From Pseudomonas maumuensis (GTDB lineage Bacteria > Pseudomonadota > Gammaproteobacteria > Pseudomonadales > Pseudomonadaceae), in the NCBI RefSeq assembly GCF_019139675.1, contig NZ_CP077077.1, positions 1,178,001-1,242,000 of the forward strand: a stretch of DNA of 64,000 nt, written 5' to 3'. Positions 1 through 64,000 of the stretch are shown here, piece after piece (position 1 is the stretch's first letter; the number at the start of each line of letters is the position of its first letter). Made by a program: the position numbers and the translations under genes. Under the pieces are notes generated by a model. It did not search any database and had not been told where the DNA came from. It was given only the letters and a program-made list of their open reading frames with translations.

Positions 1-2
1 AT

Positions 3-191
3 GCCGGTGGGCTCAAATACATCCTGCTGTCGGCGTTGCTCTATGCGCCAGGGGTGATCCTGTTCGCCCGGGCCAAGCGCGAGCAGGGGCAGGTGCTGTT
101 CACCACGTGGGAGAAGCTGATCTTCGCGGCGGTGCTGGTGGGCGCCGGGTTGGCGGCGTACGCCTTGTTCTCGGGGTTGCTTAGCCTCTGA
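3..191 (+). CDS. C-terminal fragment of an APA-family amino-acid antiporter (ArcD-like)
   Basis: The window opens inside a reading frame of 63 codons that ends with TGA at 189-191. The peptide has a hydrophobic segment followed by YAPGVILFARAKREQ and then a last membrane helix ending FSGLLSL. A conserved YAPG segment, a basic ARxKREQG stretch and one final helix resemble the C-termini of ArcD-type arginine/ornithine or lysine antiporters of the inner membrane. The ATG at position 1 is out of frame and is not a start. The gene converges on the minus-strand YbaN-family gene. The exact substrate cannot be told from this fragment. Confidence 0.6.
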   Translation, partial: AGGLKYILLSALLYAPGVILFARAKREQGQVLFTTWEKLIFAAVLVGAGLAAYALFSGLLSL

Positions 192-215
192 CTGCTCATG
201 CCGGGCGCGATTGAA

Positions 216-629
216 TCAATTTTGCAGTTCGACGCTACCTTGGGGGATAGGCCGTTCCGGCCGCGACCAGATCCACAGGTTGCCCATGGCCATGCCGCCA
301 ATGGCGAGGAACACGGGCCAGTGATGCTCGAGGACGATCAGCATGAAGCTCGCGCACAGCAGCATGCTGATGGTGGCGCTGACCTTGGCACGGCGCTGGA
401 TCACTTTGCCGTTGCGCCAGTTGAAAAGGATCGGGCCGAACAGCCGGTGGTTCTCCAGCCAGGCAGACAGGCGCGGCGAGCTGCGGGTGGCGGCCCAGGC
501 GGCGAGGAGGATGAACTCGGTGGTGGGCAGGCCGGGAATGACGATGGCCACCAGGCCAATCCCCAGGCTGACGTAGGCCAGGATCGCGTAGAGCAGGCGG
601 GACAGTTTCGAGCGGGCGATTCGGGTCAT
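216..629 (-). CDS. YbaN-family (DUF454) inner-membrane protein
   Basis: This encodes 137 residues. Two hydrophobic stretches near the N-terminus flank the loop VIPGLPTTEFILLAAW, and a further hydrophobic pair lies near residues 85-115. The PGLPTTxFxLLAAW signature followed by SPRLxxWLxxHRxFGPxxxxW is typical of the DUF454/YbaN family of small membrane proteins, whose biochemical role is not established. It lies 48 bp downstream of the heme oxygenase gene on the same strand, so it is probably co-transcribed with it. DUF454 proteins are often found near iron or heme genes, but a role in heme handling here is inference. Confidence 0.8.
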   Translation of the reverse strand: MTRIARSKLSRLLYAILAYVSLGIGLVAIVIPGLPTTEFILLAAWAATRSSPRLSAWLENHRLFGPILFNWRNGKVIQRRAKVSATISMLLCASFMLIVLEHHWPVFLAIGGMAMGNLWIWSRPERPIPQGSVELQN

Positions 630-677
630 GGTCTCACTGCAACGGTGTGGCCGCCCGCAGGCGGCCGGTAAAGCGTG

Positions 678-1283
678 TCAGGCCAGCGCGGCGTCGGCAG
701 CGTAGGCGTGCTTGAGCAGCTCGGTGAAGCGCTCGAAGGCAGCCACCGCGCCACGCTCGGCGGCGGCGTCTTCCTCGGGCGACAGTTCCAGGCTGTCGAG
801 GATACGGGTGAACTGCTTCCAGCCTTCGGCGCGCCCGCCCGCTGGTTCGCCCAGGTGGCGGGCGCCGAAGGTTTCGGACAGTTCCAGGGCCACGGCACGC
901 TTGATCAGGAACGCGGCGCCCAGTTTGGAGCCTTCGGAAACGAAGATCCAGCCCAGTGCTTCGCCCAGGCTTGGCTTGCCCAGGGCGCCGGCGAAAGGCG
1001 CGGGCACTTCGGTGTCGAGGTCGGCCAGGTCCAGGCGGGCCTGCTCGGCGCGGCAACGCTCGGCCAGGTCGGGAACGATGGCGATCAGTTGCGGGTCGGT
1101 GTACAGCGCCTGCAACTCGGACTGGAACAGGTACTGGGCGACCACGAAGCGGGCGAAGCTCTCGCGGCTGTCGAACGGCTTGTGCGACTTGACCAGGGCG
1201 TCCAGCTCGGTGTGCGGGGCATGGGTGACCTGGTTCAGGCGCTGGGAGCGCAGATTGGCGCGTTCGGTGGACGGGGCGGTCAT
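678..1283 (-). CDS. hemO: Biliverdin-producing heme oxygenase (HemO/PigA type)
   Basis: This encodes 201 residues, close to the roughly 198 of P. aeruginosa PigA/HemO, and resembles it along its whole length (for example NLRSQRLN, ARFVVAQYLFQ, WIFVSEGSKLGAAFL, FGARHL). The enzyme opens the heme macrocycle in the cytoplasm, releasing iron, CO and biliverdin. His24 in THAPHTELD is the expected proximal heme ligand, and the GxxxG-like helix SEGSKLGAAF is present. The start chosen is the ATG at 1283, because AAGGA lies 7 bases upstream of it; the reading frame is open further upstream but without a ribosome site. It sits downstream of the TonB receptor, sigma and anti-sigma genes, which fits heme-iron scavenging. 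Confidence 0.92.
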   Translation of the reverse strand: MTAPSTERANLRSQRLNQVTHAPHTELDALVKSHKPFDSRESFARFVVAQYLFQSELQALYTDPQLIAIVPDLAERCRAEQARLDLADLDTEVPAPFAGALGKPSLGEALGWIFVSEGSKLGAAFLIKRAVALELSETFGARHLGEPAGGRAEGWKQFTRILDSLELSPEEDAAAERGAVAAFERFTELLKHAYAADAALA

Positions 1284-1359
1284 GGGGGCATCCTTGGAAA
1301 ATGGGGCGTCTAAGTGACAAGACGAAGGAGAAGACGCAGGACAGTAAAAAAACCTCACC

Positions 1360-1382
1360 TGCGAAGTGAAATCATTCTCATG
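1360..1382 (-). promoter_or_regulatory. Candidate Fur box upstream of the heme oxygenase gene
   Basis: On the minus strand the sequence reads GAGAATGATTTCACTTC. Its first nine bases match the Fur consensus half GATAATGAT at eight positions, while the second half is degenerate. It lies about 80-100 bp upstream of the heme oxygenase start, in the 147-bp gap after the receptor gene. Iron repression of hemO is expected for this family, but this site is only a partial match. Confidence 0.35.
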
Positions 1383-1430
1383 GCTTGAAAGGGCGGCACC
1401 TGCATCGCGGGCACCGCCGATTTGAGCCGA

Positions 1431-4040
1431 TCAGATATCCCACACCAGGTTGATGGCGAAGTTGCGCCCCGGCGCGGTCAGGCGGTCAAGATTGGCCGGT
1501 TGGGTGACGGCGGCCTCGCTCACGCCTGTGTTGTTGCCGACGCTGGCGTACTTGCGCACATCGTCCCACTGCCAGTATTTCTTGTCGGTCAGGTTGTACA
1601 GGCCACCGTTGATGGTCAGGTCGTCGGTGATCCGGTAGAACCCGGTCAGGTCGAGCACGCCGTAGCCCGGTGTGCGGAACTCCGAGCTGGAGCCATCGGG
1701 GGCGAAGAACGTGGTGTCGTCCACGCGGTTTTTGCGTTTGACCAGGGTCCAGCTCAACTGAGTGCCGTAGTCGACTTGTTCGTAGCCCAGGCCGAACACG
1801 CCCGTCAGCGGGTTCACGCTGTTGAGCGGCTGGCCGGTGTCGTCGTTGCGACCGTAGGCATAGGCAACCGAGGCAACCGAGTAGAGGCCTTCCGGTGCTC
1901 CGAAGCGGTCCAGGTTGAGGCGCCCCTTGATTTCCGCACCCTTGATGGTGGCGTGCTTGATGTTGTTGGCCTGGAAGGTCGACCCGAGCTTGCCGGACTG
2001 GACGGCGTCCTCGTTGATGAAGTCGCGATACTTGTTGTAGAACACCGCCACATCGAAGTTGCCGGCGTCGAAGTTACCACGCAGGCCGGTTTCATAGCTC
2101 TTGCTCTTTTCCGGCTCCAGTCCCGAGTTGGGCTCGACCACATAGCCGCCGGCCAGGTTTTCGAAGCGCCCATACAGGGCTTTCGCCGTCGGCGTGCGGA
2201 AACCTTCGGCGTACTGGCCGTACCAGGTGTAGTGATCATCGAAGGCATAGGTCACGCCGAGTTTCGGCGACAGACGGTGCCAATTTTTCTGCGAGTCGTC
2301 CACGCCGGTCGACTGCCCCGGCGCGGCGCTCTGCAGGCCGAGCAGGTATTCGTCGGTCATGCGTGGATCGAGGCGGGTGTAGTCGTAGCGCAGACCGGGC
2401 AGGAAGGTCCACTGGTTCCAGCGAATTTCATCCTGGGCGAACAGGCTGTAGGTATCCACGGTCGGATCCGGGAAATCGCTGACGCGCGGCTGGGTGTCGT
2501 CCGTGCTGATCTGGCCGATCGCGCGGCACGACCCGCCAATGTTGAGGCAGGTGCCAGTGCCACTGCGCGAGCCGGTGATCTTCTCGTGCTTGATCGTGGT
2601 GCCGTAGGTCAGCAGGTGGTCGGTGGCACCAATGCTGAAGGCTTTATCCAGCTGAGCGTCGAGTACCCATTGCCGGTCCTTGTAGGTGGTCTGGCGGTCA
2701 CGGGCTACCTGGCGGCCACGGGCGAAATAGAGTTCGTCGGTGGTCTGGTTGGTTTTGGCGACCTGGTAGTTCAGGCTCCACTTCATGTTGTCGGCGAACA
2801 GGCTGTCGAGGCCGAACTCGTGATTGATGCCGAAGCGTTCGCGGGTGACAGTGTCGTTGCCCTGGCGCATGCGATACGAGTTCATGGCCGGCATGCCTGG
2901 AATGAACGGTCCACCCACCGCGCTGAGGATGTTCTGGTCGCGGTCATCCTTATAGCGCTCGTAGGTCAGTCCCAGTCGTGCGTCGTCGGCGTAGTTCCAG
3001 CCCAGCTTGGCCAGCACGTTGGTGGTGCGCACGTCCTCGGGGTTGGCGGCGGTGCGTGACAGGCCGGTACCGCCGTGTTCTGCATACGATTCGGTTTCGT
3101 GGCCGTTGCGCTGGCTCAGGTGCAGCAGGCCGTCGAAATCACCTTGGCGTCCCGCGACGGTGGCGGAGGTCAGCCAGCTTTCATCGGCCGAGCTGTAGCC
3201 GGTTTTCAGACGGGCGCCGACATCCTTGCCGGGTTTGATGATGTCGTCGGGGTCGAGGGTGAAGTAGCTCACCGCGCCGCCGATGGCGTTGCTGCCGTAC
3301 AGGACCGAGGCCGGGCCACGGAGGATCTCCACGCGCTTGACGATTTCCGGGTCGACGTAGTTGCGCTGGGTCTGGGCATAGGGGCCGTAGAAGAAACTGT
3401 CCGGAATCGACACGCCGTCCACCTGGGTCAGCACCCGGTCACCATCGATGCCACGAATGTTGTAGCCGTTCAGGCCACTGCGCTGCCCGGTGCCGGACAC
3501 CGACACGCCAGGCTCATAGCGCACCAGTTGCTTGATGTCGTTGACGTTCTGCCGGTCCAGTTGCTCGCGGGTCTGCACGCTGACGGTGCTCGGCACCTGG
3601 CTGACGTCCTGGGCGCTGCGGGTGGCGCTGACGGTCACCTGCTGCAGGGCGATGGCGTTGCCGGCGGCCTGGCGTTCCAGCACCACGTTGCCGTTGCCGA
3701 TCTTGCGGTAGCCCAGGCCAGTGCCGCGCAGCAGGCGCTGCAGCGCCGCTTCCGGGGCCAGCGAGCCCTGTACGCCCGGCGAGGCCACGCCGTCAGCCAG
3801 CTCGGCGCTGAAGCCGACCTGCCAGCCGGTGACCTGGCTGAAGGCATTGATGGCCTCGACCAGTGGTTGCTGGGCAATGGCGAAACGGTAGTCGCCCATG
3901 CGCGGGCTGCTCGCCTGGGCCGGTTCCACGGCCAGCGCGGGCAGGCTGCAGGCGCCGCTGGCGAGCAGGGCCAAGGTCAACAGGGACAATTGCCCGCGGC
4001 GGCGGGAAGAAGTGGACGGGCGGGTTTGACCTGTGGGCAT
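1431..4040 (-). CDS. TonB-dependent heme/iron receptor with N-terminal signalling (STN) domain
   Basis: This encodes 869 residues from the ATG at 4040, chosen because AGGGAG lies 8 bases upstream; in-frame ATGs further upstream have no ribosome site. The order is a signal peptide ending near LPALA, an STN secretin/TonB signalling domain (about residues 45-105), a TonB-box region, a plug with RVEILRGPASVLYGSNAIGG, and a 22-strand barrel ending in Ile (NLVWDI). The STN domain together with the adjacent sigma and anti-sigma genes makes it a cell-surface-signalling transducer. It resembles HasR/HutA-type hemin receptors. FRTP (near residue 613) and EPNSGLEPE (near 636) correspond to the FRAP and NPNL boxes, but the segment between them has no histidine. 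No hemophore gene is seen nearby. Heme as ligand is inferred from the neighbouring heme oxygenase. Confidence 0.85.
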   Translation of the reverse strand: MPTGQTRPSTSSRRRGQLSLLTLALLASGACSLPALAVEPAQASSPRMGDYRFAIAQQPLVEAINAFSQVTGWQVGFSAELADGVASPGVQGSLAPEAALQRLLRGTGLGYRKIGNGNVVLERQAAGNAIALQQVTVSATRSAQDVSQVPSTVSVQTREQLDRQNVNDIKQLVRYEPGVSVSGTGQRSGLNGYNIRGIDGDRVLTQVDGVSIPDSFFYGPYAQTQRNYVDPEIVKRVEILRGPASVLYGSNAIGGAVSYFTLDPDDIIKPGKDVGARLKTGYSSADESWLTSATVAGRQGDFDGLLHLSQRNGHETESYAEHGGTGLSRTAANPEDVRTTNVLAKLGWNYADDARLGLTYERYKDDRDQNILSAVGGPFIPGMPAMNSYRMRQGNDTVTRERFGINHEFGLDSLFADNMKWSLNYQVAKTNQTTDELYFARGRQVARDRQTTYKDRQWVLDAQLDKAFSIGATDHLLTYGTTIKHEKITGSRSGTGTCLNIGGSCRAIGQISTDDTQPRVSDFPDPTVDTYSLFAQDEIRWNQWTFLPGLRYDYTRLDPRMTDEYLLGLQSAAPGQSTGVDDSQKNWHRLSPKLGVTYAFDDHYTWYGQYAEGFRTPTAKALYGRFENLAGGYVVEPNSGLEPEKSKSYETGLRGNFDAGNFDVAVFYNKYRDFINEDAVQSGKLGSTFQANNIKHATIKGAEIKGRLNLDRFGAPEGLYSVASVAYAYGRNDDTGQPLNSVNPLTGVFGLGYEQVDYGTQLSWTLVKRKNRVDDTTFFAPDGSSSEFRTPGYGVLDLTGFYRITDDLTINGGLYNLTDKKYWQWDDVRKYASVGNNTGVSEAAVTQPANLDRLTAPGRNFAINLVWDI

Positions 4041-4109
4041 CGAAAGCGCTCCCTGTCGCGCGTGAGTCATAGACAGTGTTTGTTCTCGTTTTCGAACGAG
4101 AATCAATCG

Positions 4110-4165
4110 TATTGGCTATAACGAGACGGGCGAGGTGTGGCGATCGCGTAAAAAAACTTGCAAGG
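4110..4165 (-). promoter_or_regulatory. Possible ECF-sigma promoter of the TonB receptor gene
   Basis: On the minus strand CGTCT occurs at 4128-4124, matching the CGTC core of ECF-sigma -10 elements, about 84 bp before the receptor start. About 18 bases upstream of it lies a T-rich AAGTTTTTTTAC tract where a -35 would be. The position in the 125-bp gap between fecR and the receptor suits control by the adjacent sigma factor. The -35 is not a recognised consensus, so this is tentative. Confidence 0.3.
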
Positions 4166-5128
4166 TCAGTTGAGGATTACCACGGCTGGGTATTCATGCA
4201 GTTGCGCCGAGGTGATGTGGGCCAGGGCACGCAGCGTTTCCAGCGGCTGGTCGAGGCGGTAGTTGCCGGTGACCGCGACCTGTTCCAGGTGCGCGTTGCG
4301 GTTGATGATCCAGCCTGGGTAGTAGCGGCGGACTTCTGCAAGCACCTGGCTCAGCGGGCAGTTCTCGAACACCAGGCGGCCTTCGATCCAGGCCAGGTCC
4401 TTGCTCATGTCGGGACGCTGGCGCTGGCCGAAGCCTGTGGGGCCGACGCTGATGCTGTCGCCGGCACTCAGGCGGATGCGCTGGTCGCTCGCGGCCTGCA
4501 GGTCGACATCGCCGCGCTGCACCCGCACCTGGGCCTCGCCATCGAGGTAGCGCACGGCGAAATCGGTGTCGCGCACGCTGGCGCGCAGCGGGCCGGCCTG
4601 GACTTCCAGCGGCGGCTGGCTGGCGTTGGACACCTGGAAATACGCCTCGCCCTGCAGCAGGCGGGCAACCTTGCGGCCTTCTCGCTCGTCGCTGGCAAAG
4701 GCCGAATTGGTGTTGAGCAGTACCTTGGCGCCGTGGTCCAGCTCCAGGCGTTGGCGCTCACCGACCACGGTCAGGTGGTCGGCCTGCAGGCGCACCGGCA
4801 GGTTGCCGAAGGTGAACAGTCCGACCAGCAACATGGCGGCGGTGGCCAGCGGTTTCCAGTGGCTGCGCAGGCGCCCGGCAAGCGAGCGCTTGCGCCTGTG
4901 CTGCAGTTGCCCGGCCACCTGGCGCAGCGATGCGCCGTTCCACATCGCCTCGGCTTCGACATAGGCCTCGGCGTTTTCCGGTTCGGCGCCCAGCCAGTGC
5001 TCGAAAGCGCGGGTGTCGTCTTCGCTGGCGCATTGCAGGCGGATCAACCAGTCCAGCGCCTCTTCGCGGGCACGGGCGCGGGCATCAGGCTCGGCGGGTG
5101 ACGGGCGAGGGGCGGGGTGGTCGGTCAC
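4166..5128 (-). CDS. FecR-family anti-sigma/signal transducer
   Basis: This encodes 320 residues from a GTG at 5128, which has AAGGA six bases upstream; the longer frame starting at 5188 lacks a ribosome site. The N-terminal cytoplasmic part carries the DUF4880-like EEALDWLIRLQ and a WLGAEPENAEAY motif. A single membrane helix lies near residues 93-110 and is followed by the periplasmic FecR domain (LDHGAKVLLNTNSAF, GEAYFQV). The C-terminal region resembles a short STN-like fold (CPLSQVLAEVRRYYPG). By family knowledge it holds the ECF sigma factor inactive and relays the signal from the receptor STN domain. It lies between the sigma gene (93 bp upstream) and the receptor gene. Confidence 0.88.
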   Translation of the reverse strand: MTDHPAPRPSPAEPDARARAREEALDWLIRLQCASEDDTRAFEHWLGAEPENAEAYVEAEAMWNGASLRQVAGQLQHRRKRSLAGRLRSHWKPLATAAMLLVGLFTFGNLPVRLQADHLTVVGERQRLELDHGAKVLLNTNSAFASDEREGRKVARLLQGEAYFQVSNASQPPLEVQAGPLRASVRDTDFAVRYLDGEAQVRVQRGDVDLQAASDQRIRLSAGDSISVGPTGFGQRQRPDMSKDLAWIEGRLVFENCPLSQVLAEVRRYYPGWIINRNAHLEQVAVTGNYRLDQPLETLRALAHITSAQLHEYPAVVILN

Positions 5129-5221
5129 GGGGGATCCTTGCATCGGGCATTTTTTGCGCATGATCGGTGCAGACCTTGCCCATGGCAAGGGTTTTGCGCC
5201 GGCCAGCGGCGAGCGGTCGGG

Positions 5222-5734
5222 TCACTGGTGACGATCGGCCACGCCCATGCAGATGGCCATGATCAGCTTCAGCTCCTTCTGCACGGTGCTGGCCGAGACG
5301 CTCAACTGCTCGGCGATTTCCAGGTAGCTGGCGCCGTGCAGGCGGCTGAGGATGAAGATGCGTTGCTGGCGTTCGGTCAGTTGGCCGAGGCTGACGCTCA
5401 GGTGCTTGAGCAGTTGTTCGGCGTGAGCGGCATCCTCGCTGCTGCCCAGGGGCGCGGCGACATTGTGCAGGACCTGCTCTGGCACGTCGTCCACCAGGGT
5501 GCGGGCCTGTACCCGGCGGGCGCGCAGGTGGTCCAGGGCCAGGTTGCGTGCGGTCTGGAACACGAAGGGCTCGAGGTGTTCGATCGGTCGTTCGCCCAGG
5601 GCGCGGGTGACCCGCAGGTAGGTTTCCTGCAGCAGGTCCTCGGCGGTGCTGGGGTTGCCCACCATGCGCTGCAGCGTGCGCAGCAAAGTTAGACGCTGGG
5701 TGAGGAACACTGAGTTGAACCGGGACTGACTCAC
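5222..5734 (-). CDS. FecI/HasI-type ECF sigma factor
   Basis: This encodes 170 residues from a GTG at 5734. Region 2 (TAEDLLQETYLRVTRAL, PFVFQTARNLALDHLRARR) and region 4 (LTERQQRIFILSRLHGASYLEIAEQLSVSASTV) are both present, with the short linker typical of iron-starvation sigma factors. It should direct RNA polymerase to the adjacent TonB receptor promoter when the anti-sigma protein is signalled. The gene order sigma, anti-sigma, receptor on one strand is the standard FecIRA arrangement. A near-perfect Fur box lies about 25 bp upstream of the start, so transcription should rise in low iron. Confidence 0.9.
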   Translation of the reverse strand: MSQSRFNSVFLTQRLTLLRTLQRMVGNPSTAEDLLQETYLRVTRALGERPIEHLEPFVFQTARNLALDHLRARRVQARTLVDDVPEQVLHNVAAPLGSSEDAAHAEQLLKHLSVSLGQLTERQQRIFILSRLHGASYLEIAEQLSVSASTVQKELKLIMAICMGVADRHQ

Positions 5735-5759
5735 GGGGGAACCTGGGCGCTTTGGGGTG

Positions 5760-5778
5760 AATGATAATGCTTATCATC
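5760..5778 (-). promoter_or_regulatory. Fur box controlling the sigma/anti-sigma genes
   Basis: The 19-bp palindrome AATGATAATGCTTATCATC closely matches the Fur consensus in either direction, with the GATAAT half well kept. It ends 26 bp before the GTG of the ECF sigma gene, where it would cover the promoter. This is the strongest iron-regulatory site in the window. Confidence 0.8.
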
Positions 5779-5823
5779 ACTAGCCAAGGTCAAGCTTGAA
5801 AATGTCACGGATGAGTAAAGCGT

Positions 5824-5850
5824 GTGGGAGCAGGGTTGCCCCGCTCCCAC
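5824..5850. repeat. REP-type palindrome between GAPDH and sigma genes
   Basis: GTGGGAGC and GCTCCCAC form the arms of a 27-bp hairpin with a GGG-TTG-CCC top and one mismatched pair. It lies 33 bp past the gapA stop codon and about 90 bp before the sigma gene. It may end gapA transcription or protect the mRNA, but there is no T-run after it. Confidence 0.5.
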
Positions 5851-5883
5851 TCAGTCGGGTTCAGCCAAGGCGTGGTCCCTGCC

Positions 5884-6885
5884 TCAGCGTGCGTTGAACA
5901 GCGCCAGGCAGTTGTCCAGCATACGGTTGGAGAAGCCCCACTCGTTGTCGTACCAGGCAAGCACCTTGAGCATCCGGCCGTTGGCGCGGGTGTGGTTGGC
6001 GTCGAAGATCGACGACAGCGGGTTGTGGTTGAAGTCGCACGACACCAGCGGCAGGGCGTTGTAGCCCAGCACCCGGGAATGGCGGCTGGCTTCGAGGAAC
6101 AGCTGGTTGACCTCCTCGGCGCTGGTTTCGCGCTGCAGGTTGACGGTGAGGTCGACCAGCGACACGTTGATCACCGGCACCCGTACGGCCATGCCGGTGA
6201 GCTTGCCGGCCAGTTCCGGCAGTACCAGGCCGACGGCCTCGGCGGCGCCGGTCTTGCTCGGGATCATCGACTGGGTGGCCGAGCGGGCGCGGTACGGATC
6301 GCCGTGATAGACGTCGGTGAGCACCTGGTCGTTGGTGTAGGCGTGGATGGTGGTCATCAGGCCTTGCTCGATGCCGAACTCGCGGTGCAGCACCTGGGCA
6401 ATCGGCGCCAGGCAGTTGGTGGTGCACGAGGCGTTGGAGATGATCTGGTGCGAGGCGCGCAGCACATCGTGGTTGACGCCGTACACCACGGTGGCGTCGA
6501 CACCCTTGGCCGGGGCGCTGACGATCACCTTGCCGGCCCCGGCGCTCAGGTGCGCGGCGGCCTTGGCGCGTTCGGTGAACAGCCCGGTGCATTCGAACAC
6601 CACATCGATGGCCAAGGTTTTCCAGGGCAGCTCGGCAGGGTTGCGGATGGCGCTGACGGCGATGCGGTCGCCATTGACGGTGAGGCTTTCGTGGTCGGCC
6701 TCGACAGTGGCGTCGAAGGTGCCGTGGACGCTGTCGTATTTGAGCAGGTGGGCATTCATCGCGCTGTCGCCCAGGTCGTTGATGGCGACGACCTGCAGGT
6801 CCTGGCGGTAGCCCTGCGTGTACAGTGCGCGCAGGACGTTACGTCCGATGCGGCCGAATCCGTTGATGGCGATGCGTAGGGTCAT
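5884..6885 (-). CDS. gapA: Type I glyceraldehyde-3-phosphate dehydrogenase
   Basis: This encodes 333 residues. It converts glyceraldehyde-3-phosphate to 1,3-bisphosphoglycerate with NAD in the cytoplasm, taking the triose formed by the Entner-Doudoroff pathway into lower glycolysis. The nucleotide-binding [10 protein letters not shown] is at the N-terminus, the catalytic Cys154 sits in [12 protein letters not shown], and WYDNEWG is near the C-terminus. The start at 6885 has AGAGGT seven bases upstream; the frame is open 13 codons further but without a ribosome site. It is divergent from edd, and the gap between them holds two HexR-type boxes, so both directions are probably repressed by HexR. 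Confidence 0.95.
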
Positions 6886-6950
6886 GGTATTACCTCTGGC
6901 AGTCGGGTGAAGCCTGTGGCACAAAGGACAGCTTCACTGAAACGGTTTTG

Positions 6951-6965
6951 TTGTTGGAATTACAA
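6951..6965. promoter_or_regulatory. HexR-type operator, gapA side
   Basis: TTGT-TGGAATT-ACAA matches the TTGT-N7/8-ACAA consensus for HexR, which is released by 2-keto-3-deoxy-6-phosphogluconate. It lies 66-80 bp upstream of the gapA start in the gapA-edd gap. hexR itself is encoded 13 kb away in this window. Confidence 0.75.
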
Positions 6966-7012
6966 GATTATTCACCGAGAGATAGAAAACAAGCCTTTTT
7001 GCTGGCAGTATT

Positions 7013-7028
7013 TTGTTTAAACATACAA
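7013..7028. promoter_or_regulatory. HexR-type operator, edd side
   Basis: TTGT-TTAAACAT-ACAA is a second match to TTGT-N7/8-ACAA, with an 8-base spacer. It lies 124-139 bp upstream of the edd start. Two sites in one divergent region allow separate repression of gapA and of edd-glk-gltR-gtrS. Confidence 0.75.
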
Positions 7029-7151
7029 CGAGTGGTCGGGTCATCCCCTTGTCGAGCGGTCCAGGTGCCTTTTCCTAGAGCCTAGGTCGCAATCGTTTGG
7101 AGGGAAAATGCCCCAGTGAAGCCGCCCCACAGTTAGCCTGGAGTCCAGTAC

Positions 7152-8978
7152 ATGCATCCGCGCATCCTTGAGGTCACCGAACGGCTGATCGCCCGCAGCC
7201 GCCGTACCCGTGAACGCTACCTTGAGCTGATCCGTGGGGCGGCCAGCGACGGACCCATGCGCGGCCAGTTGCAGTGCGCCAACTTCGCCCATGGCGTGGC
7301 TGGCTGTGGCGGCGAGGACAAGCAGACCCTGCGCCTGATGAACGCCGCCAACGTGGCTATCGTCTCGGCCTACAACGACATGCTCTCGGCGCACCAGCCG
7401 TACCAGCACTTCCCCGAACAGATCAAACAGGCGCTGCGCGAGGTCGGTTCGGTCGGCCAGTTCGCCGGCGGTGTGCCGGCCATGTGCGACGGCGTCACCC
7501 AGGGCGAGCCGGGCATGGAGCTGGCCATCGCCAGCCGCGAGGTGATCGCCATGTCCACCGCCATCGCCCTGTCGCACAACATGTTCGATGGCGCGCTGAT
7601 GCTGGGCATCTGCGACAAGATCGTTCCCGGGCTGATGATGGGCGCCTTGCGTTTCGGCCACCTGCCGACGATCTTCGTGCCGGGCGGGCCGATGGTCTCG
7701 GGCATCTCCAACAAGGAAAAGGCCGATGTGCGCCAGCGCTACGCCGAGGGCAAGGCCACCCGCGAGCAGCTGCTCGAATCGGAAATGAAGAGCTACCACG
7801 GCCCCGGCACCTGCACTTTCTACGGCACCGCCAACACCAACCAGCTGGTGATGGAGGTCATGGGCCTGCACCTGCCGGGCGCCTCGTTCGTAAACCCCTA
7901 CACGCCGCTGCGCGATGCCCTCACCGCCGAGGCCGCGCGCCAGGTCACGCGCATGACCAAGGCCAGTGGCAGCTTCATGCCCATTGGCGAGATCGTCGAC
8001 GAAAAGGCGCTGGTCAACTCGATCGTCGCCCTGCACGCCACCGGCGGCTCGACCAACCACACCCTGCATATCCCGGCCATCGCCCAGGCCGCCGGCATCC
8101 AGCTGACCTGGCAGGACATGGCCGACCTGTCCGAGGTGGTGCCGACGCTGTCCCACGTCTATCCCAACGGCAAGGCCGACATCAACCACTTCCAGGCCTC
8201 CGGCGGCATGGCGTTCCTGATTCGCGAGCTGCTCGACGCGGGCCTGCTGCACGAGGACGTCAACACCGTGGCCGGGCATGGCCTGCGCCGCTACACCCAG
8301 GAGCCGTTCCTCGAGGATGGCCGCCTGGTCTGGCGCGAGGGGCCGCAGCACAGCCTCGACGAAAGCATCCTGCGCCCGGTGGCGCGGCCGTTCTCCGCCG
8401 AGGGCGGTTTGCGCGTGATGGAAGGCAACCTTGGCCGTGGTGTGATGAAGGTTTCTGCCGTGGCGCCCGAGCACCGGGTGGTCGAGGCGCCCGCCCGGGT
8501 GTTCCACGACCAGCAGTCGCTGGCCGATGCGTTCAAGGCCGGCGAGCTGGAGCGCGACTTCGTCGCCGTGGTGCGCTTCCAGGGGCCGCGCTGCAACGGC
8601 ATGCCCGAGCTGCACAAGCTGACGCCGTTCCTCGGCGTGCTGCAGGATCGCGGCTTCAAGGTGGCGCTGGTCACCGACGGGCGTATGTCAGGCGCCTCGG
8701 GCAAGATCCCGGCGGCCATCCACGTCTGCCCGGAGGCTTTTGATGGTGGCCCGCTGGCGCGGGTGCGCGATGGTGATATCGTGCGCGTCGATGGTGCCGC
8801 AGGCACGCTGCGGATCATGGTCTCGGCCGAGGAGCTGGCCGACCGTGAGCTGCCCGAGCCGCCGCAAGGCAACGACCTGGGCTGCGGGCGCGAGCTGTTC
8901 GGTTTCATGCGCGTGGCGTTCAGCTCGGCGGAAAAGGGCGCGAGTGCCTTCACCTCTGGCCTGGAGAATCTCAAGTGA
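7152..8978 (+). CDS. edd: Phosphogluconate dehydratase
   Basis: This encodes 608 residues, the normal Edd length. It dehydrates 6-phosphogluconate to 2-keto-3-deoxy-6-phosphogluconate, the first step specific to the Entner-Doudoroff pathway, using a [4Fe-4S] cluster. IlvD/Edd signatures are visible: [35 protein letters not shown] and [17 protein letters not shown], which include the expected cysteine ligands. The ATG at 7152 has GGAG about nine bases upstream. The stop overlaps the GTG start of glk by four bases, so the two are translationally coupled. Confidence 0.96.
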
Positions 8979-9931
8979 AAGACCTGCTGGTTGGCGACAT
9001 TGGTGGTACCAATGCACGTTTTGCCCTGTGGCGCGGTAACCAGTTGCAGGCGGTCCAGGTGCTGGCCACCGCCGACTACACCAGCCCCGAACAGGCCATC
9101 GAGGCCTATCTGGCCGACCAGGGCATTGCCCGTGGCGGCTTGGCGGCGGTGTGCCTGGCAGTGGCAGGTCCGGTGGACGGTGACGAATTCCGCTTTACCA
9201 ACAACCACTGGCGCCTGAGCCGCAGCGCGTTCTGCCAGACGCTGCAGGTCGATCGCCTGTTGTTGATCAACGACTTTTCCGCGATGGCGCTGGGCATGAC
9301 CCGCCTGCGCGCTGGCGAATGCCGTGAGGTCTGCGCAGGTCAGGCCGATCCATCGCGCCCGGCGCTGGTGATCGGCCCCGGCACCGGGCTCGGCGTGGGC
9401 AGCCTGCTGCGCCACGGTGAGCACTGGCTGGCGCTGCCGGGGGAGGGCGGGCATGTCGACCTGCCGGTGGGCAATGCCCGCGAAGCGGCGATTCATCAGG
9501 AAATCCATCGGCAGATCGGCCATGTCAGTGCCGAGACCGTACTCAGTGGCGGTGGGTTGGTGCGCTTGTACCAGGCCATCTGTGCGCTCGATGGTGCAAC
9601 GCCGACGCACAAGACCCCGGCGCAGATCACCGACGCGGCGCTGGCCAACGAGCCACGGGCGCTGGCGGTGGTCGAGCAGTTTTGCCGGTTCCTCGGCCGG
9701 GTGGCGGGCAACAATGTGCTCACCCTCGGCGCGCGGGGGGGCGTCTACATTGTCGGTGGCGTGATTCCACGTTTCGCCGAGCTGTTCCTGCGCAGCGGCT
9801 TTGCCGCGAGCTTCGCCGACAAGGGCTGCATGAGTGGTTACTTCGCCGGGGTGCCGGTATGGCTGGTGACGGCGGAGTTTTCCGGGTTGCTGGGGGCCGG
9901 GGTGGCCTTGCAGCAGTCACTGGGCGACTGA
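8975..9931 (+). CDS. glk: Glucokinase
   Basis: This encodes 318 residues from a GTG that overlaps the edd stop. It phosphorylates glucose to glucose-6-phosphate with ATP in the cytoplasm. The N-terminal phosphate motif [13 protein letters not shown], the [11 protein letters not shown] region and the [11 protein letters not shown] active-site stretch fit the bacterial Glk family. It supplies glucose-6-phosphate to zwf, pgl, edd and eda, all in this window, from glucose imported by the gts system. Confidence 0.95.
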
Positions 9932-9999
9932 TCGCTGGGGCCGAGAAGCCGCCCCGACAGCAGACACAAAGATCTGCGTTTACAAGAGGACTGACCATT

Positions 10000-10722
10000 G
10001 TGACCACTGCCGGCAAATCGATCCTGATGGTCGACGACGACCAGGACATCCGTGAACTGCTGCAGACCTACCTCGCCCGCTGCGGCCTGCAGGTGCATGC
10101 CGAACCTGACGGCCAGGGCTTTCGCCGCGCCCTGGACGCCAACCCCTACGACCTGGTGATCCTCGACGTGATGCTGCCCGACGAAGACGGCTTCAGCCTG
10201 TGTCGCTGGGTTCGTCAGCACCCACGCCAGGCGCGGGTGCCGATCATCATGCTCACCGCCAGTTCCGACGAAGCCGACCGGGTCATCGGCCTGGAACTGG
10301 GCGCCGACGACTACCTCGGCAAACCCTTCAGCCCACGAGAACTGCAGGCGCGGATCAAGGCCTTGTTGCGTCGTGCCGATTTCGGCCAGGCGGCACCGAC
10401 GAGTGCGGTGCTGGCCTTCGATGACTGGCGGCTGGACACGATCAGCCACCGCCTGTTCCACCGCGACGGCGAAGAGGTGATCCTCTCCGGCGCCGACTTC
10501 GCCCTGCTCAAACTGTTTCTCGATCACCCGCAGCAGATCCTCGACCGCGACACCATCGGCAACGCCACCCGTGGCCGCGAGCCGATGCCGCTGGACCGTA
10601 TCGTCGACATGGCGGTCAGCCGCCTGCGCCAGCGCCTGCGCGACACGGAAAAACCACCCCGGCTGATCCGCACCGTACGCGGCAGCGGCTACCTGCTGGC
10701 GGCCAATGTCTGCCCGGCCTGA
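10000..10722 (+). CDS. gltR: OmpR-family response regulator of glucose transport
   Basis: This encodes 240 residues from a GTG preceded by GAGGA at about nine bases. The receiver domain has acidic DDD at 12-14, the phosphorylated Asp56 in LVILDVMLPDEDG and the conserved LGKPF lysine; a winged-helix C-terminal domain follows. It lies between glk and a sensor kinase whose start overlaps its last 17 bases. In P. putida and P. aeruginosa the GltR/GtrS pair controls the glucose ABC transporter and porin genes, which follow here. Confidence 0.92.
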   Translation: MTTAGKSILMVDDDQDIRELLQTYLARCGLQVHAEPDGQGFRRALDANPYDLVILDVMLPDEDGFSLCRWVRQHPRQARVPIIMLTASSDEADRVIGLELGADDYLGKPFSPRELQARIKALLRRADFGQAAPTSAVLAFDDWRLDTISHRLFHRDGEEVILSGADFALLKLFLDHPQQILDRDTIGNATRGREPMPLDRIVDMAVSRLRQRLRDTEKPPRLIRTVRGSGYLLAANVCPA

Positions 10723-12160
10723 CGAGCGTCGCTGGCGCCTGCTGCCGCGCTCGCTGCTGGGGCGCATGCTGCTGCTTACCTTGCTGGTGGTGTTGCTGGC
10801 CCAGGGCCTGTCCAGCGTGATCTGGGTCGCGCAGCTGCGCGCCAGCCAGCTGCAGGGCCTGCGCGCCAGCGCCAGCAGCCTCGCGCATTCGATGAGTGCC
10901 AGTGTCAGCTACTTCCGCTCGTTGCCGGTGGCCTATCGGCCCATGGTGCTGGACCAGTTGCGCAGCATGGGCGGCACGCGCTTCTTCGTCTCGCTCAACG
11001 TCAAGCCGCTGGAAATGCCGGTGTTGCCGATCACCCCGCGCAAGCAGGCGGTGATCGACGTGTTCCAGGAGGTGTTGCACGAGCGTCTTGGCCAGCAGAT
11101 GGAGATCTCCGTGGAGTTCGTCAGCCCTGACGATCTGCGCATCTTCAACAGCGGCCTGAAGCTTGATGAGCTGCCCCGCTCCTGGGCGCACTATTCGTTG
11201 ACCCTCGAGCCGCTCAATCCGCCGGTGCTGGTGACCCAGATCCGCCTCGGCGAAGGCGAGTGGCTGTACATCGCCTCGCTGCTGCCCGAGCCCTACACCA
11301 GCCTCGAAGCCGAACGCCTGCCGCGTCAGCAGATCGGCTTCATTGCCCTGACTACCGTGTTGTTGCTGCTGTTCATCGGCCTGCTGGTGCATTGGCAGAG
11401 CCGGCCGCTCAAGCGCCTGGCACGGGCGGCGCGGGAAATGTCGCTGGGCGCCGACGTGGCCCCGGTGGCCGAGGGCGGCGGTAGCGAGGTGGTCGAGGTG
11501 GGGCGGGCGTTCAACAGCATGCGCGAACGGATCAGTCGCTACCTGACCGAACGCTCCCAGCTGTTCAGCGCCATTTCCCACGACCTGCGCACTCCGATCA
11601 CGCGCCTGCGCCTGCGGGTCGAACTGCTCGAGGACGAGAAGCTGCAAGCGAAGTTCAGTCGCGACCTCGACGAGCTGGAGTTGCTGGTCAAGGGCGCGCT
11701 GCAATGCGTCAAGGACACCGACATTCACGAGAACATCGAGCCGATCGATCTCAACCAGGTGCTGGAGATGCTCGCCGAACCTTACCTCGGCGATGGGCGC
11801 ATCACCCTCGAGGGGCGGGCGTTGGCGCCGTACCCCGGCAAGTCGCTGGCCCTGCGCCGCTGCATCGGCAACCTGATCGACAACGCCATCAAGTATGGCG
11901 AGCGGGCTCACCTGCGGATCCTCGACAGTGCCGAGAGCTTCGTCCTGCAGGTGGACGACCAGGGGCCGGGGGTGCCGGAACAACGGCTGGAACAGGTGTT
12001 CGAGCCGCACTTCCGCCTGGCCGGGCAGCAGCAGGGGTATGGGCTGGGGCTGGGCATAGCGCGCAACATCGCCCATAGCCATGGCGGCGAGGTGAGCCTG
12101 TTGAACCTGCGCGAGGGTGGGTTGCGGGTGACCTTGTACCTGCCGCGTACAGCCGAATGA
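10706..12160 (+). CDS. gtrS: Sensor histidine kinase of the GltR system
   Basis: This encodes 484 residues. An N-terminal membrane helix (LLLTLLVVLLAQGL) is followed by a periplasmic sensor region of about 170 residues, a second helix near residues 213-230 and a HAMP segment. The dimerisation motif AISHDLRTPITR carries the phospho-accepting His292, and the ATPase domain has the N box (GNLIDNAIKYGE) and DDQGPGVP. The start overlaps the end of gltR, indicating coupling. The family ligand in P. aeruginosa is 2-ketogluconate or 6-phosphogluconate; the ligand here is not visible. Confidence 0.92.
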   Translation: MSARPDERRWRLLPRSLLGRMLLLTLLVVLLAQGLSSVIWVAQLRASQLQGLRASASSLAHSMSASVSYFRSLPVAYRPMVLDQLRSMGGTRFFVSLNVKPLEMPVLPITPRKQAVIDVFQEVLHERLGQQMEISVEFVSPDDLRIFNSGLKLDELPRSWAHYSLTLEPLNPPVLVTQIRLGEGEWLYIASLLPEPYTSLEAERLPRQQIGFIALTTVLLLLFIGLLVHWQSRPLKRLARAAREMSLGADVAPVAEGGGSEVVEVGRAFNSMRERISRYLTERSQLFSAISHDLRTPITRLRLRVELLEDEKLQAKFSRDLDELELLVKGALQCVKDTDIHENIEPIDLNQVLEMLAEPYLGDGRITLEGRALAPYPGKSLALRRCIGNLIDNAIKYGERAHLRILDSAESFVLQVDDQGPGVPEQRLEQVFEPHFRLAGQQQGYGLGLGIARNIAHSHGGEVSLLNLREGGLRVTLYLPRTAE

Positions 12161-12276
12161 GCTCTTGTCGCGGCGCAGCGATGTAACGATGTGGTGACAA
12201 TCGAGCCGGTCTTCGTGACATGCCAGCCAGGACGGCTGACTAGAATCGGCTGACAACAACAAGGAAGACCACGCCC

Positions 12277-13494
12277 ATGGCCAACCGCTGGATCGACTCC
12301 CCGACACACCATGCCTGGCTCGACGCCGAGGCCCTGCGCCTGCTCGCCTTCGCCAGGGCCTCGCGCCTGCCCCAGGGGTTCGGCAACCTCGATGACGAAG
12401 GCCGCCTGCCCCGTTGCGCCCTGGCCGAGACCATGAACACCGCGCGCATGACCCACAGCTTTGCCCTGGCGCATATCCAGGGCGTTCCGGGTTGCCGCGA
12501 GCTGGTCGAGCATGGCGTCGGCGCCCTGCAAGGCCCGTTGCGCGACCAGGAGCATGACGGCTGGTACGCGCAGCCCGAAGGTCATGGTGACACTGGCAAG
12601 GCCGCCTACCTGCACGCCTTTGTCGTCCTCGCCGCCAGCTCGGCGGTGGTGGCGGGCATCAGCCAGGCATCGGCGTTGCTGGAGGCGGTGACCCAGGTTA
12701 TCGATCAGCGCTTCTGGTGCGAAGAGGAGGGTGCCCTGCGCGAGTCGTTCTCCCGCGACTGGCAACAGGCGGAGGCCTACCGGGGTGCCAACAGCAACAT
12801 GCATGGCGTCGAGGCGTTCCTCGCCCTGGCCGACGTGACCGGCGATACCCGGTGGTTGCTGCGCGCTCAACGGATCGTCGAGCGCTTGATCCTGACCCGC
12901 GCCGCTGCCGACGGTATGCGCGTCACGGAGCATTTCGATGCGCAGTGGCAGGCGCTCCCCGACTACAACCGCGAAAACCCCGCCGATGGCTTCCGTCCTT
13001 ACGGGACCACGCCCGGCCACGCCTTCGAATGGGCGCGTCTGGTGCTGCACCTGGAGGCGGCCCTGCAAAGGGCGCAACTGCCCGCGCCAGAGTCCTTGCT
13101 GCCAGCCGCCCGGGGCTTGTTCGACAGCGCCTGCCGCCACGCCTGGCAGGCCGATGGCGCGTTAGGCCTGGTCTACACCCTGGATTGGCATAACCGCCCG
13201 GTGGTGCGCGAGCGCCTGCACTGGGTGCATGCCGAGGCCTGTGCCACTGCCGCGGCGTTGTTGCGACGTACCGGTGAAGCCCAGTACGAACACTGGTACC
13301 GCTGTTTCTGGGACTTCATCGCCAGTCACTTCATCGACCGTGCCCACGGCAGCTGGCACCACGAACTCGACCCGGCGCTGCTGCCCAGCGCGCGCATCTG
13401 GGGCGGCAAGCCCGACCTCTACCACGCCTACCAGGCCCTGCTGCTGCCGCGCCTGCCGCTGGCGCCGAGCCTGGCCACGGCCCTGGCTTTGTAA
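12277..13494 (+). CDS. AGE-family sugar epimerase/isomerase
   Basis: This encodes 405 residues. The architecture is an (alpha/alpha)6 barrel of the N-acylglucosamine 2-epimerase/YihS/mannose isomerase family, with [53 protein letters not shown] and [13 protein letters not shown] providing the conserved His, Arg and Glu positions. Such enzymes interconvert aldoses and ketoses (mannose/fructose) or epimerise at C2. It sits between gtrS and the gts transporter, suggesting that it brings mannose or fructose into glucose metabolism, but the substrate is not determined. Part of the gts region regulatory DNA probably lies upstream, in the 116-bp gap after gtrS. Confidence 0.82.
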
Positions 13495-13609
13495 CCAAAC
13501 GATGACATTCGCGCATCCGTTCGTTACCTGGCGCCGGGCGCGACCTCCCTACACTCCATGCCATGCAAGCGACAGTCTTGCCTCGCATAACAACAAGAAA
13601 GGTAATCCC

Positions 13610-14896
13610 ATGCATCCGACGCTTCGTCTCGCCGCCGCGATCTCCTTCGCCTCCCTGTTCTCCCTCAGTGCCCAGGCCGCCGATGCCAAAGGCAGCGTGG
13701 AAGTCGTCCATTGGTGGACCTCCGGCGGCGAGAAGGCCGCGGTCGACGTGCTCAAGGCCCAGGTCGAGAAGGACGGCTTCACTTGGAAGGACGGCGCCGT
13801 GGCTGGCGGCGGTGGTGCCACTGCCATGACCGTGCTCAAGAGCCGCGCCGTGGCCGGCAACCCGCCCGGGGTCGCGCAGATCAAGGGCCCGGATATCCAG
13901 GACTGGGCCGCTACCGGGTTGCTCGATCCCGACGTGCTCAAGGACGTGGCCAAGGACGAGAAGTGGGACGGCCTGCTCGACAAGAAGGTCGCCGACACCG
14001 TCAAGTACGACGGCGATTATGTGGCCGTGCCGGTGAACATCCACCGTATCAACTGGCTGTGGATCAACCCTGAGGTGTTCAAGAAGGCCGGCATCGACAA
14101 GGCGCCGACCACCCTCGACGAATTCTACGCCGCCGCCGACAAGCTCAAGGCCGCCGGTTTCATCCCGCTCGCCCACGGTGGCCAGCCCTGGCAGGACAGC
14201 ACCGTGTTTGAGAGCGTGGTGCTCTCGGTGATGGGCGTCGAGGGCTACAAGAAGGCCCTGGTCGAGCTGGACGAAAAAGCCCTGACCGGCCCCGAGATGG
14301 TCAAGGCGCTCACCGAGCTGAAGAAGGTCGCCACCTACATGGACCCGGACGGCAAGGGCCAGGACTGGAACCTTGAAGCGGCCAAGGTCATCAACGGCAA
14401 GGCCGGCATGCAGATCATGGGCGACTGGGCCAAGAGCGAATGGACGCTGGCGAAGAAGACCGCCGGCAAGGACTACCAGTGCGTGGCCTTCCCGGGCACC
14501 GACCAGGCCTTCCTCTACAACATCGACTCGCTGGTGGTGTTCAAGCAGAAGGACAAGGGTACCGCGGCAGGCCAGCAGGACATCGCCCGCAAGGTGCTGG
14601 GCGAAGACTTCCAGAAGGTCTTCAGCATCAACAAGGGCTCGATCCCGGTGCGTAACGACATGCTTGCCGACATGGGCAAGTACGGCTTCGACAGCTGCGC
14701 CCAGACGGCGGCCAAGGACTTCCTGGCCGACGCCAAGTCCGGCGGCCTGCAACCGAGCATGGCGCACAACATGGCCACCACCCTGGCGGTACAGGGGGCG
14801 TTCTTCGATGTGGTGACCAACTACATCAACGATCCCAAGGCCGATCCGGCCGACGCGGCGAAGAAGCTGGCCGCAGCCGTCAACGCCGCCAAGTAA
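13610..14896 (+). CDS. gtsA: Glucose ABC transporter, periplasmic sugar-binding protein
   Basis: This encodes 428 residues. A signal peptide (cleavage near [14 protein letters not shown] LSAQAA) precedes a family 1 solute-binding fold with [13 protein letters not shown] at the mature N-terminus and aromatic sugar-stacking residues. The ATG at 13610 has AAAGG seven bases upstream. It delivers glucose, and probably mannose, to GtsBCD. A REP inverted pair occupies the 134-bp gap before gtsB, a position that often leaves the abundant binding-protein mRNA more stable than the downstream part. Confidence 0.94.
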
Positions 14897-14905
14897 GGAT
14901 CTGAC

Positions 14906-14997
14906 GGCCCTATCGCCGGCAAGCCGGCTCCCACAGGTACAGCGATCAGCCTGAGCACACCTGTACCTGTGGGAGCTGGCTTGCCAGCGATGAGGCC
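14906..14997. repeat. Paired REP elements (BIME) between gtsA and gtsB
   Basis: Two REP units face each other: CCGGCAAGCCGGCTCCCACA on the left and TGTGGGAGCTGGCTTGCCAG on the right, with GGCC at the outer edges and GTACCTG-type complementarity inside. They can fold into one long hairpin of about 35 bp per arm with a 22-base loop. Location within the gts operon suggests differential mRNA stability. Confidence 0.85.
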
Positions 14998-15030
14998 CAT
15001 GCAGGCAATCTCGCATCGGGAACCCAGATC

Positions 15031-15939
15031 ATGACTACAGCAACCGCCCGCCTGCGGGCCTCACCCCTGGATGCGCTGCAGCGCTGGCTGCCGAAGCTGG
15101 TGCTGGCGCCGAGCATGTTCATCGTCCTGGTGGGCTTCTACGGCTACATCCTGTGGACCTTTGTCCTCTCGTTCACCACCTCGACCTTCCTGCCTACCTA
15201 CAAGTGGGCGGGCCTGGCGCAGTACGCCCGGCTGTTCGACAACGACCGCTGGTGGGTGGCGAGCAAGAACCTGCTGCTGTTCGGCGGGCTGTTCATCGGC
15301 ATCACCCTGGCCATCGGCGTGTTCCTTGCGGTGCTGCTCGACCAGCGCATCCGCCGCGAAGGCTTCATCCGCACCATCTACCTGTACCCCATGGCGCTGT
15401 CGATGATCGTTACCGGTACCGCCTGGAAGTGGCTGCTCAACCCCGGCATGGGCCTGGACAAGCTGCTGCGTGACTGGGGCTGGGAAGGCTTTCGCCTGGA
15501 CTGGCTGATCGATCCCGACCGCGTGGTCTATTGCCTGGTGATCGCTGCCGTGTGGCAGGCCTCGGGCTTCATCATGGCGATGTTCCTCGCCGGCCTGCGC
15601 GGCGTCGACCAGTCGATCATCCGCGCCGCCCAGCTCGATGGCGCCAGCCTGCCGCGCATCTACTGGACCGTGGTGCTGCCCAGCCTGCGCCCGGTGTTCT
15701 TCAGCTCGCTGATGATCCTCGCGCACATCGCGATCAAGAGCTTCGACCTGGTGGCGGCGATGACCGCGGGCGGGCCGGGCTACTCCTCGGACCTGCCAGC
15801 GATGTTCATGTACTCGTTCACCTTCAGCCGTGGGCAGATGGGCATGGGCTCGGCCAGCGCCATCCTCATGCTGGGCGCGATCCTGGCGATCATCGTCCCC
15901 TACCTGTACTCCGAACTGCGGGGCAAACGCCATGATTAG
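15031..15939 (+). CDS. gtsB: Glucose ABC transporter permease 1
   Basis: This encodes 302 residues with six predicted membrane helices. The coupling motif for the ATPase, RAAQLDGASLPRIYWTVVLP, matches the EAA loop of family 1 sugar permeases (MalF/UgpA type). The stop overlaps the gtsC start by eight bases. It forms the membrane channel with GtsC in the inner membrane. Confidence 0.94.
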   Translation: MTTATARLRASPLDALQRWLPKLVLAPSMFIVLVGFYGYILWTFVLSFTTSTFLPTYKWAGLAQYARLFDNDRWWVASKNLLLFGGLFIGITLAIGVFLAVLLDQRIRREGFIRTIYLYPMALSMIVTGTAWKWLLNPGMGLDKLLRDWGWEGFRLDWLIDPDRVVYCLVIAAVWQASGFIMAMFLAGLRGVDQSIIRAAQLDGASLPRIYWTVVLPSLRPVFFSSLMILAHIAIKSFDLVAAMTAGGPGYSSDLPAMFMYSFTFSRGQMGMGSASAILMLGAILAIIVPYLYSELRGKRHD

Positions 15940-16777
15940 TCCTGTCGACAAACCCGCGCTGAACCTCAGCCGCATCGCCATCCACGCGGTGCTGCTGCTG
16001 GCGGTGCTGCTGTACCTGGTGCCGCTGGTGGTCATGCTGCTGACCAGCTTCAAGACCCCCGAGGACATCGGCAGCGGCAACCTGCTGAGCTGGCCGGCGG
16101 CGTTCACTGGCATCGGCTGGGCCAAGGCCTGGGCCACGGTCAACGGCTACTTCCTCAACTCGATCCTGATCACCGTGCCGGCGGTGCTGATCTCCACGGC
16201 CATCGGCGCGCTCAACGGCTACGTGCTGTCGATGTGGCGCTTCCGTGGCTCGCAGCTGTTCTTCGGCCTGCTGCTGTTCGGCTGCTTCCTGCCGTTCCAG
16301 ACCGTGCTGCTGCCGGCCTCGTTCACCCTCGGCAAGCTGGGCCTGGCCAGCACCACCAGCGGCCTGGTGCTGGTGCATGTGGTGTACGGCCTGGCCTTCA
16401 CCACATTGTTCTTCCGCAACTACTACGTGAGCATCCCCGAGGCGCTGGTCAAGGCCGCGCGCCTGGACGGCGCCGGGTTCTTCACCATCTTCGGGCGGAT
16501 CATCCTGCCGATGTCGACGCCGATCATCATGGTCTGCCTGATCTGGCAGTTCACCCAGATCTGGAACGACTTCCTGTTCGGCGTGGTGTTCTCCAGCGGC
16601 GACTCGCAACCGATCACCGTGGCCCTGAACAACCTGGTCAACACCAGCACCGGGGCCAAGGAATATAACGTCGACATGGCCGCGGCGATGATCGCCGGGC
16701 TGCCGACGCTGCTGGTCTACGTGATTGCGGGCAAGTATTTCGTGCGCGGGCTGACCGCCGGCGCGGTCAAGGGGTAA
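15932..16777 (+). CDS. gtsC: Glucose ABC transporter permease 2
   Basis: This encodes 281 residues, with six membrane helices and the EAA loop EALVKAARLDGAGFFTIFGR. It is of the MalG/UgpE type. The ATG at 15932 lies inside the last codons of gtsB in another frame, typical of tightly coupled permease pairs. Three bases separate its stop from the ATPase gene. Confidence 0.94.
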   Translation: MISPVDKPALNLSRIAIHAVLLLAVLLYLVPLVVMLLTSFKTPEDIGSGNLLSWPAAFTGIGWAKAWATVNGYFLNSILITVPAVLISTAIGALNGYVLSMWRFRGSQLFFGLLLFGCFLPFQTVLLPASFTLGKLGLASTTSGLVLVHVVYGLAFTTLFFRNYYVSIPEALVKAARLDGAGFFTIFGRIILPMSTPIIMVCLIWQFTQIWNDFLFGVVFSSGDSQPITVALNNLVNTSTGAKEYNVDMAAAMIAGLPTLLVYVIAGKYFVRGLTAGAVKG

Positions 16778-16780
16778 GTC

Positions 16781-17935
16781 ATGGCAACACTCGAACTTCG
16801 CAATGTGCACAAGACCTATGGCGCGGGCCTGCCGGACACGCTCAAGGACATCCAGCTGGCGATCAAGGACGGCGAGTTCCTGATCCTGGTCGGGCCCTCG
16901 GGCTGCGGCAAGTCGACGCTGATGAACTGCATCGCCGGCCTGGAAAGCATCAGCGGCGGGGCGATCCTCATCGACGACGAGGATGTCAGCGGCATGAGCC
17001 CCAAGGATCGCGACATCGCCATGGTGTTCCAGTCCTACGCGCTGTACCCGACCATGAACGTGCGCGACAACATCGCCTTTGGCCTGAAGATCCGCAAGAT
17101 GTCCCAGGCCGCCATCGACGAGGAGGTGGCGCGGGTCGCCAAGCTGTTGCAGATCGAGCACCTGCTGGGGCGCAAGCCCGGGCAGCTGTCCGGCGGCCAG
17201 CAGCAGCGCGTGGCCATGGGCCGGGCGCTGGCGCGGCGGCCGAAGATCTACCTGTTCGATGAACCGCTGTCGAACCTCGACGCCAAGCTGCGGGTGGAGA
17301 TGCGCACCGAGATCAAGCTGATGCACCAGCGCCTGAAGACCACCACGGTGTATGTCACCCATGACCAGATCGAGGCCATGACCCTGGGCGACAAGGTGGC
17401 GGTGATGAAGGACGGCATCATCCAGCAGTTCGGCACCCCGCAGCAGATCTACAACGACCCGGCCAACCTGTTCGTCGCCAGTTTCATCGGCTCGCCGCCG
17501 ATGAATTTCATCCCCGTGCGCCTGATGAAGCAGGACGGGCGGGTGCTGGCGCTGCTCGACAGCGGCCAGGCGCGCTGCGAGCTGCCGCTGGGCGTGGCGG
17601 CGGACGAGGTGGAAGGGCGCGAGATCATTCTCGGCGTGCGTCCTGAACAAATCTCGCTGGGCGCCGCCGAGGGCAACGGCATGCCCGCTATTCGCGCCGA
17701 AGTACAGGTCACCGAGCCCACCGGCCCGGACCTGCTGGTGTTCGTCACCCTCAACCAGACCAAGGTCTGCTGCCGCCTGGCACCGGATGTGGCGTGCCGG
17801 GTCGGCGACAGCCTCAACCTGCAGTTCGACCCGGCGCGGGTGCTGCTGTTCGACGCAGACAGCGGCGAACGCCTCGACCTCGCCGCCAATAGCACTGCCA
17901 TCAAGGACAACGTGACTCGCTTCAAAGGCCGTTGA
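16781..17935 (+). CDS. gtsD: Glucose ABC transporter ATPase (MalK/UgpC type)
   Basis: This encodes 384 residues. Walker A GPSGCGKST, Q-loop VFQSYALYP, signature LSGGQQQR, Walker B YLFDEPLSNLD and the switch histidine in VTHDQIEAM are all intact. A C-terminal MalK-like OB/TOBE domain follows (GVRPEQI). It energises GtsBC on the cytoplasmic face. Confidence 0.95.
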   Translation: MATLELRNVHKTYGAGLPDTLKDIQLAIKDGEFLILVGPSGCGKSTLMNCIAGLESISGGAILIDDEDVSGMSPKDRDIAMVFQSYALYPTMNVRDNIAFGLKIRKMSQAAIDEEVARVAKLLQIEHLLGRKPGQLSGGQQQRVAMGRALARRPKIYLFDEPLSNLDAKLRVEMRTEIKLMHQRLKTTTVYVTHDQIEAMTLGDKVAVMKDGIIQQFGTPQQIYNDPANLFVASFIGSPPMNFIPVRLMKQDGRVLALLDSGQARCELPLGVAADEVEGREIILGVRPEQISLGAAEGNGMPAIRAEVQVTEPTGPDLLVFVTLNQTKVCCRLAPDVACRVGDSLNLQFDPARVLLFDADSGERLDLAANSTAIKDNVTRFKGR

Positions 17936-17978
17936 ATCGTCTAGAACAATGCATAACAAGAAAAGAGGACGCAAAGGG

Positions 17979-19322
17979 ATGGAACATCGCAATCGCATCA
18001 AGACCCTGGGATCGCTCGCCTTGCTGGCGCTGGTCGGCAGCAGCGGGGCCCAGGCCGCCGAGGCTTTCTCGTCGGAATCGAAATGGATGACCGGCGACTG
18101 GGGCGGCACCCGCACCGAGCTGCTGGAGAAGGGCTACGACTTCACCCTCGACTACGTTGGCGAAGTGGCCGGCAACCTGCACGGTGGCTACAACGACGAC
18201 AAGACCGCGCGCTACAGCGACCAGTTCGCCCTCGGTGCGCACCTGGATCTGGAGAAGATCTTCGGCTGGAAGGACACCGAGTTCAAGCTGGCGATCACCG
18301 AGCGCAGCGGTCGTAACCTGTCCAACGACCGCATCAGCGACCCGCGTGCCGGGCAGTTCAGCTCGGTGCAGGAGGTCTGGGGGCGCGGCCAGACCTGGCG
18401 CCTGACGCAGATGTGGGTCAAGCAGAAGTACTTCGACGGCGCGCTGGACGTGAAAGTCGGCCGCTTCGGCGAGGGCGAGGACTTCAACAGTTTCCCCTGC
18501 GACTTCCAGAACCTGGCCTTCTGCGGCTCGCAGGTGGGCAACTGGGTCGGCGGCATCTGGTACAACTGGCCGGTCAGCCAGTGGGCGCTGCGGGTCAAGT
18601 ACAACATCACCCCGGAATTCTTCGTCCAGGTCGGCGCCTATGAACAGAACCCGTCGAACCTGGAGACCGGCAACGGCTTCAAGCTCAGCGGCAGCGGCAC
18701 CAAGGGCGCGATTCTGCCAGTGGAAGCGGTGTGGTCGCCGAAGGTCAACGGCCTGCCGGGCGAGTATCGGCTGGGCTACTACTACAGCACCGCCAAGGCC
18801 GACGACGTCTACGACGACATCAACGGCAACCCGCAGGCGCTGACCGGCGCGGCGTTCAAGTCGCACTCCAGCAAGCACGGCTGGTGGGTGGTAGCCCAGC
18901 AGCAGGTCACCGCCCATGCCGGCGACGTCAACCGCGGCCTGAGCCTGTTCGCCAACTTCACCGTGCATGACAAGGCCACCAACGTGGTCGACAACTACCA
19001 GCAGGTCGGCCTGGTCTACAAAGGCGCCTTCGATGCCCGGCCCAAGGACGACATCGGCTTCGGCATCGCCCGCATCCACGTCAATGACGATGTGAAGAAG
19101 CGCGCCGAGCTGCTCAATGCCCAGTCCGGCATCAACGACTACGACAACCCGGGCTTTGCGCCGCTGCAGCGCACCGAGTACAACGCCGAGCTCTACTACG
19201 GCTTCCACGTCACCAACTGGCTGACCGTGCGCCCGAACCTGCAGTACATCAAGAGCCCGGGCGGTGTGGACGAAGTGGACAACGCGCTGGTCGCGGGGTT
19301 GAAGATTCAGTCGTCATTCTGA
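17979..19322 (+). CDS. oprB: Carbohydrate-selective porin OprB
   Basis: This encodes 447 residues from the ATG at 17979, which has GAGGA nine bases upstream; an in-frame ATG at 17949 has no ribosome site. A signal peptide ends at AQAAEA. The mature start SKWMTGDWGGTRTELLEKGYDF is the OprB signature (quoted in part: WMTGDWGGTRTELLEKG). The barrel ends with IQSSF, a typical C-terminal Phe. It lets glucose across the outer membrane for GtsA and the periplasmic glucose oxidation pathway, and is probably transcribed with gtsABCD. Confidence 0.94.
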   Translation: MEHRNRIKTLGSLALLALVGSSGAQAAEAFSSESKWMTGDWGGTRTELLEKGYDFTLDYVGEVAGNLHGGYNDDKTARYSDQFALGAHLDLEKIFGWKDTEFKLAITERSGRNLSNDRISDPRAGQFSSVQEVWGRGQTWRLTQMWVKQKYFDGALDVKVGRFGEGEDFNSFPCDFQNLAFCGSQVGNWVGGIWYNWPVSQWALRVKYNITPEFFVQVGAYEQNPSNLETGNGFKLSGSGTKGAILPVEAVWSPKVNGLPGEYRLGYYYSTAKADDVYDDINGNPQALTGAAFKSHSSKHGWWVVAQQQVTAHAGDVNRGLSLFANFTVHDKATNVVDNYQQVGLVYKGAFDARPKDDIGFGIARIHVNDDVKKRAELLNAQSGINDYDNPGFAPLQRTEYNAELYYGFHVTNWLTVRPNLQYIKSPGGVDEVDNALVAGLKIQSSF

Positions 19323-19351
19323 GAAAAATTGTTGTAAATTTACGCCATCCA

Positions 19352-19405
19352 TCTCGACCTCCCGCTAACCACTGGCCAGCAGTGGTTAGCGGGCACGGGT
19401 CGAGA
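19352..19405. terminator. Long hairpin between oprB and the mutarotase gene
   Basis: A perfect 14-bp inner stem (CCCGCTAACCACTG at 19361-19374 with its complement at 19380-19393, loop GCCAG) is extended by an 8-bp outer stem (TCTCGACC with GGTCGAGA). No T-run follows, so it may be an mRNA-protecting or partial-terminator hairpin at the 3' end of the gts operon, not a strong intrinsic terminator. Confidence 0.55.
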
Positions 19406-19440
19406 CAGCGCTATCTCGAACAACAAAAGAGCTTGGAACC

Positions 19441-20295
19441 ATGCCCGAACATCCGCTACATCGCTTCTTTACCTCGCAACGGCCGAGGCCGACCTTCGAG
19501 TGGGAGCGTTACCAGCAGCGCGATGTGCTGATCATCGACCACCCTCGTTGCCAGGCGGTGTTCAGCCGCCAGGGCGGGCAGCTCCTGCACTTTCAACCCG
19601 CCGGTGAAAAGCCCTGGTTGTGGTGCGCCGAGCAGTGGCCGCAGGTGGGGGCCATTCGTGGCGGTGTGCCGGTGTGCTGGCCCTGGTATGGCCGCCATCC
19701 CAGCGAGGACCTGTGGCCGGCCCATGGCTGGGCGCGCCTGCTGGACTGGAAGCTGGTGGACAGCCGCGAGGACGAGGAAGGGGTGACCCTGAAATGGCGC
19801 CTGGACCTGTGCGACTGGCAGGTCGACCTGCATGCCCGGCTTGGGGCGAGCATGGAGCTGAGCCTGAGCACCGAGCACCAGGACAGCGAACCGTGCCAGC
19901 TGAGCCATGCGCTGCTGGCCTACTGGCGGATCAGCGACGTGTCGAAGATAGCGCTATCCGGGCTGGAGGACATCGACGGCTACGATCGCCTCAATCGCCA
20001 GGCCTGCCGTGAAGACGGCGCGCTGACCCTCAAGGGCGGTTGCCAGCGGGTCTATCCCGGCACGCCGCGGGTGCAGCTGCAGGACCCGGCCTGGCAGCGC
20101 GAACTGTGCATCGATACCGGCGACAGTGACGACACCGTGGTCTGGCACCCTGGCAATCGGCCGTTGATGGGCGTGAGCGGGCGCGAGTGCCAAGGCTTCG
20201 TCTGCGTGGAAGCGGCCAGCGGCAGTGGCGAGGGCCTGAGCCTGGCGCCGGGCGAGCGGGCGCACCTGCGTTTGCAGGCGCACCGGCTCAGTTGA
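19441..20295 (+). CDS. D-hexose-6-phosphate mutarotase (aldose 1-epimerase family, YeaD type)
   Basis: This encodes 284 residues. It has the [14 protein letters not shown] motif with the catalytic-site residues of YeaD-like glucose-6-phosphate 1-epimerases and HGWARLLDW in the expected position. It should interconvert the alpha and beta anomers of glucose-6-phosphate, helping zwf. The stop codon overlaps the end of the convergent hexR gene by eight bases. Confidence 0.88.
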
Positions 20296-21160
20296 GGTCG
20301 TCGTCCTCGATCGGGTAGCGGCTGGCGTTGAGGCTTTCCTTGATCTTGCGCAGGTGTGGCTGGAAGTCCACGCCACGGCGCAGGGTCATGCCGGTGGCGA
20401 GCACGTCAAGCACGGTGAGCTGGATGATCCGCGAAGTCATCGGCATGTAGATGTCGGTATCTTCCGGCAGCGGGATATGCAGGCTGAGGCTGCAGGCCTG
20501 GGCCAGGGGCGAGCCGGCGGCGGTGAGGCCAAGCACCGAGGCGCCGTTTTCCCGGGCCAGGCGTGCCACCTCGACCAGCTCGCGGGTACGCCCTGTGTAG
20601 GAAATGATCACGAACAGGTCGCCGGTGTGGGCCACCGAAGCCAGCATGCGCTGCATCAGCACATCGGCGTGGGCCGACACGGCGAGGTTGAAACGGAAGA
20701 ACTTGTGCTGCGCATCGAGGGCCACCGGGGCCGAGGCGCCGAGGCCGAAGAAGTGGATCTGCCGGGCCTGGATCATCATGTCCACGGCGCGGCTGACCTG
20801 CTGCGGGTCGAGCGCCTGGCAGGCGCTGTCGAGCGAGGCAATGGCGCTGCCGAAGATCTTCTGGGTGTAAGCGGCCGGATCGTCGTCGGCCTCCACCGCG
20901 CGGCTGACATAGGCGGCGCCGCTGGCCAGGCTTTGCGCCAGTTGCAGCTTGAGTTCGGGGTAGCCGCTGACGCCGAACGAGCGGCAGAAGCGGTTGACCG
21001 TCGGTTCGCTGACACTGGCCGCCTGGGCCAGGGCGGCGATGCTGAAGCGGGTGGCTTGTTGCGGGTTGAGCAGGATGACTTCGGCGACCTTGCGTTCGGC
21101 CTTGTTCAGCTCGTCGAGGCGGCCCTGGATCTGTTCCAGGAGGTTTCGCACGCGGTCCAT
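20288..21160 (-). CDS. hexR: HexR transcriptional repressor (RpiR family)
   Basis: This encodes 290 residues from the ATG at 21160, which has AAGGA seven bases upstream; upstream in-frame codons lack a ribosome site. An N-terminal RpiR helix-turn-helix ([20 protein letters not shown]) is joined to a C-terminal SIS sugar-phosphate domain ([25 protein letters not shown]). By family knowledge 2-keto-3-deoxy-6-phosphogluconate binds the SIS domain and releases it from zwf, edd and gap promoters. It is divergent from zwf. Confidence 0.95.
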
Positions 21161-21259
21161 GGTGTGTCCTTGGGTCGGGAAGCAGGCTTTTTGCGCTGGT
21201 GTGTATCCTACTGTCGGTAAGATTGTCACACCACTTGTCTGTAATGGCTGTATTGGATG

Positions 21260-21274
21260 TTGTGGTTTTTACTA
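21260..21274. promoter_or_regulatory. Degenerate HexR-type site in the hexR-zwf gap
   Basis: TTGT-GGTTTTT-ACTA keeps the left half of the TTGT-N7-ACAA consensus but differs in the right half. It lies 69-83 bp before zwf and about 100 bp before hexR, the place where the operator for zwf and autoregulation is expected. Confidence is limited by the mismatch. Confidence 0.45.
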
Positions 21275-21342
21275 CATTAACCCTTGAAAAGCAGGGTTGA
21301 AACCGGTATTCCTAGTCCAACATTTATAAAAGAACCAACATC

Positions 21343-22812
21343 ATGGCCGCGATCAGTGTCGAACCCTGCACCTTCGCCCTCTTTGGCGCCCTAGGCGACC
21401 TGGCATTGCGCAAGCTGTTCCCCGCGCTCTACCAGCTCGACCGCGCCGACCTCCTGCACCCCGACACCCGTCTGCTGGCCCTGGCCCGCGAGCCGGGCAG
21501 CGTGCAGGAACACCTGAACAACATCGAAGCCCATCTGCGCCGCCACGTACCGGAGGCCGAGATCGATGCCGCCTCCCTGGGGCGCTTCCTGGCGCGCCTG
21601 AGCTACCTGCACCTGGACTTCGTCGAGCCCGAGGGCTACCAGGCCTTGGCCGAACAGGCACCGAGCGGGCAGCCGCTGATCGCCTACTTCGCCACGGCGG
21701 CGGCGGTCTACGGCGCGATCTGCGAGAACCTCGACAAGGCCGGCCTGGCGTCGCGTACCCGGGTGGTGCTGGAAAAGCCCATCGGCCACGACCTGGAGTC
21801 GTCGCGCCGGGTCAACGACGCCGTGGCGCGGTTCTTCCCCGAGAGCCGGGTCTACCGTATCGACCATTACCTGGGCAAGGAGACGGTGCAGAACCTGATC
21901 GCCCTGCGCTTCGCCAACAGCCTGTTCGAAACCCAGTGGAACCAGAATTCCATCTCCCATGTGGAGATCACCGTCGCGGAGAAAGTCGGCATCGAGGGCC
22001 GCTGGGGCTACTTCGACAAGGCCGGCCAGCTGCGCGACATGATCCAGAACCACCTGTTGCAGTTGCTTTGCCTGATCGCCATGGACCCGCCCAGTGACCT
22101 CTCGGCCGACAGTATCCGCGACGAGAAGGTCAAGGTGCTCAAGGCCCTGGCACCGATCACCGGCGAGGGGCTGAGCACCCATGTGGTGCGTGGCCAGTAC
22201 ATCGCCGGTTTCAGTGACGGCAAGCCAGTGCCGGGTTACCTCGAAGAGGACAACGCCAACGCCCAGAGCGACACCGAGACCTTCGTCGCCCTGCGCGCCG
22301 ATATCCGCAACTGGCGCTGGTCGGGTGTGCCGTTCTACCTGCGCACCGGCAAGCGCATGCCGCAGAAGCTGTCGCAGATCGTCATCCACTTCAAGGAAAC
22401 CCCGCACTACATCTTTGCCCCGGAACAGCGTTTGCAGATCGGCAACAAGCTGATCATTCGTCTGCAGCCGGACGAGGGTATTTCGCTGCGGGTGATGACC
22501 AAGGAGCAGGGCCTGGACAAGGGCATGCAACTGCGCAGCGGCCCGCTGCAGCTGAATTTCTCCGACACCTGGCGCAGCGCGCGGATCCCGGATGCCTACG
22601 AGCGGTTGTTGCTGGAAGTGATGCGCGGCAACCAGAACCTGTTCGTGCGCAAGGACGAGATCGAATACGCCTGGAAATGGTGCGACCAACTGATCGCTGG
22701 CTGGAAGCACACCGGTGACGCGCCCAAGCCCTATGCGGCCGGTTCCTGGGGGCCGATGAGCTCGATTGCATTGATTACACGTGATGGGAGGGCCTGGTAT
22801 GGCGATATCTGA
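21343..22812 (+). CDS. zwf: Glucose-6-phosphate 1-dehydrogenase
   Basis: This encodes 489 residues. It oxidises glucose-6-phosphate to 6-phosphogluconolactone with NAD(P). The N-terminal nucleotide motif [19 protein letters not shown], the substrate-binding RIDHYLGKE and the later [11 protein letters not shown] are all conserved. It starts the zwf-pgl-eda operon; its last 14 bases overlap the pgl start. Confidence 0.96.
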
Positions 22813-23512
22813 ACTGCAACTGCCGGCGACCGTGAAGGTTCATCAGCTGGCCGATCCGAAAACCCTGGCGGCGACTCAGGCCCATGATGTGGCCGAGCGC
22901 TTGCGCCAGGCGATCGCCAGCAAGGGGCAGGCCTGCCTGGTGCTGTCCGGCGGGCGTAGCCCGGTGCCGTTTCTCGAGAAGCTGGCCGGCGAGGCGCTGG
23001 ATTGGTCCAAGGTCACCGTGAGCCTGGCCGACGAGCGCTGGGTGCCGGTGGCGCACGACGACAGCAATGCCGGCCTGCTGGCTCGCCATCTGTTCAAGGG
23101 GCCGGCGGCCAAGGCCCGTTTCATTGGGCTCTACCAACCCGCCGCGACCCTCGAAGCCGCTGCCGAGCAGGCCGACCAGGTGCTGGCCGACCTGCCACCG
23201 ATCGATGTGCTGGTGCTGGGCATGGGCGACGATGGCCATACGGCCTCGCTGTTCCCGGCCAGCCCCAACCTGCGCCAGGGCCTGGCCAAGGTCGGTGAGC
23301 GTCGCTGCCTGCCGATGCTGGCGCCCAGCGTGCCGCACCAGCGCCTGAGCATGACCCGCGCACTGCTGGCCACTGCCGGCCTGACCCTGTTGTCGGTACA
23401 GGGCGCGGGCAAGCTCGCCACCCTGCGCACCGCGCTGGCGGCCGAAGACCCAACCGAAATGCCGATTCGCGCCTTTCTTCACGACCCCCTGGACATCTAC
23501 TGGTGCCCATGA
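22799..23512 (+). CDS. pgl: 6-phosphogluconolactonase
   Basis: This encodes 237 residues from the ATG at 22799, which has GGAGG seven bases upstream, inside the end of zwf. [18 protein letters not shown] and [14 protein letters not shown] are the hallmarks of the NagB-fold Pgl family. It hydrolyses 6-phosphogluconolactone to 6-phosphogluconate for Edd. Confidence 0.95.
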
Positions 23513-23529
23513 GCCAAGGATCCATTGTC

Positions 23530-24204
23530 ATGACCACCCTCGAACGCCCACAGCCTTTGCTCTCGATGGCCGACAAAGCCGCGCGGATCGACGCGATCTG
23601 CAACAAGGCGCGCATCCTGCCGGTGATCACCATCGCCCGTGAGGAAGACATCCTGCCCCTGGCCGATGCCCTGGCCGCCGGCGGCATCCGCACCCTGGAA
23701 GTGACCCTGCGCTCGCAGCACGGCCTGAAGGCCATCCAAGTGCTGCGCGAGCAGCGCCCGGAGCTGTGCGTCGGCGCTGGCACCGTGCTCGACCGCGGCA
23801 TGTTCGCGGCGGTCGAGGCGGCGGGCGCGCAGTTCGTCGTCACCCCGGGCATCACCCAGGACATTCTCGAAGCGGGCGTAAACAGTGATATTCCGCTGTT
23901 GCCGGGTATCAGCACGCCGTCGGAAATCATGATGGGCTACGCCCTGGGCTACCGTCGCTTCAAGCTGTTCCCGGCCGAGATCAGTGGCGGCGTGGCGGCG
24001 ATCAAGGCGTTCGGCGGCCCGTTCGGCGACATCCGCTTCTGCCCCACTGGCGGGGTCAACCCGGCCAACGTGCGCAACTACATGGCCCTGCCCAATGTGA
24101 TGTGCGTGGGCGGCACCTGGATGCTCGACAGCAGCTGGATCAAGAACGGCGACTGGGCGCGGATCGAGGCGTGCAGCGCCGAGGCGATGGCGTTGCTGGA
24201 CTGA
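23530..24204 (+). CDS. eda: KDPG aldolase
   Basis: This encodes 224 residues from the ATG at 23530 with AAGGA nine bases upstream. It cleaves 2-keto-3-deoxy-6-phosphogluconate to pyruvate and glyceraldehyde-3-phosphate. The Schiff-base lysine lies in RRFKLFPAE, and VTLRS, GAGTVL and CPTGGV mark the barrel. It lies 17 bp after pgl and ends at a strong terminator. Confidence 0.96.
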   Translation: MTTLERPQPLLSMADKAARIDAICNKARILPVITIAREEDILPLADALAAGGIRTLEVTLRSQHGLKAIQVLREQRPELCVGAGTVLDRGMFAAVEAAGAQFVVTPGITQDILEAGVNSDIPLLPGISTPSEIMMGYALGYRRFKLFPAEISGGVAAIKAFGGPFGDIRFCPTGGVNPANVRNYMALPNVMCVGGTWMLDSSWIKNGDWARIEACSAEAMALLD

Positions 24205-24233
24205 CAGATTTCGTTGTGTGCTACACGGCTTGT

Positions 24234-24261
24234 GGGGCGCTTGGTCGGCGCCCCTTTTTTT
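24234..24261 (+). terminator. Intrinsic terminator of zwf-pgl-eda
   Basis: The 7-bp stem GGGGCGC/GCGCCCC has a 7-base loop and is followed directly by seven T residues, 30 bp after the eda stop. This is a classic Rho-independent terminator. Confidence 0.9.
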
Positions 24262-24283
24262 CGCCTGTGGGTTTTGGATTGTT

Positions 24284-24362
24284 TGTACCGGCCTCATCGC
24301 GGATGAATCCGCTCCTGCACGGTCCCTGTAGGAGCGGATTCATCCGCGATGAGGCCGGTACA
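24284..24362. repeat. Paired REP elements after eda
   Basis: A perfect inverted repeat of about 33 bp per arm (core CGCGGATGAATCCGCTCCT and its complement) surrounds a 13-base loop. It lies between the two convergent terminators of eda and leuA. The GGATGAATCC version of the REP head recurs in the compound element at 38943-39216. Confidence 0.9.
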
Positions 24363-24365
24363 GAC

Positions 24366-24394
24366 AAAAAAAAGCCCGCATCCAAGATGCGGGC
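24366..24394 (-). terminator. Intrinsic terminator of leuA
   Basis: On the minus strand GCCCGCATC-TTG-GATGCGGGC is followed by eight T residues, 21 bp past the leuA stop codon. It is a strong Rho-independent terminator facing the eda terminator across the REP pair. Confidence 0.9.
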
Positions 24395-24414
24395 CTTGAT
24401 CATCACATCGCGAC

Positions 24415-26088
24415 TTACGCCGCCTTGGCCTGCTGCTGGCTCAGCGAGCGGTTCAGCGCGCTGAACAGCGCCTTGAAGCTGGCGGTGGTGATGTTCTCGT
24501 CGATGCCCACGCCATGCACCGGACGCCCGCCGGCCACACGCAGTTCGATGTAGGCCGCCGCCTTGGCGTTGGTACCGGCACCGATGGCGTGCTCGTTGTA
24601 GTCCATGATTTCCACATTGACCGGCAAGCCGGCGACCAGCGCTTCCAGGGCGCCATTGCCCTTGCCGTGCCAGTGCAGGGTGGTCTCGCCTTCACCGGAG
24701 ACTTCCACCTGCACGTGGCTGCTGCCGTTCTCTTCCTGCAGGCGGTGGCTGACCAGGGCATACGGTGCGTTGGCCTGGAGGTATTCCTTCTGCAGCAGCT
24801 TGTAGATCTGCTCGGCGGTCATTTCCAGGCCGAGACGGTCGGTCTCGCCCTGTACCACCTGGCTGAACTCGATCTGCATGCGGCGCGGCAGGCTGATGCC
24901 ATACTCCTGCTCGAGCAGGTAGGTGATGCCGCCCTTGCCCGACTGGCTGTTGACGCGGATCACCGCCTCGTAGCTGCGGCCGATGTCGGCCGGGTCGATC
25001 GGCAGGTACGGCACTTCCCACAGCTCGCCGTCCTGCTGCTTGGCGAAGCCCTTGCGGATGGCGTCCTGGTGCGAGCCGGAGAACGCGGTGTGTACCAAGT
25101 CGCCGACATAGGGGTGACGTGGATGCACCGGCAATTGGTTGCACTCCTCGACGACCTTGCGCACGCCGTCGATATCGGAGAAGTCCAGCTGTGGGTCGAT
25201 GCCCTGGGTGTAGAGGTTCAGCGCCAGGGTCACCAGGTCGACGTTGCCGGTGCGCTCGCCGTTGCCGAACAAGCAGCCTTCGGCACGGTCGGCGCCGGCC
25301 ATCAGGCCCAGCTCGGTGGCGGCGATGCCCGTGCCACGGTCGTTGTGGGTGTGCAGGCTGATGATCACGCTGTCACGGCGGTTGACGTTACGGCAGAACC
25401 ACTCGATCTGGTCGGCGTAGACGTTCGGCGTGGCGACTTCGACAGTGGCCGGCAGGTTGAGGATGACCTTGTGCTCGGGGGTCGGGTTCCACACCTCGAT
25501 CACCGCGTCGCACACCTCTTTGGCGAACTCCAGTTCGGTGGCGCTGAAGGTTTCGGGCGAGTACTGGAAGGTCCACTGAGTGTTTGGCTGCTGGGCTGCG
25601 TACTTGACGAACAGCTTGGCGGCGTTGACCGCGATGTCCTTCACGCCCTGCTTGTCCTGGTTGAAAACGATGCGGCGGAACGACGGGCAGGTGGCGTTGT
25701 ACAGGTGGACGATGGCCTTCTTGGCGCCGCGCAGGGATTCGAAGGTACGCGCGATCAGGTCTTCACGGGCCTGGGTGAGCACCTGGATGGTGGTGTCGTC
25801 CGGGATGTGGCCGTCTTCGATCAGGGTGCGCACGAAGTCGAAGTCGGTCTGCGATGCGGACGGGAACGACGCTTCGATTTCCTTCACGCCTACTTGCACC
25901 AGGGTCTTCCAGAAACGCAGCTTCTTCTCGGCATCCATCGGCTCGATCAGCGACTGGTTGCCATCACGCAGGTCGGAACTGCACCAGATCGGCGCCTGGG
26001 TGATGGTCTTCGACGGCCAGGTACGGTCGGGCAGGTCGATGGTCGGGAAAGCGCGGTACTTCTTCGATGGATCTTTGAGCATGGTCAT
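24415..26088 (-). CDS. leuA: 2-isopropylmalate synthase (long form)
   Basis: This encodes 557 residues. It condenses acetyl-CoA with 2-ketoisovalerate, the first committed step of leucine synthesis. The N-terminal TIM barrel shows [23 protein letters not shown] with metal-binding histidines and [11 protein letters not shown]; the C-terminal LeuA regulatory domain for leucine feedback covers about the last 130 residues ([14 protein letters not shown]). The ATG at 26088 has AGGA eight bases upstream; the ATG two codons later is less well placed. A candidate leader peptide lies upstream. Confidence 0.95.
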
Positions 26089-26164
26089 GGAAGCAATCCT
26101 TTTATGTGCGGCCGTGATCGGGCCTGCCGAACGTGTACGAGATGAAAAGGCGAGGCGACGCGAT

Positions 26165-26236
26165 TCACCCTGGTAGTCGGGCGCTGACCAGGCAGAGGCT
26201 GCGGTGTTGTTGGAGGAGGGTGCTGAAGATGTTCAT
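26165..26236 (-). CDS. Candidate leucine leader peptide before leuA
   Basis: A 23-codon frame starts with ATG at 26236, with AGGG eight bases upstream, and ends 77 bp before leuA. Five of 23 residues are leucine (positions 7, 8, 14, 16 and 21), with rare CTA and CTC codons among them, including an LL pair and an LCL triplet. That composition and position suit a ribosome-mediated attenuator. However, I do not see a clear terminator stem with a T-run between it and leuA, so the mechanism is unproven. Confidence 0.4.
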
Positions 26237-26471
26237 GTGCTCAACCCTAACCAGTGGTTTGGGGGATGGCAAGCATCGCTCGAAAATTGAGAGAAATGCT
26301 TAAAAAGCGCTTTTGTGCGAGATTTTATGGCTGGCTACGTTATTTTTATTGGTTTTACTTGCGTGTGTTTTTTGGATGGCGCAAGCATTGCGTGCCTGCG
26401 CTTTCATCGAGGGCCTAAGCGCGGGGCAAGCCCGCTCCCACAGGGCTTTCCCATTGGCAGCAGGAACGGTT
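26237..26471. other. leuA upstream region with a single REP
   Basis: No gene is supported here. The AT-rich part at 26280-26360, unlike its surroundings, probably holds the leuA promoter and includes a TTAAAAAGCGCTTTT palindrome-like stretch. A single REP (GCGGGGCAAGCCCGCTCCCACAG-like, 26411-26443) lies just after the stop of the M23 peptidase gene and may serve as its 3' hairpin. Confidence 0.5.
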
Positions 26472-27299
26472 TCAGGGCTGGAACGCGCCGATGAAGATCG
26501 CCGGATCCACCCGCGCATCGTTCAGGCTGACGTTCCAGTGCATGTGCGGCCCGGTGGCGCGGCCCGTCGAGCCCACGCGACCGACCACTTCGCCACGGCG
26601 CAGCGCCTGGCCCGGCTTCACGTCGATCTTCGACATGTGGCAGAACATGCTGATGAAGCCTTGCCCATGGTCGACGAACACCGTGCGGCCATTGAAGAAG
26701 TAGTCGCCCACCAGGATCACCTTGCCATTGGCCGGGGTCTTGATCGGCGTGCCGGCGGGCACGGCGAAGTCCAGGCCGGCATGGGGGTTGCGTTCCTCGC
26801 CATTGAAGAAGCGGCGTACGCCGAACTTGCTCGACAGCGGGCCGTTGACCGGCTTGTCGAGGATCAGGTTGCTCGGAAGCACAGGGCTGAAACTGCGGTA
26901 GGCCTTTATCTGCTCGGCCAGTTCGCGGTCGATGCGCTTGAGGTCCTGCGGTTCAGGGTTGACCTGGCGCTTGTTCTTCAAGGTGATGTGCTGCTCGGGG
27001 TACTTCTTGCTGCCGACACTGAAAGGAATGCTGCGCCCACCCTGGGTCAGCACGGCGCTGCCGGGTTTTTGCGTCAGCGGAATGCCGACGATGGCCAGCC
27101 AGTTGTCCTGCTCCCTGACCACCAATACCGGTTTGCCATCGAAGCGCGCGGTCGGGGCGTTGGCGCCCGGGCCCAGGTCGACCACCGCCACGCCGCCGGG
27201 CACGGGCTTGTTGAGGGCGCGGGTGATGTAGCTGGCGTGGGCGGCCGTGACCGGCAGCAGCAGGGCGAGGGCAAGCAGGGGCGCGAACAGGCGTGGCAT
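26472..27299 (-). CDS. Secreted M23-family (LytM) metallopeptidase
   Basis: This encodes 275 residues. A signal peptide (LLALALLLPVTAAHA) targets it to the periplasm. The C-terminal LytM domain holds the zinc motifs NPHAGLDF and HMHW plus the intermediate CHMSKID region, so it is expected to be catalytically active on peptidoglycan cross-links. The N-terminal part lacks recognised LysM repeats. It starts three bases after xseA and is probably in its operon. Confidence 0.88.
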   Translation of the reverse strand: MPRLFAPLLALALLLPVTAAHASYITRALNKPVPGGVAVVDLGPGANAPTARFDGKPVLVVREQDNWLAIVGIPLTQKPGSAVLTQGGRSIPFSVGSKKYPEQHITLKNKRQVNPEPQDLKRIDRELAEQIKAYRSFSPVLPSNLILDKPVNGPLSSKFGVRRFFNGEERNPHAGLDFAVPAGTPIKTPANGKVILVGDYFFNGRTVFVDHGQGFISMFCHMSKIDVKPGQALRRGEVVGRVGSTGRATGPHMHWNVSLNDARVDPAIFIGAFQP

Positions 27300-27302
27300 G
27301 TG

Positions 27303-28682
27303 TCAGTCCAGTAGCGAGAGGGTGACCGGGGTCTGGTGGTTGTCCTCGACCCGCACCTTGAGCTCGCCTTCGTTGAGGCGGGCGGTCAGGCGTTGGCCGT
27401 TGTGGGTTTGCGCGGCGCTGCGGATGGCCTGGCCGCGCTCATCCAGGAGGATGCTGTAGCCGCGGGCGAGGGTGGCCAGCGGGCTGACCACCTGCAGGGT
27501 CTGCAGCTGTGCCTGGAAGCGCTGGCGGCGGTCCTTGAGCACGTCGCGCATGGCCCGCGGCAGGCGCTCGGCGAGGCTGTCCAGGCGCTGCTTGAGCAGT
27601 TTCAGGCTGCGTCCCGGATGTTGCGCGGCCAGGCGCGTGTCGAGGCGGCCGAGGCGTTGCTGGCGCTGGTTCATGTCGAGCATGAAGGCGCGGCGCAGAC
27701 GCATGTCCAGGTCGTCCAGGCGCTGGGCCTGCTGGCGCAGGCGCTCGCCGGGGTGACGCAGGCGTCGGGCCAGCCCGTCCAGGCGCAGGCGGTCGTGGGC
27801 CAGGCGGTTCTGCATGCGCAGCAGCAGGCGCCGTTGCAGGCTGTCGAGGCGCTGCTGCAGGCCGCTGCTGTCGGGGGCGAGCAGCTCGGCGGCGGCGGAC
27901 GGCGTGGGGGCGCGCACATCGGCGACGAAGTCGCTGATCGACACGTCGGTCTCATGGCCCACGGCGCTGACGATGGGCGTGACGCAGGCGGCCACGGCGC
28001 GGGCCACGGCCTCTTCGTTGAAGCACCAGAGGTCTTCCAGCGAGCCGCCGCCACGGGCCAGGATCAGCGCGTCGAAGCCTTGCCGGTCGGCCATCTGCAG
28101 GGCGCGGACGATCTGGTTGATCGCCTCGCGGCCCTGCACCGCGGTGGGGATCAGGTTCAGCTCGACCTGCGGCGCACGGCGGCCGAACACACTGATGATG
28201 TCGCGGATCACCGCGCCGGTGGGCGAGGTGATGATGCCGATGCGTTGCGGGTGCGCTGGCAGCGGCTTCTTGCGTTCGGTGCTGAACAGCCCCTCGGCGC
28301 CGAGCTTTTCCTTCAGCGCCTCGAACGCCAGGCGCAGGGCACCGTCGCCGGCCGGCTCGACCGTATCGAGGATCAGTTGGTAGTCGCCACGCCCTTCGAA
28401 CAGCGAGACCTTGCCGCGCACCCGTACCGCCAGGCCGTCACGCAGGGCCTGGCGGACCCGGGCGGCGTTCTGCCGGAACAGCGCGCAGCGGATCTGCGCG
28501 CCGCTGTCCTTGAGGGTGAAGTACATATGGCCGGAGGCCGGGCGGGCGAGGTTGGAAATCTCGCCTTCCACCCAGACGCTGCGGAACACGTCCTCGAGCA
28601 GCACACGGGCGCGGCCGTTGAGCTGGCTGACGGTGAGGACCTCGCGGTCCAGGCCGAGTCGTTCGAAAGGGTCTCTTATCAT
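27303..28682 (-). CDS. xseA: Exodeoxyribonuclease VII large subunit
   Basis: This encodes 459 residues. The N-terminal OB fold (VWVEGEISNLARPASGHMYFTLKD) is followed by the catalytic domain (ITSPTGAVIRDI, LARGGGSLEDLW, GHETD) and a long helical C-terminal region rich in Arg, Leu and Gln. With XseB it degrades single-stranded DNA to oligonucleotides. The first ATG at 28682 has no clear ribosome site, so the true start could differ slightly. Confidence 0.94.
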   Translation of the reverse strand: MIRDPFERLGLDREVLTVSQLNGRARVLLEDVFRSVWVEGEISNLARPASGHMYFTLKDSGAQIRCALFRQNAARVRQALRDGLAVRVRGKVSLFEGRGDYQLILDTVEPAGDGALRLAFEALKEKLGAEGLFSTERKKPLPAHPQRIGIITSPTGAVIRDIISVFGRRAPQVELNLIPTAVQGREAINQIVRALQMADRQGFDALILARGGGSLEDLWCFNEEAVARAVAACVTPIVSAVGHETDVSISDFVADVRAPTPSAAAELLAPDSSGLQQRLDSLQRRLLLRMQNRLAHDRLRLDGLARRLRHPGERLRQQAQRLDDLDMRLRRAFMLDMNQRQQRLGRLDTRLAAQHPGRSLKLLKQRLDSLAERLPRAMRDVLKDRRQRFQAQLQTLQVVSPLATLARGYSILLDERGQAIRSAAQTHNGQRLTARLNEGELKVRVEDNHQTPVTLSLLD

Positions 28683-29163
28683 GGGGGCATGATAAGGGGG
28701 AGTGGGGGGGGATGCCAGGGTTGGGATTGTTGCGAGCGGCAGGGGCGTGAGGCGGGCAGCGCATGGCGGGAGGTCGCATCACGGCATACAGGTGCATGGC
28801 GACAGGTTTGCAGCGCTCTTGAGATCGAGCGCCGCCCGCGCGGCGCATCGCTGGCAAGCCAGCTCCCACATTTGTTTCGGGCCAATCACTCCTGTGAGGG
28901 TGCCGCTGTCCGCCTTGGTGCATGTCTCAAGTCGGGCGAGGCGCCATTGGCGCCCACTCCAATACCGAGTCGAACCAACAAGGCGTACAGTGATGACCTT
29001 TCAGGAGTAACTGGCCCGAAACAAATGTGGGAGCTGGCTTGCCAGCGATGCGCCGCGCGGGCGGCGCTCGATCTCAAAGGCGCCATAACCCTCAAGGCCT
29101 GCACCTGTTCGCCTCACCGCATTTCCACGACAAACACCCCCACGGACGACCCCAGGACCCAGC
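28683..29163. other. 481-bp gap between xseA and the TauE gene
   Basis: No gene is supported. Most of the gap is the compound inverted-repeat element described at 28789-29107. The short open frames in it run through the GC-rich arms and are repeat artefacts. The first 100 bp is G-rich and should include the xseA promoter on the minus strand. Confidence 0.6.
28789..29107. repeat. Compound fold-back element, copy A
   Basis: A 66-bp perfect inverted repeat (28819-28884 with 29012-29077) carries three modules: GAGATCGAGCGCC, a GC palindrome-like CGCCCGCGCGGCGC, and a REP head TGGCAAGCCAGCTCCCACA. About 30 bp more of imperfect pairing extends outward (CAGGTGCA at each edge) and about 15 bp inward (ACTCCTG with CAGGAGT). 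The core near 28915-28990 resembles that of copy B at 38943-39216. The whole can fold into one long stem. Function is unknown. Confidence 0.85.
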
Positions 29164-29922
29164 ATGACGCTAGCCCAACTCTCCCTCACCCCCTTCGACT
29201 GGCTCCCCATCCTCCTCGCGATCTCTGTCGCCTACATCGTCTTCGGCATCGCCGGTTTCGGCACCGCGCTGGTCGCCGGCCCCGTGCTGATCCATTTCAT
29301 GCCGTTGTCACGGATCATTCCGCTGCTGGTGCTGCTGGATTTCGTCGCCGCCTTCGGCAACCTGCTACCGTCGCGGCGCGATGTGGTACGTGGCGAATTG
29401 CTGCGCCTGCTGCCGTTCATGGCCGTGGGCTGCACTCTGGGCGTGGTGTTCCTGCTGCGGCTCAAGTCCGATGTGTTGCTGTTGCTGATGGGCATTTTCG
29501 TGACCGCCTATGCGGTCTATGGCCTGGCGGTCAAGGTACGCCCGGCTAGCCTGTCGGGCGCCTGGGCGGTGCCCATGGGCATGGTGGGCGGATTGTTCGG
29601 CGCCTTGTTCGGTAGTGGTGGATTCCTCTACGCGATCTACCTCAGTGCCCGCCTGGAGGCCAAGGAACAGGTGCGTGCGACCCAGGTCGCGCTGATCAGC
29701 TGCAGCACGGTGGTGCGCCTGTCGCTGTTCCTGATCGCCGGGGTGTATGCCGATACCAGCTTGCTGCTGCTCGCCGCCTGCCTGCTGCCGGTGATGTTCG
29801 TCGGCACCTGGCTGGGGCGACGGCTGACCTTGAAACTGTCCCGCGAGGCCTTCATCCGCCTGGTCACCTGGTTGGTCCTGGCCAGCGGCCTGGCGCTTAT
29901 CGGCCGCTACCTGAGCGCCTGA
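29164..29922 (+). CDS. TauE/SafE-family (TSUP) membrane exporter
   Basis: This encodes 252 residues with about eight hydrophobic segments, including the paired GFGTALVAGPVLIHFMPLS and GLFGALFGSGGF motifs of the TauE/SafE (DUF81) family. Members move sulfite, sulfoacetate or other organic anions across the inner membrane; the substrate here is unknown. AGGA lies six bases before the ATG. It stands alone next to the repeat element. Confidence 0.85.
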   Translation: MTLAQLSLTPFDWLPILLAISVAYIVFGIAGFGTALVAGPVLIHFMPLSRIIPLLVLLDFVAAFGNLLPSRRDVVRGELLRLLPFMAVGCTLGVVFLLRLKSDVLLLLMGIFVTAYAVYGLAVKVRPASLSGAWAVPMGMVGGLFGALFGSGGFLYAIYLSARLEAKEQVRATQVALISCSTVVRLSLFLIAGVYADTSLLLLAACLLPVMFVGTWLGRRLTLKLSREAFIRLVTWLVLASGLALIGRYLSA

Positions 29923-29972
29923 GCAGGCGCTAGAATTGCGCCATTACCGCAGTCCGCAGGCCCGCCCCACCC

Positions 29973-32086
<2,114 letters not shown>

Positions 32087-32106
32087 GGCTTCCAGCAATT
32101 ACCGAA

Positions 32107-32129
32107 CGGGGCTGTCATACACAGCCCCG
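32107..32129 (+). terminator. Intercistronic hairpin between guaB and guaA
   Basis: CGGGGCTGT and ACAGCCCCG form a perfect 9-bp stem with loop CATAC, 20 bp after guaB. There is no T-run, so it probably attenuates or stabilises the guaB message without fully ending transcription. Confidence 0.5.
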
Positions 32130-32163
32130 CGTCGTTTCCGATTTCCACTGACGAGATTGAGTC

Positions 32164-33741
32164 ATGGCCCTCGACATTCACGCTCACCGTATCCTGATCC
32201 TCGATTTCGGTTCCCAGTACACCCAGCTGATCGCCCGCCGCGTGCGCGAGATCGGTGTGTATTGCGAGCTGCACCCGTTCGACATGGACGATGAAGCGAT
32301 CCGCGAATTCAACCCGCGCGGCATTATCCTGGCCGGTGGCCCCGAGTCGGTCCACGAAGCCAACAGCCCGCGCGCGCCGCAGGCCGTGTTCGACCTGAAG
32401 GTCCCGGTGCTGGGCATCTGCTACGGCATGCAGACCATGGCCGAGCAGATGGGCGGCAAGGTCGAAGGTTCCGACCTGCGCGAGTTCGGTTACGCCCGCG
32501 TCGACGTGGTCGGCAAGAGCCGCCTGCTCGACGGCATTGAAGACCACGTCGACGATGACGGCGTGCTGGGCCTGGACGTGTGGATGAGCCACGGCGACAA
32601 GGTCACCCAGATGCCAGGCAACTTCAGCGTGCTGGCCAGCACCCCGAGCTGCCCGATCGCCGGCATGTACGACGATGCCCTGGGCTACTACGGCGTGCAG
32701 TTCCACCCGGAAGTGACCCACACCAAGCAAGGCGGTCGCATTCTGTCGCGCTTCGTCCAGGACATCTGCGGCTGTGAAGCCCTGTGGACCGCCTCGAACA
32801 TCGTCGAGGATGCCATCGCCCAGGTACGTGCTCAGGTCGGTTCGGCCAACGTCCTGCTGGGCCTGTCCGGCGGCGTCGACAGCTCGGTTGTTGCCGCGCT
32901 GCTGCACCGCGCCATCGGCGACCAGCTGACCTGCGTGTTCGTCGACAACGGCCTGCTGCGCCTGCACGAAGGCGACCAGGTGATGGCCATGTTCAAGGAG
33001 AACATGGGCGTCAAGGTGATCCGCGCCGATGCCGAGAAGCAGTTCCTCGACAACCTGGAAGGCGAAGCGGACCCTGAGAAGAAGCGCAAGATCATCGGCC
33101 GCACCTTCATCGACGTGTTCGATGCCGAGGCCAGCAAGCTGGAGAACATCCAGTTCCTCGCCCAGGGCACCATCTACCCCGACGTGATCGAGTCGGCCGG
33201 CGCCAAGAGCGGCAAGGCCCACGTGATCAAGTCGCACCACAACGTCGGCGGCCTGCCGGAGGAAATGAACCTCAAGCTGGTCGAGCCACTGCGTGAGCTG
33301 TTCAAGGACGAAGTGCGCAAGATCGGCCTGGAGCTGGGCCTGCCGTACGACATGGTCTACCGCCACCCGTTCCCGGGCCCGGGCCTGGGTGTGCGCATCC
33401 TCGGTGAAGTGAAGAAGGAATACGCCGACATCCTGCGTCGTGCCGACCACATCTTCATCGAAGAACTGCGCAAGGCCGACTGGTACCACAAGACCAGCCA
33501 GGCCTTCGTGGTGTTCCAGCCGGTCAAGTCGGTCGGCGTCGTCGGCGACGGCCGTCGCTACGCCTGGGTCGTGGCCCTGCGTGCCGTCGAGACCGTGGAC
33601 TTCATGACCGCGCGTTGGGCGCACCTGCCGTACGAGCTGCTGGAAACCGTCAGCGGTCGTATCATCAACGAAATCGACGGTATCTCCCGCGTCACCTACG
33701 ACGTGTCGAGCAAGCCGCCGGCCACTATCGAGTGGGAATGA
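32164..33741 (+). CDS. guaA: GMP synthase (glutamine-hydrolysing)
   Basis: This encodes 525 residues. The class I amidotransferase domain has the nucleophile Cys in LGICYGMQ and the His-Glu pair in [10 protein letters not shown]; the ATP pyrophosphatase P-loop is LSGGVDSSV, and the C-terminal dimer domain ends with TIEWE. It converts XMP to GMP with glutamine and ATP. Confidence 0.97.
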
Positions 33742-33750
33742 GTTGAGCCA

Positions 33751-33774
33751 CAAGGGCGCCGTAAGGCGCCCTTG
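33751..33774. terminator. Terminator hairpin after guaA
   Basis: A 9-bp perfect stem (CAAGGGCGC with GCGCCCTTG) and a 6-base loop begin 10 bp after the guaA stop, followed by TTGTATCC. The T-run is short. It also lies just past the stop of the convergent toxin-like gene and may serve both. Confidence 0.7.
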
Positions 33775-33800
33775 TTGTATCCGGTAAGGATTCGCCAGGT

Positions 33801-36785
33801 TCAGTTGGGGACTGGGCGCAGGCCGTGCAATTTAAGGCGGGTGTGCAAGTCGGTCAGGTCTGGCAGGTGGCGCTTGTTGATCCACGGCCAATCGGAGCGT
33901 TCGATGTAGATGAAGCTTCCCTCCTGATGGATGGGGGTGCGGCGCAGTGTGTTGTCACGGCCGCGATTGACCAGTACTGACTGGCCATCGCTGGTTTCAA
34001 TCGAATAGTCCCCAGGGGTGCGTAGGCGCTGTTCCAAACTGCGAAGCGCAGGTGGCTTGAGCGGTGTGTTAGGGCTCGGGGGCGGCTCGTTACTAACGGC
34101 GGCTCTAAGGCGCAGGTCGCTTTTAAGGGTCACGGTGCCTGCTTTCTTGTCAGTTACTTCCATGCCGGGGTCTAGATCGATGGTATCTGGTTGTCCCACC
34201 GGTACATCCTCGCAGCGCAGCGTCAATGCGCCTTCAAGGTCTCCGACCCCTGCAATGCCCAGGAAATAGTCGCTGTGGCTATTACCCACGAGTGCGACCC
34301 AGCGGTTTGCGCCACGCAGCGTCTGGTCCGCCTCGATCACCGTATGGGCATAGAAATTCATCATCTTCTGCCGGATCGGCCCTTTCGGACGCTCTAGCCA
34401 CGCTTGCTGATAGCTGGCCATGCAGTCGATCGACTGGATCCTGATGCCGTTCTTCTGCGCTGCCTGCATGACCCGGCGGAAGGTGTAACGTTTCAAAGGG
34501 TCGGTAAGGTGACCGTAATCCTGATTGGTCACATATTGGTCCAGCGCTTCTGGCATGCGCCCGGTTTGGTTGAATGTGTCCAGGTCCGCTTGCTGGAAGT
34601 CGGTCATGTAATGCTCCATATACAGAACCTGGACTTTTTGCTTGCGCAGTAGCTCCGCATTGTCGATCAGGAAGCGTTTGCTGGCGATCCCGTGGTGGGA
34701 CTCGCCTAAGACAAGGCCGTCGGCGTTCTCGAACACTTTCTGGATCAATTCCTTTGGGCTGGCTGAAGCGGTCAGTTCGGGGACTTGCGGGCGTTCCGGC
34801 AGGGTGGGCGTCTTGAAGAACTCCGTTGCGTCGGCAGCTAACTGGTCGCGGCGTGTCCGGAACTCTTGGCAGGCGCTTTCCCGCATAGGGTTAAAAGGGT
34901 CGTAGCTCCGACCAGAGAGCAAACCGTCGCTGGCCCCTTCAAGGTTGGGGCGTATGGCTTGCGGAATTTCATATGGCGAGGCGGGCAACGGGGCCAAGGG
35001 TTTCCCTTCGGCGGAACGCCCCCAGATCTTCAACCAACCCGGCGCGCCACCATGGCCTTTCGGGCGCGGTGCCAGTTGCCATTGGCCTTCAGCGTCCAGG
35101 CGGATGATATGGCAGCCGTAGAAGGAGTAGGGGTTCTCCGGGTCGATCACGACCCAGCTTTGCAACTCTTGAACGAAGCGTACCTGATAGGGAAGTGAGT
35201 CTATCTGTACGTAGAACTTGCCGTTCTGCAGGTAGACGCCCGCAGATTTGCCGGTGCCCGGTTCGCCGGTGAGGATCACGTTGGATTCGAAGGGCTCCAG
35301 CATTTGAGTCGCTTCACTGGGCCAGAATGGTTTCGGTACCCAGTTTTGCATGTGTTCCTCGGGTGATTGTTCAGGCACTGTCGCTTCATCAGGCGTCACA
35401 GTTTCCCCCGTCCCTTCTTGCGCAGGCGGTGATTGTGGATCAAGGGTTGCCGGTTCCGATGCTGCACCGGCCTCGGCGAGTGCCTTGCCGGGGGAGTCGA
35501 GCAGGAATGTGGCGTTGAACAGGGTCGTGATCGCTGCCACGATGGCGCCAATGATGGCTTGTTTGCGCTCTGCGGTGGTTCGGGCATGTACTGCCTGGTC
35601 GATGTTCAGGCCGGTTTCGGCGAGTCCGGCACCGACGGTGACGAGTGCTATGGGCCAGTCCAGCGCGGCCAAAGGTCCGAACACCTGATTGAAGGCGCCC
35701 AGGTAGCCGAGCCAAAGTTGCTTGCGCAGTTCGGCATTGCTGTGCAATGCGTGATCGGCGTCATCCAGCATGCGTTGATGGGTTTTGTCGCGCAGCCAGG
35801 TGAAAGGGTCGGCGGTGACGGTCTGGTCCAAGACGTTCAGGCCGGCGAAGTCTTGTTTGCCCCATTGTTGATACAGCAGGTCGGTGAGATGGTCCAGGCC
35901 GACCAAGTCATTGCGTTCACCTCGGTCTTTCAAGGCGAAGTGGCTGCTGAAGCGCGTGCGGTTTTCATCGTAGTTGTTGTTGATCAGCACCCACCAGAAG
36001 AGCTCGGTGGTGTCGGCGAACAGGTGCAGCGCCGTCACGGCTCCTGGTGTGTAGAGCAGTTGTCGGCCATCACTCATGACGATGCGCAGGATGTCGGTGG
36101 CGACATAGCCGCCGATATCGAACGTGCAAAAGCGCATGCCTTCCGGGGTGGACACCTCCTCCTGCAGCTGCGCCACGGTTGGTGGCCAGATTGCTCCACC
36201 CAGTAGTGCGTCGGCGATCTCGCCGCAGCACTTGGCCAGTGCGCTGTCAGGGGTTTGATGGCGCACTTCCAGGACCTTGCTCAGGAAATTGGCCTTGGCC
36301 AGCGTGCGAAAAGCGTCGGAATGAGAGCCCCAGAAGCTGTGGATACGGGCTTTGAAATCGCTGCAGAAGTCGATCTCCCAGAAGTAGTTCAATACCTCTT
36401 GCGGGCTCAGTGCGACCTCGTTGTGGGCATCGTAGCTATCCGCGCCGGGCCCTTCCTGGTAGAAGCCGCTGAGGTAGCCGAGCAGGTCGGCGTTGTCGGC
36501 ATCCTGGGCATTGAAGCGTTGCATGACCAATTGCGGCAACGTCATGGACTGAACCGGCTGCTGGTTATGCGCCCAGCCGGTGAAGGTTGCGGCGCTGTGC
36601 GCAGTGGCGAATCGGTGTAGGTAAACGTTGTCGGGATCAAGTTTGTAGAGCCTGTGCTTGTGCAGGATCTCCAGGGCGACTTCGCGCGCACGCTGGCGCA
36701 TGTCCGGGCAGGTCTGCACCAGATCCCTGGCAAGTTGTTGCAGGGTCTGCTGATCGTCCAGCGGTATCATCGACATATGGCTCAT
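33801..36785 (-). CDS. Large toxin-like protein: DUF6543-type N-terminus, TIKI/EreA-like C-terminal domain
   Basis: This encodes 994 residues from the ATG at 36785, which has AGGAG seven bases upstream. Residues 1-330 resemble the dermonecrotic-toxin-type N-terminal region (DUF6543) of Pseudomonas putative toxins. A hydrophobic stretch lies near 365-430 (including IIGAIVAAITTLFNATFLL). A Pro/Glu-rich linker is near 440-480. Residues 680-860 hold LVLGESHHG (Glu695, His697), LYMEHYMTD and ALVGNSHSDY (His837), which match the metal-hydrolase-like TIKI/EreA/ChaN superfamily used as the membrane-targeted effector domain of Pasteurella-toxin-like proteins. No signal peptide is seen. GC and codon use are less extreme than in flanking housekeeping genes, suggesting acquisition. 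No immunity gene or secretion gene is adjacent. The toxin role is inference. Confidence 0.65.
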   Translation of the reverse strand: MSHMSMIPLDDQQTLQQLARDLVQTCPDMRQRAREVALEILHKHRLYKLDPDNVYLHRFATAHSAATFTGWAHNQQPVQSMTLPQLVMQRFNAQDADNADLLGYLSGFYQEGPGADSYDAHNEVALSPQEVLNYFWEIDFCSDFKARIHSFWGSHSDAFRTLAKANFLSKVLEVRHQTPDSALAKCCGEIADALLGGAIWPPTVAQLQEEVSTPEGMRFCTFDIGGYVATDILRIVMSDGRQLLYTPGAVTALHLFADTTELFWWVLINNNYDENRTRFSSHFALKDRGERNDLVGLDHLTDLLYQQWGKQDFAGLNVLDQTVTADPFTWLRDKTHQRMLDDADHALHSNAELRKQLWLGYLGAFNQVFGPLAALDWPIALVTVGAGLAETGLNIDQAVHARTTAERKQAIIGAIVAAITTLFNATFLLDSPGKALAEAGAASEPATLDPQSPPAQEGTGETVTPDEATVPEQSPEEHMQNWVPKPFWPSEATQMLEPFESNVILTGEPGTGKSAGVYLQNGKFYVQIDSLPYQVRFVQELQSWVVIDPENPYSFYGCHIIRLDAEGQWQLAPRPKGHGGAPGWLKIWGRSAEGKPLAPLPASPYEIPQAIRPNLEGASDGLLSGRSYDPFNPMRESACQEFRTRRDQLAADATEFFKTPTLPERPQVPELTASASPKELIQKVFENADGLVLGESHHGIASKRFLIDNAELLRKQKVQVLYMEHYMTDFQQADLDTFNQTGRMPEALDQYVTNQDYGHLTDPLKRYTFRRVMQAAQKNGIRIQSIDCMASYQQAWLERPKGPIRQKMMNFYAHTVIEADQTLRGANRWVALVGNSHSDYFLGIAGVGDLEGALTLRCEDVPVGQPDTIDLDPGMEVTDKKAGTVTLKSDLRLRAAVSNEPPPSPNTPLKPPALRSLEQRLRTPGDYSIETSDGQSVLVNRGRDNTLRRTPIHQEGSFIYIERSDWPWINKRHLPDLTDLHTRLKLHGLRPVPN

Positions 36786-36988
36786 GGTCTTGCTCCTTGT
36801 ATGAAAGGCGCCAGCATAAGCAGCGAAAGTCATCGCAACGTCTCAGATATGTACAACCTGGTTTGTCATCATCCGTGCTGTGACATCACTTCACTTAATC
36901 TTTCCCATTTGCAGGTGTATCGTATTCGCCCTTCATCGCCAGCCGCTGCTGGCAGGTTGATTGTTCCGATTACGAGGTACCCGCACCG
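36786..36988. other. Divergent intergenic region, toxin-like gene / cumA
   Basis: These 203 bp are more AT-rich than the surroundings and must hold promoters for both directions. I see no convincing -10/-35 pair or known operator, and no hairpin beyond the short CCAGCCGCTGCTGG palindrome. Confidence 0.3.
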
Positions 36989-38371
36989 ATGTCCTTTACC
37001 CGTCGACAAATGCTCAAGGGCCTGACCGGCCTGATGGTGGTAGGCCTGGGCGCCGGGGGCGCGGCGCGCTACTGGCTGGGCAAGGTCGAAGACGACAACG
37101 CCGGGCACGATTACGAGCTGATCGCCGCACCGCTGGACGTCGAGTTGGTGCCGGGCTTCAAGACCGAGGCTTGGGCCTTCGGCCCGTCAGCGCCGGGCAC
37201 CGAGTTGCGGGTGCGCCAAGGTACGTGGTTGCGGGTGCGCTTCATCAACCACTTGCCGGTGGAAACCACCATCCACTGGCATGGCATCCGCCTGCCGCTG
37301 GAAATGGACGGCGTGCCCTACGTGTCGCAATTGCCGGTCAAGCCCGGCGAGTATTTCGACTACAAGTTCCGTGTGCCGGATGCCGGCAGCTACTGGTATC
37401 ACCCGCATGTGAGCAGCTCCGAGGAGCTGGGGCGCGGCCTGGTCGGCCCGCTGATCGTCGAAGAGCGCGAACCGACCGGTTTCAAGCACGAACGCACGCT
37501 GAGCCTGAAGAACTGGCATGTGGACGAGCAGGGCGCCTGGCTGCCGTTCAGCATTCCGCGCGAGGCGGCGCGCAACGGCACGGCGGGGCGGCTGATCACC
37601 ATCAACGGCCAGGCCGAGTCGGTCACCGAGCTGCCAGCCGGGCAGGTGGTGCGGGTGCGTCTGTTGAACCTGGACAACACCTGGACCTATCGCTTGAACC
37701 TCAAGGGCAACTGCGAAGCGATGATCTACGCCCTCGATGGCAACCCGATCACCCCGCGCCCGCTGGACGAGGAATACTGGCTTGGCCCGGGCATGCGCAT
37801 CTGCCTGGCAATCCGTGTTCCCGAAGCGGGCGAGGAGGTCTCGCTGCGAGACGGTTTCGTGCGCCTGGGCACCTTGCGCTCGGTGGCCAGCAGCGACGCT
37901 CCCGGCGACTGGCCCAAGGCCCTGCCGCCGAACCCGGTTGCCGAACCGGACCTGGAGAATGCCGAGAAGCTCAACTTCAATTTCGAATGGGTCGGCAAGG
38001 TTTCGGTGAATACCGAGAACGGCAAGCCGCCGAGCCTGTGGCAGATCAACGGCCAGGCCTGGGACATCACCGACAAGACCTGCGCCGACCGGCCCATCGC
38101 CACGCTGCAGAAGGGCAAGAGCTATATCCTCGAGCTGAAGAACATGACCCAGTACCAGCACCCGATCCACCTGCATGGCATGAGTTTCAAGGTGATCGCC
38201 TCCAATCGGCGCAAGATCGTCGAGCCGTGGTTCACTGACACTTACCTGCTGGGCAAGAACGAACGGGCGCAGGTGGCGCTGGTGGCGGATAACCCGGGCA
38301 CCTGGATGTTCCACTGCCATGTCATCGACCACATGGAAACCGGCCTGATGGCCGCGATCGCGGTGGTCTGA
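36989..38371 (+). CDS. cumA: Periplasmic multicopper oxidase (CumA type)
   Basis: This encodes 460 residues. A Tat signal starts SFTRRQMLKG and continues with a hydrophobic GLMVVGLGAGGA helix. All four copper motifs are visible: HWHGIRLP, WYHPHVSS, HPIHLHGMSF and HCHVIDHMETGLM, so T1, T2 and T3 centres should be complete. Length and context match CumA of P. putida GB-1, first linked to Mn(II) oxidation; later genetic work assigned that activity mainly to other oxidases, so the physiological substrate is open. It overlaps tadA by one base (TGATG). Confidence 0.88.
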   Translation: MSFTRRQMLKGLTGLMVVGLGAGGAARYWLGKVEDDNAGHDYELIAAPLDVELVPGFKTEAWAFGPSAPGTELRVRQGTWLRVRFINHLPVETTIHWHGIRLPLEMDGVPYVSQLPVKPGEYFDYKFRVPDAGSYWYHPHVSSSEELGRGLVGPLIVEEREPTGFKHERTLSLKNWHVDEQGAWLPFSIPREAARNGTAGRLITINGQAESVTELPAGQVVRVRLLNLDNTWTYRLNLKGNCEAMIYALDGNPITPRPLDEEYWLGPGMRICLAIRVPEAGEEVSLRDGFVRLGTLRSVASSDAPGDWPKALPPNPVAEPDLENAEKLNFNFEWVGKVSVNTENGKPPSLWQINGQAWDITDKTCADRPIATLQKGKSYILELKNMTQYQHPIHLHGMSFKVIASNRRKIVEPWFTDTYLLGKNERAQVALVADNPGTWMFHCHVIDHMETGLMAAIAVV

Positions 38372-38850
38372 TGCGCCCGCAGATCGTCGATCGCAGCCGC
38401 GATCAGGAATTCATGCGCCTGGCCCTGGAACTTGCGGCCCAGGGCGCGGCCCTGGGCGAGGTGCCGGTGGGCGCGGTGCTGGTGCAGCACGGCCAGGTAC
38501 TCGGCCATGGCTTCAACCGGCCGATCCTCGACAGCGACCCCAGCGCCCACGCCGAGATGGTGGCGATCCGCGCTGCGGCCAAGTCCGCCAGCAACTACCG
38601 CCTGCCGGGCAGCACCCTGTACGTGACGCTGGAGCCGTGCAGCATGTGCGCGGGGCTGATCGTCCATTCGCGGGTGGCGCGGGTGGTGTATGGGGCGTTG
38701 GAACCCAAGGCGGGGATCGTGCAGAGCCAGGGGCAGTTCTTCACCCAGGGCTTTCTCAACCATCGGGTGATGTATGAGGGGGGAGTGCTGGCCGAGGAGT
38801 GCGGCGCGATCCTCAGCGAGTTTTTCAAGGCTCGGCGGGCCAAGGGCTAA
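38371..38850 (+). CDS. tadA: tRNA-specific adenosine deaminase
   Basis: This encodes 159 residues. The zinc-binding motifs HAEMVAIR (with the proton-shuttle Glu) and PCSMCAG are intact. TadA converts the wobble adenosine of tRNA-Arg(ACG) to inosine and is usually essential. Its start shares a base with the cumA stop, so its translation is coupled to an oxidase gene; in the P. putida literature this gene was called cumB. Confidence 0.93.
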   Translation: MRPQIVDRSRDQEFMRLALELAAQGAALGEVPVGAVLVQHGQVLGHGFNRPILDSDPSAHAEMVAIRAAAKSASNYRLPGSTLYVTLEPCSMCAGLIVHSRVARVVYGALEPKAGIVQSQGQFFTQGFLNHRVMYEGGVLAEECGAILSEFFKARRAKG

Positions 38851-38858
38851 CCTGCGCC

Positions 38859-38890
38859 GGCCTCATCGCTGGCAAGCCAGCTCCCACAGG
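38859..38890. repeat. Single REP after tadA
   Basis: GGCCTCATCGCTGGCAAGCC followed by AGCTCCCACAGG is one complete REP unit with a TGGCAAGCCA hairpin, nine bases past the tadA stop. It probably protects the cumA-tadA mRNA end. Confidence 0.75.
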
Positions 38891-38942
38891 ATGGCGCTTG
38901 GCTTTGGAAGCAGGGCTTTCAAGGTGTTCGGCGTTAGAGTGG

Positions 38943-39216
38943 CAGCGCCTGTAAGATCGAGCGCCGCCCGCGCGGCGCATCGCGGATGAATCCGCTCCTA
39001 CATTCGTTGCAACGTACCGAACCTGTCAGGCCATGGTTGCCAGCCTTGGCGCAGGGCGCAAGACAGGTGGGGCGCCGGCAATGCCCACCGAAAAATCGCG
39101 TCGAGCGCACAAGGCTCACAACCATGGCCTATCAGGCATGGCCACGTTGCAACAAATGTAGGAGCGGATTCATCCGCGATGCGCCGCGCGGGCGGCGCTC
39201 GATCTGATAGGCCCTG
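38943..39216. repeat. Compound fold-back element, copy B
   Basis: The arms 38954-39015 and 39144-39205 are 62 bp and complementary at 61 positions. They share with copy A the outer AGATCGAGCGCC and CGCCCGCGCGGCGCATCGC modules, but carry the alternative REP head GGATGAATCCGCTCCTACA. Pairing continues inside (CCTG-AGGCC with GGCCT-CAGG) and at the outer edges (CAGCGCCT with AGGCCCTG). The core 39045-39120 aligns with that of copy A without large gaps. Confidence 0.85.
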
Positions 39217-39310
39217 CAAGGGTTAAGACGAACACTTGGTAGCCCTGATGCGGTCAATACCCCAAGCGCCAAAAGACCTTGAAAGGGATGGGCTTTAGAA
39301 GGGCGATTGA

Positions 39311-39337
39311 GGGAGCTGGCTTGCCGGTGAAGTGGCC
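39311..39337. repeat. Degraded REP near the mltF stop
   Basis: GGGAGCTGGCTTGCCGGTGA keeps the REP head in reverse orientation, but the flanking part is altered (AAGTGGCC). It lies nine bases beyond the mltF stop on the minus strand. Confidence 0.45.
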
Positions 39338-39345
39338 TTGAAGAC

Positions 39346-40944
<1,599 letters not shown>

Positions 40945-40977
40945 TTAGAGCGGGTGCCGAAAGCCTGCGAATTAGGC

Positions 40978-40983
40978 TAGAAT
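40978..40983 (+). promoter_or_regulatory. Possible -10 of the purL promoter
   Basis: TAGAAT lies 43 bp before the purL ATG in the 222-bp gap divergent from mltF. No convincing -35 hexamer is found 17 bp upstream, so this is only a weak suggestion. Confidence 0.3.
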
Positions 40984-41025
40984 GCACGGCCTCTAAGCAC
41001 ACCCCTTCCTGAGGCTGTCCCGACG

Positions 41026-44925
<3,900 letters not shown>

Positions 44926-44928
44926 GGC

Positions 44929-45240
44929 GTGTACAAGCTCGCCTTCTTCGTCCCCGACAGCCATGTCGAAGTGGTCAAGGCCGCTGTGTTCGCCGCTGGA
45001 GGCGGGCGCATTGGCGACTATGACCACTGCGCCTGGCAGACCCTCGGCCAGGGCCAGTTCCGCCCGTTGCACGGCAGCCAGCCGTACCTCGGGCAGACCG
45101 GTCAGGTCGAGGTGGTCGAGGAATGGAAGGTGGAGCTGGTGGTGGCTGATGCGCTGATCGCCCAGGTGGTCGCTGCGCTCAAGCAGAGCCACCCGTATGA
45201 AACACCGGCCTATGAGGTCTGGCCGCTGGCCGATTTCTAA
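44929..45240 (+). CDS. YqfO/NIF3-type small protein
   Basis: This encodes 103 residues from a GTG three bases after the purL stop. The fold is the PII-like domain found inserted in NIF3/YqfO proteins (YKLAFFVPDSHVEVVKAAVFAAGGGRIG, quoted in part; HPYETPAYEVWPL at the C-terminus). The HPYETPAY motif is characteristic. Function is unknown; co-translation with purL is suggested by the spacing. Confidence 0.85.
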   Translation: MYKLAFFVPDSHVEVVKAAVFAAGGGRIGDYDHCAWQTLGQGQFRPLHGSQPYLGQTGQVEVVEEWKVELVVADALIAQVVAALKQSHPYETPAYEVWPLADF

Positions 45241-45255
45241 GGCAGCGTCGAATCA

Positions 45256-45323
45256 CATCGCGGGGCCAGCCCGCTCTCACAAGGTATCGGTAAACCTTGT
45301 GGGAGCGGGCTGGCCCCGCGATG
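45256..45323. repeat. Paired REP elements between convergent genes
   Basis: An inverted repeat of about 31 bp per arm (CATCGCGGGGCCAGCCCGCT and complement, plus CACAAGGT) has one mismatch and a 6-base loop. It fills the gap between the YqfO-type gene and the convergent nagE, and can act as a transcriptional roadblock or bidirectional 3' end. Confidence 0.85.
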
Positions 45324-45327
45324 CTTT

Positions 45328-46989
45328 TCAGCCTTGCAAGGCGGCGCCCAGTGCAGGCGCCTTGCCACCCACCAGCAGATGCCACACGCCACCCGCCTGC
45401 GGACTCACTCCCAGGCATCCCAAGGCGGCCAGGTGATCCTGTTCCACCTTGCTCTCATCCCTGACTTGCACCCGCACCCGGCTCGAGGCCACGCACTGCG
45501 CTTCCAGCAGATTGTCGCGCCCGCCCAGGGCCTGCAGCCATTCATCCACGACGACCGTCTCGGTGACCACGGTGGCCTTCTCGGCCACCGGTGCCGCCAC
45601 CCGCGCATGGGGTAGCTCACCACGGATCTCATCGGCCAGCGCATCGGCCATCGGCCCCACCACCACTTGCAGGCTGCCGCCGCTGCCAGGCCGTACCACC
45701 GCCATGGCGCCGAGGGCTTTCAACGCCTGGTCCTGGGCCAGGCCGCGATCGGCCAGTACCAGGCGCAGGCGCGTGGTGCAGGCGTCCACCCCTTGCAGGT
45801 TGGCGGCGCCGCCCAGTGCGTCGATATAGCGCCGGGCCCTGGGCACCTCCGCGCCGGCCATCGCTTCGTTGCCGGGTTGCTCCTCGCGCCCCGGTGTCTT
45901 GAGGTCGAAGCGGCGAATACAGAAGTCGAACACGAAGTAGTAGACCACGGCATACAGCAGGCCCAGTGGGAACACCAGCCAACCGTTGCTGGAGCGCCCC
46001 CAGCCCAGGGCCATGTCGATGGCGCCGCCGGAGAAGGTGAAGCCCAGGCGGATGCCGAGCAGGTCGCAGACCGCCATGGACACCCCGGTGAGCAGCGCGT
46101 GGATCAGGTACAGCAGCGGCGCGAGGAACATGAAGGCGAACTCGATCGGCTCGGTCACCCCGGTCAGCGCCGAGGTCAGCGCCATCGACAGCAGCACGCC
46201 ACCGATCAGCTTGCGCCGGGCCGGCAGGGCATGGCGGTACATGGCCAGGCAGGCGGCGGGCAGGCCGAAGATCATCACCGGGAACATGCCGGCCATGAAC
46301 TGCCCGGCGTTCGGGTCGCCGGCGAAGAAGCGCGCCAGGTCGCCGGTGACCACCTGGCCGCTGGCCGCCTGGAAGCTGCCGAAGACGAACCACACCAAGT
46401 TGTTGAGGATGTGGTGCAGGCCGGTGATGATCAGCAGGCGGTTGAGCACGCCGAAGAAGAACGCGCCGATACTGCCGCTCTCCAGCATCAATTGGCCGAG
46501 GCTGTTGATGCCGTCCTGGATCGGCGGCCAGACCAGGCCGAACAGCAGCCCGAGGAACACCGCCGACACCCCGGTGGCAATCGGCACGAAACGCCGGCCG
46601 CCGAAGAACGCCAGGTAGTCCGGCAGCTGGATGTCCTTGAAGCGGTTGTACAGGCCACCGCCGAGCAGACCGCAGATGATCCCGGCGAGCATGCCCATGT
46701 CGATCTTCGGGTCGATCACCTTCAGCGTCGCGACCAGTACCAGGTAGCCGATGGCCCCGGCCAGCCCGGCGGTGCCGTTGTTGTCGCGGGCGAAGCCCAC
46801 GGCGATGCCGACGGCGAAGATCAGCGCCAGGTTGGCGAAGATCGCTTGCCCTGCGTCATGCACCAGGGCGATGTCGAGCAGGTCGGTGTCGCCCAGGCGC
46901 AGCAGCAGGCCGGCGATGGGCAGGATGGCGATGGGCAGCATCAAGGCGCGGCCGAGCCGTTGCAGGCCCTGGATGAAGTGCTGATACAT
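45328..46989 (-). CDS. nagE: GlcNAc phosphotransferase EIICB, with a second EIIB-like domain
   Basis: This encodes 553 residues. The EIIC domain (about residues 1-365, ten or so membrane segments, with GLHHILNNLVWF and GVTEPIEFAFMF) imports N-acetylglucosamine. A canonical EIIB follows with the phospho-cysteine in GVDACTTRLRLVL near residue 403. A further EIIB-like copy covers about 480-550 with a Cys in EAQCVASSRVRVQV but without the usual TRLR context. P. aeruginosa NagE has a comparable layout as far as I recall. GGAG lies six bases before the ATG. It is the last gene of the nag operon. Confidence 0.92.
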   Translation of the reverse strand: MYQHFIQGLQRLGRALMLPIAILPIAGLLLRLGDTDLLDIALVHDAGQAIFANLALIFAVGIAVGFARDNNGTAGLAGAIGYLVLVATLKVIDPKIDMGMLAGIICGLLGGGLYNRFKDIQLPDYLAFFGGRRFVPIATGVSAVFLGLLFGLVWPPIQDGINSLGQLMLESGSIGAFFFGVLNRLLIITGLHHILNNLVWFVFGSFQAASGQVVTGDLARFFAGDPNAGQFMAGMFPVMIFGLPAACLAMYRHALPARRKLIGGVLLSMALTSALTGVTEPIEFAFMFLAPLLYLIHALLTGVSMAVCDLLGIRLGFTFSGGAIDMALGWGRSSNGWLVFPLGLLYAVVYYFVFDFCIRRFDLKTPGREEQPGNEAMAGAEVPRARRYIDALGGAANLQGVDACTTRLRLVLADRGLAQDQALKALGAMAVVRPGSGGSLQVVVGPMADALADEIRGELPHARVAAPVAEKATVVTETVVVDEWLQALGGRDNLLEAQCVASSRVRVQVRDESKVEQDHLAALGCLGVSPQAGGVWHLLVGGKAPALGAALQG

Positions 46990-47001
46990 GGTGCGCTCCG
47001 A

Positions 47002-49545
<2,544 letters not shown>

Positions 49546-49563
49546 GCGCTGTTCCTCGCGGCT

Positions 49564-50586
49564 TCACTGCGTGCAGGTCACTTTGCTCAGGTGGCGCGGC
49601 TGGTCGGGGTCGAGGCCACGGGCCTCGGCCAGGCCCGCGGCCATGACGTAGAAGCTCTGGATCGCCAGCAGCGGGTCCAGGGCCGGGTGTTCGGCGCAGC
49701 TCAGGGTGAGGTCGCGCCCGGCGATATCGGCGGGCGCCGCCAGCAGCACATGGGCGCCGCGCTGGCGCATGTCGGCGGCCAGTTGCAGCAGGCCGGCCTG
49801 CTCGACGCCGCGCGGGGCGAACACCAGCAGCGGGTACTGGGCGTCGATCAGCGCCATGGGGCCGTGGCGCACCTCGGCGCTGCTGAAGGCCTCGGCCTGG
49901 ATCACCGAAGTTTCCTTGAGCTTGAGCGCCGCTTCCTGGGCGATAGCAAAGCCGGCGCCACGGCCGATCACCATCAGCCGTTCGGCATCGCGCAAGGTGT
50001 CGAGGGCCGGGCTCCAGTCCTGGGCGGCGGCTTCACGCAATTGCGTGGGCAGGGCAAGGCCGGCTGCCAGCAGGGCACGGTCCTGGCCCCAATGGGCGAC
50101 CAGGCGGGCGCTGGCGCTCAGGGTGGCGACGAAGCTCTTGGTCGCCGCCACCGACAGCTCGGGGCCGGCGCCCAGCGGCAGGTGGTGCTGGCAGGCCTGC
50201 TCCAGCGGCGAGCCCTCGGCATTGACCAGCGACACGGTGGTCGCGCCGCACTGGTTCAGGCGCCGCAGGCTGTCGACCAGGTCCGGGCTCTGGCCCGACT
50301 GCGAGAAGCCCAGCGCTACCTGGCCGCGTACCCGCAGCGGCGCCTGCTGCAAGGTCACCACCGACATTGGCAGCGACGCCACTGGCAGGCCGAGTTGCTG
50401 CATGGCGACATAGGCGAAGTAACTGGCGGCGTGATCCGAACTGCCCCGGGCCACGGTCAGCGCCACCTGCGGGTCGAGCCGACGCAGCTGTTCGCTCAGG
50501 GCTTCCAGGCGCGGGTCCAGCGCCTGGTTCTGTCGTTCGACGACATCGGCGCAGCTGCGGGCCTCTTCGAGCATCCTTGAACTCAT
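49564..50586 (-). CDS. SIS-domain glucosamine-6-phosphate deaminase (NagB-II type)
   Basis: This encodes 340 residues: two SIS domains as in the isomerase half of GlmS, but without the N-terminal glutaminase. ARGSSDHAASY and FSQSGQSPDLVDSL mark the first SIS domain, and KLKETSVIQAEAFSSAEVRHGP the second (quoted in part: ETSVIQAEAFSSAEVRHGP). The C-terminal LSKVT is typical of the deaminase branch. It should convert glucosamine-6-phosphate to fructose-6-phosphate and ammonia. Its ATG overlaps the nagA stop (ATGA), so the start at 50586 is preferred over the ATG four codons later. Confidence 0.88.
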   Translation of the reverse strand: MSSRMLEEARSCADVVERQNQALDPRLEALSEQLRRLDPQVALTVARGSSDHAASYFAYVAMQQLGLPVASLPMSVVTLQQAPLRVRGQVALGFSQSGQSPDLVDSLRRLNQCGATTVSLVNAEGSPLEQACQHHLPLGAGPELSVAATKSFVATLSASARLVAHWGQDRALLAAGLALPTQLREAAAQDWSPALDTLRDAERLMVIGRGAGFAIAQEAALKLKETSVIQAEAFSSAEVRHGPMALIDAQYPLLVFAPRGVEQAGLLQLAADMRQRGAHVLLAAPADIAGRDLTLSCAEHPALDPLLAIQSFYVMAAGLAEARGLDPDQPRHLSKVTCTQ

Positions 50587-51671
50587 GCGGTTTCTCCTTC
50601 GACCATCACGGCGGTCAGGTTCAGTTGGCGATCGAGCAGCACCGCGTCGGCCCAGGCGCCCGGTTGCAGGCGGCCACGGTCGGCGATGCCGAGGTAATCG
50701 GCGGGGTAGCGGGACAGGCGCTCGGAGGCTTCGGCCAGGGGCAGGCCGATCTTCACCAGGTTGCGCAGGGCCTGGTCCATGGTCAGGGTGCTGCCGGCCA
50801 GGGTGCCGTCGGGCAGGCGCACGCCGCCCAGGCACTTGGTCACGGTGTGGCTGCCCAGGCGGTATTCGCCGTCGGGCATGCCGGCGGCGGCGGTGGAGTC
50901 GGTGACGCAGTACAGGCACGGGATCGCGCGCAGGGCTACCTTGATCGCCCCGGGATGCACGTGCAGCAGGTCGGGGATCAGCTCGGCGTAGCGGGCGTGG
51001 GCCAGGGCCGCGCCAACGATGCCCGGCTCGCGGTGGTGCAGCGGGCTCATGGCGTTGTACAGGTGGGTGAAGCTGCTGGCGCCGGCTTCCAGGGCCGCCA
51101 CGCCTTCCTCGTAGCTGCCCAGGGTGTGGCCGATCTGCAGGCGGATGCCGCGCTGGCTCAAGGCCTGGATCAGCGGCAGGTGCCCGGCGATTTCCGGGGC
51201 GATGGTGATGACCTTGATCGGCGCCAGGGCCAGGTACTCCTCGACTTCGTCGAGCAGCGCCTGGTGGGCGAAGTTCGGCTGGGCGCCGAGCTTGCCGGGG
51301 TTGATATACGGGCCTTCCAGATGCACGCCGAGAATGCGCGCGCCCTGGCGCGGTTGCTTGAGGTGCGCGCCCAGTTCGCCCAGCACGCGGGCCAGTTCCT
51401 CGCGTGGCGCGGTCATGGTGGTGGCCAGCAGCGAGGTGGTGCCGAAGCGCCGATGGGTGCGGGCAATGGTGGCGAAGGCCTCACCGCCCTGCATGATGTC
51501 GCTGCCGCCGCCGCCGTGCACATGCAGGTCGATGAAACCGGGCAACAGGTACGGCAGGTCGTTGGCCTGCGGGTCGCACGGGGTGCCCTCGATGGCCTGT
51601 ATGCGGCCGTTTTCGAGGTGCAGTTGTCCGTGCACCCAGCCGTCGGGGGTGAGGATGTTGGCGATGTCCAT
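50583..51671 (-). CDS. nagA: N-acetylglucosamine-6-phosphate deacetylase
   Basis: This encodes 362 residues. The amidohydrolase fold shows PGFIDLHVHGGGGSD, HLEGPYINPGKLGA, HLYNAMSPLHHREPG and a catalytic Asp in YCVTDSTAAAGMPDG. It removes acetate from GlcNAc-6-phosphate made by NagE/NagF. GGAG precedes the ATG; it follows nagR by 11 bp and overlaps the deaminase gene by four. Confidence 0.95.
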   Translation of the reverse strand: MDIANILTPDGWVHGQLHLENGRIQAIEGTPCDPQANDLPYLLPGFIDLHVHGGGGSDIMQGGEAFATIARTHRRFGTTSLLATTMTAPREELARVLGELGAHLKQPRQGARILGVHLEGPYINPGKLGAQPNFAHQALLDEVEEYLALAPIKVITIAPEIAGHLPLIQALSQRGIRLQIGHTLGSYEEGVAALEAGASSFTHLYNAMSPLHHREPGIVGAALAHARYAELIPDLLHVHPGAIKVALRAIPCLYCVTDSTAAAGMPDGEYRLGSHTVTKCLGGVRLPDGTLAGSTLTMDQALRNLVKIGLPLAEASERLSRYPADYLGIADRGRLQPGAWADAVLLDRQLNLTAVMVEGETA

Positions 51672-51682
51672 GGGGGCTCCGG

Positions 51683-52414
51683 TCAGCGTCGCAGTTCGGC
51701 GACGAAGTCGTAGTAGTCGTTGCGGCAGTAGGTGTCGGTCAGCTCGATGGCGGTGTTGTCGTCGAGGTAGCCGATCCGGGTCATCAGCAGCATGGCGGTG
51801 CCGGGGGCGATGCCCACCTGGGCGGCCAGTTCGTCGCTGGCGTTGATCGCGCGGATATGTTGCAGGGCGCGGACCACCGGGCGGCCTAGTTGGTCGAGGT
51901 GCTGGTACAGCGAATCGCCGATGGCCTGTGGGTCGCCGAGCAGGCGGGCGGGCAGGGTGCTGACCTCCACCGCCATGACGATATCGTCGGCCTTGCGCAG
52001 GCGCTTAAGGTGGGCCACCTGGTCGGTGGGCGACAGGCCGAGGCGGATCAGTTCGTCGCTGCTCGGCGTGCCGATACTGCGCTCCAGCCACTGCGAGCTG
52101 GGCACGAAGCCTTTCATGCGCAGCATTTCGCTGAAGCTCGACAGGCGTGACAGGGGTTGTTCGAGGCGTGGCGTGATGAAGGTACCGGAACCCTGGATGC
52201 GCTGGATCAGGCCTTGTTCGAGCAGGACTTCGAGGGCCTTGCGCGCGGTGACCCGGGAGATGTCCAGGGTTTCGCTGAGAGTGCGTTCCGAGGGCAGGGC
52301 CTGGTCGGCGGTCCACTGGCCGGCATGGATGGCCTGCTCCAGGTTGCGTGCCAGCTGCAGGTAGAGCGGGGTGGCGCTGGTGTCGTCGGGGCGCAGGGCC
52401 TCTAGAGGACGCAT
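51683..52414 (-). CDS. nagR: GntR/HutC-family regulator of the nag operon
   Basis: This encodes 243 residues from the ATG at 52414; the open frame extends upstream into the operator region. The winged helix (LPSERTLSETLDISRVTARKALEVLLEQGL, quoted in part: SERTLSETLDISRVTARKAL) is followed by a UTRA effector domain. HutC-type regulators in this context bind amino-sugar phosphates and repress nag genes. It is first in the operon and faces three repeated AATACCA motifs, so it is probably autoregulated. Confidence 0.88.
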   Translation of the reverse strand: MRPLEALRPDDTSATPLYLQLARNLEQAIHAGQWTADQALPSERTLSETLDISRVTARKALEVLLEQGLIQRIQGSGTFITPRLEQPLSRLSSFSEMLRMKGFVPSSQWLERSIGTPSSDELIRLGLSPTDQVAHLKRLRKADDIVMAVEVSTLPARLLGDPQAIGDSLYQHLDQLGRPVVRALQHIRAINASDELAAQVGIAPGTAMLLMTRIGYLDDNTAIELTDTYCRNDYYDFVAELRR

Positions 52415-52448
52415 AAGCAATGTCCGATATTGTTGTGGGATGAAAATT

Positions 52449-52477
52449 AATACCACTTTAATACCAGGTCAATACCA
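52449..52477 (-). promoter_or_regulatory. Three direct AATACCA repeats upstream of nagR
   Basis: AATACCA occurs at 52449-52455, 52460-52466 and 52471-52477, each starting exactly 11 bp after the last; on the nagR strand they read TGGTATT. They lie 35-63 bp before the nagR start. A helical-turn spacing of a GntR-type half-site is a strong operator candidate for NagR. Confidence 0.7.
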
Positions 52478-52507
52478 CTGGTCCGGATTAGTGTGCCTGT
52501 TCAGCTG

Positions 52508-52526
52508 GGGGCTGCTGCACAGCCCC
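52508..52526 (-). terminator. Hairpin after tatC
   Basis: GGGGCTG and CAGCCCC form a 7-bp stem with a 5-base loop, 15 bp past the tatC stop. There is no T-run, and it lies just upstream of the nagR operator. It may separate the tat and nag units. Confidence 0.4.
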
Positions 52527-52540
52527 GGCAATTGATCGAT

Positions 52541-53275
52541 CTACCCAGCCCGGCGCACCAACCCACACGCCAGCAACCCCACCTCGAACAGCACCCACAT
52601 CGGCACCGCCAGCATGGTCTGCGAAAACACATCCGGCGGGGTCAGGATCATCCCCACCACGAAGCAGCCGACGATCACATAGGGCCGGCTGCGCCGCAGC
52701 GTGGCCACGTCGGTCAGCCCCGCCCAGACCACGATGAAGGTCGCCACCGGGATCTCGAAGGCCAGGCCGAACGCCAAAAACAGCGCCAGGATGAAGTCCA
52801 GGTACAGGCCGATGTCGGTCATCATTTCGACCCCGTCCGGGGTCACGCTGGCGAAAAAACCGAACATCATCGGGAACACCAGGAAGAACGCGAACGCCAT
52901 GCCGCCGTAGAACAGCACGATGCTCGACACCAGCAGGGGCAGGGCGATGCGCCGTTCGCGGCGGTACAGCCCCGGGGCGATGAAGCCCCAGGCCTGGTGC
53001 AGTAGCAGCGGCATGGCGACGAACAGCGCGCACATCGCCGTCAGCTTGAACGGCGCAAGAAACGGCGAGGTGACGCTGGTGGCGATCATACTGGCGCCTT
53101 CAGGCAGGTAACGGCGCAGCGGTTCGGAAATGTGCGTGTACAGCGTCTGGGCAAAGGGGAACAGCCCGCAGAACACCAGCGCGATCACCAGCAGGCAGCG
53201 CATCAGGCGCTTGCGCAGGTCGCGCAGATGATCGGTCAGCGGCATGCGCGCCGCCTGGTCAAGGGCGAGGGACAT
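52541..53275 (-). CDS. tatC: Twin-arginine translocase subunit TatC
   Basis: This encodes 244 residues with six membrane helices. HLRDLRKRLMRCLLVIALVF and the FAFFLVFPMMFGFF region fit TatC. The ATG at 53275 overlaps the tatB stop (TGATG); a TTG one codon earlier is unlikely. TatC with TatB recognises twin-arginine signal peptides. Its proximity to phoX and uxpA suggests a set dedicated to substrates of the adjacent type II system. Confidence 0.94.
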   Translation of the reverse strand: MSLALDQAARMPLTDHLRDLRKRLMRCLLVIALVFCGLFPFAQTLYTHISEPLRRYLPEGASMIATSVTSPFLAPFKLTAMCALFVAMPLLLHQAWGFIAPGLYRRERRIALPLLVSSIVLFYGGMAFAFFLVFPMMFGFFASVTPDGVEMMTDIGLYLDFILALFLAFGLAFEIPVATFIVVWAGLTDVATLRRSRPYVIVGCFVVGMILTPPDVFSQTMLAVPMWVLFEVGLLACGLVRRAG

Positions 53276-53562
53276 CAAGCGCTCTCCTTGGCCTGGGCGA
53301 CGGGTGTCGGGTCATTGGCCGGCGTCGCGTCGAGCTGGATACCTTGGCGCAGCTCCTGCTCCAGGCGCTGCAACGGCGCGGCATCCAGGGCGGGCATGTC
53401 GATCTCCCGTTCCACCTGCGCCTTCAACGCATTCAGTGCCCGACGGGCCTGGCCCAGCCCACGGCCCAGGGTCCGCGCCGCCACCGGCAGGCGCTCGGGG
53501 CCGAGCACCAGCAGGGCGACGATGCCCACCAACAGCAGTTCGGTGAAGCCGATCTCGAACAT
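53275..53562 (-). CDS. tatB: Twin-arginine translocase subunit TatB
   Basis: This encodes 95 residues. The N-terminal [26 protein letters not shown] (quoted in part: [24 protein letters not shown]) is the TatB membrane segment with the GPERLP hinge, followed by an amphipathic helix. It is shorter than many TatB proteins. It overlaps tatA by one base. Confidence 0.93.
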
Positions 53563-53780
53563 CAGGCCTGACGATCCGTTTGCGTCTGCTGCACCGGCTG
53601 ATTGTTCAGCACCTGCGGCTGTTGCTCGACAGTGTTGTCGGCAGTGCCGCCCATGGACTTGCGAAAGCCCTGGATCGCCTCGCCGACATCACCGCCCAGC
53701 CCCTTGAGCCGCTTGGTGCCGAACAGCAGGAAGACGATCAACAGCACGATCACCAATTGCCAGATTCCGATGCCACCCAT
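53562..53780 (-). CDS. tatA: Twin-arginine translocase subunit TatA
   Basis: This encodes 72 residues. A single N-terminal helix ([15 protein letters not shown]) is followed by [20 protein letters not shown], the TatA hinge and amphipathic helix, and a polar Gln-rich tail. AGGAG lies nine bases before the ATG. First gene of the tatABC unit, divergent from gspK. Confidence 0.94.
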
Positions 53781-53916
53781 GTAAGACCACTCCTGTCAGG
53801 TCAAAGAAAAAGGAAGGCCAATCCTGCCCTGCGCAGATGACGGGCACATGACTGCCATCTGCCTGCAACAACCGGCGTGTTGACTGGCGCTTTTCAGCAG
53901 CCACGGGAAGACAGGG

Positions 53917-54882
53917 ATGGGGCGCAGGCGACAACGGGGCGCGGCACTGCTGATGGTGCTGGTGGTGCTGGCGATGCTGGCGGCGGGGCTGGCCTGGCTG
54001 GTGGAGGATGGCCGGCGCCAGGTGGACGCGGTGCGTCTGCTGCACCAGCGAGTGCAGGTGCGCGCCATGGAGCAGGCTGGCCTGGCCTACGCCTCCCAGG
54101 CCCTGCGCGATCCGGCCTGGCGCGCCAGCCCGCTGTTCTGGCAGGCCCTGCGTGGGCAGCCGCTGGCCTACGACTTTGGTGCCGGCAAGGCGCAGTTACG
54201 GGTGATCGACCAGCACAGTTGCTTCAACGTCAACGCCCTGCTGGGAGAGGACGGCCGACGGGCCGAGCGCCAGTTGCGCCAGCTGTTGGGCGATGACATG
54301 GCCGCCGAACGGCTGGTCGATGCCCTGGCCGACTGGTTGGACGCCGACAGCGATGCCCGCCTGCAGGGCGCCGAGAGCGCCCAGTACCTGCGCCAGCAGC
54401 CACCGCGGCTGGCGGCCAACCAGCCCATGCTCGACACCAGTGAACTCAACCTGCTGCTGGAACCGGACAGTGCTCGGCAAGGCCGCTATCGAATGCTTTG
54501 CGCACTGCCTTCGACCAGCGGCTGGCGGCTCAATGCCAATGCCCTGGGGTTGGAGCACCTGCCGCTGCTGGAGGCGATGTACGAAGGACGGTTCTCCCGC
54601 TCGATGCTCAGCCGCGTGATCAGTGCCCGCCCGGCGGCCGGGTATGTCGATGCCGCGGCCTTGCGCCAGGCGCTGGGGGCGGTGGATGACGAGACCTTCG
54701 CCCGCCTAAGCGAAGGGCTGTTGCTCAACAGCGGCCATTTCGTCCTGCAGCTGTCGTTCGAGGAGGAGGGGTACACGCTGCGCAGCCAGTTCCAGATCGA
54801 GGCGCTGGGCGTGGTGCAGTGGCATGCGCGGGTGCCGGCGCAGCAGGTGCGGGTCAGGGGGCGGGAGCCCGTAGCCGGGTGA
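53917..54882 (+). CDS. gspK: Type II secretion minor pseudopilin GspK
   Basis: This encodes 321 residues. The prepilin-like N-terminus RRRQRGAALLMVLVVLAML has the Gly cleavage site and hydrophobic helix, without the Glu5 that GspK normally lacks. The SAM-like GspK domains follow (INVNALL-type FNVNALLGED, LADWLDADSDARLQG). GspK caps the pseudopilus tip. Here it stands alone, about 4.7 kb ahead of gspCDEF and apart from other pseudopilins. Confidence 0.9.
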   Translation: MGRRRQRGAALLMVLVVLAMLAAGLAWLVEDGRRQVDAVRLLHQRVQVRAMEQAGLAYASQALRDPAWRASPLFWQALRGQPLAYDFGAGKAQLRVIDQHSCFNVNALLGEDGRRAERQLRQLLGDDMAAERLVDALADWLDADSDARLQGAESAQYLRQQPPRLAANQPMLDTSELNLLLEPDSARQGRYRMLCALPSTSGWRLNANALGLEHLPLLEAMYEGRFSRSMLSRVISARPAAGYVDAAALRQALGAVDDETFARLSEGLLLNSGHFVLQLSFEEEGYTLRSQFQIEALGVVQWHARVPAQQVRVRGREPVAG

Positions 54883-55238
54883 GACTTTGTTACTGATGGT
54901 TGGAAATTCGCTAGGTATCGTAGGAAATGTCGGATGAGACGATCTGTTCAGCATGGCCGGTGACGCGGGCGGCTAAGCTACCGGCCAGCTAGCATTTCAC
55001 TGGGTATCTCTTCTCATGCACGACATCGGCAACACTCTCTGGAGCGTGAAAGCCTAAGAGTCCCTGAGAGGCGTCGAGGCCCTTGATGAGTGCTTTCGAA
55101 CAAATCCTTGGAACTACTTTGCCTCTGCCGATGGGACGATTCTTTTGACGTTCCTTTCAGGCGGCTGTGCGGGTTTTTTATCTTCTGAGGCAGGCCACGC
55201 TGGCGCGCAAGGCGTGCCCTGCGACAAGGAGCATGAAT
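54883..55238. other. 356-bp gap with protein-like but startless frames
   Basis: No gene is confidently supported. From 55059 to the TGA ending near 55249 the plus strand has an open frame (ESLRGVEALDECF, ADGTILLTFLSGG) with composition like a real protein but no usable start; it is stopped upstream by TAA at 55056. The opposite strand also has a plausible frame (GLDASQGLLGFHAPESVADV). GC is lower than average here. It may be a gene remnant. Confidence 0.35.
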
Positions 55239-55409
55239 ATGAGAATTGAGCTGCGTACACCGCTGGTTCGCAAACCGATGCCCGCCAACATTGCCAAAAA
55301 GCGTGAGATGACAGGCGAGGAGTTGTGCAAGGCAATGGCCGAGCGGGCCGAGAAGATCCTCAAGGGGGAGCCCGTAGAACCGGTGGGCTGGAACCTCGAG
55401 GTCTACTGA
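55239..55409 (+). CDS. Small hypothetical protein, 56 residues
   Basis: This starts with the ATG at 55239, with AAGGAG seven bases upstream; the ATG six bases earlier is too close to that site. The product is basic at the N-terminus (MRIELRTPLVRKP) with an amphipathic EELCKAMAERAEKILKG helix and a WNLEVY end. No family is recognised. Its start overlaps the stop of the remnant frame before it. Confidence 0.55.
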   Translation: MRIELRTPLVRKPMPANIAKKREMTGEELCKAMAERAEKILKGEPVEPVGWNLEVY

Positions 55410-55432
55410 GACTTAGTCGAATCAATCGACAG

Positions 55433-55632
55433 AAGCCGCCCATGGGCTAATACCAGTCAGTTAAGCGTTAGGGGCCGCTATGCGGCCATCGCCGGCAAGC
55501 CGGCTCCCACAGGGACCGCGCAATTCTTGAGTCCTGCACAGCAATTGTGGGAGCCGGCTTGCCGGCGATGGGCTGCATAGCAGCCCCAGTGACGCAAACT
55601 GACAAGTACTAGCCCTTGGGCGGCTTTTCGTT
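55433..55632. repeat. REP pair nested inside a larger imperfect palindrome
   Basis: The inner REP pair (55471-55511 with 55547-55587) pairs GCCGGCAAGCCGGCTCCCAC with its complement plus GGGGCCGC-type ends. Outside it, AAGCCGCCCATGGGCTA pairs with TAGCCCTTGGGCGGCTT, followed by TTCG. The outer arms look like a terminator stem split by the REP pair. It lies between the small ORF and the convergent phoX stop. Confidence 0.7.
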
Positions 55633-55661
55633 AGTCACCGTGGATACACCGGTCGACGCGA

Positions 55662-57707
55662 TCAGGCCGTGCCGATCTCCCCGCCATCGTTACGCTGGAT
55701 CACCACCGTCGAAGCCCGTGGCCGCACCGAGGTGCCGGCCGGCGTGAGGTCGGTGGCCTTGTCGGTGCTCGGCCAGTTGTCCGGGTGCTGGATGTTGACG
55801 AACATGGTCTTGTTGTCCGGGGTGAAGGCAATCCCCGTCACCTCGCAGCCGTTCGGCCCGACGAAGAAGCGGCGCAGGTCCACCTGGTTGGTGGCGTTGA
55901 CCGGGATCTGCTTGCCGTTGGCGTCCACCAGGTCGGTGGGGATCACCGCCAGCACCTGGTCGTTGGTGTAGCTGGTCAGAGTGGCTTCGCCGTTGTCGGT
56001 CTCGAACCACAGCACGCCGCGGCTATCGAAGCTCATGCCGTCGGGGCTGGCGAACTGGTTCAGTTCGGTCAGGCCCGAGCGGTTGATGTCCGGCGCGCCG
56101 GCGGCGTTGGCGCCGAACACGAAGATGTCCCAGGTGAAGGTCTTGTGGTCGTCGCTGTCGTGCCAGCGGATGATATGGCCGTGGCGGTTCGGCCCGCGTG
56201 GGTTGGCCGCGTCGACCTTGGCCGCGGTGCGTGCGCTGTTGTTGGTCAGGGTCAGGTAGACGTCGCCGTTGAGCGGGTTGACGGCGGTCCACTCGGGGCG
56301 GTCCATGGGCGTGGCACCCACGGCATCGGCAGCGCCACGGGTGTTGAGGATGATGCCCGGCAGGTCGCCGAACTGAGCGCCCAGGGTGCTGCCGGCGGTG
56401 GTCGGGGTGGCCACGTCGAGCAGCAGCCAGGCGCCGGTGCCGTTGGCATCGAAGCGGGCGACATACAGCTTGCCCTTGTCCATGTACTTGGCGCCGGTGG
56501 CCAGGCGGTCGGCGGGGTTGGCGTCGGCCGGGTCCCACAGCGCGTCGGAGACGAACTTGTACAGGTACTCGTTGTTGGAGTCGTCGCCGGTGTACCAGAC
56601 CAGCGGCTTGCCGGCCACCGGCAGGCCAGGGCAGCAGCCTTCGTGGCGGAAGCGGCCCAGGGCGGTGCGCTTCACTGCCAGGGTGTTGTTGGTGTACGGG
56701 TCGATCTCGACGATGTAGCCATAGGTGCTGGCTTCGTTGCGGAAGTCGTCGGTGGCGCTGGCGCCGCTGGGGGTGATGTCGAAACGGGCGAATTCGCCGG
56801 CCACTTCACTGGCATCGCCGGCAGCGGTTTCCCACTTGTACTGGCCACTGCTCGAAGAGACGCCGATACGCACTTGGTTGGCCGGGCGCACACCTTTATT
56901 GACGAAGATGCCGGGCCAGTTCTCCTCGCAGGTCAGGTAGGTGCCCCACGGGGTGTAGCCGTTGCCGCAGTTGTTGTTGGTGCCGCGGCACTGGGTGCCG
57001 GTGGGCGAGAACTTGGTCTTGACGTGGTCGGTGCCGCGCATCGGGCCTGCGATATCCATCAGCGAGACGGTGGTGAAGCGGCGGTTTAGCGGGTCGTTGT
57101 CGACCACCTGCCAGCGCCCGGCGACCTTGCTGATGCGCACCACGCCGGCGCCATGGGCGTTGATCTCCTTGCGCACTTCTTCGACCGGGCGTTTGCCGGC
57201 GACGGTGGTGGGGCCGGCCGGGTGCAGGGCGGCGGTGTCGATGTATTCGAAGTTGATCGCCAGCAGGCCATCGCTGGAGCTGCCGTTGATGGGGAAGAAG
57301 TGCATGCCGTCGTGGTGCATGCCCATGGCGTTGGCCTGGTCGGTGGAGGTGTTGCTGCCGTCGGCCTTCCATGGGTTGGCTGTGGCGTTCAGCGGTGTGC
57401 CCCAAGGGGCCAGCACGTAGGCGCTGTAGCCGGCGGCGACCACGCAGGCGTCGGTGCGCGAGCCGGCGATGGAGTTGAAGCCGAGCTTGAGTTTGGGTTT
57501 CTCCGGCTGCGGCGCTGGATCGTCGTGATCCGAGCCGCCGCCGCTGTCGAAGCAACCGCTCAGGCCGGCACCGGCGATCATGGCGATGGCCGCGCCGAGG
57601 CTGCCGCGCACCACGGAGCGACGGCTCAGGTAAGTGTCCATGACACTGGCCATCGGCAGGTTGCCGCTCTGGTTGCGGTCCAGGTTATCGCCGGTATCTC
57701 GACTCAT
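55662..57707 (-). CDS. phoX: PhoX-family (DUF839) alkaline phosphatase
   Basis: This encodes 681 residues. The Tat signal LSRRSVVRGSLGAA starts near residue 28 and is followed by a LSGC sequence that could act as a lipobox. The DUF839 body has the TCEENWPG, HEGCCPG, GDDSNNEYLYKF and SPDGMSFDSRGVLWFETDN motifs of calcium/iron-dependent PhoX phosphomonoesterases. AAAGGA lies eight bases before the ATG. It would be exported folded through the nearby TatABC system. Confidence 0.9.
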   Translation of the reverse strand: MSRDTGDNLDRNQSGNLPMASVMDTYLSRRSVVRGSLGAAIAMIAGAGLSGCFDSGGGSDHDDPAPQPEKPKLKLGFNSIAGSRTDACVVAAGYSAYVLAPWGTPLNATANPWKADGSNTSTDQANAMGMHHDGMHFFPINGSSSDGLLAINFEYIDTAALHPAGPTTVAGKRPVEEVRKEINAHGAGVVRISKVAGRWQVVDNDPLNRRFTTVSLMDIAGPMRGTDHVKTKFSPTGTQCRGTNNNCGNGYTPWGTYLTCEENWPGIFVNKGVRPANQVRIGVSSSSGQYKWETAAGDASEVAGEFARFDITPSGASATDDFRNEASTYGYIVEIDPYTNNTLAVKRTALGRFRHEGCCPGLPVAGKPLVWYTGDDSNNEYLYKFVSDALWDPADANPADRLATGAKYMDKGKLYVARFDANGTGAWLLLDVATPTTAGSTLGAQFGDLPGIILNTRGAADAVGATPMDRPEWTAVNPLNGDVYLTLTNNSARTAAKVDAANPRGPNRHGHIIRWHDSDDHKTFTWDIFVFGANAAGAPDINRSGLTELNQFASPDGMSFDSRGVLWFETDNGEATLTSYTNDQVLAVIPTDLVDANGKQIPVNATNQVDLRRFFVGPNGCEVTGIAFTPDNKTMFVNIQHPDNWPSTDKATDLTPAGTSVRPRASTVVIQRNDGGEIGTA

Positions 57708-57755
57708 CAGGGTGTCCTTTTTTTGGCTGAGTTGAAGGAAACCGCGACTGTAGAC

Positions 57756-57776
57756 GGCAAGTATGATGATTGATTG
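57756..57776 (-). promoter_or_regulatory. Weak Pho-box-like site before phoX
   Basis: On the minus strand CTGACAA-TCAA-TCATCAT resembles two CTGTCAT repeats with a 4-base spacer, but the second half matches poorly. It lies about 50 bp upstream of phoX. Control by PhoB is expected for this family, so it is noted at low confidence. Confidence 0.35.
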
Positions 57777-57858
57777 TCAGAATTGTTAAGGAGCGTTTAA
57801 AACTCACCGCTATTACTAAAGCGTTATCCTGCGCTTTTTTGGAATTAGCGTCGGTTTT

Positions 57859-57876
57859 CTGCCATCAAACTGTCAC
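57859..57876 (+). promoter_or_regulatory. Pho box upstream of uxpA
   Basis: CTGCCAT-CAAA-CTGTCAC has two 7-bp repeats with a 4-base spacer, matching the PhoB consensus CTGTCAT-N4-CTGTCAT at 12 of 14 positions. It ends 38 bp before the uxpA start, suitable for activation under phosphate starvation. Confidence 0.7.
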
Positions 57877-57914
57877 GCAAGCGCCGCAATATCCGGAGCC
57901 CTGAATGAACAGGG

Positions 57915-59570
57915 ATGGCAGAGTCGATGGCGAGCAGTGTGGGCAGGCGCGAAGTGATCAGCTGGATGGGTGTCGGTGCCCTGGCACCGTTGCTCGGCGC
58001 CTGTTCGGCCCTGCCCATGCCCCGTGGCACTGGCGACCGCGCGCTGGACCTGCTGTATGTCGCCGATACCCTGGACGCGCGCCAGCCGGGCCAGGCCGTG
58101 GTGCCGGCCACGCGCCTCGGCCCGGTCAGCCACCTGGGGCGAGCCCCGTGGATGAGCGGGCCGAATGCGAGTGCCGGGCAGCTTGAGCTGGCGCCGTTGC
58201 TCGATGCTGGCCTTGCCGGCCAGGCCCAGACTGGAGGTTATGCAGTATTGGCCGCGCTGCTTGAACAGCTGCGGCGCGAGGCCGGCAGCGAACAATGCCT
58301 GACCCTGGAGAACGGCCAGTGCTGGAACGGCAGCGGTCTGGCCTACCTCACCCAGGGCGAAAGCGGTGTGCAGGGCAGCCAACTGCTGGGCAGCGAGGTG
58401 CGGGTCAGCAGCGATGAGCGGGTGCTGTGGCCGCAGCGCAGTGCCGGGCTCTATCGCCAGTCCTCCTCTATTACCCTCGGTGCCGGCCTGGCCGATGCCC
58501 AGGCCAAGGCCCTGGGCGTCAAGGGGCTGCAGGTGTTCCAGCGTGGTGGTGTGCGCATTGCCGTGGTCGGCGTCACCGACCCTTATGCGCAGGATCAGAA
58601 AGCCTCCCTCAAACAGTGGTACCAATCCTTGCAACCGAGCTTCCAGCAAGCCCGGCGCGAGGCCGACCTGGTGGTGGCGCTGGCGGATGTCGGCACCGGC
58701 CCCGGCTTGTGGTTGGCCGAGCGAATACCCGAGGTGGATGTACTGTTGTGCGCCCGTGGCCAGGACCTGTGGCCGGCGCCGGTGCAGGCCACCCAGGCCA
58801 GCGGCCGCCGGGTACCGGTGCTGTTCGCTGGTTGCCGGGCCAGTGGCGCGTTTCGCCTGCGCTGCCGCCAGGCGGGCGGCCAATGGCAGTTCGAGGCGCG
58901 GTTCTTCCCGGCCTTCGAGCACAGCCTTGCCCCCCAGGCCCAGGCCCGCGCCAACCAGGTGCGCGGCGAGTTGCAACGCCAGCGCAGCGGCCATGCTGCC
59001 TGGCTCGACCAGCCGCTGGCGCGTGCCCCAGAAGCATTGTGGCGCCGCGATACCCGTGGCGGCAGCTGGGACCGCCTGCTGCACCAGGCCCTGGCCGACG
59101 ATTCGAGCATGCCGGTGCTGCTGCCCGGCCTGCGTTACGACTACCCTCTGCAAGCTGGTGAAGCGATCAGCCGCGAGCATCTGATCAGCCTGACTGGCGG
59201 CTATCCCGCCCCGGTGGTCGAGGCCCCGGCGCGCCAGGTCGAGCAGGTGCTGGAGAACGCCGCCGAGCAGCTGTTCGGCGACCCGTTGCTGCTGGACAAC
59301 AGCCAGGACCTGCCGCGCTGGCAAAGCCAGCACTGGCAGGTCAGCTACAGCCCCAACGGCAAGCGCATCATCGGCCTGCAACCCGTCGAGGGCCTGTGCC
59401 GCACCTTTGGCCTGCACTTCGATGCCCAGACCGGCGCGCCATTGTGGCAGACCCTCGAAGCCTGGCTGACCCGGCAGGCGCCGGGCTGGGCCCTGGCTCC
59501 CTTGCAACTGCCAGCCGTGCGCTACGTGCAGGGCCACCCTGGCTGGCACCCGCACCAGGTAGCCGCGTGA
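57915..59570 (+). CDS. uxpA: UxpA-type Tat-dependent phosphatase lipoprotein
   Basis: This encodes 551 residues from the ATG at 57915; the ATG at 57927 is an equally possible start, since neither has a clear ribosome site. The signal SVGRREVISWMGVGALAPL has twin arginines and is followed by the lipobox LLGAC, so it should be a Tat-exported lipoprotein. The body resembles SoxB/5'-nucleotidase-type metallophosphatases (CARGQDLWP, RYDYPLQAGEAIS). P. putida UxpA was found encoded beside the Xcp-type secretion genes, and related phosphatases are secreted by that system. The stop overlaps the gspC start (GTGA). Confidence 0.85.
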   Translation: MAESMASSVGRREVISWMGVGALAPLLGACSALPMPRGTGDRALDLLYVADTLDARQPGQAVVPATRLGPVSHLGRAPWMSGPNASAGQLELAPLLDAGLAGQAQTGGYAVLAALLEQLRREAGSEQCLTLENGQCWNGSGLAYLTQGESGVQGSQLLGSEVRVSSDERVLWPQRSAGLYRQSSSITLGAGLADAQAKALGVKGLQVFQRGGVRIAVVGVTDPYAQDQKASLKQWYQSLQPSFQQARREADLVVALADVGTGPGLWLAERIPEVDVLLCARGQDLWPAPVQATQASGRRVPVLFAGCRASGAFRLRCRQAGGQWQFEARFFPAFEHSLAPQAQARANQVRGELQRQRSGHAAWLDQPLARAPEALWRRDTRGGSWDRLLHQALADDSSMPVLLPGLRYDYPLQAGEAISREHLISLTGGYPAPVVEAPARQVEQVLENAAEQLFGDPLLLDNSQDLPRWQSQHWQVSYSPNGKRIIGLQPVEGLCRTFGLHFDAQTGAPLWQTLEAWLTRQAPGWALAPLQLPAVRYVQGHPGWHPHQVAA

Positions 59571-59986
59571 TCTCGCGTGTTTTCAGCTTCGTGTTGCTGA
59601 CCCTCGCCGGTTGGCTGGCGGCGCAGTGCGTGCTGTTGCTCAGCCGTCAGCCGCAGCCGGCCAGTGCGCCGGTGCCGGCGTTGGCGCCGTTGCCGGGCTT
59701 GCTGGTAGAGCATTGGCAAGCGCCGGTGGACGACGGCCGCATTCCGCTGACCCGCCTGCCCCTGGCCTATCTGGGCGGGCTCAAGGCCCAGCCGCTGTCG
59801 GCCAGCGTGGTGGTACTGCGCCATGGCCAACAGGTGCGCACCCTCGGCCGTGGCCAGCGCCTGGCACCGGGCATCGTGCTGCAGGACATCGACGCCGATG
59901 GCCTGATCTTCGACAACAACGGGCGGCGCGAGCGCCTGCCCTGGCCACCACGCCCCGCCGTGACCGGCTTCAAGCGCCAAGGATGA
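59567..59986 (+). CDS. gspC: Short type II secretion protein GspC
   Basis: This encodes 139 residues from a GTG overlapping the uxpA stop. An N-terminal membrane helix is followed by a homology-region-like domain (PLTRLPLAYLGG, VVVLRHGQQVRTLGRGQRLAPGIVL), the part of GspC that contacts GspD. It has no PDZ or coiled-coil C-terminal domain, so it is much shorter than classical GspC (about 270 residues). Three bases or fewer separate it from gspD. Confidence 0.78.
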   Translation: MISRVFSFVLLTLAGWLAAQCVLLLSRQPQPASAPVPALAPLPGLLVEHWQAPVDDGRIPLTRLPLAYLGGLKAQPLSASVVVLRHGQQVRTLGRGQRLAPGIVLQDIDADGLIFDNNGRRERLPWPPRPAVTGFKRQG

Positions 59987-59989
59987 ATG

Positions 59990-61939
59990 ATGATCGCAAG
60001 GTACTGTCTGGCCGGGCTGCTGATGCTCGGCATGTCCCTGGCCCAGGCCGAAGAGGCCGAAGTCTTCGCTGACGACGGCACGCCGCTGTACGAGGTGAAC
60101 TTCGTCGACACCGAGCTCGGTGAGTTCATCGACAGCGTGTCGCGCATCACCGGCACCACCTTCATCGTCGACCCACGGGTGCAGGGCAAGGTGACCGTGC
60201 GCACCGTCGATCGCCACGACGCCGACGCCATCTACGACATCTTCCTCGCCCAGCTGCGCGCCCAGGGCTTCGCCGCCGTGGACCTGCCCAATGGCAGCGT
60301 GAAGATCGTGCCCGACCAGGCCGCGCGCCTGGAGCCGGTGCCGGTGGAAACCGCCGGCAAGAAGGCCGAGGGCAGCGACGGCGTGGCCACCCGCGTGTTC
60401 AATGTGCGCAACGCCGCCAGCGAGCAGATGCTCGGCATTCTCAAGCCGCTGATCGACCCACGGGTCGGGGTGATCACCCCGTATCCGGCGGCCAACCTGC
60501 TGGTGGTCACTGATTGGCGCAGTAACCTGGAGCGCATCGACAGCCTGCTGCGCCAGCTCGACCAGGTCAGCGACGAGCCGTTGCAGGTGATGCCGCTCAA
60601 GCACGCCAGCGCCGCCGACACCGCCGGCCTGGTGACCCGCCTGCTGGCCCGCGAGCAGGGCGTCGACAGCGCCCAGGTGGTTGCCGACCCGCGCAGCAAT
60701 GCGTTGCTGGTGCGTGGCAGCGCCGACAGCCGGGAACGGGTGCGGGCGCTGCTGGTGCAGCTCGACCGGCCCAGCGACAGTCTGCGCAGCAGCAACACCC
60801 AGGTCATCTATCTGCGCCACGCCAATGCCGCCGAAGTGGTCAAGGTGCTGCGCGGCCTGAGCCAGGCTGGCACGGTGCCGGCCACGGAGGGTGAAGGCAA
60901 GGAGGCGCCGGTGCCGGCGGCCAGCGACTCGGGTATTCGCCTGGAGTACGAGGAAGGCACCAACGCCGTGGTGATGGTTGGCCCCGACAGCGAGCTGGCC
61001 GCCTACCGCAGCATCGTCGAGCAGTTGGACATTCGCCGGGCGCAGGTGGTGGTCGAGGCGATCATCGCCGAGGTTTCCGACAGCAGCGCCCAGGAACTGG
61101 GCGTGCAGTGGCTCTTCGCCGACGAGAAGTTCGGCGCCGGTATCGTCAACTTCGGCGGCAACGGGGTAAACATCGCCAGCATCGCCGGGGCCGCCAGCAG
61201 CGGCGACAACGAGAAACTCGGCAAGCTGCTGTCGGCCACCACCGGCGCCACCGCCGGTATCGGCCATATCGGTGGTGGCTTCAACTTCGCCATGCTGGTC
61301 AACGCACTCAAGGGCAAGAGCGGTTTCAACCTGTTGTCCACTCCGACCCTGCTGACCCTGGACAACGCCGAGGCGTCGATCCTGGTGGGCCAGGAGGTGC
61401 CGTTCGTCACCGGCTCCGTCACCCAGAACAACGCCAACCCCTACCAGACCATCGAGCGCAAGGAAGTCGGGGTGAAGCTGCGCATCAAGCCGCAGATCAG
61501 CATCGACGACAGCGTGCGCCTGGACATCGTCCAGGAGGTGTCGTCGATCGCCGACTCCAGCGCCGCCAGCGACGTGATAACCAACAAGCGCGAGATCAAG
61601 ACCAAGGTCATGGTCGAGGACAACGGCCTGGTGATCCTCGGCGGGCTGATCAGCGACGAGCTGGCTACCAGCAATCAGCGTGTACCACTTCTCGGCGATA
61701 TTCCCTACCTGGGCCGGCTGTTCCGCTCCGACGCCAGCAAGAACACCAAGCAGAACCTGATGGTGTTCATCCGCCCGCGCATCCTGCGTGACGGCGAGAG
61801 CTTGGCCGGGATCAGCCAGCAGAAGTACCAGAGTCTGCAGCAGAACACCCCGCTCAAGCTGCCGGCGCTGGCCGAGGGCCTGCCGCTGCTGCAGGTGTTC
61901 CCCTCCAGCCGTGTACGCCTTGAAGGCGGTGACTGGTGA
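59990..61939 (+). CDS. gspD: Type II secretion outer-membrane secretin GspD
   Basis: This encodes 649 residues from the second of two adjacent ATGs, which has AAGGA six bases upstream. A signal peptide ends at LAQAEE. N0 to N3 domains fill about residues 25-350 (VNFVDTELGEFIDSVSR, FIVDPRVQGKVTVRT), and the secretin domain about 390-600 has VEAIIAEVSDSSAQELG, VPFVTGS and LGDIPYLGRLFR. It forms the outer-membrane channel for folded substrates. Confidence 0.95.
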   Translation: MIARYCLAGLLMLGMSLAQAEEAEVFADDGTPLYEVNFVDTELGEFIDSVSRITGTTFIVDPRVQGKVTVRTVDRHDADAIYDIFLAQLRAQGFAAVDLPNGSVKIVPDQAARLEPVPVETAGKKAEGSDGVATRVFNVRNAASEQMLGILKPLIDPRVGVITPYPAANLLVVTDWRSNLERIDSLLRQLDQVSDEPLQVMPLKHASAADTAGLVTRLLAREQGVDSAQVVADPRSNALLVRGSADSRERVRALLVQLDRPSDSLRSSNTQVIYLRHANAAEVVKVLRGLSQAGTVPATEGEGKEAPVPAASDSGIRLEYEEGTNAVVMVGPDSELAAYRSIVEQLDIRRAQVVVEAIIAEVSDSSAQELGVQWLFADEKFGAGIVNFGGNGVNIASIAGAASSGDNEKLGKLLSATTGATAGIGHIGGGFNFAMLVNALKGKSGFNLLSTPTLLTLDNAEASILVGQEVPFVTGSVTQNNANPYQTIERKEVGVKLRIKPQISIDDSVRLDIVQEVSSIADSSAASDVITNKREIKTKVMVEDNGLVILGGLISDELATSNQRVPLLGDIPYLGRLFRSDASKNTKQNLMVFIRPRILRDGESLAGISQQKYQSLQQNTPLKLPALAEGLPLLQVFPSSRVRLEGGDW

Positions 61940-63387
61940 TGCTGCCCTATCGCCTGGCACGGCAGAGCGGGGTGGCCATGGCACCGGCTGAGAACGGCTG
62001 GCAGCTGTGGCTGCGCGGCGACGCCGACAGTGACCAGTTGCAGGAACTGCTGCGCGTGCATGGCCAGCCGGTGGGCGTCGAGCAGCTCGACAGTGCGAGC
62101 TTCGACGAGCGCCTCGGCCAGCTTTACCAGGCCGGCGAGGCGGCGAACCAGGCCTTGATCGAAGGCATCGGCGAGCAGGTCGACCTGGACAGCCTGATGA
62201 GCGAGATGCCGCGCATCGAGGACCTGCTGGAGAGCGATGACGAAGCGCCGGTGATCCGCCTGATCAACGGCTTGTTCGGCCAGGCGCTGCGTCTGCGCGC
62301 CTCTGACATCCATATCGAGACCTTCGAGCAGAGCCTGGTGGTGCGCCTGCGCATCGACGGCCACCTGCGCGAGGTGCTGCGCCCGCCACGGGCGTTGTCG
62401 GCGATGCTGGTGTCACGGATCAAGGTCATGGCGCGGCTGGACATCGCCGAGAAGCGCCAGCCCCAGGATGGCCGCATCACCCTGCGCGCCGCCGGGCGCG
62501 AGGTGGACGTACGGGTCTCGACCTTGCCCGGCATCCATGGCGAGCGGGTGGTGATGCGCGTGCTCGACAAGCAGGCCAGCCTGCTGGCGCTGGACAACCT
62601 GGGCATGCCTGCCGCAGTGCTGCGTGGCTTGCGCGGTTGCCTGGCGCGACCCAATGGCATCGTGCTGTCCACCGGCCCCACCGGTTCGGGCAAGACCACC
62701 ACGCTGTACGCCAGCCTCAACAGCCTGAATGACGGCAGCCGCAATATCCTCACCGTCGAGGATCCGGTGGAATACGCCATCGCCGGCATCGGCCAGACCG
62801 CCATCAACCCGCGTGCCGGGCTGACCTTCGCCAGTGGCTTGCGCGCCATCCTGCGCCAGGATCCGGACGTGATCATGCTGGGCGAGATCCGCGACCAGGA
62901 GACCGCGCAGATCGCCGTGCAGGCCAGCCTCACCGGGCACCTGGTGCTGTCGACCCTGCACACCAACAGCGCCGTCGGTGCGGTGACCCGCCTGCGCGAC
63001 ATGGGTATCGAACCGTTCTTGATCGCCTCGTGCCTGCGTGGCGTGCTGGCCCAGCGGCTGGTACGACGACTATGTGCTTGCGCGGTGGCGCAGCCGCTGC
63101 AAAGTGCCGAGCGCGAGCTATGGCCGGAACTGGGCGGCCTGCGCGAAAGCTATCACCCGGTTGGCTGCGAGCACTGCCAGGGCAGCGGCTATGTCGGCCG
63201 GCTGGGGCTGTACGAATTCATCGAGCTGGATGCCGGCCTGGTTGCCTTGCTCTACGACGGCGAGAGCGAACTGGCCATGCAGGCCTATCTGGATGGACGC
63301 CGGCAGAGCCTGGTGGCTGAGGCCCGCGCCTGCCTGGCCCGTGGCGAGACCAGCCTGGCCGAAGTGCTGCGCGTGGTGCAGGGCTAA
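61939..63387 (+). CDS. gspE: Type II secretion ATPase GspE
   Basis: This encodes 482 residues. Walker A GPTGSGKTTTLY, the Asp box EDPVEYAI, Walker B ILRQDPDVIMLGEIRD, the His box HLVLSTLHTNSAVGA and a single late CxxC pair (CEHCQGSGYVGR) are visible. The ATG overlaps the gspD stop (TGATG). It powers pseudopilus assembly from the cytoplasm. Confidence 0.96.
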   Translation: MLPYRLARQSGVAMAPAENGWQLWLRGDADSDQLQELLRVHGQPVGVEQLDSASFDERLGQLYQAGEAANQALIEGIGEQVDLDSLMSEMPRIEDLLESDDEAPVIRLINGLFGQALRLRASDIHIETFEQSLVVRLRIDGHLREVLRPPRALSAMLVSRIKVMARLDIAEKRQPQDGRITLRAAGREVDVRVSTLPGIHGERVVMRVLDKQASLLALDNLGMPAAVLRGLRGCLARPNGIVLSTGPTGSGKTTTLYASLNSLNDGSRNILTVEDPVEYAIAGIGQTAINPRAGLTFASGLRAILRQDPDVIMLGEIRDQETAQIAVQASLTGHLVLSTLHTNSAVGAVTRLRDMGIEPFLIASCLRGVLAQRLVRRLCACAVAQPLQSAERELWPELGGLRESYHPVGCEHCQGSGYVGRLGLYEFIELDAGLVALLYDGESELAMQAYLDGRRQSLVAEARACLARGETSLAEVLRVVQG

Positions 63388-63389
63388 CC

Positions 63390-64000
63390 ATGCCGACCTA
63401 TCGCTACCAGGCCGTGGATCTTGCCGGCAAGGCGCACAAGGCCAGCGTGCAGGCCGACAGCGAGCGCCATGCGCGGCAATTGCTGCGCGAGCAGGGCTTG
63501 TTCGCTCGGCACTTGCAACGCCACGACAGCGCCCAGCCCCGTCGTCAGCGCCTGACCCGCGCCCAACTGTGCGAGCTGACCCGCCAACTGGCGACTTTGG
63601 TTGGCGCTGGCATCCCCCTGGTCGATGCCCTTGCCACACTGGAGCGGCAACTGCGCCAGCCGGCCTTGCACGCGGTGCTGGTGGCCTTGCGCGGCTCCCT
63701 CGCCGAGGGCCTGGGGCTGGCGCGTAGCCTGGCGCGACAGGGCGCGCCGTTCACCGGTTTGTATTGCGCGCTGGTCGAGGCCGGCGAGCGCTCCGGGCGC
63801 CTGGGCCAGGTGCTGAGCCGTCTGGCCGACCACCTCGAACAGGTCCAGCGCCAGCGCCACAAGGCGCGCACCGCGTTGATCTACCCGGCGGTGCTGATGG
63901 GCGTGTCGCTGGCCGTGGTGGTCGGCCTGATGACCTTTGTGGTGCCCAAGCTCACCGAGCAGTTCGCCCATTCCGGGCAGAACCTGCCTTTGATCACGTC
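63390..64000 (+). CDS. gspF: Type II secretion inner-membrane protein GspF, cut by the window end
   Basis: About 203 codons are present. The start YRYQAVDLAGKAHKASVQAD and the T2SSF domain ELTRQLATLVGAGIPLVDAL, GLYCALVEAGERSGRLGQVL are typical, and a first membrane helix (ALIYPAVLMGVSLAVVVGLM) is reached before the sequence ends. The rest, and probably the pseudopilin genes gspG-J, lie beyond 64000. Confidence 0.95.
   Translation, partial: MPTYRYQAVDLAGKAHKASVQADSERHARQLLREQGLFARHLQRHDSAQPRRQRLTRAQLCELTRQLATLVGAGIPLVDALATLERQLRQPALHAVLVALRGSLAEGLGLARSLARQGAPFTGLYCALVEAGERSGRLGQVLSRLADHLEQVQRQRHKARTALIYPAVLMGVSLAVVVGLMTFVVPKLTEQFAHSGQNLPLIT

Follow-up and report, generated by a model that had tools for sequence, protein, structure and literature searches.

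A long REP-bearing palindrome of Pseudomonas maumuensis: probably a RAYT-linked, MITE-like element of the P. putida group

The palindrome between the tadA-like and mltF-like genes

The window, which is the whole stretch of 64,000 nucleotides analysed here, contains a long imperfect palindrome (element B, window 38922-39237) between a tadA-like and an mltF-like gene, both named from the reading of open reading frames and not from a search. The two inverted arms (38924-39015 and 39144-39235) are 92 nt long and 88% complementary. From the outside to the inside the element consists of a degenerate half-site (37 bp), a GC-rich collar hairpin (20 bp), a REP, a spacer stem and a core with stems of its own, followed by the mirror image. 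The features, in window coordinates, are:

38922-38958, plus strand: left degenerate half-site AGGTGTTCGGCGTTAGAGTGGCAGCGCCTGTAAGATC; consensus AGGTGTTCGCCGNNAGNNTTGCAGCGCCTATGAGATC from 74 flanks of 37 copies
38959-38978, plus strand: left GC-rich outer (collar) hairpin GAGCGCCGCCCGCGCGGCGC, which hardly varies among the 80 aligned elements, themselves collected by the collar motif
38979-39002, plus strand: left REP with head GGATGAATCC (ATCGC-head-GCTCCTACA), from sequence and inverted-repeat comparison
39003-39015, plus strand: left spacer stem of B type (TTGCAACGT), from sequence
39022-39048, plus strand: left inner stem of the core, inverted pair with 39110-39136 (85%)
39066-39089, plus strand: apical small hairpin GGTGGG..CCCACC in the core, read from the sequence
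39110-39136, plus strand: right inner stem of the core, inverted pair with 39022-39048
39144-39156, minus strand: right spacer stem of B type, from sequence
39157-39180, minus strand: right REP, inverted, of the same head class as the left one, from sequence and inverted-repeat comparison
39181-39200, minus strand: right GC-rich outer (collar) hairpin, from sequence and a 25-mer scan
39201-39237, minus strand: right degenerate half-site, from the flank consensus
38864-38888, plus strand: left REP (TGGCAAGCCA) of the resident REPIN that appears to surround B, from sequence; many relatives have REPINs without the element here
39308-39332, minus strand: right, decayed REP of the resident REPIN, an inverted repeat of 83%
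28783-29113, no strand assigned: copy A, the second family member of the window, with TGGCAAGCCA heads and A-type spacer, from its arms and a genome search

The left REP of B is the same REP as 'Pent1' of P. entomophila in Table 1 of PMC2817692. Since B is flanked by two further REPs (38864-38888 and 39308-39332), it appears to be nested in a REPIN. B itself carries two inverted REPs in one hairpin as a REPIN does, but 154 bp (39003-39156) separate them in place of a short spacer. The 242-nt interior folds into a hairpin of about -199 kcal/mol (RNA parameters), a value of the kind that any long palindrome would give. A plain REPIN of the GGATGAATCC head class, with 57-nt arms one base apart, lies elsewhere in the window (24266-24380).

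Copy A follows the same plan as B, with arms of 138 nt (28783-28920 and 28976-29113) that are 83% complementary. The outer 25-mer GAGCGCCGCCCGCGCGGCGCATCGC, common to both copies, was found at four sites in the window at up to three mismatches, all of them exact (0 expected from 100 shuffles). The heads differ, being GGATGAATCC in B and TGGCAAGCCA in A, and so do the spacer stems (GTTGCAACGT in B, TTTCGGGCCA in A). Direct reading of the sequence thus bears out the original prediction that B is a divergent copy in which REP head and inner stem are changed in both arms relative to A, and that both copies have stayed self-complementary. The outer modules are shared and the core is alignable, as had been claimed; the estimate by eye was 63% for the right-hand 60 bp, and ungapped identity, at 73% over 94 nt and 76% over 87 nt, is higher since it takes in the outer module. 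The element does lie at 38943-39216, the bounds proposed for it, but these cut off the degenerate half-sites, which reach to about 38922 and 39237.

Copies, flanks and occupied sites

A BLAST search with the 301-bp element detected 31 long copies in the genome of the window, besides shorter matches. Eleven are of B type, the ten others being 92-97% identical to B, and 20 are of A type with 66-71% identity to B. Together with six minimal copies that have the collar hairpin only, 37 own copies (20 A, 11 B) entered the flank analysis. Relatives of the P. putida group hold further copies. An exact scan of named genomes matched at least 120 stretches, and among the matches listed 76 of 80 were titled Pseudomonas. 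The exact minimal hairpin is present in 35 of 298 Pseudomonas genomes and the exact collar-plus-REP start in 32, seven genomes (G024, G072, G093, G124, G175, G235 and G307) having the former without the latter; these exact patterns miss variants. No description of this element was recognised in a literature search, and its outer 16- and 18-mers gave no text match.

Several copies stand in particular arrangements. Three A-type copies in the same orientation follow each other at a spacing of 1010 bp in L029 (own genome 120000-132000, positions 5409-7697); copies 1 and 2 share the right flank and copies 2 and 3 the left flank, which indicates a tandem duplication of a unit of about 1 kb. At L118, L079, L087, L130 and L150 the collar hairpin and half-site occur as a tandem duplicate about 61 bp apart before the REP, forming a compound end. 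The family was also found in L055, L092 and L122, records titled Pantoea sp. Ap-967; L122 aligns with the genome of the window at up to 89%, and these records are probably mislabelled Pseudomonas.

The 40-bp flanks are similar to each other irrespective of the type of the interior (B-B.622, A-B.620, A-A.649; background.268), with a within-type excess of.023 (p=.006). C at position -27 and A at position -3 of the half-site are invariant in 74 of 74 flanks. The half-site consensus, which had not been used for collecting copies, recurs in flanks from other species. Because B-B flanks are no more alike than A-B flanks although B interiors are 92-97% identical to B, and because positions are nevertheless invariant, the half-sites appear to be under constraint and not coupled to the interior. 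Transposition of the whole unit does not explain a half-site similarity of about 62% among B copies with such interiors. The decoupling would follow from exchange of a cassette or from gene conversion, but under either of them the invariant flank positions would still call for a binding function. Empty sites, in which a 22-bp hairpin stands between two half-sites, and the seven genomes in which exact matches revealed empty sites only, add to the decoupling in suggesting that interiors may be swapped. It is conceivable, if rather doubtful, that the half-sites together with the collar hairpin serve as a docking site for an exchangeable REP-core-REP cassette, swapped by a RAYT- or hairpin-guided process and not transposed whole. 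Another possible origin of the minimal 22-bp hairpins is deletion between short direct repeats that lie within the two collar hairpins.

Two candidate motifs were rejected. As a separate widespread repeat the half-site failed, a degenerate pattern with up to three mismatches matching 285 genome places compared with 139 for the reversed control; inspection of the first 100 of the 285 by eye yielded one further likely site outside the known copies (4903560). A distal end motif, CCCTTTCAAGG, was present in 15 of 85 own flanks (control 0) and in 9 of 250 others (control 3).

The tadA-mltF region was matched in 295 of the 298 genomes, and 27 of 29 fetched loci were readable across the intergenic region. 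By inspection all 27 relatives lack the element, and in many of them a plain REPIN occupies the place. The reverse holds between mltF and purL, with an element in L049 and none in the window (40871-40904, upstream of purL). Presence and absence at orthologous sites, as expected of a MITE, were thus found at both places; no target-site duplication was discerned at either, the flanks being too diverged in both comparisons. Other orthologous regions have copies of unlike interior in both genomes (B in L203 and truncated A in L163; B in L199 and a short hybrid in L139), or a minimal copy in the genome of the window (L231/L081, L232/L103).

These data bear on ectopic gene conversion as the only process at work. 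SbcCD cuts hairpins, and such cutting is also cited in the available part of PMC3733652. Long palindromes cut in an SbcCD-like manner would be repaired from other copies, and heads and interiors would spread in this way among old, immobile sites. Homogeneous interiors between flanks that are equally unlike whatever the interior, and the shared intergenic site with a B interior in the genome of the window and a truncated A in L163, are as such conversion would have them. The same applies to a one-arm TGGC/CGGC head swap in three own copies (the third copy of L029, L033 and L037), whose arms bear TGGCAAGCCA on one side and CGGCAAGCCG on the other; two paired positions differ and the local hairpin is intact. 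However, whole elements are present or absent at orthologous sites, and one element has a RAYT gene inside (see below). We therefore regard conversion alone as improbable, though as the strongest of the rival explanations.

REP heads and RAYT genes

RAYTs are Y1 HUH transposases that act on single-stranded DNA. A search for PF01797 in 18 element-bearing genomes gave 38 matches, of which 30 loci were fetched. A collar hairpin lies within about 1 kb of the RAYT gene at eight of the 30 (L267-L271, L282, L284, L294) and is lacking at 22; looser or more distant collar matches at L272, L273, L274, L278 and L280 are left out of the eight. At L271 a full element stands on either side of the RAYT gene. 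At L268 a half-site, a collar, a GGAT REP and a B spacer are followed by an intact RAYT gene of 154 aa (PF01797, E=4e-12) and then by a mirrored right arm of B type, the left arm being identical to B at 92 of 114 positions and the right arm at 80 of 92. Here the RAYT gene takes the place of the core, so that the same ends flank a RAYT gene, as expected if element B is a derivative of a RAYT transposon. L268, from one other genome, is the sole gene-inside case seen; at the seven further loci the collar is near the gene.

Heads are modular, and the head class is associated with the RAYT lineage. In a tree of 32 RAYTs, GGAT- and GAGC-linked genes form one clade, and the nearest tree neighbour has the same head class in 25 of 28 genes (3.3 in shuffles, p=.0005), the labels having been assigned by hand and four genes without nearby REPs left out. 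A GGAT head in at least one arm was found at 10 of 11 fetched element loci in G166, 8 of 8 in G298, 13 of 13 in G211 and 6 of 7 in G148 (37 of 39 together). Each of these four genomes has a RAYT beside GGAT REPs, and G166, G298 and G148 also have RAYTs with other heads. G125 is a counter-case, with GGAT in at least one arm at 7 of 7 fetched element loci, yet with other REPs beside its two RAYTs.

The genome of the window has two RAYT genes. One of them (L235, 2150-2910) is bracketed by nested TGGC and CGGC REP pairs and fits the A copies of this genome; the other (L234) is without such REPs. The A heads match the RAYT at 5526861. No cognate RAYT was found for the B copies, neither gene of this genome having GGAT REPs beside it, and the B copies would thus now be orphans. 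The loop sequence GGATGGCGCTTGGC near the RAYT of L235 recurs in the REPIN beside element B (window 38889-38902).

REP heads that behave as RAYT-class labels fit these observations better than selection on an RNA fold. Since the heads are REP classes associated with different RAYT transposases, A and B look like two element lineages that differ in a module, and not like the outcome of serial compensatory mutation. This is the likely main cause of the head difference, and the original prediction had missed it. We consider it probable that element B is a non-autonomous, MITE-like, RAYT-linked element of the P. putida group that is nested in a REPIN. A RAYT would recognise the REP pair and presumably mobilise the element, and both arms would have the same head because a head class suits one RAYT lineage. 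A and B would descend from two element lineages (TGGC/CGGC and GGAT). A second source of equal arms would be the copying of one arm onto the other, by template switching or by conversion at the hairpin. Given RAYT-class heads and arm copying, the covariation of head and stem would mainly be a trace of transposase specificity and DNA arm copying and not of an RNA fold.

Equal arms, covariation and comparison with known systems

The heads are alike in both arms of 69 of 91 copies; of the 22 others, four are unscored on one arm and one has an N, so that 17 have unlike heads. Copy L019 has GGATAAATCC in both arms where its ten B sisters have GGATGAATCC, and the exact GGATAAATCC REP occurs at three sites genome-wide, two of which are the arms of L019. 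A head about 15 nt longer is mirrored in both arms of L100 and L344, and a longer head is found in one arm only of L072, L112, L127, L142, L156, L347 and L348. Three loop variants (GA, AA and GAA), which are unpaired within the REP hairpin, agree between the arms in 8 of 8 copies in G166 (p=.004) and 8 of 8 in G298 (p=.006); in three further genomes agreement is 8/10, 4/5 and 4/5 (p=1 each). Over the five genomes 32 of 38 copies are concordant (stratified p=.0001; G298 alone.017), a count that takes in the discordant L098 and L111, possibly from the same assembly as G298, and leaves out one-armed or unscored loci as well as the GAGC-headed L301 and L337, whose arms are of different classes. 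Concordant copies within a genome may be related by common ancestry, so that the number of events is below that of copies and the loop test does not count independent events. Occasional copying of one arm onto the other is supported by L019, L100, L344 and the loop variants of two other genomes. In template-switch homogenisation of inverted repeats (available parts of PMC8794818 and PMC8604942) both arms can likewise change in one event and by several bases; those papers concern RNA genes and yeast genes, whereas the present case is a mobile element.

Equal arms might alternatively be due to selection for a folded RNA (or single-strand DNA): the element would be transcribed and its stem kept by compensatory mutation, as in a structured RNA or a bidirectional terminator. 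Indeed, 16 of 59 consensus pairs covary at E<.05 in the 80 aligned elements (R-scape-like test, tree-based null). Significant pairs, asked for as a check of the original prediction, are thus present, but they are confined to blocks, 12 at the REP head or next to it and the remaining four in the A/B spacer stem. Both arms change on one branch one to six times for each of the 12 head pairs and never for the four spacer pairs. The tree was built from the tested alignment itself, and the cut-off is also passed by 95 column pairs that lie outside the structure (37 expected), so that part of the signal is shared descent.

In the genome of the window own-arm agreement did not exceed that of shuffled arms in A copies (n=19; head.978 vs.980, spacer.962 vs.952, p=.12) or B copies (n=11; head 1.000 vs.990, p=.08; spacer.899 vs.898), where the p of.08, the lowest of these tests, is due to copy L019. 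In other species own-arm identity is above shuffled (A head.934 vs.729, B head.841 vs.620, p=.001 each). Inner arms gain nothing from their own partner over cross pairing in own A (p=.29), own B (p=.93) and other-species B-type copies (p=.99), and coevolution of the inner stem within own copies is rejected for the genome of the window. Inner arms of other-species A-type elements do pair best with their own partner (-38.7 vs -33.1, 29 of 33, p=.0002), which favours a fold or arm copying.

Arm mismatches comprise 31 G.T, 44 A.C and 42 transversions, with the strand set by the core, the orientation of which is ambiguous in 20 of 91 elements; G.T is not in excess over A.C (binomial p=.17) and wobble is thus not favoured. 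Apart from the own-partner pairing in other-species A-type elements, wobble-tolerant covariation within copies, as expected of a structured RNA, was not found. Spacer hybrids, one arm of A type and the opposite arm of B type, persist (L090 and L139, both by reading; L354, L355, L322 and L335). A crude ORF caller placed 14 of 38 copies between convergent genes, a point in favour of a fold, 20 between co-directional and four between divergent genes; relative to co-directional genes the orientation is mixed (six same and nine opposite, among 15 of known strand). No Rfam family reached the gathering score in the window, and at E<=1 copies L009 and L031 gave two weak matches only (E 0.9 and 0.75), both outside the element. 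Block-wise covariation, no per-copy arm match beyond chance in the genome of the window and no G.T excess together leave selection on an RNA fold unsupported, and we consider it unlikely. Of the two causes originally offered for the joint change of the arms, arm copying is thus supported, with loop variants from two other genomes among its evidence, and fold selection is not, given the own-arm and wobble tests.

Very unlikely is an ordinary REPIN or REP dimer with a long spacer, next to which outer hairpin and half-sites are chance neighbours: inverted REP pairs are the REPIN plan (available part of PMC3116915) and the constancy of the collar is partly a selection effect of collecting copies by it, but similarity over the 40 bp beyond the collar is about 62%, with a background of 27%, although the half-sites played no part in the collecting, a REP is missing from six of 37 copies that do have collar and half-sites, and the half-site consensus shared with other-species flanks already contradicts it.

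In this RAYT-linked element the two arms covary significantly, but transposase specificity and arm copying account for this better than a conserved fold does; as a worked example it is a warning for structured-RNA discovery. A multi-copy family of long hairpins that is tied to one RAYT clade and includes a gene-bearing copy also makes RAYT-driven movement of long REP elements directly testable.

Among known systems, the REPINs mobilised by RAYT in P. fluorescens SBW25, as described in the available part of PMC3116915, likewise have two inverted REPs in one large hairpin, are non-autonomous and have a head class linked to a RAYT. Unlike these, element B has 154 bp with a conserved core between its REPs and has collar hairpins and degenerate half-sites outside them; a spacer of 20-100 bp is given for most REP dimers in the available part of PMC3733652. 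According to the same part, bacterial MITEs are 70-300 bp long, have terminal inverted repeats and lack coding capacity. B resembles them in size, terminal inverted repeats, the lack of a gene and probable mobilisation in trans; it differs in that the partner linked to it is a Y1 tyrosine transposase and in that no target-site duplication was discerned. The TIRtrons of PMC3733652, again as far as its available part describes them, are RAYT genes of P. putida (ppf 607) and P. fluorescens (pfs 4255) whose TIRs consist of a degenerated GTAG-1 REP and an unrelated stem-loop, with 'hundreds' reported. The comparison is with this description; cores, half-sites and arm copying do not form part of it. 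Common to both are many copies of a REP that is joined to a further stem-loop, the two forming inverted repeats on either side of a RAYT gene, and the TIRs of TIRtrons and element B may belong to the same or to sister families.
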